Source of the DNA: Ferrovibrio sp.
GTDB taxonomy: Bacteria; Pseudomonadota; Alphaproteobacteria; Ferrovibrionales; Ferrovibrionaceae
Length of the DNA: 35,894 nt
Reading direction: 5' to 3'
Assembly: GCF_029255545.1 (NCBI RefSeq)
Contig: NZ_JANLJJ010000033.1
Location: 22,161-58,054, forward strand
Shown: positions 1 to 35,894 of the stretch, piece after piece
Position numbering within the stretch: position 1 is the first letter of the stretch
Layout of the letters: each line of letters begins with the position of its first letter
Made by a program: the position numbers and the translations under genes
The notes under the pieces: generated by a model
What the model saw: the letters and a program-made list of their open reading frames with translations, nothing else
What the model was told of the DNA's origin: nothing
Databases searched by the model: none

Positions 1-215
1 CGTTCGGCTTGGTCGGCGATGATGCCGTAACGCTCCTGTATCTTGCCGACCAATTGCTCACGCCGACCGTCGATCCAGCTCAGGTCATCGTCGGTCAGTT
101 CGCCCCAGCGTTCCCGGGCCTTGCCAGCAAACTGTTTCCAGTTTCCGGCGACCCGATCCCAGGACGGCAGGGCGGCTTTCACATTCGCTTCGACGCGCTT
201 TGCGGTATTGGCCAT
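1..215 (-). CDS. CsbD-like stress protein, cytoplasmic (3' end outside window)
   Basis: The frame opens with MANTAKRVEANVK at 215 and runs off the left edge after about 71 codons. It shows the CsbD-like pattern: WDRVAGNWKQFAGKARERWG, then LTDDDL, then GRREQLVGKIQERYG. There is no signal peptide, so the product should stay in the cytoplasm. An AAAGGAG ribosome site lies about 9 bases before the ATG. CsbD-family proteins are small, helical and general-stress induced in other bacteria, with no known biochemical activity. The gene follows an exported paralogue (261-548) in the same direction, and the two share most core residues, which suggests tandem duplication. The C-terminus is not visible. 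Confidence 0.9.
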   Translation of the reverse strand, partial: MANTAKRVEANVKAALPSWDRVAGNWKQFAGKARERWGELTDDDLSWIDGRREQLVGKIQERYGIIADQAE

Positions 216-260
216 GATGAATCTCCTTTAAGTCTACAGGCGACGGTAATGCGATTGCCG

Positions 261-548
261 CTATTGCGGCGACTGGGTCTTTTCCCACTCACCGACCTGC
301 TTCTCGGCCTCGTTCTTGGCAACGCCGTAGCGTTCCTGAATCTTGCCGACCAGTTCCTGACGCTTGCCGTTGATCACGGTGATGTCGTTGTCGGTCAGTT
401 TTCCCCAGCGCTGTTTCACCTTGCCGGCAAGCTGGTTCCAATTGCCTTCGATCTGCTCCCAGGCGCCACTGGCGGCGTAAACAGGGGCCAGCGGCACGGC
501 GGCCAGCAGGGCAAGGGCTGAAACGGCGGTGATGGCGATCTTGCGCAT
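261..548 (-). CDS. Exported CsbD-like protein
   Basis: This is a 95-residue protein. Residues 1-25 form a clear Sec signal peptide (MRKIAITAVSALALLA, probable cleavage after VYA). The rest is a CsbD-like domain with WEQIEGNWNQLAGKVKQRWG, LTDNDI and GKRQELVGKIQERYG. A strong AGGAGG ribosome site precedes the ATG. It is closely similar to the neighbouring leaderless copy at 1-215, so the same fold appears to be placed in both the periplasm and the cytoplasm. Its function is unknown; a role in envelope or osmotic stress is inference from the family. CsbD proteins are usually described as cytoplasmic, so the signal peptide is the notable point. Confidence 0.9.
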   Translation of the reverse strand: MRKIAITAVSALALLAAVPLAPVYAASGAWEQIEGNWNQLAGKVKQRWGKLTDNDITVINGKRQELVGKIQERYGVAKNEAEKQVGEWEKTQSPQ

Positions 549-646
549 GTAAAACCTCCTCTTGATGGCGGTGAACGGACGCTGGAGGAAACCCGGCGGT
601 GGCAGGGTTGGTTCCCGAAATAATCCAGGGAATTTTCCTCATGAGC

Positions 647-674
647 GGGGCAAGCCTTTGATTTGGCATGCCCT
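647..674. other. Imperfect hairpin between mazG and the csbD pair
   Basis: GGGCAAGCC (648-656) pairs with GGCATGCCC (665-673) around an 8-base loop, with one A-A mismatch. A G-T pair could extend it at the base. No T-tract follows on either strand, so it is not a textbook intrinsic terminator. It lies about 70-95 bases downstream of mazG and about 100 bases upstream of the exported csbD-like gene. It could be a transcript-stabilising or Rho-associated structure. The remainder of the 193-base gap (549-741) shows no gene. Confidence 0.3.
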
Positions 675-741
675 TCACAGGCCTTCAGAGGTTAGGAATA
701 GCGCCGGCCAGCTGGAATACGGTGGCATGGCTGCCTAAGGA

Positions 742-1584
742 CTAAGGGCTGGCGGTTTTTTCCCGCTTCTTTGCAATATTCCAGGCTTCATCCATGGTCG
801 CCAGGTCGCAACCGGCCAATTCTTTACCTTCAGCGTTTATTATTTGCTCCATCATACTGAAGCGACGCTCAAATTTACGGTTTGCTGCGCGCAGGCAATC
901 TTCCGGATCGAGCTTCAGATGCCGAGCCAAGTTGGCAACAACAAAGAGAAAATCGCCGAACTCCTCATTCATCGCTTCTTGTGTTCCAGATTCGATTTCT
1001 TCTTCAAGCTCTTGTAATTCTTCTTTTATTTTATCAATCACCGGCTGCTTCTCGGGCCAGTCGAATCCCACGCGGGCCGCCCGGTTCTGCAACTTCACGG
1101 CACGCAGCAAAGCCGGCAAGCCGGCGGTGACTCCGGCCAGTACAGGCGAGATACCGTCCGTTCCTGTCTCGACCTTGGCGGCACGTTCGGCTGCCTTGAT
1201 GCTTTCCCAGTTGGCGCTGACTGTTTCAGGCCGGTCGGCCGAAACATCACCGAAAATATGTGGATGCCGCCGCACCATCTTGTCGCTGATTCCAGCTGCA
1301 ACATCGGCAAAACTGAAATGCCCGGCCTCCTCGGCCATCCGGCTGTGGAATACCACCTGCAGCAACAGATCACCCAATTCGTCCTTCAACCCAGCCATAT
1401 CGTTCCGGGCAATGGCATCCTCGACCTCGTAGGCTTCCTCGATGGTATAGGGCGCAATGGTGGTGAAGGTTTGCTCCAGGTCCCATGGGCAGCCACCCTT
1501 GGGGTCGCGCAGCCGGGCCATGATGGCAAGCAGGCGGGACAGGCTGGAGAGATCGGGGGCGGCAGTCATGGCAGGCACCGGCAT
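742..1584 (-). CDS. mazG: Nucleoside triphosphate pyrophosphohydrolase MazG
   Basis: The 280-residue product hydrolyses (d)NTPs to monophosphate and pyrophosphate and is considered a house-cleaning and alarmone-modulating enzyme in the cytoplasm. The family opening GGCPWDLEQTF is at residues 30-40. The metal-binding pattern EExxE...ExxD is seen as E49, E50, E53, E69 and D72. A second MazG-like helical repeat covers about residues 165-260 (KIKEELQELEEE, then NEEFGDFLFVVANLA), as in the two-domain E. coli type. The start is uncertain: neither ATG 1584 nor ATG 1569 has a good ribosome site. It is the fourth gene of a minus-strand run behind the phosphoribosyltransferase, separated by 67 bases. 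Confidence 0.95.
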   Translation of the reverse strand: MPVPAMTAAPDLSSLSRLLAIMARLRDPKGGCPWDLEQTFTTIAPYTIEEAYEVEDAIARNDMAGLKDELGDLLLQVVFHSRMAEEAGHFSFADVAAGISDKMVRRHPHIFGDVSADRPETVSANWESIKAAERAAKVETGTDGISPVLAGVTAGLPALLRAVKLQNRAARVGFDWPEKQPVIDKIKEELQELEEEIESGTQEAMNEEFGDFLFVVANLARHLKLDPEDCLRAANRKFERRFSMMEQIINAEGKELAGCDLATMDEAWNIAKKREKTASP

Positions 1585-1651
1585 GCAGGAAAACGAAGAT
1601 TGCCAAAATGCGGTGCGTTGTTGGCTGGTGCAAGCGGCAGGCGGCCGGGGG

Positions 1652-2305
1652 TTACTGCGGTGGAGTCGGCTGGACAGCAGCTTTCAGAAACTCGACCACC
1701 TGATCATCGGTGAGTTGCGGAAACTCCCGGTAATGCGCCCCAACCGCATAGAAGTCCGGCGGGGTTTCCAGGCAGACGATCCGATCCGCGAGTCCCCTGA
1801 ACTCCTCCAGCGTGGATGATGCCGCGACCGGAATGGCCAGAATGATGGATTTGGGTTGCGCGGCCCGCAGCAGCATCAGGGCAGCCTTGGCGGTGGCTCC
1901 AGTGGCTATACCGTCATCCACAACTATCACCGTGCGGCCTTTCACCTCGGGATGTGGCTGGCCGATATCATATCGTTTGCGGCGCCGCTCAATTTCGGCC
2001 AGTTCGCGTTGGGCGGCAGTCCGCAGATAGTCGTCATCGACATGCAGGCTGTCGGCCACTTCACGATTCACCACCAGGCGCGGCTTCTGGCCGTCGGCAA
2101 CGGCGGCAACAGCCAGTTCGCCATGGTGTGGCGCGCCGATCTTGCGCACCAGCAGCAGATCGAGTGGCGCATGCAGGGCGGAGGCTACCTCGGCTGCCAC
2201 CGGTACGCCGCCGCGCGGCAGGGCCAGGATCACCGGCTTGGTGTCCTGCAAGTCCTGCAGCCGCTGGGCCAGACGGCGACCGGCCTCAGTCCTGTCCAGA
2301 AACAT
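1652..2305 (-). CDS. Phosphoribosyltransferase-domain protein
   Basis: This is a 217-residue type I phosphoribosyltransferase fold. The PRPP-binding loop VIVVDDGIATGAT is at residues 126-138, and ALPRGGVPVAAEV near residue 28 is typical of this stand-alone subgroup. The substrate is not known; members are often annotated only as phosphoribosyltransferase and commonly sit next to, or are fused with, a dienelactone-hydrolase-like protein, as here. I chose ATG 2305 (MFLDRTEAGRRLA), where homology-like sequence begins, over an upstream in-frame start at 2353. The chosen start overlaps the end of the hydrolase gene by 20 bases, so translation is probably coupled. Confidence 0.85.
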   Translation of the reverse strand: MFLDRTEAGRRLAQRLQDLQDTKPVILALPRGGVPVAAEVASALHAPLDLLLVRKIGAPHHGELAVAAVADGQKPRLVVNREVADSLHVDDDYLRTAAQRELAEIERRRKRYDIGQPHPEVKGRTVIVVDDGIATGATAKAALMLLRAAQPKSIILAIPVAASSTLEEFRGLADRIVCLETPPDFYAVGAHYREFPQLTDDQVVEFLKAAVQPTPPQ

Positions 2306-2984
2306 CCGCGGCCTCGCTTTGCAATAGGTAATGGCTGAACCAGGTACTGGCATGGCCGATCACCTGCTCCAGCGTACCGGCCTCCTCGAACAGATGGGTG
2401 GCGCCCGGCACGATTTGCAAGGTCGCCTTGCAGCGCATATGTGCCATCGCCTGGCGGTTCAGCGCCAGAACTTCACGGTCGAGCCCCCCGATGATCAGCA
2501 GGGTGGGTGCGGTAACATGCGGCAAGGCCGCCCCGGCCAGATCGGGGCGGCCGCCGCGGCTGACGATGGCCTGGACCGCGCAGTCAGGCTGGGCGGCGGC
2601 GACCAAGGCTGCGGCGGCGCCCGTGCTGGCACCGAAATAACCGATGCGCGGCGCGATCCGTTCCATGCGCCGGCCCAGCCATTCGGTCGCCAGCGTCAGG
2701 CGTTCAGCCAGTAAATCGATATCAAAGACATTATCGCGGCTTGAGGATTCAGCCTCGGTCAGCAGATCGAACAGCAATGTGCCAAATCCAGCCCGTTGCA
2801 AGGCGGCTGCGACATGCTTGTTGCGGGGGCTGTTACGGCTGCTGCCACTGCCATGGGCGAAGACGATAACCGCACGGCACCGCGGCGGCAGCACCAGAAG
2901 GCCTTCCAGCCCGAATGGCGGGATGGCCACAGGCTCTTCCGTATACGGCCCCGATTGCATGTTTCCATGCGTCATGCGTGACAT
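2286..2984 (-). CDS. Alpha/beta hydrolase (dienelactone hydrolase-like)
   Basis: This is a 232-residue soluble serine hydrolase fold. The nucleophile elbow GASTG places Ser120. The likely acid is Asp169 in GGLDRE and the base is His197 in GATHLFEE. The oxyanion region is FAHGSGSSR at residues 42-50. There is no signal peptide. The gene overlaps the downstream phosphoribosyltransferase gene by 20 bases; this hydrolase-phosphoribosyltransferase pairing recurs in bacteria, sometimes as one fused protein, which points to a shared but unassigned job. The substrate cannot be read from the sequence. The start at 2984 has an AGGG-like ribosome site; a second ATG lies three codons on. Confidence 0.85.
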   Translation of the reverse strand: MSRMTHGNMQSGPYTEEPVAIPPFGLEGLLVLPPRCRAVIVFAHGSGSSRNSPRNKHVAAALQRAGFGTLLFDLLTEAESSSRDNVFDIDLLAERLTLATEWLGRRMERIAPRIGYFGASTGAAAALVAAAQPDCAVQAIVSRGGRPDLAGAALPHVTAPTLLIIGGLDREVLALNRQAMAHMRCKATLQIVPGATHLFEEAGTLEQVIGHASTWFSHYLLQSEAADVSGQD

Positions 2985-3048
2985 CCGCCCTGCTGCTTGA
3001 CAGCCCGTTCAATCTAGCCGGCGCAGGGATCTCCCGCGTTGATCTGGA

Positions 3049-4917
3049 TCAGCCCTCGCCGAAGCCCGCACGCATCAGGTCGATCAGCCGGCCGATCCGG
3101 CTGGACAACGAGGCAGGTGGCATTGGGGCCGGCGAGGGCTCGTGAGCAGGCGGGCTGGGCTCCTCCTGCAACGATACGGTGCCGGCTTCGGAACGCTCGA
3201 GCACCAGGTGACGGGTGAAGAATCCATTCTGATCGGAACGGTGCCCAACCGCCAGGATTGTTGCCTCGGGAAGCATTTCGCCCAGCATATGCAATAGAGC
3301 TAGCTGGGATTTTTCATCAAGCCCATCGGTGGCCTGATCAATCAGAATCCAGAGCGGCCGGTGCAACAGAAGGCGAGCAAAGCCTATTCGCTGCAGGTCG
3401 CCAGGACTCAGTGCCTGGCCCCAGTCTGCCTCGGTATCGAGTTGCGGCAGCAGATAATCGAGTCCAACGCGATGAAGCATATCGGTCAGTACGGTATCGC
3501 CACCTTGTGGCGGCGTTACCGGGTACAGCAGCGCATGACGCAAAGTCCCGGGTGGCATGTAGGGGCGTTGCGGCAGCAGGGCCAGTGATTGCGATGGGAC
3601 TTCGATCCGGCCGCGGCCCCAGGGCCAGACGCCAGCCACGGCCTTGCATAGAACCGCGGCTGCATGCTGGTCGCCGGTCAGTAGCACGCGCTCACCCCGC
3701 CGGATCTCAAGTGACAAACCGGCAGAGATAATGCGCTGGTCCGGTTCGGCAATCGTCACGTTCCGGAATCCAAGGGCGGCATCAGAAGTCTTGGCTACGA
3801 CAATCCGCTCGTCTGAGTGTTGATTGGCGCGAATGGCTTCAGCTGCTGACAGGGATTGATCGAGTTCAAGAACGCGTTCGGCCGATGCCTGCAATTCGGC
3901 CAGACGAGGGAAATTGTCGACCGGCCATGACAGTGCTGCGGTTGCCTGCTGGAAAGCCTGGGCCGTCTGCATCAGGCCGCCCAGCGTAATCTCGCCCAGA
4001 AGATAACGCGGCGTGCTGACCAGGACCGGGAATATCGTTGCCAATGTGCTGTAGGCCGAGGTGAACAGGATCAACTGGCGCAGGCCGGTGCTCTGGTTGT
4101 GCCAGGCGGTTGCCACGGGTTTGAATAAGCGCAGCAGCAAGCCGCGCTCTTCGCGTTCACCCTGGGCAACGGCAATGGCTTCGGCATTCTCCCGGCTGCG
4201 GCCAAGGGCATAGCGCAGGTCTGCCTCCACGGTTTGGCGCCAGTCGGCGGCAGAAACCAGTTTGCGGCCGATGAACATCGCCAGGGCCGAACCGACACCG
4301 GAATACAGGAAGGCGAGCCAGACCATATGGCCGGGAATGTCGAACGTGATGCCGTCAATGTGGATTGGCAGGTTCCCCGATAGGCCCCAGAGGATGCCAA
4401 GGAAGCTGATCAGCAACAAAAGGCAGTAGATCAGAGAATGGGCCAGATCGACGGCCGCTTCGGTAGCAATGCGGATATCCTCGGCGATGCGGCCGTCCGG
4501 GTTGCTGTGGTTGCCGGGAGCGATGCTCAACCGATACTGGCGGCCATCATGCATCCACTCGCCGATCAGTTCTTTGGTCAGCCACTCCCGCCATCCGAGC
4601 TGCAGCGCGCGTTTGATATGAAGATGGATCGCATTGACCACCATCATGCCAAGGACGAGGGCAGCAAAGATGATGATCTGCCGTAACGAGCCTTCGGCAG
4701 AGCGGCGCTCCAACGCGTCAAAGAGATCGGCGCTCCAGAGATTGAGGCGGATCGCAAGCACGACCTGTGCAAGATCAAGCAGTACAAGCGCGATGGATAA
4801 CAGCCAGGCAGCCCAGCGCTCTGGTCCATACCAATACGGCATCGCAAGACGCAGGAATCCCCTCGCGGTGCCCATCGCGGATGGGGATTGCCTGATGGAT
4901 TGGGCCTCGGGCTGCAC
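3049..4917 (-). CDS. SbmA/YddA-like ABC half-transporter with degenerate ATP site
   Basis: From the GTG at 4917 (AGGAAA ribosome site) the product is 622 residues; ATG 4875 is the alternative start. The N-terminal ~330 residues form an ABC transmembrane domain of the SbmA/BacA/YddA/ABCD type, and the C-terminal ~200 residues form a nucleotide-binding domain. That domain is abnormal. The Walker A region reads GDQHAAAVL at residues 415-423, so the invariant Gly-Lys-Thr is Ala-Ala-Val. Walker B reads ILIDQATDGLDE, with catalytic Glu replaced by Gln528. The signature is LSPGDLQRIGFARL. The Q-loop (LLPQRPYMPPGTL) and H-loop (AVGHRS) remain. The reading frame is intact and family landmarks such as WPWGRGRI persist, so it looks like a maintained gene with little or no ATPase activity. 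It follows glk closely. Confidence 0.85.
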   Translation of the reverse strand: MQPEAQSIRQSPSAMGTARGFLRLAMPYWYGPERWAAWLLSIALVLLDLAQVVLAIRLNLWSADLFDALERRSAEGSLRQIIIFAALVLGMMVVNAIHLHIKRALQLGWREWLTKELIGEWMHDGRQYRLSIAPGNHSNPDGRIAEDIRIATEAAVDLAHSLIYCLLLLISFLGILWGLSGNLPIHIDGITFDIPGHMVWLAFLYSGVGSALAMFIGRKLVSAADWRQTVEADLRYALGRSRENAEAIAVAQGEREERGLLLRLFKPVATAWHNQSTGLRQLILFTSAYSTLATIFPVLVSTPRYLLGEITLGGLMQTAQAFQQATAALSWPVDNFPRLAELQASAERVLELDQSLSAAEAIRANQHSDERIVVAKTSDAALGFRNVTIAEPDQRIISAGLSLEIRRGERVLLTGDQHAAAVLCKAVAGVWPWGRGRIEVPSQSLALLPQRPYMPPGTLRHALLYPVTPPQGGDTVLTDMLHRVGLDYLLPQLDTEADWGQALSPGDLQRIGFARLLLHRPLWILIDQATDGLDEKSQLALLHMLGEMLPEATILAVGHRSDQNGFFTRHLVLERSEAGTVSLQEEPSPPAHEPSPAPMPPASLSSRIGRLIDLMRAGFGEG

Positions 4918-4927
4918 CTGATGTTTC

Positions 4928-5887
4928 CTACACGGCGTTGCGGTCGACCATGGCCTGCAAACCCAAAATAGCAGATTCTGGATGCAGGACGGCAAAAACC
5001 GGGATGCGTTCGAGTTGTGAGCGGAACCGCCCCTTGGCCTCGAAGCGGGCGCGAAAAGTGGATTTGTCCAGCAGATCAAGCATGCGCGGCACGATACCGC
5101 CGGCCAGATAAAGTCCGCCGCGGGCATCAAAAGCCAGGGCAAGGTCGCCGGCGAAACTGCCGAGCAAAGCGCAGAACATTCCAACTGTCCTGCGGCACAG
5201 ATCGCAGCTGCCATCCTGCGCCGCCGCGAGGATTTCGGCCGCCGGGCGCGAGGCAGCCGGTTGTTTCTCTACTGTCGCCATGGCCTGATGCAGATTCTCT
5301 AGGCCAGGACCTGAGAGCGCGCGCTCGGCCGAGGCATGACCGAATCTCTGGCGCAGCACGGCCAGCACGGCATCCTCGCCAGCATCTTGTCCAGCCAGAG
5401 TCATATGCCCGGCCTCGCTGGCCATGGCATATCCGCCATCGACCGCCGGAAGAAAGGCGCTGACGCCAAGCCCGGTCCCCGGACCACAGGCGGCTTTCGG
5501 TGCTGCATGCTCCGGCGTTCCGCCGCCGAATTGGCGCAAGGCATCGCTGGAGAAGTGCGGCAAGGCCCAGGCGGTAGCGACGAAGTCATTCACCAGCCAG
5601 ACGGCTGACAGGCCGAAACGTTGCTGCAAAGCGGCTGTGTCCAATTGCCAGTCGGCATTTGTCATGACGATGCGGCCGTTTTGCACCGGCCCGGCCACAG
5701 CAAGGGCGATCGCGTCAAGGGCTGGGGCGGTGCTATCATGCAAATGGGCGGTTATCGCCTCATCGATGTCGGCATAAGCGGCGCGGGACAGGGTGGTGAT
5801 CGGCCCGCAATTCTTCCCATCATATACGGCTAAGCGCAGGTTGGTGCCGCCGACATCGCCGAGCAGGATTCTACGGTTTCCGGTCAT
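4928..5887 (-). CDS. glk: Glucokinase
   Basis: The 319-residue cytoplasmic enzyme phosphorylates glucose with ATP to glucose-6-phosphate. The ATP/phosphate motif LLGDVGGTNLRLA is at residues 8-20. Sugar- and catalysis-linked segments LVNDFVATAWALP, GPGTGLGVS and SEAGHM follow in the order of the Glk (proteobacterial, non-ROK) family, and LAGGIVPRM lies near the C-terminus. ATG 5887 overlaps the beta-glucosidase stop in an ATGA junction, so a longer upstream open frame is not the real start. The pairing means glucose released by the glucosidase is phosphorylated by the next protein made. Confidence 0.95.
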   Translation of the reverse strand: MTGNRRILLGDVGGTNLRLAVYDGKNCGPITTLSRAAYADIDEAITAHLHDSTAPALDAIALAVAGPVQNGRIVMTNADWQLDTAALQQRFGLSAVWLVNDFVATAWALPHFSSDALRQFGGGTPEHAAPKAACGPGTGLGVSAFLPAVDGGYAMASEAGHMTLAGQDAGEDAVLAVLRQRFGHASAERALSGPGLENLHQAMATVEKQPAASRPAAEILAAAQDGSCDLCRRTVGMFCALLGSFAGDLALAFDARGGLYLAGGIVPRMLDLLDKSTFRARFEAKGRFRSQLERIPVFAVLHPESAILGLQAMVDRNAV

Positions 5888-7242
5888 GGCTTTCCAGCGG
5901 GCCCGGTAGCGGTTTCGCGGGTGATGCGATCGGCGTACCAGCGGGCGGATGATTTTGGAATGCGACGCAACGTCGGGTAATCGACATAAATCAACCCAAA
6001 ACGATCGCCGTAGCCGGCGCCCCATTCGAAATTGTCGAGCAGCGACCAGACGAAATATCCACGCACATCGGCGCCGGCGGCGATCGCGGTCTGCATGGCC
6101 CCGATATAGGCATTGAGGTAGTTGATGCGATGCTGGTCTTTTACCGCGCCGGTATGATCGAGTTGATCGCGCCCACCGGTTCCATTTTCGGTCACGTAGA
6201 TCGGCAGGTGATAGCGGCGCGAGGCTTCCAGCAGGATGTCACGGAACGCATCCGGATGGACCTGCCAGCCGATCTCGGATTGTGGCGTGCCATCAGGCGG
6301 GCCAGCCCAGGCATAACCAAGCGGTGCGTTTTTGTCGCCACGGGCATAAATCGGGGAATAGTGATTGATTCCTAGCCAGTCGAGCGGCCGACAGATGCGC
6401 GCCATGTCGCCCGGCGCGATCTGCGGCGCCAGTTCATCGGCCAGAATGGTCGGGTAATAACCAAGGATCTGTGGGTCCGGGAAGGCCTGGTTCCAATGCA
6501 TGTGCAGGCGGGCCGCGGCAGCAAGGTCCTCAAGGGCGGCCGAGGCCGGCAGGCAGGGCTGCATATTGTGGATCACGCCGATGCTGGCTCCGGACACGCC
6601 GGCGCGTAGTGCATCCACTGCCTCGCCATGGGCAAGATTGACATGATGGATGGCTTTGCGATGGGCATCAGCATCGACGACGCCGGGTGGCTGCCAGCCA
6701 AGGCCAAAGCCAAAGAGCGCAAAGACACCAGGCTCGTTGAATGTGGCAAACCGCTTCACACGATCGCCATATCGACGCGCCACCAGCGTGGCATAATCGG
6801 CGAACCAGCCGGCAGCATCGCGACTGAGCCAGCCGCCTTCGTCGTCGAGGGCCTGCGGTAGGTCCCAGTGGTACAGGCACAGCCAGGGCTCGATCCCGGC
6901 CGCCAACACGGCATCGATCAGCCGGTCGTAAAATGCTGCGCCGGCTTCATTGAAATGGCCGCGACCATTGGGCAGCAGGCGAGGCCAGGCAACCGAAAAG
7001 CGATAAGCCTGCACTCCCATGTCGCGCATTAATGCGATGTCTTCAGGGAACCGGTGGTAATGATCACAGGCAATGTCACCGGTGTCGCCATTGGCGATGC
7101 GGCCTTTCTGCTGGCAGAAGGTGTCCCATATGCTCGGGCCGCGACCATCGGTCTTGGTCGCCCCTTCAATCTGGTAGGACGACGTGGAAACGCCCCATAT
7201 GAAGCGTTCGGTGGGCAGGAGGGGCGTAGGTAAACGATTCAT
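5884..7242 (-). CDS. GH1 beta-glucosidase
   Basis: The 452-residue enzyme is a glycoside hydrolase family 1 TIM barrel cleaving beta-glucosides (cellobiose-like or plant aryl-glucosides) with retention. The general acid/base is Glu170 in ATFNEPG and the nucleophile is Glu352 in YVTENGTGG. The N-terminal signature FIWGVSTSSYQIEGA and the SLLDNFEWGAGY segment near the C-terminus fit the family, as does the length. There is no signal peptide, so it is probably cytoplasmic and acts on imported glucosides. No sugar transporter other than the degenerate ABC protein lies nearby. It is the first gene of the run, 47 bases from a divergent plus-strand gene. Confidence 0.95.
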   Translation of the reverse strand: MNRLPTPLLPTERFIWGVSTSSYQIEGATKTDGRGPSIWDTFCQQKGRIANGDTGDIACDHYHRFPEDIALMRDMGVQAYRFSVAWPRLLPNGRGHFNEAGAAFYDRLIDAVLAAGIEPWLCLYHWDLPQALDDEGGWLSRDAAGWFADYATLVARRYGDRVKRFATFNEPGVFALFGFGLGWQPPGVVDADAHRKAIHHVNLAHGEAVDALRAGVSGASIGVIHNMQPCLPASAALEDLAAAARLHMHWNQAFPDPQILGYYPTILADELAPQIAPGDMARICRPLDWLGINHYSPIYARGDKNAPLGYAWAGPPDGTPQSEIGWQVHPDAFRDILLEASRRYHLPIYVTENGTGGRDQLDHTGAVKDQHRINYLNAYIGAMQTAIAAGADVRGYFVWSLLDNFEWGAGYGDRFGLIYVDYPTLRRIPKSSARWYADRITRETATGPAGKP

Positions 7243-7289
7243 GTTTTCAGGCCTTCTGCACAGCCCCTGCTTTCGGCTAGGGTGACGTT

Positions 7290-8396
7290 ATGGGGGAGAT
7301 CGTCGCCGATATATCCGAAGGGGGCCTGCGCGTGACATTGCGGGCGGCTGAGCCGCTTATGTTGCATCCGCCTGATTTTCCGCGCACTGACGCAAACAGC
7401 CCGGTCCGGGTCGATGCCGAGGGTGCTGTTGCATTTTTCTCCCACTACGTGCCGCGTGGTCATTCCTACCATCGCCGATTTGGCTCCGGATTGCGTGATG
7501 GCGCGGCGCCGCAGGCGGTGCGACTGCTCGATGATCCGGATCCGAATGTGGGGAAATGGATCGAGGCTGTCTGGCGCGATCCGCGCGGCCCGATATATGG
7601 CTGGTATCATGCGGAAGAGATTCTTGAGGGACCGCCGCCGCTGTTTGTCCCTCATATCGGCGCCGTCGTTTCGAGCGACGATGGCATGAGCTGGCGCTGC
7701 CTTGGCGAGGTACTGCGGGCACCGGCCGGGATGACCGACAGCGGTTACCGGAACGGTTTCCTCGCCGGCGGCTATGGCGATTTCTGCGTTGTGCCGGATT
7801 GCGGGGGGCAATATTTCTATCTCGCCTTTTCCTGTTATGTCACCGACGAGGCCGCGCAGGGTATCGCCATGGCGCGGTTCCCGATCGCGATGCGCGACAA
7901 TCCCGCTCCAGCGCTGGAGCTGTGGTGCGCAGGCGAGTGGCGACCTGCGACGGGACAATTGCCGACGCCGCTGTGGCCGACGCGGCGCGGCTGGCGCCAT
8001 ACCGATCCCGATGCTTTCTGGGGACCGGCCATTCATTTCAATCGCCAGCTCGATGCCTATGTCATGCTGCTGAATCATACGGCCGGCGGGCATTACAACA
8101 TGCTCCAGGAAGGGGTTTATGTTTCAGTCAGCCGGACGCCGGAGAATCCGTCGACCTGGACTAGGCCCATGCGACTGGTGGCCGGCGGGGCCTGGTATCC
8201 GCAGGTTGTGGGTCTCACTGCCGGTGGCGGCGATACCCTGGTCGATGGTCCTGCGCGCTTTTTCATGGCCGGCTACTCCGCCTGGGATATCGAGTTTGCC
8301 TGGACTGCGTCACCCGAGCACCGCAGCAAGGTACTTGAAGCGACGAAACCGCTCTTCTACAGCCTGTTCGGCGACCGTCATAAGGCGCCATGGTAA
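7290..8396 (+). CDS. Uncharacterised protein, probable beta-propeller (glycosidase-like)
   Basis: This is a 368-residue protein I do not recognise by family. Aromatic- and glycine-rich blade-like segments recur: KWIEAVWRDPRGPIYGWYHAE, AVVSSDDGMSWRCLGEV (the Asp-box-like S-x-D-x-G-x-x-W pattern), GGQYFYLAFSCYV and WGPAIHFNRQLDAYVMLLNH. This resembles five-bladed propellers of the GH43/sialidase-like world. There is no signal peptide. It diverges from the GH1 glucosidase with only 47 bases between starts, which supports a carbohydrate role by context only. The ribosome site (AGGGTGA) is modest. A long antisense frame over the same bases looks like a shadow. Catalytic residues cannot be assigned safely. 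Confidence 0.7.
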   Translation: MGEIVADISEGGLRVTLRAAEPLMLHPPDFPRTDANSPVRVDAEGAVAFFSHYVPRGHSYHRRFGSGLRDGAAPQAVRLLDDPDPNVGKWIEAVWRDPRGPIYGWYHAEEILEGPPPLFVPHIGAVVSSDDGMSWRCLGEVLRAPAGMTDSGYRNGFLAGGYGDFCVVPDCGGQYFYLAFSCYVTDEAAQGIAMARFPIAMRDNPAPALELWCAGEWRPATGQLPTPLWPTRRGWRHTDPDAFWGPAIHFNRQLDAYVMLLNHTAGGHYNMLQEGVYVSVSRTPENPSTWTRPMRLVAGGAWYPQVVGLTAGGGDTLVDGPARFFMAGYSAWDIEFAWTASPEHRSKVLEATKPLFYSLFGDRHKAPW

Positions 8397-8456
8397 CCCT
8401 GCTTTAAATACCGGTATTCACGCCACATCGTTTTGATTCTGGTCAAGCCCCCGATT

Positions 8457-9365
8457 TTATGCCGGGACGGCCAGATGCCGGTCCCAGGCCGGCTCGGGAC
8501 CGTATAGGTCCTGCAGATAGGCGATGAAGGCATGCACGGCGGCTGGTACAAATTTGGCTGGCGGGTAAACGGCATAAATCCCGACATCGCTGGCCCCCGG
8601 ATGATCCGGCAGCACGACCTGCAACCGTCCGGTCCGCAGGTCCGGGCCAATATCCCAGGTCGAGCGCAGGGCGATCCCCATGCCGGCCAGGGCCAGTTCG
8701 CGCACCACTTCGCTCGAATTGGTGCGCACGATGCTTTCGCCTTGCACGATCACAGGCCCGCTGTGGCCCTGCAGGCGCCATGGCAGTTGGGCGGCTGCGG
8801 CCAGAAGGCAATGCCGGTTCAGGTCTGCCAGACGCTGCGGCATGCCATGCTGCGTCAGGTATTCCGGGCTTGCGCACAATACGCGCCGGTTCGGCGCCAG
8901 CCGGATTCCGGTCAGGCCGCTGCCGATGGCCGGTGCAATACGGATTGCGAGGTCGATCCGTTCGGCCAGCAGGTCGACATAGGCATCGGAAAGATCGAGT
9001 TCCAGCTTGAGCCGCGGCCAGCGGTCGAGGAAAGGCTTGAGATGCGGCGCCACATGCATGCGGCCGAAGGAGGTGGGGGCGGTGATGCGCAGCCGGCCGG
9101 CCGGCGCGCCATCGGCGGCGCTGACCAGGCTTTCGGCCTCGCGCGAAGCGGCCAGGATATCGACCACGCGCTCATAAAACCGCTGTCCGGCTTCGGTAGT
9201 GGTCAGCTTTCGGGTGGTCCGATGTAGCAGACGGGCGCCAAGCCGTTCCTCCAGCCGGGCGATCCGCTTAGACACCATGGCCGGGGACAGGCTCAGGGTT
9301 CTGCCTGCCGCCGCCAGGCTGCCGGTTTCGATCACCCGGGCGAACAGCTCATATTCCCTGTCCAT
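8457..9365 (-). CDS. LysR-family transcriptional regulator
   Basis: The 302-residue regulator has an N-terminal winged helix-turn-helix at about residues 1-60 (ELFARVIETGSLAAAGRTL, then SPAMVSKRIARLEERLGARL) and a periplasmic-binding-like effector domain from about residue 90 on. The RLLHRTTRKLTTTEAG motif is of the AaeR/CrgA-like subgroup of LysR proteins. It is divergent from the malate synthase G gene with 117 bases between starts, the usual layout for a LysR protein and its target. Control of glcB, perhaps in response to glyoxylate or glycolate, is inference. Confidence 0.93.
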   Translation of the reverse strand: MDREYELFARVIETGSLAAAGRTLSLSPAMVSKRIARLEERLGARLLHRTTRKLTTTEAGQRFYERVVDILAASREAESLVSAADGAPAGRLRITAPTSFGRMHVAPHLKPFLDRWPRLKLELDLSDAYVDLLAERIDLAIRIAPAIGSGLTGIRLAPNRRVLCASPEYLTQHGMPQRLADLNRHCLLAAAAQLPWRLQGHSGPVIVQGESIVRTNSSEVVRELALAGMGIALRSTWDIGPDLRTGRLQVVLPDHPGASDVGIYAVYPPAKFVPAAVHAFIAYLQDLYGPEPAWDRHLAVPA

Positions 9366-9393
9366 GGCTATTGTTTCCCATAAGGAACGACTG

Positions 9394-9428
9394 CTTTCAA
9401 TTCTTTTCGCCTACAGAATGAATGAAAG
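9394..9428. promoter_or_regulatory. Candidate LysR operator in the lysR-glcB divergent region
   Basis: In the 117 bases between the two starts there is an imperfect inverted repeat. CTTTCAATTCTT begins at 9394 and its mate AGAATGAATGAAAG ends at 9428, with CTTTCA/TGAAAG as exact outer arms. LysR proteins bind dyads upstream of the divergent target, so this is the best operator candidate here. I cannot place a confident -35/-10 pair for glcB. An AGGAAA ribosome site sits directly before the glcB ATG. Confidence 0.4.
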
Positions 9429-9482
9429 GGCTGCTATTTTCCTTCAATCCAGTCGGTACCGCTCAGCTTTCCAGGAAACGCC

Positions 9483-11621
9483 ATGACAAAAATCGTTCAA
9501 TGCGCCGGTCTTTCGGTCGCCGAGAGCCTTGCCCGCTTCATCGAGGAAAAGGCGCTGCCCGGCACCGGAATCGAACCGAAGGATTTCTGGGCCGGTACGG
9601 CAGCCATCTTCGCGCGCTTTACCCCGGAAAACCGCGCCCTGCTGGCCAAACGCGACGACCTGCAGGCCAGAATCGATGCCTGGCATGTGGCACAGCGCGG
9701 CAAGCCGCATGATGCTGTCGCTTACGAGACCTTCCTGCGCGAAATCGGCTACCTCGTGCCTGAGCCGGCGCCGTTCAAGGTCGGCACCACGAAGGTAGAT
9801 GACGAGATCGCCCGCATGGCCGGGCCGCAGCTGGTGGTGCCGGTGCTGAATGCACGCTTCCTGCTGAATGCCGCCAATGCGCGTTGGGGCAGCCTCTACG
9901 ATGCCTATTATGGCACCGATGCGATCCCGCATGATCCAAACGAGAAGAAGGGTTATGACCCGGCACGCGGCACCAGGGTGATCGCGAAGGCAAAAGCCTT
10001 CCTCGACCAGGCAGTGCCGCTTGCCTCGGGCAGCCATGCCGCCGTGAAGGGCTGGTCAGTGAAGGACGGCAAGCTGTCGCCCACGCTGAAGGATGCCGCG
10101 GCCTTCGTCGGTTATCGCGGCGATGCAGGCAATCCCAGCGCGGTGCTGCTGAAGCATAACGGCCTGCATATCGAACTGGTGATCGATCACAGCCATCCGG
10201 TCGGGAAGGGTGATCCAGCCGGCATGGCCGACGTGATCCTCGAAGCGGCACTGACGACTATTGTCGACCTGGAAGATTCCGTTGCCGCCGTTGATGCTGA
10301 AGACAAGGTGGAGGCCTATGCCAACTGGCTCGGCCTGATGCAGGGCGATCTCAGCGCCACCTTCGACAAGGGCGGCCGCAGCATGACGCGTGCGCTGGAA
10401 CCGGATCGCGAATATATCGCACCGGATGGCGGCAAGCTGATCCTGCCCGGTCGCAGCCTGCTGTTCGTGCGCAATGTCGGCCATCTGATGACCACGCCGG
10501 CAATCCGACTATCAGACGATTCAGAAGCACCGGAAGGCATTCTGGATGGCATCGTCACCAGTCTGATCGCCATGCACGACCTCAAGCGGCGTGGGCATTT
10601 CGTCAACAGCCGCGCGGGTTCCGTCTATATCGTGAAACCGAAGATGCATGGGCCGGAAGAGGCGGGGTTCACCAACCGCCTGTTCGATGCCATTGAGGAC
10701 ATGCTGGGCCTGGCGTGCCATACGGTGAAGGTCGGCGTGATGGATGAGGAGCGCCGCACCTCGGCGAATCTCGCGGCCTGCATTCACGCGGTGAAGGATC
10801 GCATCGTCTTCATCAATACCGGTTTCCTCGATCGCACCGGTGACGAGATGCATACCTCGATGCTGGCCGGCCCGATGGTGCGCAAGGCCGACATGAAGGC
10901 CTCCAGCTGGATCAAGGCCTACGAGGAGCGTAACGTGGCCATCGGTCTGGCCTGCGGCCTTTCCGGCAAGGCGCAGATCGGCAAAGGCATGTGGGCGGCG
11001 CCCGACCGCATGGCCGACATGCTGGAGCAGAAGATCAGCCATCCCAAAACCGGCGCCAACACCGCCTGGGTGCCGAGCCCGACGGCAGCAACCCTGCATG
11101 CCACGCATTACCATGTCGTGGACGTTTTCGCGCGCCAGACCGAAGTATCGAAGCAGCCGGTGCCATCGCTGGCCGCGCTGCTGACCATTCCGCTGGCCAC
11201 GGGGCTGAATTTCTCCGAGCAGGACGTGCGCGACGAACTCGACAACAATGCCCAGGGCATCCTGGGCTACGTGGTGCGCTGGGTGGACCAGGGTATCGGC
11301 TGCTCAAAGGTGCCCGATATCCACGATATCGGCCTGATGGAAGACCGCGCGACTCTGCGGATTTCATCCCAGCACATGGCCAACTGGCTGCTACACCGGG
11401 TTTGCACGGCCGAGCAGGTGGACGCCGCGTTCCGTCGCATGGCAGCCAAGGTCGATGCCCAGAATGCCGGCGACACCGCCTATCGCCCGATGGCGACCAA
11501 CCTCGACAACAGCCTGGCGTATCAGGCGGCGCGGGCGTTGGTCTTCGAGGGCGTGACGCAGCCGAACGGCTATACCGAGCCGCTGCTGCATGCCTTCCGC
11601 GCTAGGGTGAAGGCCGGGTAA
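9483..11621 (+). CDS. glcB: Malate synthase G
   Basis: The 712-residue, cytoplasmic, monomeric enzyme condenses glyoxylate with acetyl-CoA to malate. Its length matches isoform G (E. coli about 723). The active-site segment [19 protein letters not shown], the [18 protein letters not shown] stretch, and [20 protein letters not shown] with [19 protein letters not shown] all match the family. The ATG at 9483 has AGGAAA seven bases before it. It stands alone: no isocitrate lyase or glycolate oxidase gene is in the window, so its source of glyoxylate is not shown by the neighbourhood. It is divergent from a LysR gene. Confidence 0.97.
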
Positions 11622-11635
11622 TCATAATCGCAGCT

Positions 11636-11669
11636 AGGTAACAGCCCGGCCATTTCTGGGATTTTACCT
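11636..11669. terminator. Possible bidirectional terminator between glcB and the convergent lysR
   Basis: AGGTAA (11636-11641) pairs with TTACCT (11664-11669), and inner CCC/GGG can add pairs. A second dyad, GGCCGGG (11612-11618) with CCCGGCC (11645-11651), overlaps it. The position, between two converging genes, fits a shared terminator, but there is no clear T-run on either strand. Confidence 0.35.
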
Positions 11670-12582
11670 ACTTCCCGGACTTCCGGCTCACTGGCTTTAT
11701 GAAGGCCCGTAATTCATCCGCAAAGGCCGTGGCTAATGTCAGGCGTGCGGCAATCTGGGGAAATATCAGGGCGTATTGCGAGGATAAAGGTTCTTTGAGT
11801 GGCCGAATGGCGACACCCGAACTGGAATACTCCTCGGCCGTCCATCGGGGCACCAACGTGATGCCGGCGCCTGCTGCGGCCAAGGCGCAGGCGATGGATG
11901 AACTTGGAGTCTCGATCACGACCCTGGGCGTTACGCCATGCTGCGACAGCGCGTCGTCGATCTTGTAGCGGACAAAGCTGTGCTGCGACAACAGGACCAT
12001 TCTTTCACCATCGAATTCCTTCATTGAGATGGCACGGCTTGCCGCCAGGCGATGACCGTTGGGCAGAACAGCAGAGAAATCTATCGGCTCAAGTTGTTCG
12101 ACTTCGATGCCTGGGCGGTTCACCGGCATTTCGACTATGCCGATATCGAATTGCCGCCGGGAAACAAGCTCTGCGATTTGTAACGAGGGCAAACTCTGGA
12201 CGAATACGTTGACGTCGAGGCGGGTCGACAGAAAACGGGAAATGCACGCTGGCACCAGCCACTGCGCCAACGCCGGCAATGTAGCGATGCGAAGTACGCC
12301 GATCCGCTGGTGCCGAATGTCCTCGGCAACCTGAGCGATACGGTCGATCCCGCCGTAAACCTGCTCAACCTCCCGATACAGCGTTTCGGCTTCCGGAGTA
12401 GGTACAAGGCGACGCCCGCGTCGCTCAAACAGCGCGTATTTCAGCCGTTGCTCTAGCAGGCCGATGGCGCGACTGACCCCTGGCTGTGTGACGTTCAGCA
12501 GTTTGGCCGCGCCGACCACGCTGCCGGCCAGCATGACGGACCGAAATGCCTCGATCTGCCGCAGATTTAAGCTTGGTTTCAT
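11668..12582 (-). CDS. LysR-family regulator of the amine/opine operon
   Basis: From ATG 12582 (MKPSLNLRQIEAFRSVMLAG) the product is about 304 residues, a normal LysR length. In-frame starts at 12621 and 12642 would add 13 or 20 residues unlike the family, and none has a convincing ribosome site. The N-terminal helix-turn-helix includes VGAAKLLNVTQPGVSRAIGL, and an effector-binding domain follows. The sequence is closest in style to the OccR/NocR-like group that senses opines or amino acids, which is a judgement from pattern only. It is divergent from an eight-gene transport and oxidation operon and probably activates it with the substrate as co-inducer. Confidence 0.92.
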   Translation of the reverse strand: MKPSLNLRQIEAFRSVMLAGSVVGAAKLLNVTQPGVSRAIGLLEQRLKYALFERRGRRLVPTPEAETLYREVEQVYGGIDRIAQVAEDIRHQRIGVLRIATLPALAQWLVPACISRFLSTRLDVNVFVQSLPSLQIAELVSRRQFDIGIVEMPVNRPGIEVEQLEPIDFSAVLPNGHRLAASRAISMKEFDGERMVLLSQHSFVRYKIDDALSQHGVTPRVVIETPSSSIACALAAAGAGITLVPRWTAEEYSSSGVAIRPLKEPLSSQYALIFPQIAARLTLATAFADELRAFIKPVSRKSGK

Positions 12583-12717
12583 ATATAACAAAAAAGCATA
12601 AACAGACGAAAATGTCTTCATTTTTTTATCAAACGACTCCACGTATGATCGTTTTCATCCATGAATTCCTGCAAGAATATGGATCAACCAGAGAAAATAC
12701 CGACAGCGGAGAAAAAG
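12583..12717. promoter_or_regulatory. AT-rich divergent control region for lysR and the transport operon
   Basis: The 135 bases are far more AT-rich than the flanks. An inverted repeat AAAATG-tctt-CATTTT (12609-12624) could be a LysR half-site. A TATGAT -10-like hexamer lies at 12644-12649 facing the binding-protein gene, with no good -35, as expected for an activator-dependent promoter. The ribosome site GCGGAG lies just before ATG 12718. Confidence 0.4.
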
Positions 12718-13752
12718 ATGCGCAAATACCTATACGTTATGAGTGCGACGATTATGGCCGCCTTCGTGGCCCCGGCCCTTGCCCAGACGCATATCTATGT
12801 TGGTGGCTCCGGCGGTGCCACCGAGCAGTTGTTCAAGGAAAAGATCATCCCGGCATTCGAGGCGCGGACAGGCAGCCGGGTTACCTATGTGGCTGGAAAT
12901 TCCACCGACATTCTCGCCAAGTTACAGGCGCAGAAAGGTAAACAGGAATTGTCAGTGGCGCTGATCGACGATGGTCCGATGTATCAGGCCGTTGGCGCCG
13001 GGCTTTGCGCGCCGGTCCAGAATTCCGGCTCGATCAACGAGATCTATCCTAATGCCCGCATGGTCGGCGATAAATCGGTCGGCATCGGCTTCATCGCCAC
13101 TGGCCTGGCTTACAACAAAGAGGTTTTCACCAAGAATGGCTGGAGCGCGCCAACCTCATGGAATGACCTGCTGAATCCGAAATACAAGCAAAAGGTTGTC
13201 ATTCCCCCGATCACCAATGGCTATGGATTGCTGACTCTGGTGATGATGGCGCGTCTGAATGGCGGCGGTGAAGAAAAAATCGACCCCGGCTTCGAAGTCA
13301 TGACCAAGAAGGTCGCTCCTAACGTTCTGGCCTGGGAGCCTTCGCCAGGAAAGATGGCGCAGATGATGCAAACAGGCGAGGGGGCTTTGGTGGTTTGGGG
13401 CAATGGACGGGTGCAGTCGGTCGTCGACCAGGGGGCGCCGGTCGAGTTTGTCTATCCGAAGGAAGGAGCCGTCGTAATCATGGTCTCCGGCTGCGTGGTC
13501 AATGATGGGCCACAGGCGGCGCTCGGCCAGCAATTCCTCCAGCATGTGGTTTCGGCGGAAGTGCAGGGAATGATCGCTAGCAGGTTGGGCTGGGGTCCGG
13601 TGAACAACACAACCAAGCTGGAGCCAGACATTGCCGCGAAGGTGGTTTTTGGGCCAGAGAAGGTCAATGCGCTGATCTCGCCGAACTACGATATCATTAA
13701 TGCGAAACGCGCCGAGTGGACCAACCGGTGGAACCGTTCGGTTGAAAAGTGA
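12718..13752 (+). CDS. ABC transporter periplasmic binding protein (PotD/type 2 family)
   Basis: The 344-residue exported protein captures the substrate for the importer encoded just downstream. Residues 1-22 form a Sec signal peptide ending APALA|QT. The mature part has the polyamine/iron-type extracellular binding fold: IPAFEARTGSRVTYVAG, GFIATGLAYNKEVF, WNDLLNPKYKQKVVIP. ATG 12718 was chosen because the signal peptide starts there with GGAG close upstream; an earlier in-frame ATG at 12661 would spoil it. PotD-like proteins bind putrescine, spermidine, opines, 2-aminoethylphosphonate or related amines, and the true ligand is unknown. It leads the operon, 32 bases ahead of the ATPase gene. 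Confidence 0.93.
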   Translation: MRKYLYVMSATIMAAFVAPALAQTHIYVGGSGGATEQLFKEKIIPAFEARTGSRVTYVAGNSTDILAKLQAQKGKQELSVALIDDGPMYQAVGAGLCAPVQNSGSINEIYPNARMVGDKSVGIGFIATGLAYNKEVFTKNGWSAPTSWNDLLNPKYKQKVVIPPITNGYGLLTLVMMARLNGGGEEKIDPGFEVMTKKVAPNVLAWEPSPGKMAQMMQTGEGALVVWGNGRVQSVVDQGAPVEFVYPKEGAVVIMVSGCVVNDGPQAALGQQFLQHVVSAEVQGMIASRLGWGPVNNTTKLEPDIAAKVVFGPEKVNALISPNYDIINAKRAEWTNRWNRSVEK

Positions 13753-13784
13753 TCGGAATACATTGATTGGGGGCTTGGGGGCAG

Positions 13785-14825
13785 ATGAGTTTTCTTGAGT
13801 TGCGGGGGCTGGGCAAACGCTACGGCGATATCGAGGCGGTAAGCTCATGCGACCTCACGGTGGAAAAAGGGGAGTTTGTCTGCCTCCTGGGCCCATCTGG
13901 CTGCGGCAAGACCACCACCCTGCAGATGATCGCAGGATTCGTGCCGCCGACCAGCGGGCAGGTTTTCCTTGATGGCCGCGATATCACGGCGCTCAAGCCG
14001 AGCCGGCGCGGCCTGGGAATCGTGTTTCAGAGCTATGCTTTATTTCCACATATGACCGTGGCTGAGAATGTCGCTTTTGGGCTGGAGATGCGGCGCATAG
14101 GGCGGGGTGAGCGTGAGCAGCGCGTAACCGAAACTCTGGCTTTGGTGCATCTCGATGCGATGACCGACCGTTATCCCGGCGAATTGTCGGGTGGCCAACG
14201 CCAGCGCGTAGCACTGGCGCGCGCCCTGGTGATCCAGCCACAGGTATTGCTGCTGGATGAGCCCATGGGTGCGCTCGACGCCAAATTGCGCGAAGACATG
14301 CAGATCGAGTTGCGCGCGTTGCAGCGCCGCGTGGCAATCACCACCATCATGGTCACTCACGATCAGGCAGAGGCGATGACCCTATCAGATCGTATTGTGC
14401 TGATGAATCGAGGGCAGGTCGAACAGGTGGCCCGGCCGTATGACATGTACGAGAGACCGAACGGGCAATTTGCCTCTACCTTCCTGGGCAAGGCAAATGT
14501 CTTCTCCGGTCGCTCGAACGGGAAGTCGGTATTGGCCGGCGACCGCTGGTTTCCCGTTGAGGGCAATATACCGGAGGGTGATGTTGATTACATCATCCGG
14601 CCCGAGAAGATTGAGATTGTCGATACGGCACCATTGCTGCATGGGAAGGTTTCCGCCCGAGTTTTCCTCGGCAATCATTGGCTTTTCCAGGTCGACACGC
14701 CGCTTGGTCCAATGCATCTGACACAACCGAATACCGGAATGCCCGCGACCGGAGAAGGGGATGTGATCGGCATGAGCTGGGTCGGCGCACATGCCCGCGT
14801 GGTGGCAAGCGGAACCAGTCGATGA
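13785..14825 (+). CDS. ABC transporter ATP-binding protein (PotA-like)
   Basis: The 346-residue ATPase energises uptake of the operon's substrate. All motifs are intact: Walker A GPSGCGKTT, Q-loop VFQSYALFPHMT, signature LSGGQRQRVALARAL, Walker B LLLDEPMGALD and H-loop MVTHDQAEAM. A TOBE domain fills the C-terminal ~100 residues (about 245-346), as in the polyamine/iron/opine importer class. ATG 13785 follows a GGGGG stretch and precedes MSFLELRGLGKRYG. It ends in an ATGA overlap with the first permease gene, so the two are translationally coupled. Confidence 0.95.
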   Translation: MSFLELRGLGKRYGDIEAVSSCDLTVEKGEFVCLLGPSGCGKTTTLQMIAGFVPPTSGQVFLDGRDITALKPSRRGLGIVFQSYALFPHMTVAENVAFGLEMRRIGRGEREQRVTETLALVHLDAMTDRYPGELSGGQRQRVALARALVIQPQVLLLDEPMGALDAKLREDMQIELRALQRRVAITTIMVTHDQAEAMTLSDRIVLMNRGQVEQVARPYDMYERPNGQFASTFLGKANVFSGRSNGKSVLAGDRWFPVEGNIPEGDVDYIIRPEKIEIVDTAPLLHGKVSARVFLGNHWLFQVDTPLGPMHLTQPNTGMPATGEGDVIGMSWVGAHARVVASGTSR

Positions 14826-15682
14826 CCCCAAGCCGCAACACGCTTCCCTTTTGGCTGTCGGCGCCCAGCCTGCTGTTGACCATGGCCTTCGTGGCCTTGC
14901 CGCTGGTGATGACATTATCGCTCAGCCTCTACCCTTATGACCTGACGACAGGCATAGGTGATGGCATGACGCTGACTAATTATCGCGACATCGTCATTGA
15001 TGAGTATTTCCACGCAATATTCGCCAGAACTTTTGGCATGGCGATGCTCGTTACCGTAATCTGCATCTTGATCGGACTTCCCGAAGCTTACGTACTGAGC
15101 CGCCTGTCGTCGCGCTGGCGCTCAGTGTCGCTGGTGATCGTGCTTGGCCCGCTGCTTATCTCGGTGGTGGTGCGGACCCTGGGCTGGGCCGTCCTTCTGG
15201 GAAACGAGGGGATTCTGAACAACGCTCTGCGCGCCATTGGCATCATCGACGAGCCGATCCGTCTGATGTTCACCTTCACTGGAACGGTTGTCGCGTTGGT
15301 GCATGTTCTGGTGCCATTCATGGTCCTGGCGATCTGGGCCTCGCTGCAGAAGCTGGATCCGGCGACGGAACACGCTGCGGAATCTCTTGGCGCCAATCAG
15401 ATCACCATTTTGCGGCGAATCGTGTTCCCGCAGGTCATCCCCGGCGTCCTTTCCGGTAGCCTAATCGTCTTTGCCTTGTCTGCCAGCGCCTTCGCAACAC
15501 CGGCGATTATTGGCGGCCGGCGCCTCAAAGTGGTGCCCACGACGATCTACGACGAGTTTCTCGGCAGCCTGAACTGGCCGCTCGGTGCCGCGCTGGCGGT
15601 GACATTGCTGGTCATTGTCCTGACTTGCTCTCTGGCCATGAACCGCTTCGTCGAATGGCGCTATCGTCAGGTATTCCAATGA
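14822..15682 (+). CDS. ABC transporter permease (PotB-like)
   Basis: The 286-residue inner-membrane protein has about six membrane segments, starting with LPFWLSAPSLLLTMAFVALP. The EAA loop that docks on the ATPase is seen as EHAAESLGANQITILRRIVF. It is the first of two permeases and pairs with the PotC-like one. The start lies in an ATGA overlap with the ATPase gene, and the end overlaps the second permease the same way. It belongs to the polyamine-type importer permeases; substrate choice resides in the binding protein. Confidence 0.93.
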   Translation: MTPSRNTLPFWLSAPSLLLTMAFVALPLVMTLSLSLYPYDLTTGIGDGMTLTNYRDIVIDEYFHAIFARTFGMAMLVTVICILIGLPEAYVLSRLSSRWRSVSLVIVLGPLLISVVVRTLGWAVLLGNEGILNNALRAIGIIDEPIRLMFTFTGTVVALVHVLVPFMVLAIWASLQKLDPATEHAAESLGANQITILRRIVFPQVIPGVLSGSLIVFALSASAFATPAIIGGRRLKVVPTTIYDEFLGSLNWPLGAALAVTLLVIVLTCSLAMNRFVEWRYRQVFQ

Positions 15683-16476
15683 CTCGCACTCCTCGGGCAT
15701 TGCTGGTTTTCCACATCTCCTTCGCATGCTTCATGCTGGCGCCACTGGTCGTGGTCGCCTTGGTGTCGATGACCGACAAGGGCTATGTCGCTCTCCCATT
15801 CGACGGCGCTTCACTGCGCTGGTACAGGGCGATTCTGCATGCGCCGGATTTTATCGATGCTTTCTGGCGCAGCATTGGGCTGGCAGCCACAGCCGCGACC
15901 ATCGCCACATTGGTGGCCATACCGGCTGGGATCGCTATCGCATGGCACCGTTTCCCCGGGCGCGATGTCGTTCTCGGGCTGCTGCTCTCGCCATTAATGG
16001 TTCCCCATGTGGTACTCGGAATTTCGCTGCTGCGTTTTCTGACCCAGATCGGCGCTTCGAGCACGTTGTGGGGATTGGCGGTCGCCCACACGGTGATCGT
16101 GCTGCCTTATGTCCTGCGCCTGATTATTGCTGGCGCGACCGGCTTCGACCGCAGCCTGGCGCAGGCAGGGTATTCGCTTGGGGCCTCGGCATGGACGGTG
16201 TTTCTGCGGATCGAGCTGCCACTAATCCTGCCCGGCGTGGCGGGGGGGTGGCTGATCGCTTTCATCAACAGCTTTGACGAATTGACGATGTCGGTTTTCG
16301 TCGCGTCCGCCACAACCGAGACACTGCCGGTCAAGATGTATAACCACATTGCTCACACTATTGACCCACTGGTGGCCTCGATATCGACGGTTCTGATCGT
16401 CATGACGCTGATCCTGATGGTCATTCTGGATCGCTTCTATGGGCTGGATCGCATTCTCGCGGGCAAATCGAAATGA
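15679..16476 (+). CDS. ABC transporter permease (PotC-like)
   Basis: The 265-residue inner-membrane partner of the preceding permease has about six hydrophobic helices, beginning LLVFHISFACFMLAPLVVVA. The EAA-type loop appears as AQAGYSLGASAWTVFLRIEL. The INSFDELTMSVFVAS segment near residue 200 is characteristic of PotC-like permeases. ATGA overlaps couple it both to the upstream permease and to the downstream oxidoreductase gene, so the transporter and the catabolic enzymes are made from one message. Confidence 0.93.
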   Translation: MTRTPRALLVFHISFACFMLAPLVVVALVSMTDKGYVALPFDGASLRWYRAILHAPDFIDAFWRSIGLAATAATIATLVAIPAGIAIAWHRFPGRDVVLGLLLSPLMVPHVVLGISLLRFLTQIGASSTLWGLAVAHTVIVLPYVLRLIIAGATGFDRSLAQAGYSLGASAWTVFLRIELPLILPGVAGGWLIAFINSFDELTMSVFVASATTETLPVKMYNHIAHTIDPLVASISTVLIVMTLILMVILDRFYGLDRILAGKSK

Positions 16477-17579
16477 CCTCCATCGCGTGTGACACAGTCA
16501 TTGTTGGCGGCGGCGTGGTGGGATTGTCGATCGCCTATGGTTTCGCCAGACGCGGAGATCGGGTAGCGGTACTGGACGAAGGTGATGTCGCTTTCCGGGC
16601 TGCACGTGGAAATTTCGGTCTGGTCTGGGTGCAGGGCAAAGGCGCTAAAAATCCGGATTACGCTCGCTGGACCATGGCGGCGGCGGCGCTGTGGCCCGCT
16701 TTCGCGGAGGAATTGGCGGCCCAGGCAGATACCGATCTGCAGCTCTGCCAGAATGGCGGGCTGAGCATTTGCCTGAACCAGAGCGAGCTTGAGACGCGCG
16801 CGAGCGAACTGCAGGCGTTGCGTACGCAGTTGGCCTCGAATTACCCCTTCGAGGTGCTCGACGCCAAGGCGCTCCGCGGGCTGGTCAGCGAGGTGGGGCC
16901 GGAGGCCGTGGGGGCGATATATTGTCCACTTGATGGGCATGTCAGCCCGCTGCGCTTGTTGCATGCTCTGGTGACCGGTATTCAGGCGCGCCGCGGAACC
17001 CTCCTGCCTGGGCATACGGTGGAGAACATTATCCCCAGAGGCGGAGAATTCGAGATGCAGGCTGGCGGCAAGCGGTTCAGCGCTGGCCGGGTTGTGCTCG
17101 CCGCCGGTCTTGGCAATCGCGCCCTGGCGCCGATGGTCGGCTTGAATGCGCCGGTAAAACCCGTGCGGGGCCAGATTCTGGTCAGTGAGCGCATAAAGCC
17201 GTTTCTGCGGCTGGCCACGCTGACAGTCCGGCAGACAGGCGAGGGGGTCGTGCAGATCGGCGATTCAAAGGAAGATGTGGGGTTTGATGATTCCACAACT
17301 ATTGATCAGCTGGCGCATATTGCTCATCGGGCGGTGCGCTGTTTCCCGAAATTGCAGAATGCGAACCTAGTGCGTTGCTGGGGTGCGCTGCGGGTAATGA
17401 CGCCAGATGGCTATCCGATCTACGAGGGTTCGGCAGAATACCCCGGCGCTTATGTAATCACGTGTCATAGCGGGATCACACTTGCCGCAGCTCATGCAGG
17501 CCCTCTGGTGGAATGGATGCTGGGAAGAGCGCGTTTTTCCGATATCGGTGGCTTTGGGGCAGAGCGATTTCATGTTTAA
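16473..17579 (+). CDS. FAD-dependent amine/opine oxidase, DAO-family catalytic subunit
   Basis: The 368-residue D-amino-acid-oxidase-family flavoprotein opens with the FAD Rossmann motif VIVGGGVVGLSIAYG (residues 9-23). The GxxxPxxG-like KPVRGQILVSE and the C-terminal GAYVITCHSGITLAA match DAO enzymes such as HcnC, OoxB/NoxB and D-hydroxyproline dehydrogenase subunits. These oxidise a secondary or primary amine to an imine. Next to HcnA- and HcnB-like genes it should be the substrate-oxidising subunit of a heteromeric complex. No signal peptide is seen. It overlaps the permease upstream by 4 bases and the [2Fe-2S] gene downstream by 8. Confidence 0.9.
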   Translation: MTSIACDTVIVGGGVVGLSIAYGFARRGDRVAVLDEGDVAFRAARGNFGLVWVQGKGAKNPDYARWTMAAAALWPAFAEELAAQADTDLQLCQNGGLSICLNQSELETRASELQALRTQLASNYPFEVLDAKALRGLVSEVGPEAVGAIYCPLDGHVSPLRLLHALVTGIQARRGTLLPGHTVENIIPRGGEFEMQAGGKRFSAGRVVLAAGLGNRALAPMVGLNAPVKPVRGQILVSERIKPFLRLATLTVRQTGEGVVQIGDSKEDVGFDDSTTIDQLAHIAHRAVRCFPKLQNANLVRCWGALRVMTPDGYPIYEGSAEYPGAYVITCHSGITLAAAHAGPLVEWMLGRARFSDIGGFGAERFHV

Positions 17580-17880
17580 GCGGATGCAATCACCGGTCGC
17601 GCCGGAGCAGGACGGCTTTGAGCTCTGTGTTGATGGCACGCCGATCACCGCCCAAAATGGTGAAACCGTGGCGCTAGCCATGCTCAATGCGGGAATAGTT
17701 CCATTCCGGCACACGGCGGTGTCGGGACAGGCGCGGGCCCCTCTTTGCCTGATGGGTGTATGTTTCGACTGCATGGTCGAGATCGATGGCCGACTTGTTC
17801 AGTCCTGTATGGTGGATGCGCGACCCGGCATGCGTGTGACATTGCTGACCGGCGCCCGGGATATCGGAGCGGCGGAATGA
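17572..17880 (+). CDS. [2Fe-2S] ferredoxin-like subunit (HcnA-type)
   Basis: The 102-residue protein has a plant-type [2Fe-2S] arrangement: Cys59, Cys64, Cys67 and Cys79 (CLMGVCFDC and then QSCMV). HcnA/OoxA-N-type small subunits carry electrons between the DAO subunit and the second flavoprotein. ATG 17572 overlaps the DAO stop by 8 bases, and the gene ends in an ATGA overlap with the HcnB-like gene. In some relatives this domain is fused to the large subunit; here it is separate. Electron transfer rather than catalysis is the likely job. Confidence 0.9.
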   Translation: MFKRMQSPVAPEQDGFELCVDGTPITAQNGETVALAMLNAGIVPFRHTAVSGQARAPLCLMGVCFDCMVEIDGRLVQSCMVDARPGMRVTLLTGARDIGAAE

Positions 17881-19289
17881 CCACGCGGGAATGCGATCTG
17901 CTGGTAATTGGCGGCGGGCCCGCCGGAATGGCAGCGGCCAATGCCGGTGCCGCGCTTGGCCTGAAGACACTGCTGATGGATGAGCAGATGCAGGCAGGTG
18001 GCCAGATATACCGCAACATCAACGGTGTATCCGGCCATCTCGGCGCGCTGTTGGGTCCGGACTACCTGCATGGCAGGGAACTGGCGGCACGATTGCGGGG
18101 TAGCGCAGTCGAAACGCATTTCGGTACGCTGGTATGGGAGGTCACGGCCGACCGCGAGGTCAGCGCGCAGAAGAACGGGCAATCGTTTCGCTTGCGCGCG
18201 AAGCAGATCATCGCCGCAAGTGGAGCGATGGAACGTGCATCGCCAGTCCCCGGCTGGACTTTGCCGGGGGTGATGAATGCCGGCGCGGCACAGATTGCTC
18301 TGAAAAGTGGCGCAAGCCTTCCGGCTGGCCGGGTGGTGCTGGCGGGCGGCGGACCTCTGCTGTTCCTCGTCGCTTGCCAGCTCATGGATGCTGGTGCCGA
18401 GATCACTGCCATTGTGGAAACTTCACCAGCGGCCAATCTGTTGCGGGCCTTGCCCCATTTGCCGACCGCATTGACGGCGCCAGCCTATCTGATCAAGGGT
18501 CTTTCCATGATGCGCAAGATCCGCGTCGCTGGAATACCTTGGTTCAGGCAGGCCTCGGCTCTCTCCATTGACGGCAGGCAGCAGGTGGAGGCCGTTCGAT
18601 TTCACTCCAGGGGGCAGGATCAGCGGATCGCTGCCGATGTCGTTTTGCTGCATCACGGTATCATACCGAATACCCAGATCGGGCGGATGCTGCGCATAGA
18701 GCATGCCTGGAATCAGGGGCAGTTGTGCTGGCATCCGATATTGGATTCCTGGGGCGAGACATCATCGCCCGGAATCAGGATCGCCGGTGATGGCGGCGGC
18801 ATTGCTGGTGCCCTGGCAGCCGAGGCCAGCGGAATGATTGCGGCTTATGGGGCCGCTTATACACTTGGCAAAATTACCGAACCTGAACGGGATCGCGGCA
18901 CCGCCATGATGCGGCGGCTGCTCGATCGGCATCGCCGCATCCGGCCCTTTCTGGATGCCCTATATCAGCCACCCGAATGGCTGCTTCAACCATCCGATGA
19001 CGTTGTCGTCTGTCGATGTGAGGAGGTGACGGCCGGCCGGATCCGGAAGATGGCCAGTCAGGGCTGTACCGGGCCGAACCAGACCAAATTCTTCAGCCGC
19101 TGCGGCATGGGACCTTGCCAGGGTCGCATCTGTGGGCTGCCTGTGACGCAGATTCTCGCCAGGGAACTGCGGCGCGATCCGGGTGAGGTCGGTGCCTATC
19201 GTATTCGACCGCCTTTGAAACCGATCCCGATCGGATCGCTGGCCGCCCTGGACAGCACCACGACAACAGGAGACGACTATGGGAACTGA
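17877..19289 (+). CDS. FAD/NAD(P)-binding oxidoreductase with BFD-like [2Fe-2S] tail (HcnB-type)
   Basis: The 470-residue protein starts with the dinucleotide motif LLVIGGGPAGMAAANAG. A second nucleotide-binding segment is VVLAGGGPLLF (153-163). A C-terminal BFD-like [2Fe-2S] domain has Cys379, Cys381, Cys414 and Cys419 (CRCEEV, then GMGPCQGRIC); Cys397 and Cys409 are additional. This is the architecture of HcnB, OoxA/NoxA and the alpha subunit of D-hydroxyproline dehydrogenase. It forms the second flavoprotein of the oxidase and passes electrons to the respiratory chain or oxygen. The start at 17877 is set by the ATGA junction. It overlaps ridA by 11 bases. Confidence 0.92.
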   Translation: MTTRECDLLVIGGGPAGMAAANAGAALGLKTLLMDEQMQAGGQIYRNINGVSGHLGALLGPDYLHGRELAARLRGSAVETHFGTLVWEVTADREVSAQKNGQSFRLRAKQIIAASGAMERASPVPGWTLPGVMNAGAAQIALKSGASLPAGRVVLAGGGPLLFLVACQLMDAGAEITAIVETSPAANLLRALPHLPTALTAPAYLIKGLSMMRKIRVAGIPWFRQASALSIDGRQQVEAVRFHSRGQDQRIAADVVLLHHGIIPNTQIGRMLRIEHAWNQGQLCWHPILDSWGETSSPGIRIAGDGGGIAGALAAEASGMIAAYGAAYTLGKITEPERDRGTAMMRRLLDRHRRIRPFLDALYQPPEWLLQPSDDVVVCRCEEVTAGRIRKMASQGCTGPNQTKFFSRCGMGPCQGRICGLPVTQILARELRRDPGEVGAYRIRPPLKPIPIGSLAALDSTTTTGDDYGN

Positions 19290-19638
19290 TATCCGGAGAA
19301 TTCAGACCAATGCCCGCATGAGCAAGGCGGTGATATGCGGCGGAATGGTGTTTTTATCCGGTCAGACATCCAGCGGGATGGCAGCAGACTCTCTGGACCA
19401 GCAGATGCAGGAGGTTCTGGGCCGCATTGATAAGCTCCTGGCAGAGGCGGGCAGTGACAAGTCCCATCTGCTGACTGCGACGATTTATCTAAAATCGGTG
19501 GCCGACTTCGCGGCGATGAATGTGATCTGGGAAGGGTGGATTCCGTCAGGGGCTGCTCCGGCGCGCACGACTGTGGAGGCGAGGCTCGCATCACCGGATT
19601 TGCTGGTCGAGATAACGGTTGCCGCACGGCTGCCTTGA
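19279..19638 (+). CDS. RidA-family imine/enamine deaminase
   Basis: The 119-residue YjgF/YER057c/UK114 protein has the conserved opening AVICGGMVFLSGQTS and the carboxylate-binding Arg in PARTTVEARLASPDLLVEI. Family members hydrolyse reactive imines released by amino-acid-transforming enzymes to the carbonyl and ammonia. As last gene behind an amine oxidase, it is placed to hydrolyse that oxidase's imine product. The ATG lies within the end of the HcnB-like gene, with AGGAG just upstream. It closes the operon, and no further plus-strand gene follows. Confidence 0.92.
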   Translation: MGTDIRRIQTNARMSKAVICGGMVFLSGQTSSGMAADSLDQQMQEVLGRIDKLLAEAGSDKSHLLTATIYLKSVADFAAMNVIWEGWIPSGAAPARTTVEARLASPDLLVEITVAARLP

Positions 19639-19765
19639 TCACAGCCAGTGGTGCTCCGCAGCCAATTCTGGTTGCTCCCAGGGTCAAAAGGTGGTGACCG
19701 CCAAGATACCCATTAATCGGATAATTTATATTATGGAAAATAAAGATAGTCGTTATTTCAGTACT
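19639..19765. other. Convergent intergenic region after ridA
   Basis: These 127 bases lie between converging genes. A 7-base stem with one G-T pair (GCAGCCA 19658-19664, loop ATTC, TGGTTGC 19669-19675) might stop transcription, but no T-tract follows. The right half, about 19705-19765, is strikingly AT-rich. No gene is seen. Confidence 0.3.
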
Positions 19766-20872
19766 TTACGCCGTAACCGCCAGCATGTGATTATCCCACT
19801 TCCACCCGGTGCTACTTTGCAATGCAGCGACCTTCAAGCCATGCTGCCAGGATGCGATGCGGCCCAGTCCGTTGCTGACAAGGAACCCCGCGCTATCTGC
19901 CTGCGCTGCCACGCCACAGACATCCGACATCCCGGCCGCTGCCAGATAATGCTGCTGGTCCATGTCCCACAGCACCATCCGGTTGCCGCGCGGACTGGTC
20001 ACCGCCAGCAGCCGGCCGCCATCATCCATGGCGGCGCTGCCGCAATACTGCCGCAGGCCGGCGCGCTGTTCCGGCGGTATTGGCAGGAACCGCAGCCCGG
20101 TGCGCTCCTCCGGCCCGCCATGCCAGGCCACTAGCGGCACTTGGTCGGTTTCGGGCCCCTCATACTGCATGGCGATGGCTACCCGGCCGTGCCGGTCGAT
20201 GGCGATATGACGGATGCTGAGCTGCCGCAGCTCATGGTCTGGCCGGACCTGCCGGATCAGCCGACCGGTGGCGGAATCCAGGTAGACCAGCGACGGGTTC
20301 ATATCCGGGATGTTCAGCTTCAGCCTGGGCATGCCGGCCAGCATCAGGATGCCGCCATTGGCCACCACCAATGTCCGGCCATCGGGCATCAGGCGGATTT
20401 CATGCGGGTCCAGACCGTGGGTCGGATATTCACCGATCCGGCGATAAGCCTGCGCCGCATCATAAATCCCGAGTACGCCTTCGCCTGTCGAGCCGACCGC
20501 CTCGGTGGCAAACAGCAGCCGTCCATCGGGCGTGAACGCGCCATGACCACAGAAGCTGCGATCACCGGTAGCAGCAATGCGATGCAGTTCTATGCCGTCC
20601 CGCACCGCGAACACCACGGCGTAATCACCCGGCCGGCGCGAGAATGCCACGGCGACATCGCGACTGCGTGCAAAGCCGTGGCCGCGCCCTGGCAGGGTAA
20701 GGCTGTAGCGGATCTGGCCTGCCGCATCGAACCCGGCGACACCAAAGCCGCCTCTGCTGCCATAGGCATTCAGATAGAGCCGCCCCGTGGCGGCCCTGGC
20801 GATCCCGGCCGGCAACAAGGCCGAGGTCGCCAGTAGGCCAATCGCTGTGCGTCGCGAAACGATGGCCGTCAT
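19766..20872 (-). CDS. DUF1513 family periplasmic protein (beta-propeller-like)
   Basis: The 368-residue protein begins MTAIVSRRTAIGLLATSALL, a twin-arginine-like signal (SRRTAIG) with cleavage near ARA|AT. The rest shows repeated blade-like segments such as GHGAFTPDGRLLFATEAVG, THGLDPHEIRLMPDGRTLVV and RHIAIDRHGRVAIAMQ, typical of DUF1513. Function is unknown. In other proteobacteria the family occurs with imelysin-like and DUF1111 genes, as here, and is thought to belong to an iron-related envelope system. ATG 20872 begins one base after the stop of the upstream imelysin gene. Confidence 0.88.
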   Translation of the reverse strand: MTAIVSRRTAIGLLATSALLPAGIARAATGRLYLNAYGSRGGFGVAGFDAAGQIRYSLTLPGRGHGFARSRDVAVAFSRRPGDYAVVFAVRDGIELHRIAATGDRSFCGHGAFTPDGRLLFATEAVGSTGEGVLGIYDAAQAYRRIGEYPTHGLDPHEIRLMPDGRTLVVANGGILMLAGMPRLKLNIPDMNPSLVYLDSATGRLIRQVRPDHELRQLSIRHIAIDRHGRVAIAMQYEGPETDQVPLVAWHGGPEERTGLRFLPIPPEQRAGLRQYCGSAAMDDGGRLLAVTSPRGNRMVLWDMDQQHYLAAAGMSDVCGVAAQADSAGFLVSNGLGRIASWQHGLKVAALQSSTGWKWDNHMLAVTA

Positions 20873-20873
20873 T

Positions 20874-21953
20874 TCAGTCACCATCCAGCGCATTGAAACC
20901 AACCGCAATCTGTAGCGCCGCGGGTAGGCGCTGCATCACCATGGTCTTCAACGCCAGCGTATCGGCGGCCAGCTTCTCGGCCTGTTTGCGTCCGGCATCA
21001 TCCTGCACCGCGCGTTCCAGTGGCATGGGCAGCGCTGCTGCCGAGGTTTGTGCGCGTGTAAAGGCATCGCGGATCGCTGTATCCAGAGATTTATCTGTGA
21101 CCTGCGTCGCAAAGGCCGTCGCATACAGATCGGCCGCTGCCGCCAGATTGCGCTGGATATTGCGTAGCGAGCGTTCGCTGCGCCAGGATTCCGCAAGGCG
21201 CGGCCGGGCATCGTCGGCCGAAGCGCCGAGCGGCCGGGCCAGCTTGTGATCAGCCGCCAGTTCGATCGCCGTATAGAGGCTCTTGAACAGGTCCAGCGTG
21301 GCCTCCTGGGCATCACGGTAGCGTGGATCGCTACCCTGCCCCGGGTTCAGCATCTGTGCGGCAAAGCCTTTGTCCGTCGCGCGCCATTCCTGCCGTGTTT
21401 CGCGTACCATGCCGTGCAGGTTTTCCGCGATTGCAGCCATATATCCGCAACGGAAAACCGCATCTGGGCCGGCCTGCAGCTTTTTCGCGTCTTCGCCAAA
21501 AATAATGCGCTCCAACGCCGGCAGGCCCTGAACCGCAACGCTGCCGCGGCCCAGGATATCGGCATCAACCGCCCCCTTGGCATGCTTGGCGATCAACTCG
21601 GCCATCTGTTTGCCGATGGTGTTGCGCGGATCGGGCCAGAAGGCGAAACGCTGGCTGCGGAAAAACAGATCAATCGGACCGAACCGCACATGCTGGATAT
21701 CCTGCCAGGCATCGGCTGTATCGTGATAGGCTTGCTGCAGCGTTTCGATCTTCCGCCCTGCGACCGGCGCAGCACAGAAAACCCTGACCGTCTGTTCCAG
21801 CTTTGCAGTTGCTGTTGCCAAGCCATCATAGCGCGGCAGGACGTGGCCTTCGACCGCGACGCGGTTGATCACATCATAGGTCTTTGCCTCAAGGGCCATT
21901 GCCGATTCCGGCAGAACCAACAGCAGGAACAACACCAGCCTTGGGCTATGCAT
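20874..21953 (-). CDS. Imelysin-family protein, second copy (GxPxxE variant)
   Basis: The 359-residue exported protein has a Sec signal peptide (LVLFLLLVLPESAMA|LEA). The body has imelysin-type helices: VEGHVLPRYDGLATATAKLE, HVRFGPIDLFFRSQRFAFW and a GLPALERIIFGED segment. In the other imelysin of this cluster the equivalent motif is GYHAIE, so here the His of GxHxxE is Pro. Imelysin-like proteins bind metal or take part in iron uptake; proteolysis has been claimed for some and doubted for others. It lies between the di-heme protein gene (13-base gap) and the DUF1513 gene (one-base gap). Confidence 0.88.
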   Translation of the reverse strand: MHSPRLVLFLLLVLPESAMALEAKTYDVINRVAVEGHVLPRYDGLATATAKLEQTVRVFCAAPVAGRKIETLQQAYHDTADAWQDIQHVRFGPIDLFFRSQRFAFWPDPRNTIGKQMAELIAKHAKGAVDADILGRGSVAVQGLPALERIIFGEDAKKLQAGPDAVFRCGYMAAIAENLHGMVRETRQEWRATDKGFAAQMLNPGQGSDPRYRDAQEATLDLFKSLYTAIELAADHKLARPLGASADDARPRLAESWRSERSLRNIQRNLAAAADLYATAFATQVTDKSLDTAIRDAFTRAQTSAAALPMPLERAVQDDAGRKQAEKLAADTLALKTMVMQRLPAALQIAVGFNALDGD

Positions 21954-21966
21954 GCCTGTCTCCGCG

Positions 21967-23406
21967 TTACAGCGAATTGATAAAGGCCAGCAGATCGGCC
22001 CGTTCCTGGCGATTCATGCCGGCCACGCGGTCGCGCGCTGGCTGCGCTTCGCCACCATGCCATAAAATGGCTTCCAGTACGCCTCGGGCGCGACCGTCAT
22101 GCAGCAGAAAATCGTGGCCACTGACCGTACGGGTCAGGCCGATGCCCCAGAGCGGCGCGGTGCGCCAGTGCCGGCCGCTGGCGCGGCTTTCCGGCCGGTT
22201 GTCGGCCAAGCCCTCGCCCATGTCATGCAGCAGGAGGTCGGTATAGGGCCAGATGGTCTGCTCCGATTGTTCAGGATGGGCCGCATCTGCCGCCGTCTGA
22301 TGGCTGGGAATGTGACAACTCGCGCAACCCGCCACCGCAAACAAAGCCTGGCCACGACGCACGGCGGGATCATCGGGTTTGCGTCGCGCCGGCACAGCCA
22401 GGTTGCGCGCATAAAACACCGTCAGATCAAACATCTGACGCGGCACTTCGACGCCTTCGTCCGGGTCGTCGCCCGTCGGCGCGTTCAGGCAGTCGCGTTG
22501 CGTCACCGTGCATTCGCCACGAGAGGCTTTGGGCAGAAGCGGCGTGGAGAGACCAAGATCACCGGCAAAGGCCTCCGCCGTCTGGTCGGCCACCGTGGCG
22601 GCGCCGGATTTCCAACCGAAACGGCCGAGCATCGGTTTACCATGGGCGTGACTCCACACCCGGTTGGGCAGGCCGGCGATACCATCGTGGTTGCCGTCTT
22701 CGGGGTCGGCGTGGCGCAGGATGTCGGCTTCCGGGATCATCTCCAGCAGTCCGAGGCCGATCATCTGCGGTGTCACCCGCGGCGAGATCATGGTTTGTGG
22801 ATGCAGAGGCCCATAATTCAGGTCCGCGATGCTGTAGTCTGGCTTGCGCAGCATGACCGTTTCGCCATCGGCGAACTCGACTTTTACGTCACTGTATCGA
22901 ATCTCCATGCGGCCCTCGGCCAGCAGGCCCTGCACGGAAAAGGTCTGTAGCTGCGTGCCATAGGTCGGCTCCGGCGTCACCGCGCGGATGAAGGATTCCA
23001 GCGCCTGCCGGTCTGCTTGGCCCTGCGGCAGGATGCTGAGACGCAGGAACATCGACCCCGCCGCTTCGCCCTCGGCCGGCGGCCGGCCACGGCCATCCTT
23101 CAGATGACAGGACTGGCAGGAGCGCGCGTTATACAGCGGGCCAAGGCCATCCGACGACGTGGTCGAGCTTGGCGACGATGCCCAGAGCTTGCGGAAAATC
23201 CCATCGCCGATCTTGAAATCGAGCTGCCGCTCGAACCGCATGTTGGCGGAAGGATGGGAAAAGACCGAGCTGTTGAGCGGCTTGGTAACCGTTGCATCGC
23301 CGCCAGGGCGTCGTTCATCGGCGCCGGCTGGGACCGCCAGAACCGTCGCAAGGGCGACGATGCCGGCACCCGCGATCTTACTTCTTGCCGACCTTATCGG
23401 GCGCAT
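21967..23406 (-). CDS. Di-heme DUF1111 oxidoreductase-like c-type cytochrome
   Basis: From ATG 23406 the protein is 479 residues with an N-terminal signal peptide (IVALATVLAVPAGA). Two c-type heme sites are present: CQSCH (97-101, within GPLYNARSCQSCH) and CASCH (361-365, within GQALFAVAGCASCH). The order and spacing fit the DUF1111/'thiol oxidoreductase' family, distantly related to di-heme peroxidases and MauG. It should be periplasmic and need the cytochrome c maturation system. Sitting between two imelysin genes, it might change metal oxidation state, but no activity can be read from the sequence. It overlaps the upstream imelysin gene by 29 bases. Confidence 0.92.
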   Translation of the reverse strand: MRPIRSARSKIAGAGIVALATVLAVPAGADERRPGGDATVTKPLNSSVFSHPSANMRFERQLDFKIGDGIFRKLWASSPSSTTSSDGLGPLYNARSCQSCHLKDGRGRPPAEGEAAGSMFLRLSILPQGQADRQALESFIRAVTPEPTYGTQLQTFSVQGLLAEGRMEIRYSDVKVEFADGETVMLRKPDYSIADLNYGPLHPQTMISPRVTPQMIGLGLLEMIPEADILRHADPEDGNHDGIAGLPNRVWSHAHGKPMLGRFGWKSGAATVADQTAEAFAGDLGLSTPLLPKASRGECTVTQRDCLNAPTGDDPDEGVEVPRQMFDLTVFYARNLAVPARRKPDDPAVRRGQALFAVAGCASCHIPSHQTAADAAHPEQSEQTIWPYTDLLLHDMGEGLADNRPESRASGRHWRTAPLWGIGLTRTVSGHDFLLHDGRARGVLEAILWHGGEAQPARDRVAGMNRQERADLLAFINSL

Positions 23407-24655
23407 CAAGACTGTCTGACCCTTCGAATGTGGCATTCAGTTCCAGCGCGGCAACCAAGCGCTCCAGCGTCTTCGTCTGGTCGGTCAGCCGGTCGATGCC
23501 GGCCTGTATCAGGGTGCTACCCTCTGCATTCCCCTCGCCGATCATCTGGTCATAGGCTTCCCTGGTCTCGGCGCGCTGCCTGATCGCGCTGAAGGCATCG
23601 ATGGTCGCCTTCAGCTTGCCGCGCATCTCGGTATCCAGCTCCGGGGCGACCACGCGCACCAGATGCGTCAGGCCCAGCCCCTTTACTAGGCTTCCATTGA
23701 TCCGTTTGTATTCGCCGCCATAGACATTCAGCATGCCTGCCACGTCGTAATAATGCGCATTGTGTGTGTTGTCAGAGAAGCAGTCATGCTCCTCCTCGGG
23801 ATCGTGCAGCAGCAGTCCAAGCTTCATGCGTTCGCCGGCCAACTCACCGTAAGACAGGCTGCCCAGGCCGGTCAGGATCGCGCCGATGCCGGCATCCAGG
23901 CTTTTCTCGGTTAGCGCCTTGCGCGCCGCGCCATTAGTCTGCCACTGCCTGGCCATCCAGGCCAGATCGTCAACCAGCATCTGGGTTGCCACGGTCAGAT
24001 ACTGGCCGCGACGGTCGCAATTGCCGTTGGTGCAGCCCTGCTTTGCATAATCGGTCCAGGGCCGGTTGCCGGCACCTGGACCGGTGCCGTTCAGGTCCTG
24101 GCCCCAGAGCAGGAACTCGATGGCGTGATAACCGGTCGCGACATTGGCCTCTACGCCGCCGACTTCATGCAGCTTGCGCAGCAGCTTCCAGTCGATTTTC
24201 GCCGCATCCAGAACCTTGCCGCCAAACCTGATCTGCCTGTTTGCGATCACGTTCGCGGTATAGAGTGGATTCTCGTCGGATTCCTCGCCATAGCGGCCGG
24301 CATCGACATAGTCGATCAGGCCCTCGTCCAGCGGCCAGGCATTGACCCGGCCTTCCCAGTCATCAACGACGGCATTGCCGAAGCGGTAGACCTCGCTCTG
24401 CATGTAAGGCACGCGCGAGGCAATCCAGGCTTCACGCGCCGCCTTGAGGCTGGCTTCCGACGGGGCCGCGATCAGGGTGGAGACAGCCTTTTGCAGGCCG
24501 CGTGCCGAGGTCAGCGAGTCCTCGTAGATTGCCTGGGCGATATCGCCATAGGTTTTCAGGACCGCCGACTTGGTTGCATCCTGTCCTGCGGCGGAGGCAT
24601 TTCCGGCTGCAAACAGTCCCAGTGCGAAAGCCAGCGCGATGGCAATGCGATGCAT
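23378..24655 (-). CDS. Imelysin-family (M75) periplasmic protein
   Basis: The 425-residue protein has a signal peptide (IAIALAFALGLFAAGNASA|AG). The hallmark GxHxxE is present as GYHAIEFLLWGQD at about residues 175-187. DDWEGRVNAWPLDEGLIDYVD and HNAHYYDVAGMLNVY are further family landmarks. It is close to the IcmP/IrpA type implicated in iron acquisition in Pseudomonas and cyanobacteria. ATG 24655 has GGGGAAGAG upstream, better than the earlier in-frame start at 24682. It follows tonB by 23 bases, which ties the imelysin block to the TonB energy system. Confidence 0.93.
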   Translation of the reverse strand: MHRIAIALAFALGLFAAGNASAAGQDATKSAVLKTYGDIAQAIYEDSLTSARGLQKAVSTLIAAPSEASLKAAREAWIASRVPYMQSEVYRFGNAVVDDWEGRVNAWPLDEGLIDYVDAGRYGEESDENPLYTANVIANRQIRFGGKVLDAAKIDWKLLRKLHEVGGVEANVATGYHAIEFLLWGQDLNGTGPGAGNRPWTDYAKQGCTNGNCDRRGQYLTVATQMLVDDLAWMARQWQTNGAARKALTEKSLDAGIGAILTGLGSLSYGELAGERMKLGLLLHDPEEEHDCFSDNTHNAHYYDVAGMLNVYGGEYKRINGSLVKGLGLTHLVRVVAPELDTEMRGKLKATIDAFSAIRQRAETREAYDQMIGEGNAEGSTLIQAGIDRLTDQTKTLERLVAALELNATFEGSDSLDAPDKVGKK

Positions 24656-24678
24656 GACAACTCTTCCCCTGGACAAGC

Positions 24679-25443
24679 TCATTTCAAGAAAAACTGGATC
24701 GGCACAACCACGTCTAGGCTATTCTTGCCCAGGGTTGCCGGGATCGGCGGCAATGGCGATGCCTTGGCAATCATGCGCTCAACGGCATCATCGAGCGCGT
24801 CATGGCCTGAACTGCGTTCAATACGATGGCGTGTGACGCGGCCCTGCTCATCGATGGTGAAGCGCAGATGCGTTACGCCTTCCATGCGCCGCAACTGGGC
24901 TCGACGCGGATATTCCTTGTATCGTTCCAGCCAGGCCAGCAGGGTCGCATAATAATTTGCTTCTGCGTTCGGATTGGCCACGACGCGCGGCGCCGCCATG
25001 ACTGGTCCGGATGGTGCCGGCGGAGCGGCCGCTACCTGCGTTCTGACCGGCGCCGGTTCGGCGGCTGGCGGCGGAGCCTCGACTGGCTTGGTCACAGGCT
25101 CGGGTTGCGGCTTGGGCGGTTGTGGTTTTGGCGAACGCTTGACCACCGGTTTTGGTTTCGGCGGCAATACCGGTTCGACATCCGATTCCGTTGTGGTCGA
25201 GGTGATCAGCTCCGGTTCCTTGACCAGTTCCGGTGGCGGCGGAGGTGGGGCATGCTCGACAAAGGGCTGAGGCGCTGGCGCTTCTGCCGGAGGAGCGCTC
25301 GCCATCAGCAGCACTTCGACACCCTGGAGCTTTTCCTCGGCCACGATGGGCTTGGTAAAGAACGGCAGGCCGAACAGAAACGCCGCCGCGATCGTTGCAT
25401 GGGCGGCAACCGATACCATCCAGGATGAAACCTGCGTCTTCAT
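24679..25443 (-). CDS. tonB: TonB-family energy transducer
   Basis: The 254-residue protein has an N-terminal membrane anchor (MVSVAAHATIAAAFLFG) and a long Pro/Lys/Glu-rich spacer that spans the periplasm (about residues 50-155). The C-terminal TonB domain (about 165-254) includes YKEYPRRAQLRRMEGVTHL, FTIDEQGRVTRHRI and a terminal VVPIQFFLK. It conveys proton-motive energy from ExbBD to outer-membrane receptors. ATG 25443 is preceded by a weak ribosome site and lies 6 bases after the exbD stop, so coupling is likely. No TonB-dependent receptor gene is in the window, so its partner receptor lies elsewhere. Confidence 0.95.
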   Translation of the reverse strand: MKTQVSSWMVSVAAHATIAAAFLFGLPFFTKPIVAEEKLQGVEVLLMASAPPAEAPAPQPFVEHAPPPPPPELVKEPELITSTTTESDVEPVLPPKPKPVVKRSPKPQPPKPQPEPVTKPVEAPPPAAEPAPVRTQVAAAPPAPSGPVMAAPRVVANPNAEANYYATLLAWLERYKEYPRRAQLRRMEGVTHLRFTIDEQGRVTRHRIERSSGHDALDDAVERMIAKASPLPPIPATLGKNSLDVVVPIQFFLK

Positions 25444-25449
25444 CACGTG

Positions 25450-25923
25450 TTACCGCGGCGCCAAACCAGCGGCAGCCGGTTTTGTCACGCCTTCCGCCAC
25501 CAGAGAAATCTTGCCATAGCCGGCTTGGCCGACAAGGCTCATGAGATCCATTATGCGGCCGTATTCCAAAGCCTTGTCGCCGCGGACATAGACCGCGGTA
25601 TCCGACTCGGCATGGCGCATCTCGCTCAGGACGCGCACCAGATCCTGCTCTTCGACAGGGTCTTTGCGGATGAACAGTTTGCCATCCTTGTCCATGCTGA
25701 TGACCAGCGGCTCCTTGGGCGGAGACACCTTGGTGGCCGTGGTCTTCGGCAATTGCAGCGGCACGCCGACCATCATCAGCGGCGCGGCAACCATGAAAAT
25801 GATCAGCAGCACCAGCATGACGTCGACAAAGGGCGTTACGTTGATATCGGCCAGCGGCTTGTAGCTGCTAAAACTGTCGTCCTCGAAACCGCCGCTGCCG
25901 CCGCCTATGGGGGAAATCGCCAT
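25450..25923 (-). CDS. exbD: Biopolymer transporter ExbD
   Basis: This is 157 residues from ATG 25923, which has AGAGG upstream; an upstream in-frame start at 25968 is not needed. The single membrane helix carries the proton-linked Asp in INVTPFVDVMLVLLIIFMV. The periplasmic domain includes LVISMDKDGKLFI and TAVYVRGDKALEYGRIMDLM. With ExbB it forms the inner-membrane proton-driven motor for TonB. It starts 10 bases after the exbB stop. Confidence 0.95.
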   Translation of the reverse strand: MAISPIGGGSGGFEDDSFSSYKPLADINVTPFVDVMLVLLIIFMVAAPLMMVGVPLQLPKTTATKVSPPKEPLVISMDKDGKLFIRKDPVEEQDLVRVLSEMRHAESDTAVYVRGDKALEYGRIMDLMSLVGQAGYGKISLVAEGVTKPAAAGLAPR

Positions 25924-25933
25924 GATCGGCCTC

Positions 25934-26620
25934 TTACTGTCCGGCCTCGGCATGGGCGCGCGCGGCATGTGTGCCGCCGCGGGCGAATTGGCGGGCCGCC
26001 TCGGAGATGGCCGCGTTGAAGCGCTGCGCCAGGCGCCCCAGATCGGTGCTCAGCTTGTTGTACGCAATCACGGCCGGAATGGCGGCCACTAGGCCAAGCG
26101 CGGTGGCGAACAGGGCCTCGGCGATGCCCGGCGCCACGACGGCCAGGCTGGTGTCGTTCGAGCCGGCAATGGCGGTGAAGCTGTTCATGATGCCCCAGAC
26201 GGTGCCGAACAGACCCACGAAAGGTGCCGCCGAGCCGACGGTCGCCAGAAACGGCAGGCCGGGCTCGACCTGGCGGAGCTGCTGCGCCATGGCCAGTCGC
26301 ATGGCGATTTCCAGCCGGGCGCGGAAATCATGCCGACTTTCGCCAATATCCTGCCCGTCCCGCTTCTCGCGGGCTGCGGCTGCCAGGATGGCGCCCTGCA
26401 GGCCGTCGATGGTGGTTTTCCCGCCGGCAGCCAGTAATGCGTCGGCCTTTACCGCAGTCTCAAAGGCCGAGGCGGCCCGACGCACCCGGCGGAATTTGGC
26501 CGCCTTTTCAATCATGATTGCCCAACAGGTAATCGAAGCCAGCACCAGCAGCGCCATTACCAACTGGACGATCGGATCCGCATCGAGAACCATCGCCATG
26601 AAGGAAAATTCATGGGTCAT
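25934..26620 (-). CDS. exbB: ExbB/TolQ-family motor protein
   Basis: The 228-residue protein has three membrane helices: about residues 15-40 (IVQLVMALLVLASITCWAIM), about 130-155 and about 165-190. The conserved GLFGTVWGIMNSF and GIAEALFATALGLVAAIPAV segments define the family. It forms the pentameric core of the TonB-energising motor in the inner membrane. ATG 26620 has GGAG about ten bases ahead. It is first in a seven-gene minus-strand run with exbD, tonB and the imelysin block, and position with tonB favours ExbB over TolQ. Confidence 0.95.
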   Translation of the reverse strand: MTHEFSFMAMVLDADPIVQLVMALLVLASITCWAIMIEKAAKFRRVRRAASAFETAVKADALLAAGGKTTIDGLQGAILAAAAREKRDGQDIGESRHDFRARLEIAMRLAMAQQLRQVEPGLPFLATVGSAAPFVGLFGTVWGIMNSFTAIAGSNDTSLAVVAPGIAEALFATALGLVAAIPAVIAYNKLSTDLGRLAQRFNAAISEAARQFARGGTHAARAHAEAGQ

Positions 26621-26680
26621 CAATATTTTACTCCATTATCGCACCGCCTCTGCGTGCGGCCCACCAGCTGGGGTGTAGCT

Positions 26681-26699
26681 ATTAATAATGAGAAACGAT
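26681..26699. promoter_or_regulatory. Candidate Fur-like iron box upstream of exbB
   Basis: ATTAATAATGAGAAACGAT reads as three hexamers in the NATWAT style of Fur sites (ATTAAT, AATGAG, AAACGA), with AATGAGAA close to the classic core. It lies about 60 bases before the exbB start in an AT-rich gap (26624-26766). A TATAAT hexamer on the minus strand at 26733-26738 could be a -10 element, without a clear -35. An Irr or RirA site is an alternative in alphaproteobacteria. The rest of the gap holds no gene. Confidence 0.35.
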
Positions 26700-26766
26700 C
26701 GCAAAATAAAGCCACTCAGCTATAAATGTAATATTATAACTAATAAAAAATCAGAGACCGGAAAGA

Positions 26767-27744
26767 TCAGGCCCAGCCCAGGCGCTGTCTGACGTCCTGC
26801 GCCATGTGGTCCATGTCATCCAGGCGGCGGTTATCCCACTGCATCAGGCGGCCATCGAACCACTGGATCAGGCCGTCTTTGAGCAGGCTGTCGAAAAACG
26901 CATCAAAGCGTTTCGACTTGCCCGGCAGACGCGCGACCAGCACCGGCTTGCCGGTGGAGCAGGCCTCCGAAATCATCGACACGGAATCGCAGGTCACCAC
27001 GATGGCATCGGCCAGACCGAGAAAACCGAAATAGGGGTTTGGCCCCTTCCCGTCCCACAATACGGCCGGCAGGCTGGCCAGGCCGCCGCGCAGGATATTG
27101 GTCTCGGCTTCGCCGCTCCGGCGCGAGATAGTCGCCATGATGCCGCAGCCCGAACGTTCCGCCATGGTGCGAAGCTGGACGACAAACTCATGCATCCAGT
27201 CTTCATCCAGCGTGTAGTAACGGTTGTTCCCGCCCACCAGAACGGCCACGCGCGGATAAGGCAGATGCGCGTATTCCTGTCGCAGCGCCTCGGCGCCAGT
27301 CTGCAGCTTCAGCCGCGTGACGCGGTGTAGTGCCCCCTTGGAGACCAGCACATTGGGGCCGCGCATGCGGTCATGCTCCGGGACGATCAACAGATCCCAA
27401 TAGCGCGACGAGGCCTTCGGATCCTGGACATGGATCAGCGTGGTCCTGCCGCCGCTGGCTTTCTTTACCGCCAGCGCCCAGAGCGCCGATTTGCGGCCGC
27501 AGGTGATCAGCACATCCGGCCAGGGCTGATCGCCGAACAACGCCCGGCTTTCCGGTGTGATCGCATTCAGGCTGGCAAAGGCCGGATGCATCGGCGCCCA
27601 GGTATAGGGCCAGCGATACTCGACTTCGAAGCTCTGCGGCAGGCCGAAGCCGCCGCCGTTGAACAAGGCCTCGGCCAAGCCGAGTGCCTGGTTCAGCATG
27701 CCGGCAGCGCCCTTCTGGCTGACCGCCCAGATCGACTTCAGCAT
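26767..27744 (-). CDS. ELM1-family protein (DUF1022), glycosyltransferase-like
   Basis: The 325-residue protein opens with SIWAVSQKGAAGMLNQALGL, and contains LITCGRKSALWALAVKK, LVGGNNRYYTLDEDW and GFLGLADAIVVTCDSVSMIS. These are landmarks of the family named after plant mitochondrial fission factor ELM1. Bacterial members look like GT-B-fold glycosyltransferases and are common in alphaproteobacteria; their reaction is unknown. No signal peptide or membrane helix is seen. Its start overlaps the end of the MBL-fold gene by 7 bases, making it last in the metG-tatD-MBL run. Confidence 0.88.
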   Translation of the reverse strand: MLKSIWAVSQKGAAGMLNQALGLAEALFNGGGFGLPQSFEVEYRWPYTWAPMHPAFASLNAITPESRALFGDQPWPDVLITCGRKSALWALAVKKASGGRTTLIHVQDPKASSRYWDLLIVPEHDRMRGPNVLVSKGALHRVTRLKLQTGAEALRQEYAHLPYPRVAVLVGGNNRYYTLDEDWMHEFVVQLRTMAERSGCGIMATISRRSGEAETNILRGGLASLPAVLWDGKGPNPYFGFLGLADAIVVTCDSVSMISEACSTGKPVLVARLPGKSKRFDAFFDSLLKDGLIQWFDGRLMQWDNRRLDDMDHMAQDVRQRLGWA

Positions 27745-28493
27745 TCCAGCACCATGCCATCATAGGCGGGCTCGACGCCTGGCGGGAGTTCGCCTTTCAA
27801 CGTGCTGTAATCCAGATCGATATGCATGTTGGTCAGTACCGCGCGTTGCGGCTTCACGCGCGCGATCCATTCCAGCGTCTGCTCGACATGGCTATGGGTC
27901 GGATGCGGCGTATAGCGCATGGCGTCGACGATCCATAGCTTCACGCCTTCGAGCGCCGCAAAGGCATCGTCATCCAGTCCGACCACGTCGTTGGAATAGG
28001 CAATGTCGCCGAAACGGAATCCCAGGGAGTCAATATTCCCGTGTCGCTGCATGATTGGCATAACATCAATGGCGCCAACGCTGAACGGACCATCGATCAA
28101 ACGTGGTTCTATGATCGGCGGATAACCATCACCGGCTTTTTCGAAGCAATAGCCGAATTTACGCTTCAGCCGTTCATGGGTGAAGGCATCGGCATAGCCC
28201 GGCACGCGCTGGCGCGAGGTATAGGCCAGGATGCGCAGGTCATCCAGGCCATGGGTCTGATCGGCATGGTCATGGGTCCATGCCACGGCCGAGACCCATT
28301 TAATATCATTGGCCAGGAACTGGTTGCGCAAATCCGGGCTGGTATCGACCAATAGCCGCGTATCGCCCTGCTCGATGACAATCGAGCAACGCGAACGCCG
28401 GTTCTTCGGTTCGGCCGGATCGCAGGCGCCCCAGTCGCCATCGATGCGAGGAACGCCGGCTGACGTGCCGCAGCCCAGGATGATCGCGCGCAT
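27738..28493 (-). CDS. MBL-fold metallo-hydrolase (PhnP-like)
   Basis: The 251-residue metallo-beta-lactamase-fold enzyme has the metal motif THDHADQTHGLDD at about residues 73-85. A later Asp/His set is in IAYSNDVVGLDD and DAMRYTPHPTHSHVEQ. MRAIILGCGTSAGVPRIDG is typical of the PhnP/phosphodiesterase-like subgroup, which cleaves cyclic or linear phosphodiesters. The exact substrate is unknown. It follows tatD by 8 bases, an order widespread in alphaproteobacteria beside metG. Confidence 0.9.
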   Translation of the reverse strand: MRAIILGCGTSAGVPRIDGDWGACDPAEPKNRRSRCSIVIEQGDTRLLVDTSPDLRNQFLANDIKWVSAVAWTHDHADQTHGLDDLRILAYTSRQRVPGYADAFTHERLKRKFGYCFEKAGDGYPPIIEPRLIDGPFSVGAIDVMPIMQRHGNIDSLGFRFGDIAYSNDVVGLDDDAFAALEGVKLWIVDAMRYTPHPTHSHVEQTLEWIARVKPQRAVLTNMHIDLDYSTLKGELPPGVEPAYDGMVLEC

Positions 28494-28501
28494 CGTCAGG
28501 A

Positions 28502-29311
28502 TCAGGCAGCCCGGCGGTCAATCACCGCCGCCTGCGGGACCTTGTCGAACAGCCGCAGAAAATTCGCCGTAGTCGCCTCGGTGATTTCGGCGATGCCGAC
28601 CTGCTTCAGCTTGGCGAGGAAAGCCGCTGTGTGCACGACGAAGGATGGTTCGTTACGCTTGCCGCGCAACGGCACCGGTGCCAGATACGGTGCATCGGTT
28701 TCCACCAGCAGATTGCGCAATGGTAAACTCTGCGCCGAATGCTGCACCTCGCGGGCCTTGTTAAAGGTCAGGATGCCCGAGAATGACACCATCATGTCAT
28801 GCTTCACCGCCAGTTCGGCCAAGGCATGGCCGGACGAGAAGCAATGCAGCAGGCCCTTGAACCTGCCCTTGGCCATCTCGGCCTCAATGATGGCGGCGGT
28901 ATCGTCATCGGCATCGCGGGTATGGATTACCACCGGCAGGCCGGTTTCGCGTGCGGCCTGGATATGCGCAAGGAAGCATGTCTTCTGCGCTTCGCGGTCG
29001 CTGTGTTCGTAGAAATAGTCCAGCCCCGTCTCGCCGATGCCGACCACCTTTGGATGCCGCGCCAGTTCGACCAGTTTTGCCGCGGCCACGTCCACATGAT
29101 CATCGGCTTCGTGCGGATGGATACCGACGGTGCAATAGACATCGGGATAGGTTTCCGCTACGGCCAGCACGCGATCGAATTGGTCCAGCCGCGTCGAGAT
29201 GGTCAGCATCAACCCGATGCCGGCCTGGCGTGCGCGCTGGATGATCGCATCACGCTCCTCGGCGAAATCCGGAAAATCGAGATGACAATGGCTGTCGACC
29301 AGCAGGGCCAT
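28502..29311 (-). CDS. TatD-family metal-dependent hydrolase (DNase)
   Basis: The 269-residue amidohydrolase-fold enzyme has N-terminal VDSHCHLDFPDF (HxH metal ligands), IGETGLDYFYEH, VIHTRDADDDT and LVETDAPYLAPVP at family positions. TatD proteins have 3'-5' exonuclease or deoxyribonuclease activity in DNA repair and RNA turnover; the name does not imply a role in protein export. ATG 29311 follows the metG stop by one base. A much longer in-frame upstream extension falls inside metG in another frame and is not real. Confidence 0.93.
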   Translation of the reverse strand: MALLVDSHCHLDFPDFAEERDAIIQRARQAGIGLMLTISTRLDQFDRVLAVAETYPDVYCTVGIHPHEADDHVDVAAAKLVELARHPKVVGIGETGLDYFYEHSDREAQKTCFLAHIQAARETGLPVVIHTRDADDDTAAIIEAEMAKGRFKGLLHCFSSGHALAELAVKHDMMVSFSGILTFNKAREVQHSAQSLPLRNLLVETDAPYLAPVPLRGKRNEPSFVVHTAAFLAKLKQVGIAEITEATTANFLRLFDKVPQAAVIDRRAA

Positions 29312-29312
29312 G

Positions 29313-30869
29313 TCAGGCGCCTTCCTTTGCGGCTTCGACATAGCGCGGGAACACGCCCTGCGGGGCTGGCAGCGGCGTGCCGGCGCGCAGGCGGCCAAGC
29401 TCACCCAGATGGGCAAAGCTGCGCGCGGCTTCCGAGACGCCGAGCTGGTCGAGCATTTTCGCGGCCGAAACCGGCATGATCGCCTGGGCCAGAATGGCAA
29501 GCTGGCGGATCGCCTCCAGCAAGGCCCATAGCACGGTTTCCATGCGGGCCGGATCGGTCTTGCGCAGGGTCCAGGGCGCGGCGACGTCGATATACTTGTT
29601 CGCCGCATCGACCAGATCAAACCACTGCTGCAAAGCGGTATGGATCGCCTGCTCGTCCAGTGTGACGCGCATGCGATCAGCCAGACTGTCGGCTTCTGCC
29701 AGCAGCGCCTCGTCCATCTCGGTCAGTAGGCCAGGCGTCGGCACGGCGGCATTGGTGTTCTTGGCGCAGAACGACAATGTGCGCTGCGCCAGGTTGCCGA
29801 AGCCATTGGCCAGTTCGCTGTTGATGCGGCTGACGATGGCGGCGCGACGAAAATCGCCGTCATTGCCAAATGGCACTTCGCGCATCAGGAAATAGCGCGT
29901 CTGCTCCAGGCCGTATTCCTCGATCAGCGCCAGCGGATCAATCACATTGCCCAGCGACTTCGAAATCTTCTGGCCTTCATTGGTCCACCAGCCATGGGCG
30001 AAGACGCGCTTGGGCGGCGCCAGGTCGGCGGCCATCAGGAAGGCCGGCCAATAGACGGCATGGAAGCGCAGGATGTCCTTGCCCACCATATGCAGGTCGG
30101 CCGGCCAGAATTTCCTGTAGCTTTCGCTGTTCGTGTCGGGATAGCCGGCGGCGGTGATGTAGTTGGTCAGCGCGTCGAACCACACATACATCACATGAGC
30201 CTCATCGCCCGGCACCGGGATGCCCCACTTGAATGTGGTGCGCGATACCGAGAGATCCTTCAGGCCGCCCTTCACGAAGCTGATCACCTCGTTGCGGCGG
30301 CTGGCCGGCAGGATGAAGCCGGGATTGTCTTCATAGAATTTCAGCAGCCGGTCGCCCCAGGCCGACAGCTTGAAGAAATACGACGGCTCCTTCACCCATT
30401 CGACCGGCGCGCCCGAGGGCGCCAGCTTCTGGCCGTTCGGGCCGTCCTGCAATTCGTCTTCCTGATAGAAGGCCTCGTCGCGCACGGCGTACCAGCCTTC
30501 ATAATGGCCCAGATAGATATTGCCCGACGAGACCACCTTCTGCCACAGCGCCTGCACCGACTTCACGTGTCGCGGCTCGGTGGTGCGGATGAAATCGTCG
30601 TTGGAGAAATTCATCGCCTTGGCCAGGTCGCGGAAACTCTGGCTCACCCCATCGCAGAAGGCCTGCGGATCGACGCCGGCCACCTCGGCCGCCTTCTCAA
30701 CTTTCTGGCCATGCTCGTCGGTGCCGGTCAGGAACATCACGTCATAGCCGTCCAGCCGCTTGAAGCGCGCCAGCACGTCGCAGGCCAGCGATGTATAGGC
30801 ATGCCCGATATGCGGCTTGTCATTGACGTAATAGATCGGCGTGGTGATGTAATAGGTTTTTTGGGTCAT
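29313..30869 (-). CDS. metG: Methionyl-tRNA synthetase
   Basis: The 518-residue class I synthetase charges tRNA-Met. The HIGH-type motif is YVNDKPHIGHAYTSLA and the KMSKS-type motif is EGQKISKSLGNVIDP. Met-pocket segments such as GTDEHGQKVE and HAVYWPAFLMAA are present. The connective domain lacks zinc-knuckle cysteines (DELQDGPNGQKLAPSG), as is usual in alphaproteobacteria, and there is no C-terminal tRNA-binding extension, consistent with the length. It leads the tatD-MBL-ELM1 run. Confidence 0.97.
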   Translation of the reverse strand: MTQKTYYITTPIYYVNDKPHIGHAYTSLACDVLARFKRLDGYDVMFLTGTDEHGQKVEKAAEVAGVDPQAFCDGVSQSFRDLAKAMNFSNDDFIRTTEPRHVKSVQALWQKVVSSGNIYLGHYEGWYAVRDEAFYQEDELQDGPNGQKLAPSGAPVEWVKEPSYFFKLSAWGDRLLKFYEDNPGFILPASRRNEVISFVKGGLKDLSVSRTTFKWGIPVPGDEAHVMYVWFDALTNYITAAGYPDTNSESYRKFWPADLHMVGKDILRFHAVYWPAFLMAADLAPPKRVFAHGWWTNEGQKISKSLGNVIDPLALIEEYGLEQTRYFLMREVPFGNDGDFRRAAIVSRINSELANGFGNLAQRTLSFCAKNTNAAVPTPGLLTEMDEALLAEADSLADRMRVTLDEQAIHTALQQWFDLVDAANKYIDVAAPWTLRKTDPARMETVLWALLEAIRQLAILAQAIMPVSAAKMLDQLGVSEAARSFAHLGELGRLRAGTPLPAPQGVFPRYVEAAKEGA

Positions 30870-30922
30870 GGGCTTAAACTAGGGTCTGGGCGGCGGCGAT
30901 GCCAGCGGCGGGCCCTGTGCTA

Positions 30923-32749
30923 TCACCTGGAGCCCGGTTTTTCCAGCGATTCCAGCCGGTTTGCCACGATCTCCAGCAGGCCGGACCAGTCTTCGGCGGC
31001 ATTGTGGCGGAAAATCCGCATCTGCGGATACCAGGGCGTATCCTCGCCCGCCCCCATCAGGTAGAAAAAACGGCTCTTGCCTGTCGGGGCCAGCAGCCAG
31101 ACCGGCAGCCCCAATGCACCTGCCAGATGCGCCGTCACATTCGACACGCTCAGCACCAGATCAAGCCCGGCGATCTGTGCCGCCAGCCCGTCCAGATCGT
31201 TCTGCGCATCGATGGCCGGGTCGCGGATATAGCGTGCGCCAAACAGCGCGGTGAGCACCTCATGCTCGGCCTCGGTGGCGCCGTATTGCAGGCAGACGAA
31301 CCGATGTTTCTTCAGGGCGGCCAGCGGGGCCAGGGTTTCAGGCGATAGCGATTTCGCGGCGCCCAATGCCGGGTTGGCGCTGCGCCAGGACAGCCCGATC
31401 AGACGATCGGCGCTGCCGTCGCGATACCGGGCCGCAAGTTCCGCGGCGCGCGACATATCGGCTTTCAGAAACGAATGGCCAGGCGGTGCCTGCCGCGGCA
31501 GATCGCCAAGCGGCAGGTGAGCGTCGAAACGGGCTGCCATAAGAGCCGGATCAGGCTGTGGCATTTCGGCGACGAAATCCAGCTGCGGGAAACTGCGTCG
31601 CAGCAGCGGGATCAGCCGCGCATCGGTTTCCAGCGTTACGCTGCCGTTGCCCCTCGCCAGCAGATCGGGCAGATACTGCAGAAACAGCAGCCGGTCGCCC
31701 AGCCCCTGTTCGCCCCAAAGCAGCAGCCGCCCGGGCAGCAGTCGCTCCGGCAGGGCATCGCTCTGCCATTCCGGCCAGGGCCAACTGCGCTGCGGCAGCG
31801 GAGGCTCGTCCTTGCGCCAGCGCCAGCGATAGGCCAGCCAGCCGGAAGCGAAGTCGCCCTGCGCCAGGGCAGCAAGGGCATAATTCCATTGTCCCTCGGC
31901 ATCCTGTGGGCGTCGGCTGAGGGCTTCGCGGTAAGCTGCAACGGCTGCCGGCAGATCACCCAGCACGTGCAGCGCCTGGGCCTGCGCCAGCCAGGCATCG
32001 GGATGACCCTGGGTCAGTTGAACCGCCTGCCGGGCCAGAGCCAGCGCGGCCTCGGCCTGGCCGGTTTCGCGCAGTGAGCCGGCCTTGTTGACCATTGCCA
32101 TCGGATAATTCGGTCGCAGCTGCAAAGCCTGGTCGAAATGCATCAGTGCGGTGGCGTGGTCACCCTGTGCCGCCAGCAGACCACCCAGATTGTTGTGGCA
32201 TTCCGGCGCCTGTGGCGCGAGTTGTACGGCGCGGCGGGCCGCATCAAGCGCGCCGGGCGCATCGCCCAGCCTGCGCAGGCAGTCGCCCAGTTGCAGCCAG
32301 GCCCCGGCATGGTCAGACCTGCGGGCCAGCAATTGCCGATACCCGCCTGCCGCCATTTCCCAGGCCCCGGCCACGCGTTGCGCCTCCGCCCACAGGTAGA
32401 GGATGTCCGGATCATTGGGGGCCAAACGGCGCGCCGTTTCGGCAGCTTCGCGCGCCAGCACGAGCTGGCCAGCCGCCAGCAGGCACTCCGTATAGCTCAG
32501 CCACAAACCCGCTTCGGATGGCGCCCTGTCGATGGCATGGCGCAACAGTGGCGCCGCTTCTCCGGCCCGCCCGACCTGTACCAGAAGGCGGGCCAGCAGG
32601 TTGCTGGCATCCAGGGTTTCCGGGGCTGCCGCCAGCACGGCGCGATACAGCTTTTCGGCTGCCGTCAGGTCGCCGCGCCGATGCGCATCCAGGCCCGCCT
32701 GCAGCTGTTCCAGCACGGCCGGATCCAGTCCCAGCGTACCTGTGGTCAT
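30923..32749 (-). CDS. TPR-repeat protein with C-terminal glycosyltransferase-like domain
   Basis: The 608-residue protein has about eight tetratricopeptide repeats over residues 1-320 (for example AEKLYRAVLAAAPETLDASN and PECHNNLGGLLAAQGDHATA). The GT-B-like C-terminal domain starts near residue 335 with LLLWGEQGLGDRLLFLQYLP, followed by LIGLSWRSANPALG and DLVLSVSNVTAHLAGALGLP. This architecture is common in bacterial TPR-glycosyltransferases often linked to flagellin or surface-polymer modification, though the acceptor is unknown. No signal peptide. It starts in an ATGA overlap with the preceding 182-residue gene, so the two proteins are likely partners. Confidence 0.88.
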   Translation of the reverse strand: MTTGTLGLDPAVLEQLQAGLDAHRRGDLTAAEKLYRAVLAAAPETLDASNLLARLLVQVGRAGEAAPLLRHAIDRAPSEAGLWLSYTECLLAAGQLVLAREAAETARRLAPNDPDILYLWAEAQRVAGAWEMAAGGYRQLLARRSDHAGAWLQLGDCLRRLGDAPGALDAARRAVQLAPQAPECHNNLGGLLAAQGDHATALMHFDQALQLRPNYPMAMVNKAGSLRETGQAEAALALARQAVQLTQGHPDAWLAQAQALHVLGDLPAAVAAYREALSRRPQDAEGQWNYALAALAQGDFASGWLAYRWRWRKDEPPLPQRSWPWPEWQSDALPERLLPGRLLLWGEQGLGDRLLFLQYLPDLLARGNGSVTLETDARLIPLLRRSFPQLDFVAEMPQPDPALMAARFDAHLPLGDLPRQAPPGHSFLKADMSRAAELAARYRDGSADRLIGLSWRSANPALGAAKSLSPETLAPLAALKKHRFVCLQYGATEAEHEVLTALFGARYIRDPAIDAQNDLDGLAAQIAGLDLVLSVSNVTAHLAGALGLPVWLLAPTGKSRFFYLMGAGEDTPWYPQMRIFRHNAAEDWSGLLEIVANRLESLEKPGSR

Positions 32750-33294
32750 GTCTCGAAACGGAAGTCGGGCACGTCGATGCAGCGTTCCAGCATCTGCTTC
32801 ATGCGCTGCTCGACCTCATCATACAGCAACCCCATGTTTTCGGGAATCAGCTGCGGCGGCACGTTGGGCAGGATGTCGCGGCGGAAGTCAGCCAGCACGT
32901 CCTGCTGCATTAGGAACACGGCCTGGGCGAAGAAATTGATCATGCCGCGCCGTTCCAGCACGGTCAGATAAGCCCCGATGCCACGCAGCAGGGCATGGAA
33001 GGCGCGCACCTTCACGGCCGTCACTTCATGCAGGATCGGTTCGCGCGTCACCGGCGGCATGTTTTCCAGCTTGCTTTCGATCACGTCGCAGAAGGACAGG
33101 AATTCCTGCACGCGGCGGAAGGCATCGGCATAATCGGAGAAACCGATCAGCATGGCCCGGTCCGACATCTCGACCGTGGCGACATGGACATCCTGGGCCC
33201 GGCCGTTCAGCACCTGCAGCAGGCGCACGGCCTCGCTGGCTGCCGTATCGGCAGTCGTAAGCTCGACCTGATTCTGGCGATAATCCTGCACCAT
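32746..33294 (-). CDS. Conserved-looking hypothetical protein, helical
   Basis: I do not recognise this 182-residue protein. It is predicted mostly helical, with charged heptad-like stretches such as YADAFRRVQEFLSFCDVIE and LLYDEVEQRMKQMLERC, and has no signal peptide, membrane helix or metal motif. Two cysteines are present in the sequence I could read. It is translationally coupled (ATGA) to the TPR-glycosyltransferase gene. An adaptor or acceptor-related role is speculation from that coupling alone. It diverges from pyrB with 74 bases between starts. The ribosome site is weak. Confidence 0.75.
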   Translation of the reverse strand: MVQDYRQNQVELTTADTAASEAVRLLQVLNGRAQDVHVATVEMSDRAMLIGFSDYADAFRRVQEFLSFCDVIESKLENMPPVTREPILHEVTAVKVRAFHALLRGIGAYLTVLERRGMINFFAQAVFLMQQDVLADFRRDILPNVPPQLIPENMGLLYDEVEQRMKQMLERCIDVPDFRFET

Positions 33295-33330
33295 GATGGG
33301 CAGCAGAGCAGAAAATGGTTAATGGTTTCA

Positions 33331-33359
33331 TTGCCGCGCGGGCCCGATTTCTGTATGAT
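33331..33359 (+). promoter_or_regulatory. Sigma-70-like promoter for pyrB
   Basis: TTGCCG (33331-33336) and TATGAT (33354-33359) are separated by exactly 17 bases, close to TTGACA/TATAAT consensus. Transcription would begin near 33366, only about 3 bases before the proposed pyrB ATG at 33369. The message would be leaderless or nearly so, which agrees with the lack of a ribosome site there. Confidence 0.5.
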
Positions 33360-33368
33360 GATTCGTCA

Positions 33369-34379
33369 ATGTCAGCCAGTCGCGCCGCCAAAACCGCCGA
33401 ACAGCCCGGCCACGGGTCACCGGTGCCGTTTCCTCACCGCCATCTCCTTGGAATTGAAGGACTTTCAGCCCAGGATATCGAAATCCTGCTGAACCGGTCC
33501 GACTATTACGTCGACCTGAACCGGGCGGTGGAGAAGAAACAGACCAGCCTGCGCGGCCGCACCATCATTAACCTGTTCTTCGAGAACTCGACCCGGACCC
33601 GAACCTCGTTTGAGCTGGCCGGCAAGCGACTCGGGGCTGACGTCATCAACATGTCGGTCGCCACCTCTTCGGTGAAAAAGGGCGAGACCCTGATCGACAC
33701 CGCCATCACCCTGAACGCCATGCACCCCGATCTGCTGGTGGTGCGGCACCAGGATTCTGGCGCGGTCGCCCTGCTGGCCCAGAAGGTCGGTTGCGGCGTG
33801 ATCAACGGCGGCGACGGCAGCCATGAGCACCCGACCCAGGCCCTGCTGGATGCGCTGACCATCCGCCGCCGCAAGGGCAGGCTCGAAGGGCTTTCGGTGG
33901 CGATCTGCGGCGACATCCTGCACAGCCGGGTGGCGCGCTCGAATATCCATCTGCTCAACACCATGGGGGCCCGGGTGCGCCTGATCGCGCCGCCTACCCT
34001 GCTGCCGGCTTATGCTGACCGGTTGGGCGTCGAGGTGTTCCATGATATGCGCAAGGGCCTGACCGACGTCGACATCGTCATGATGCTGCGCCTGCAGATG
34101 GAGCGTTTCCACGGCTCCTTCGTGCCGTCCACGCGCGAGTATTTCCACTTTTACGGTCTCGATTACGAAAAGCTCGGCTTCGCCAAATCCGATGCCCTGA
34201 TCATGCACCCGGGACCGATGAACCGCGGCATCGAGATCGATACCGAGGTGGCTGACGACATTCATCGCAGCGTGATCCACGAGCAGGTCGAGATGGGCGT
34301 CGCCGTCCGCATGGCCTGCCTGGAGCTGCTGGCCCAGCACCTGCCGAACTGGCGCGGCACCACGCCGGCCGGGACCTGA
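33369..34379 (+). CDS. pyrB: Aspartate carbamoyltransferase catalytic chain
   Basis: The 336-residue enzyme joins carbamoyl phosphate to aspartate in pyrimidine synthesis. The carbamoyl-phosphate motif [18 protein letters not shown], the [14 protein letters not shown] segment and [14 protein letters not shown] mark the family. No start has a clear ribosome site: ATG 33369 is chosen, while GTG 33423, just before [12 protein letters not shown], would match the usual family N-terminus, and ATG 33315 is an upstream option. It is followed after 10 bases by a dihydroorotase-like gene whose product has lost active-site residues. In Pseudomonas the equivalent pair forms a mixed PyrB-PyrC' dodecamer, so this PyrB probably needs its neighbour. 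Confidence 0.96.
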
Positions 34380-34389
34380 AGATATCGCC

Positions 34390-35697
34390 ATGCCGCCACG
34401 TCGCCGCACGCTCTACACCAACGCGCGCCTGCTCGACCCCTCCTCGGGTCTCGACGTCAAGGGCGCCCTGCTGACCGAAAGCGATCGCATCATCGATCTT
34501 GGCCCCAAGCTCGCCAGCGGCGGCTTTGCCGGCGATACCGAGGTGATCGACTGCCAGGGCCATTGCCTCGCGCCCGGCCTAATCGACATGCATGTCTGGC
34601 TGCGGGAACCCGGCGCCGAGCACCAGGAAACCATCGCTACCGGCGCCCGCGCGGCGGCGGCGGGCGGCGTCACCACCATGGTGGCAATGCCCAATACCGA
34701 TCCGGTGATCGATGAGGTCGCGCTGGTGGAATTCATCGCCCGTCGCGCCGCCGATACCGCCGTGGTGCGAATCCTGCCGGCCGCCGCGATCACCAAGGGC
34801 ACCAAGGGCGAGGAGATGACCGAACTGGGCCTGCTGGCCCAGGCCGGCGCGGTCGCCTTCACCGATGGCGAAAAACCGGTTGCCTCCTCGCGCCTGATGC
34901 GGCGCGCATTGTCCTATGCCACCACCTTCGACCTGTTGCTGATGCAGCATTGCGAAGACCCGTCGCTGGCCAAGGGCGGCGCGATGAACGAGGGCGAGAT
35001 CGCCGCTCGCCTCGGCCTTGCCGGAATCCCGGCCGTGGCCGAGATCATCATGCTGGAGCGCGACCTGCGCCTGCTGGAAGTCACCGGCAGCCGGCTGCAT
35101 GCCACGCATCTCTCCACGGCGGAATCGCTCGATGCCGTACGGCGCGCCAAGCAGCGCGGCCTGCGCATCACCGCCGGCGCGGCGCCGCATAATTTTGCCC
35201 TGAACGAACTCGATGTCGGCGACTATCGTACCTTCGCCAAGGTCAAGCCACCCTTGCGTGTCGAAAGTGACCGCAAGGCCGTGGTTGATGCCATCGCCGA
35301 CGGCACCATCGACGTGATCTCCTCAGCCCACGCACCGCAGGACCCGGAAAGCAAACGGCTGCCTTTTGGTCAGGCCGAATTCGGCATCATTGGCCTTGAA
35401 ACTTTGCTGGCCCTGACGCTGGAGCTGTATCACAACGGCTCGGTCCCGCTGCTCAAGCTGCTCGCCTGCCTGACCTGCAATCCGGCCCGGCTGCTCAAGC
35501 TGCAAAGCGGTCGCCTGGCGCCGGGTGCGCCGGCCGACCTGCTGGTCTTCGATCCCGATACGCCCTGGCGCATCGACGAGAAAAAATTTCGTTCCAAGGC
35601 CAAGAACTCGCCCTATGATGGCCGCCGCGTGCAAGGTCATGCCCTGCGCACCGTGGTAGGCGGCCAGACCGTGTTCCAGCGCAAGCGCGAAAGCTGA
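34390..35697 (+). CDS. Dihydroorotase-like PyrC', probably catalytically inactive
   Basis: The 435-residue type I dihydroorotase/amidohydrolase fold is full length, but key residues are changed. The zinc motif DxHxHLREPG reads DMHVWLREPG, so the second His is Trp70. The catalytic-Asp motif TDHAPH reads SSAHAPQ, so Asp is Ala313 and the last His is Gln. TPHH reads APHN. Some ligands remain (HCED, LHATHLST). This matches the non-catalytic PyrC' of Pseudomonas, which is needed to assemble PyrB, so a structural role is likely and a separate active dihydroorotase is expected elsewhere. It is four bases upstream of plsY. Confidence 0.9.
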   Translation: MPPRRRTLYTNARLLDPSSGLDVKGALLTESDRIIDLGPKLASGGFAGDTEVIDCQGHCLAPGLIDMHVWLREPGAEHQETIATGARAAAAGGVTTMVAMPNTDPVIDEVALVEFIARRAADTAVVRILPAAAITKGTKGEEMTELGLLAQAGAVAFTDGEKPVASSRLMRRALSYATTFDLLLMQHCEDPSLAKGGAMNEGEIAARLGLAGIPAVAEIIMLERDLRLLEVTGSRLHATHLSTAESLDAVRRAKQRGLRITAGAAPHNFALNELDVGDYRTFAKVKPPLRVESDRKAVVDAIADGTIDVISSAHAPQDPESKRLPFGQAEFGIIGLETLLALTLELYHNGSVPLLKLLACLTCNPARLLKLQSGRLAPGAPADLLVFDPDTPWRIDEKKFRSKAKNSPYDGRRVQGHALRTVVGGQTVFQRKRES

Positions 35698-35700
35698 CAC

Positions 35701-35894
35701 ATGACCGACCCTAATCTCTGGGCGCATGAACCGTCGTATTACCTGGCGGCTGCCGTGCTGGGTTATATGCTGGGCGCCATCCCCTTTGGACTGGTGCTGA
35801 CGCGCCTGAGCGGCTTGGGCGATATTCGCAGCATCGGTTCAGGCAATATCGGCGCCACCAATGTGCTGCGCACCGGCCGCAAGGATCTCGCCGC
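35701..35894 (+). CDS. plsY: Glycerol-3-phosphate acyltransferase PlsY (5' part)
   Basis: The gene begins at ATG 35701 and leaves the window after 64 codons. The first membrane helix [20 protein letters not shown] and the signature [18 protein letters not shown] identify PlsY, the inner-membrane enzyme that moves an acyl group from acyl-phosphate to glycerol-3-phosphate at the start of phospholipid synthesis. The pyrB-pyrC-plsY order is common in alphaproteobacteria. It starts four bases after the pyrC-like stop, so it is probably co-transcribed. Confidence 0.95.

Follow-up and report, generated by a model that had tools for sequence, protein, structure and literature searches.

The window (the entire 35,894-nucleotide stretch analyzed here) encodes an ABC half-transporter in which both the functional Walker A motif (GxxGxGK[ST]) and the Walker B Asp-Glu pair are missing, and the same is true of the clade to which it belongs. 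We have somewhat more confidence than doubt in the following reading: this clade is monophyletic, it lost its ATP site once while the domain stayed docked on the membrane half, and its members are ATP-independent, probably homodimeric, carriers of beta-glucosides. We infer the transport activity, along with its direction, its substrate, its energy source, and the homodimer. In the literature that we consulted, degenerate ABC ATP sites are described in asymmetric transporters with one working site, and SbmA-type proteins have no ATPase domain. A conserved clade that keeps the domain and has two dead sites per would-be homodimer fills the gap between these groups. It is also a natural test of what an ABC-type membrane half can do without ATP, and of roles for the ATPase domain beyond burning ATP.

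The transporter gene and its operon

The transporter is the third gene of a tight minus-strand string, bgl-glk-ABC (Table 1). The start of the glucokinase gene overlaps the stop of bgl by 4 nt (ATGA), and 10 nt separate the glucokinase stop from the GTG start of the transporter, which has a putative ribosome site (AGGAAA-like) at 4929-4924. The GH1 beta-glucosidase lacks an obvious signal peptide (we inspected the translation by eye). The original prediction described an intact frame of 622 codons in a glucoside-use operon. The frame is open throughout, on a strand that had been left unstated, and the operon is borne out both by this string and by a linkage to GH1 that is general for the clade.

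Table 1. Features of the transporter gene and its operon, with positions in the window and residues of the transporter.
Feature	Position	Strand	Basis or remark
ABC half-transporter gene, 622 aa	3049..4917	-	GTG start 4917, TGA stop 3051-3049
Transmembrane half, residues ~14-364	3826..4878	-	Pfam ABC_membrane_2 / SbmA_BacA; predicted long helices
Nucleotide-binding-domain fold without a working ATP site, residues ~371-588	3154..3807	-	Structure model; ABC_tran below cut-off; Rv1819c whole-chain match
Erased Walker A GDQHAAAVL, residues 415-423	3649..3675	-	Lacks the Lys column of GxxGxGK[ST] and is shorter by one residue
WPWGRG, residues 431-436	3610..3627	-	W431, W433, G434, and G436 invariant in 89/89
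Q-loop Gln450	3568..3570	-	Kept in the window protein; 39/89 in the clade
ABC signature remnant LSPGDLQ, residues 503-509	3391..3411	-	Sequence/alignment
Walker B and D-loop WILIDQATDGLD, residues 523-534	3316..3351	-	Catalytic Glu replaced by Gln (DQ)
Switch His559	3241..3243	-	Kept in the window protein; 27/89 in the clade
Glucokinase gene (glk)	4928..5887	-	Pfam PF02685
GH1 beta-glucosidase gene (bgl), first in the string	5884..7242	-	Pfam PF00232, NCBIfam TIGR03356

The window protein is a half-transporter of the YddA/BclA/Rv1819c type, and its full-length fold and domain order are those of this family (type IV ABC half-transporters, PF06472 plus ABC_tran). It scores 125 bits against Pfam's ABC_membrane_2 (cut-off 24.4) and 19 bits against ABC_tran, which is below the cut-off of 25. 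The structure model has a complete nucleotide-binding-domain (NBD) fold with mostly high confidence (pLDDT in this part mostly 84-94, with dips to 72). Its best structural match is Rv1819c (Foldseek TM 0.78; VIA Z 25.9, rmsd 3.3 over 560 residues, 27% identity). The confident model and this match, which covers residues 13-590, show that a fused NBD fold is present, so the earlier suggestion that the ATPase domain was kept as a folded part fits what we see.

Selective loss of the ATP site

At the position of the P-loop, both the protein and the DNA read LLTGDQHAAAVLCKAV. We counted motif residues in alignment columns for 89 distinct clade proteins (mainly from Rhodospirillales-type alphaproteobacteria) and 41 intact ones. 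Loss of the P-loop is common to all 89: the Walker A lysine is absent (0/89) through an identical one-residue deletion in every clade member, so the relatives do share the change that was noticed in the window. The last glycine of the P-loop is also gone (0/89), and its Ser/Thr is present in just 2/89. The Walker B aspartate survives in 1/89, which is the window protein, and the catalytic glutamate in 37/89; the Asp-Glu pair is found in none (0/89). Both the erased P-loop and the DQ Walker B of the original prediction are thus real. In contrast, the Rv1819c/BclA/YddA proteins have working Walker A and B motifs, and transport by BclA requires ATP hydrolysis (PMC12003926).

The Q-loop and H-loop had been described as retained. 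This holds for the window protein, which is among the least eroded clade members and also keeps the signature Ser and Gly (it retains Q450, S504, G506, D527, D534, and H559), but it does not hold for most of the clade (Table 1), in which the signature Ser is found in 24/89 and the Gly in 23/89. Similarly, the WPWGRGRI region is indeed a conserved segment downstream of the P-loop, but it is not a catalytic motif.

Other NBD residues are kept across the clade (W431, W433, G434, G436, P441, P466, R515, and W523, with R569 in nearly all members), and W433, P441, W523, and R569 became invariant or nearly so. A new conserved motif, GDPxAA..LF[KR], occupies the former P-loop site. Among 15 columns that are invariant or nearly invariant in the intact relatives, conservation was lost in 9 of 10 ATP-contact columns and in 0 of 5 others (Fisher p 0.002), where the counts were read off the alignment and the ATP-contact class was assigned from general knowledge of ABC proteins. 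Because the ATP-contact columns eroded while other core columns were kept, the alignment indicates that the ATP site was selectively lost and the fold retained.

A single origin, under selection

The nearest relatives in our genome searches all lack the P-loop, except for L012, L042, L045, and L047. To keep the ATPase columns from driving the result, we built trees from the transmembrane domain (TMD) alone, with a quick mixture-model tree. On the TMD-only trees, the P-loop-less proteins form one clade (SH-aLRT 99 and 98%), nested inside ATPase-intact relatives and with the intact L012 and L042 as its sisters. As judged from this topology, ATP binding and hydrolysis were lost once, in the common ancestor of the clade. 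We rejected L079 and L088 as intact members inside the clade, as their aligned P-loop columns are degenerate. In a phylum-wide sample of 398 genomes, the P-loop-less members among the best matches listed were the window protein and one from G060 alone.

For the closest pairs listed (mainly Azospirillum), dN/dS was about 0.05-0.24 in the TMD and about 0.10-0.32 in the NBD, so both halves evolve under purifying selection. These values describe close relatives only, and the nearest relative that we found for the window gene is about 51% identical to it. In distant pairs, dN/dS was saturated (medians of about 0.5 for intact and degenerate proteins alike), and we used the close pairs alone.

Linkage to GH1 beta-glucosidases

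We counted GH1 linkage by tblastn and considered a locus to be well flanked if each of its flanks spanned 4.5 kb or more. A GH1 gene lies near the clade gene in 48 of 62 well-flanked loci; in 43 of 80 clade loci it is no more than 700 bases away. Several relative orientations occur. At the loci of the intact sister group or near-sisters, some of which have short flanks, no GH1 was found (0/9). Some clade carriers have a GH1 gene elsewhere in the genome. In the Neoroseomonas genomes that we searched, the clade gene is present and GH1 was not found at the threshold used, so a close GH1 partner is not a feature of every clade member. An adjacent glucokinase gene was seen in the window and at L193-L195, with weak cases at L046 and L048, and at no other locus. 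Since most clade members have a beta-glucosidase gene beside them, their probable cargo is a compound that contains glucose, moved at no cost in ATP. The GH1 link thus leads to a concrete hypothesis for the substrate.

A second branch without the ATPase domain

In three loci from another family (L193, L194, and L195), the GH1-glucokinase-transporter order recurs, but with a transporter that has no ATPase domain. These ATPase-less proteins and three others (L196, L197, and L202) belong to the same subfamily and form a separate branch of the TMD tree, with the intact L052 and L060 as sisters. This placement indicates that the subfamily lost its ATPase function on at least two occasions, through erosion in the window's clade and through deletion in the other branch, and both have members in GH1 operons. 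An NBD-less YddA-like protein also appears in PMC13316013 (Rhizobium tibeticum YddA_3). L202 (5207-6322, from G001, of the window's genus) and L197 (2130-3251, from G010) lack the ATPase domain outside any GH1 cluster, so domain loss is not tied to GH1 alone. We rejected L204/L038 as a TMD-only protein: the gene runs into the end of the contig, and it groups with intact members.

The two branches differ in the ICL2 coupling segment, which is shortened or scrambled in the ATPase-less branch and intact in the window's clade. Both the ICL1 and ICL2 segments of the clade align with those of ABC relatives and are conserved. As ICL2 is intact, the pseudo-ATPase domain is probably still docked on the membrane half.

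A probable carrier without ATP, and the alternatives

In the reading that we prefer, the NBD would have stayed as a folded, docked part, maintained by selection, after its ATP binding and hydrolysis were lost in the common ancestor. A homodimer would then undergo alternating access without ATP and would move a beta-glucoside or a related glucose compound. The driving force would be either a coupled ion or the substrate's own gradient, pulled by the adjacent beta-glucosidase and glucokinase: hydrolysis by a cytoplasmic beta-glucosidase and phosphorylation by glucokinase would trap the glucose.

There is a precedent for such transport in MsbA, whose isolated membrane domain moves ethidium at the expense of a pH gradient (PMC4979069); the same is reported for the membrane domain of LmrA, in work cited in that paper. 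The isolated MsbA domain is an artificial counterpart of the ATPase-less branch. Full-length MsbA from which the Walker A lysine was deleted (MsbA-deltaK382) did not transport in cells that contain ATP (PMC4979069); removing this one residue is therefore not necessarily enough to make a working carrier. The clade lacks the same lysine, but it has lost further ATP contacts. Unlike the laboratory constructs, both states described here, with the domain eroded or absent, are conserved natural lineages.

A stronger version of this reading is tentative, and we would not lean on it: the former ATPase domain may have been rebuilt as an ATP-independent regulatory module (with GDPxAA and the invariant WPWG, P441, W523, and R569), the ABC-fold homodimers may be a family of secondary or facilitative beta-glucoside carriers, and the ATPase may have been retired twice within a shared GH1-glucokinase setting, once through erosion and once through deletion.

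The new motif at the P-loop site, and the residues that became fixed while the ATP contacts disappeared, would also fit if the protein were not a transporter but a membrane receptor or a docking platform for the beta-glucosidase or for a metabolite. The pseudo-ATPase domain would then be its signaling or docking face. The variable gene order around GH1 is compatible with this as well. We consider it unlikely, as the clade has dozens of invariant TMD residues, including LGxLMQTAQAFQQ..ALSWP in TM6, and in the same operon setting the TMD is all that the ATPase-less branch retains, which points to the TMD as the part required.

The original prediction raised the possibility of an intermediate on the way to SbmA and BacA. 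Such a protein would stand between YddA and the proton-driven SLiPTs. SbmA relies on a six-glutamate ladder, and SLiPTs have neither an NBD nor coupling helices (PMC13316013). The TMD of the window protein does match SbmA_BacA (84 bits) and SbmA structures (Z of about 24 over 306 residues), and the two groups are alike in that their TMDs are related and ATPase function is expected in neither. At the ladder positions (E193, E203, E269, E276, E287, and E378), the window protein has E, V, A, E, R, and E. The equivalents of E193, E276, and E378 are present in the clade, but they also occur in ATP-driven YddA-type proteins. The other three (E203, E269, and E287) are glutamates in no clade member and in all of the SLiPT proteins sampled. 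Furthermore, SbmA-like proteins are a distant, separate clade on the TMD trees, with the window protein outside it, and the window's clade retains the NBD fold as well as ICL2, a coupling segment no longer present in SbmA. Together, the ladder, the tree, and the coupling segment argue that the clade is not an SbmA intermediate, and use of the glutamate ladder for proton-driven transport is quite doubtful. By analogy to the MsbA membrane domain, ion coupling of some other kind may occur.

ATP-site motifs are also degenerate, with the catalytic glutamate among the losses, in TmrAB, TM287/288, TAP, and Rv1273c/72c. In such heterodimeric exporters, one active site is kept and ATP still binds at the degenerate one; these asymmetric transporters are the subject of a review of degenerate sites (PMC7756269). 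A clade member could likewise be the degenerate subunit of a heterodimer whose other half is canonical (TmrAB, CydDC, and Rv1273c/72c are examples), and in four genomes (G005, G013, G060, and G068) a clade member and an intact paralog do occur together. But the window's genome (97.6% complete) has no other PF06472 (ABC_membrane_2) gene. A single PF06472 gene was also found in several other carriers, among them G056 (100% complete, two contigs), Paramagnetospirillum caucaseum (G398), Novispirillum (G404), and Insolitispirillum (G407). With no second family gene in the window's genome, a canonical partner half is unlikely and the simplest arrangement is a homodimer in which both sites are dead; the window protein probably works in this form. 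Also, ATP binding at a degenerate site is unlikely once the lysine is deleted. Overall, we regard the heterodimer as very improbable.

Still less credible is a slow, ATP-gated carrier with residual ATP binding, in which the signature and Walker B would provide a weak hold. The window protein has kept several of the relevant residues, but the P-loop lysine and glycines that would grip the phosphates are missing, and the remaining contacts are mostly lost across the clade.

Finally, we give almost no credence to a decaying pseudogene or a sequencing error: the catalytic motifs are gone, and dN/dS could be taken from relatives and not from the window gene itself, but the deletion shared by 89/89, the intact frame, the invariant core residues, the retained operon, and purifying selection in the relatives effectively refute this for the clade, in agreement with the earlier judgment that the loss is not random decay. 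The refuting conditions named in the original prediction (close homologs with an intact Walker A, a dN/dS near 1, or a sequencing error) all spoke against decay, with dN/dS taken from relatives.

In the literature, the passages that we consulted on the evolution of SLiPTs, YddA, and BclA mention TMDs that are separated from NBDs (PMC13316013, PMC12003926) and do not mention a clade that retains a P-loop-less NBD. We found no description of such a clade among the open-licence papers searched.

Other genes in these neighborhoods

Divergent from bgl in the window, a plus-strand gene (7290-8396) encodes a 368-amino-acid protein with no match in Pfam, NCBIfam, or PDB. Homologs with 43-54% identity occur near the GH1/P-loop-less ABC pair in L065, L113, L115, L041/L188, L043/L190, and L044. 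It is an uncharacterized protein of this gene neighborhood. In L190 (5973-10831, from G395), two tandem copies of the P-loop-less transporter flank a protein of this type, with GH1 beside them. The tandem copies are a local duplication and may have specialized.

The TMD-only relative L196 (5245-6369, from G052) adjoins putative transposase genes, which are IS66-like by eye. In L193, L194, and L195, a zinc alcohol-dehydrogenase-like gene is upstream of the GH1-glucokinase-TMD-only string, and the P-loop-less member L188 has zinc alcohol-dehydrogenase-like and CBS-domain-like genes nearby. Judging the translations by eye, the surroundings of L193-L195 and L188 look like a low-oxygen stress island.
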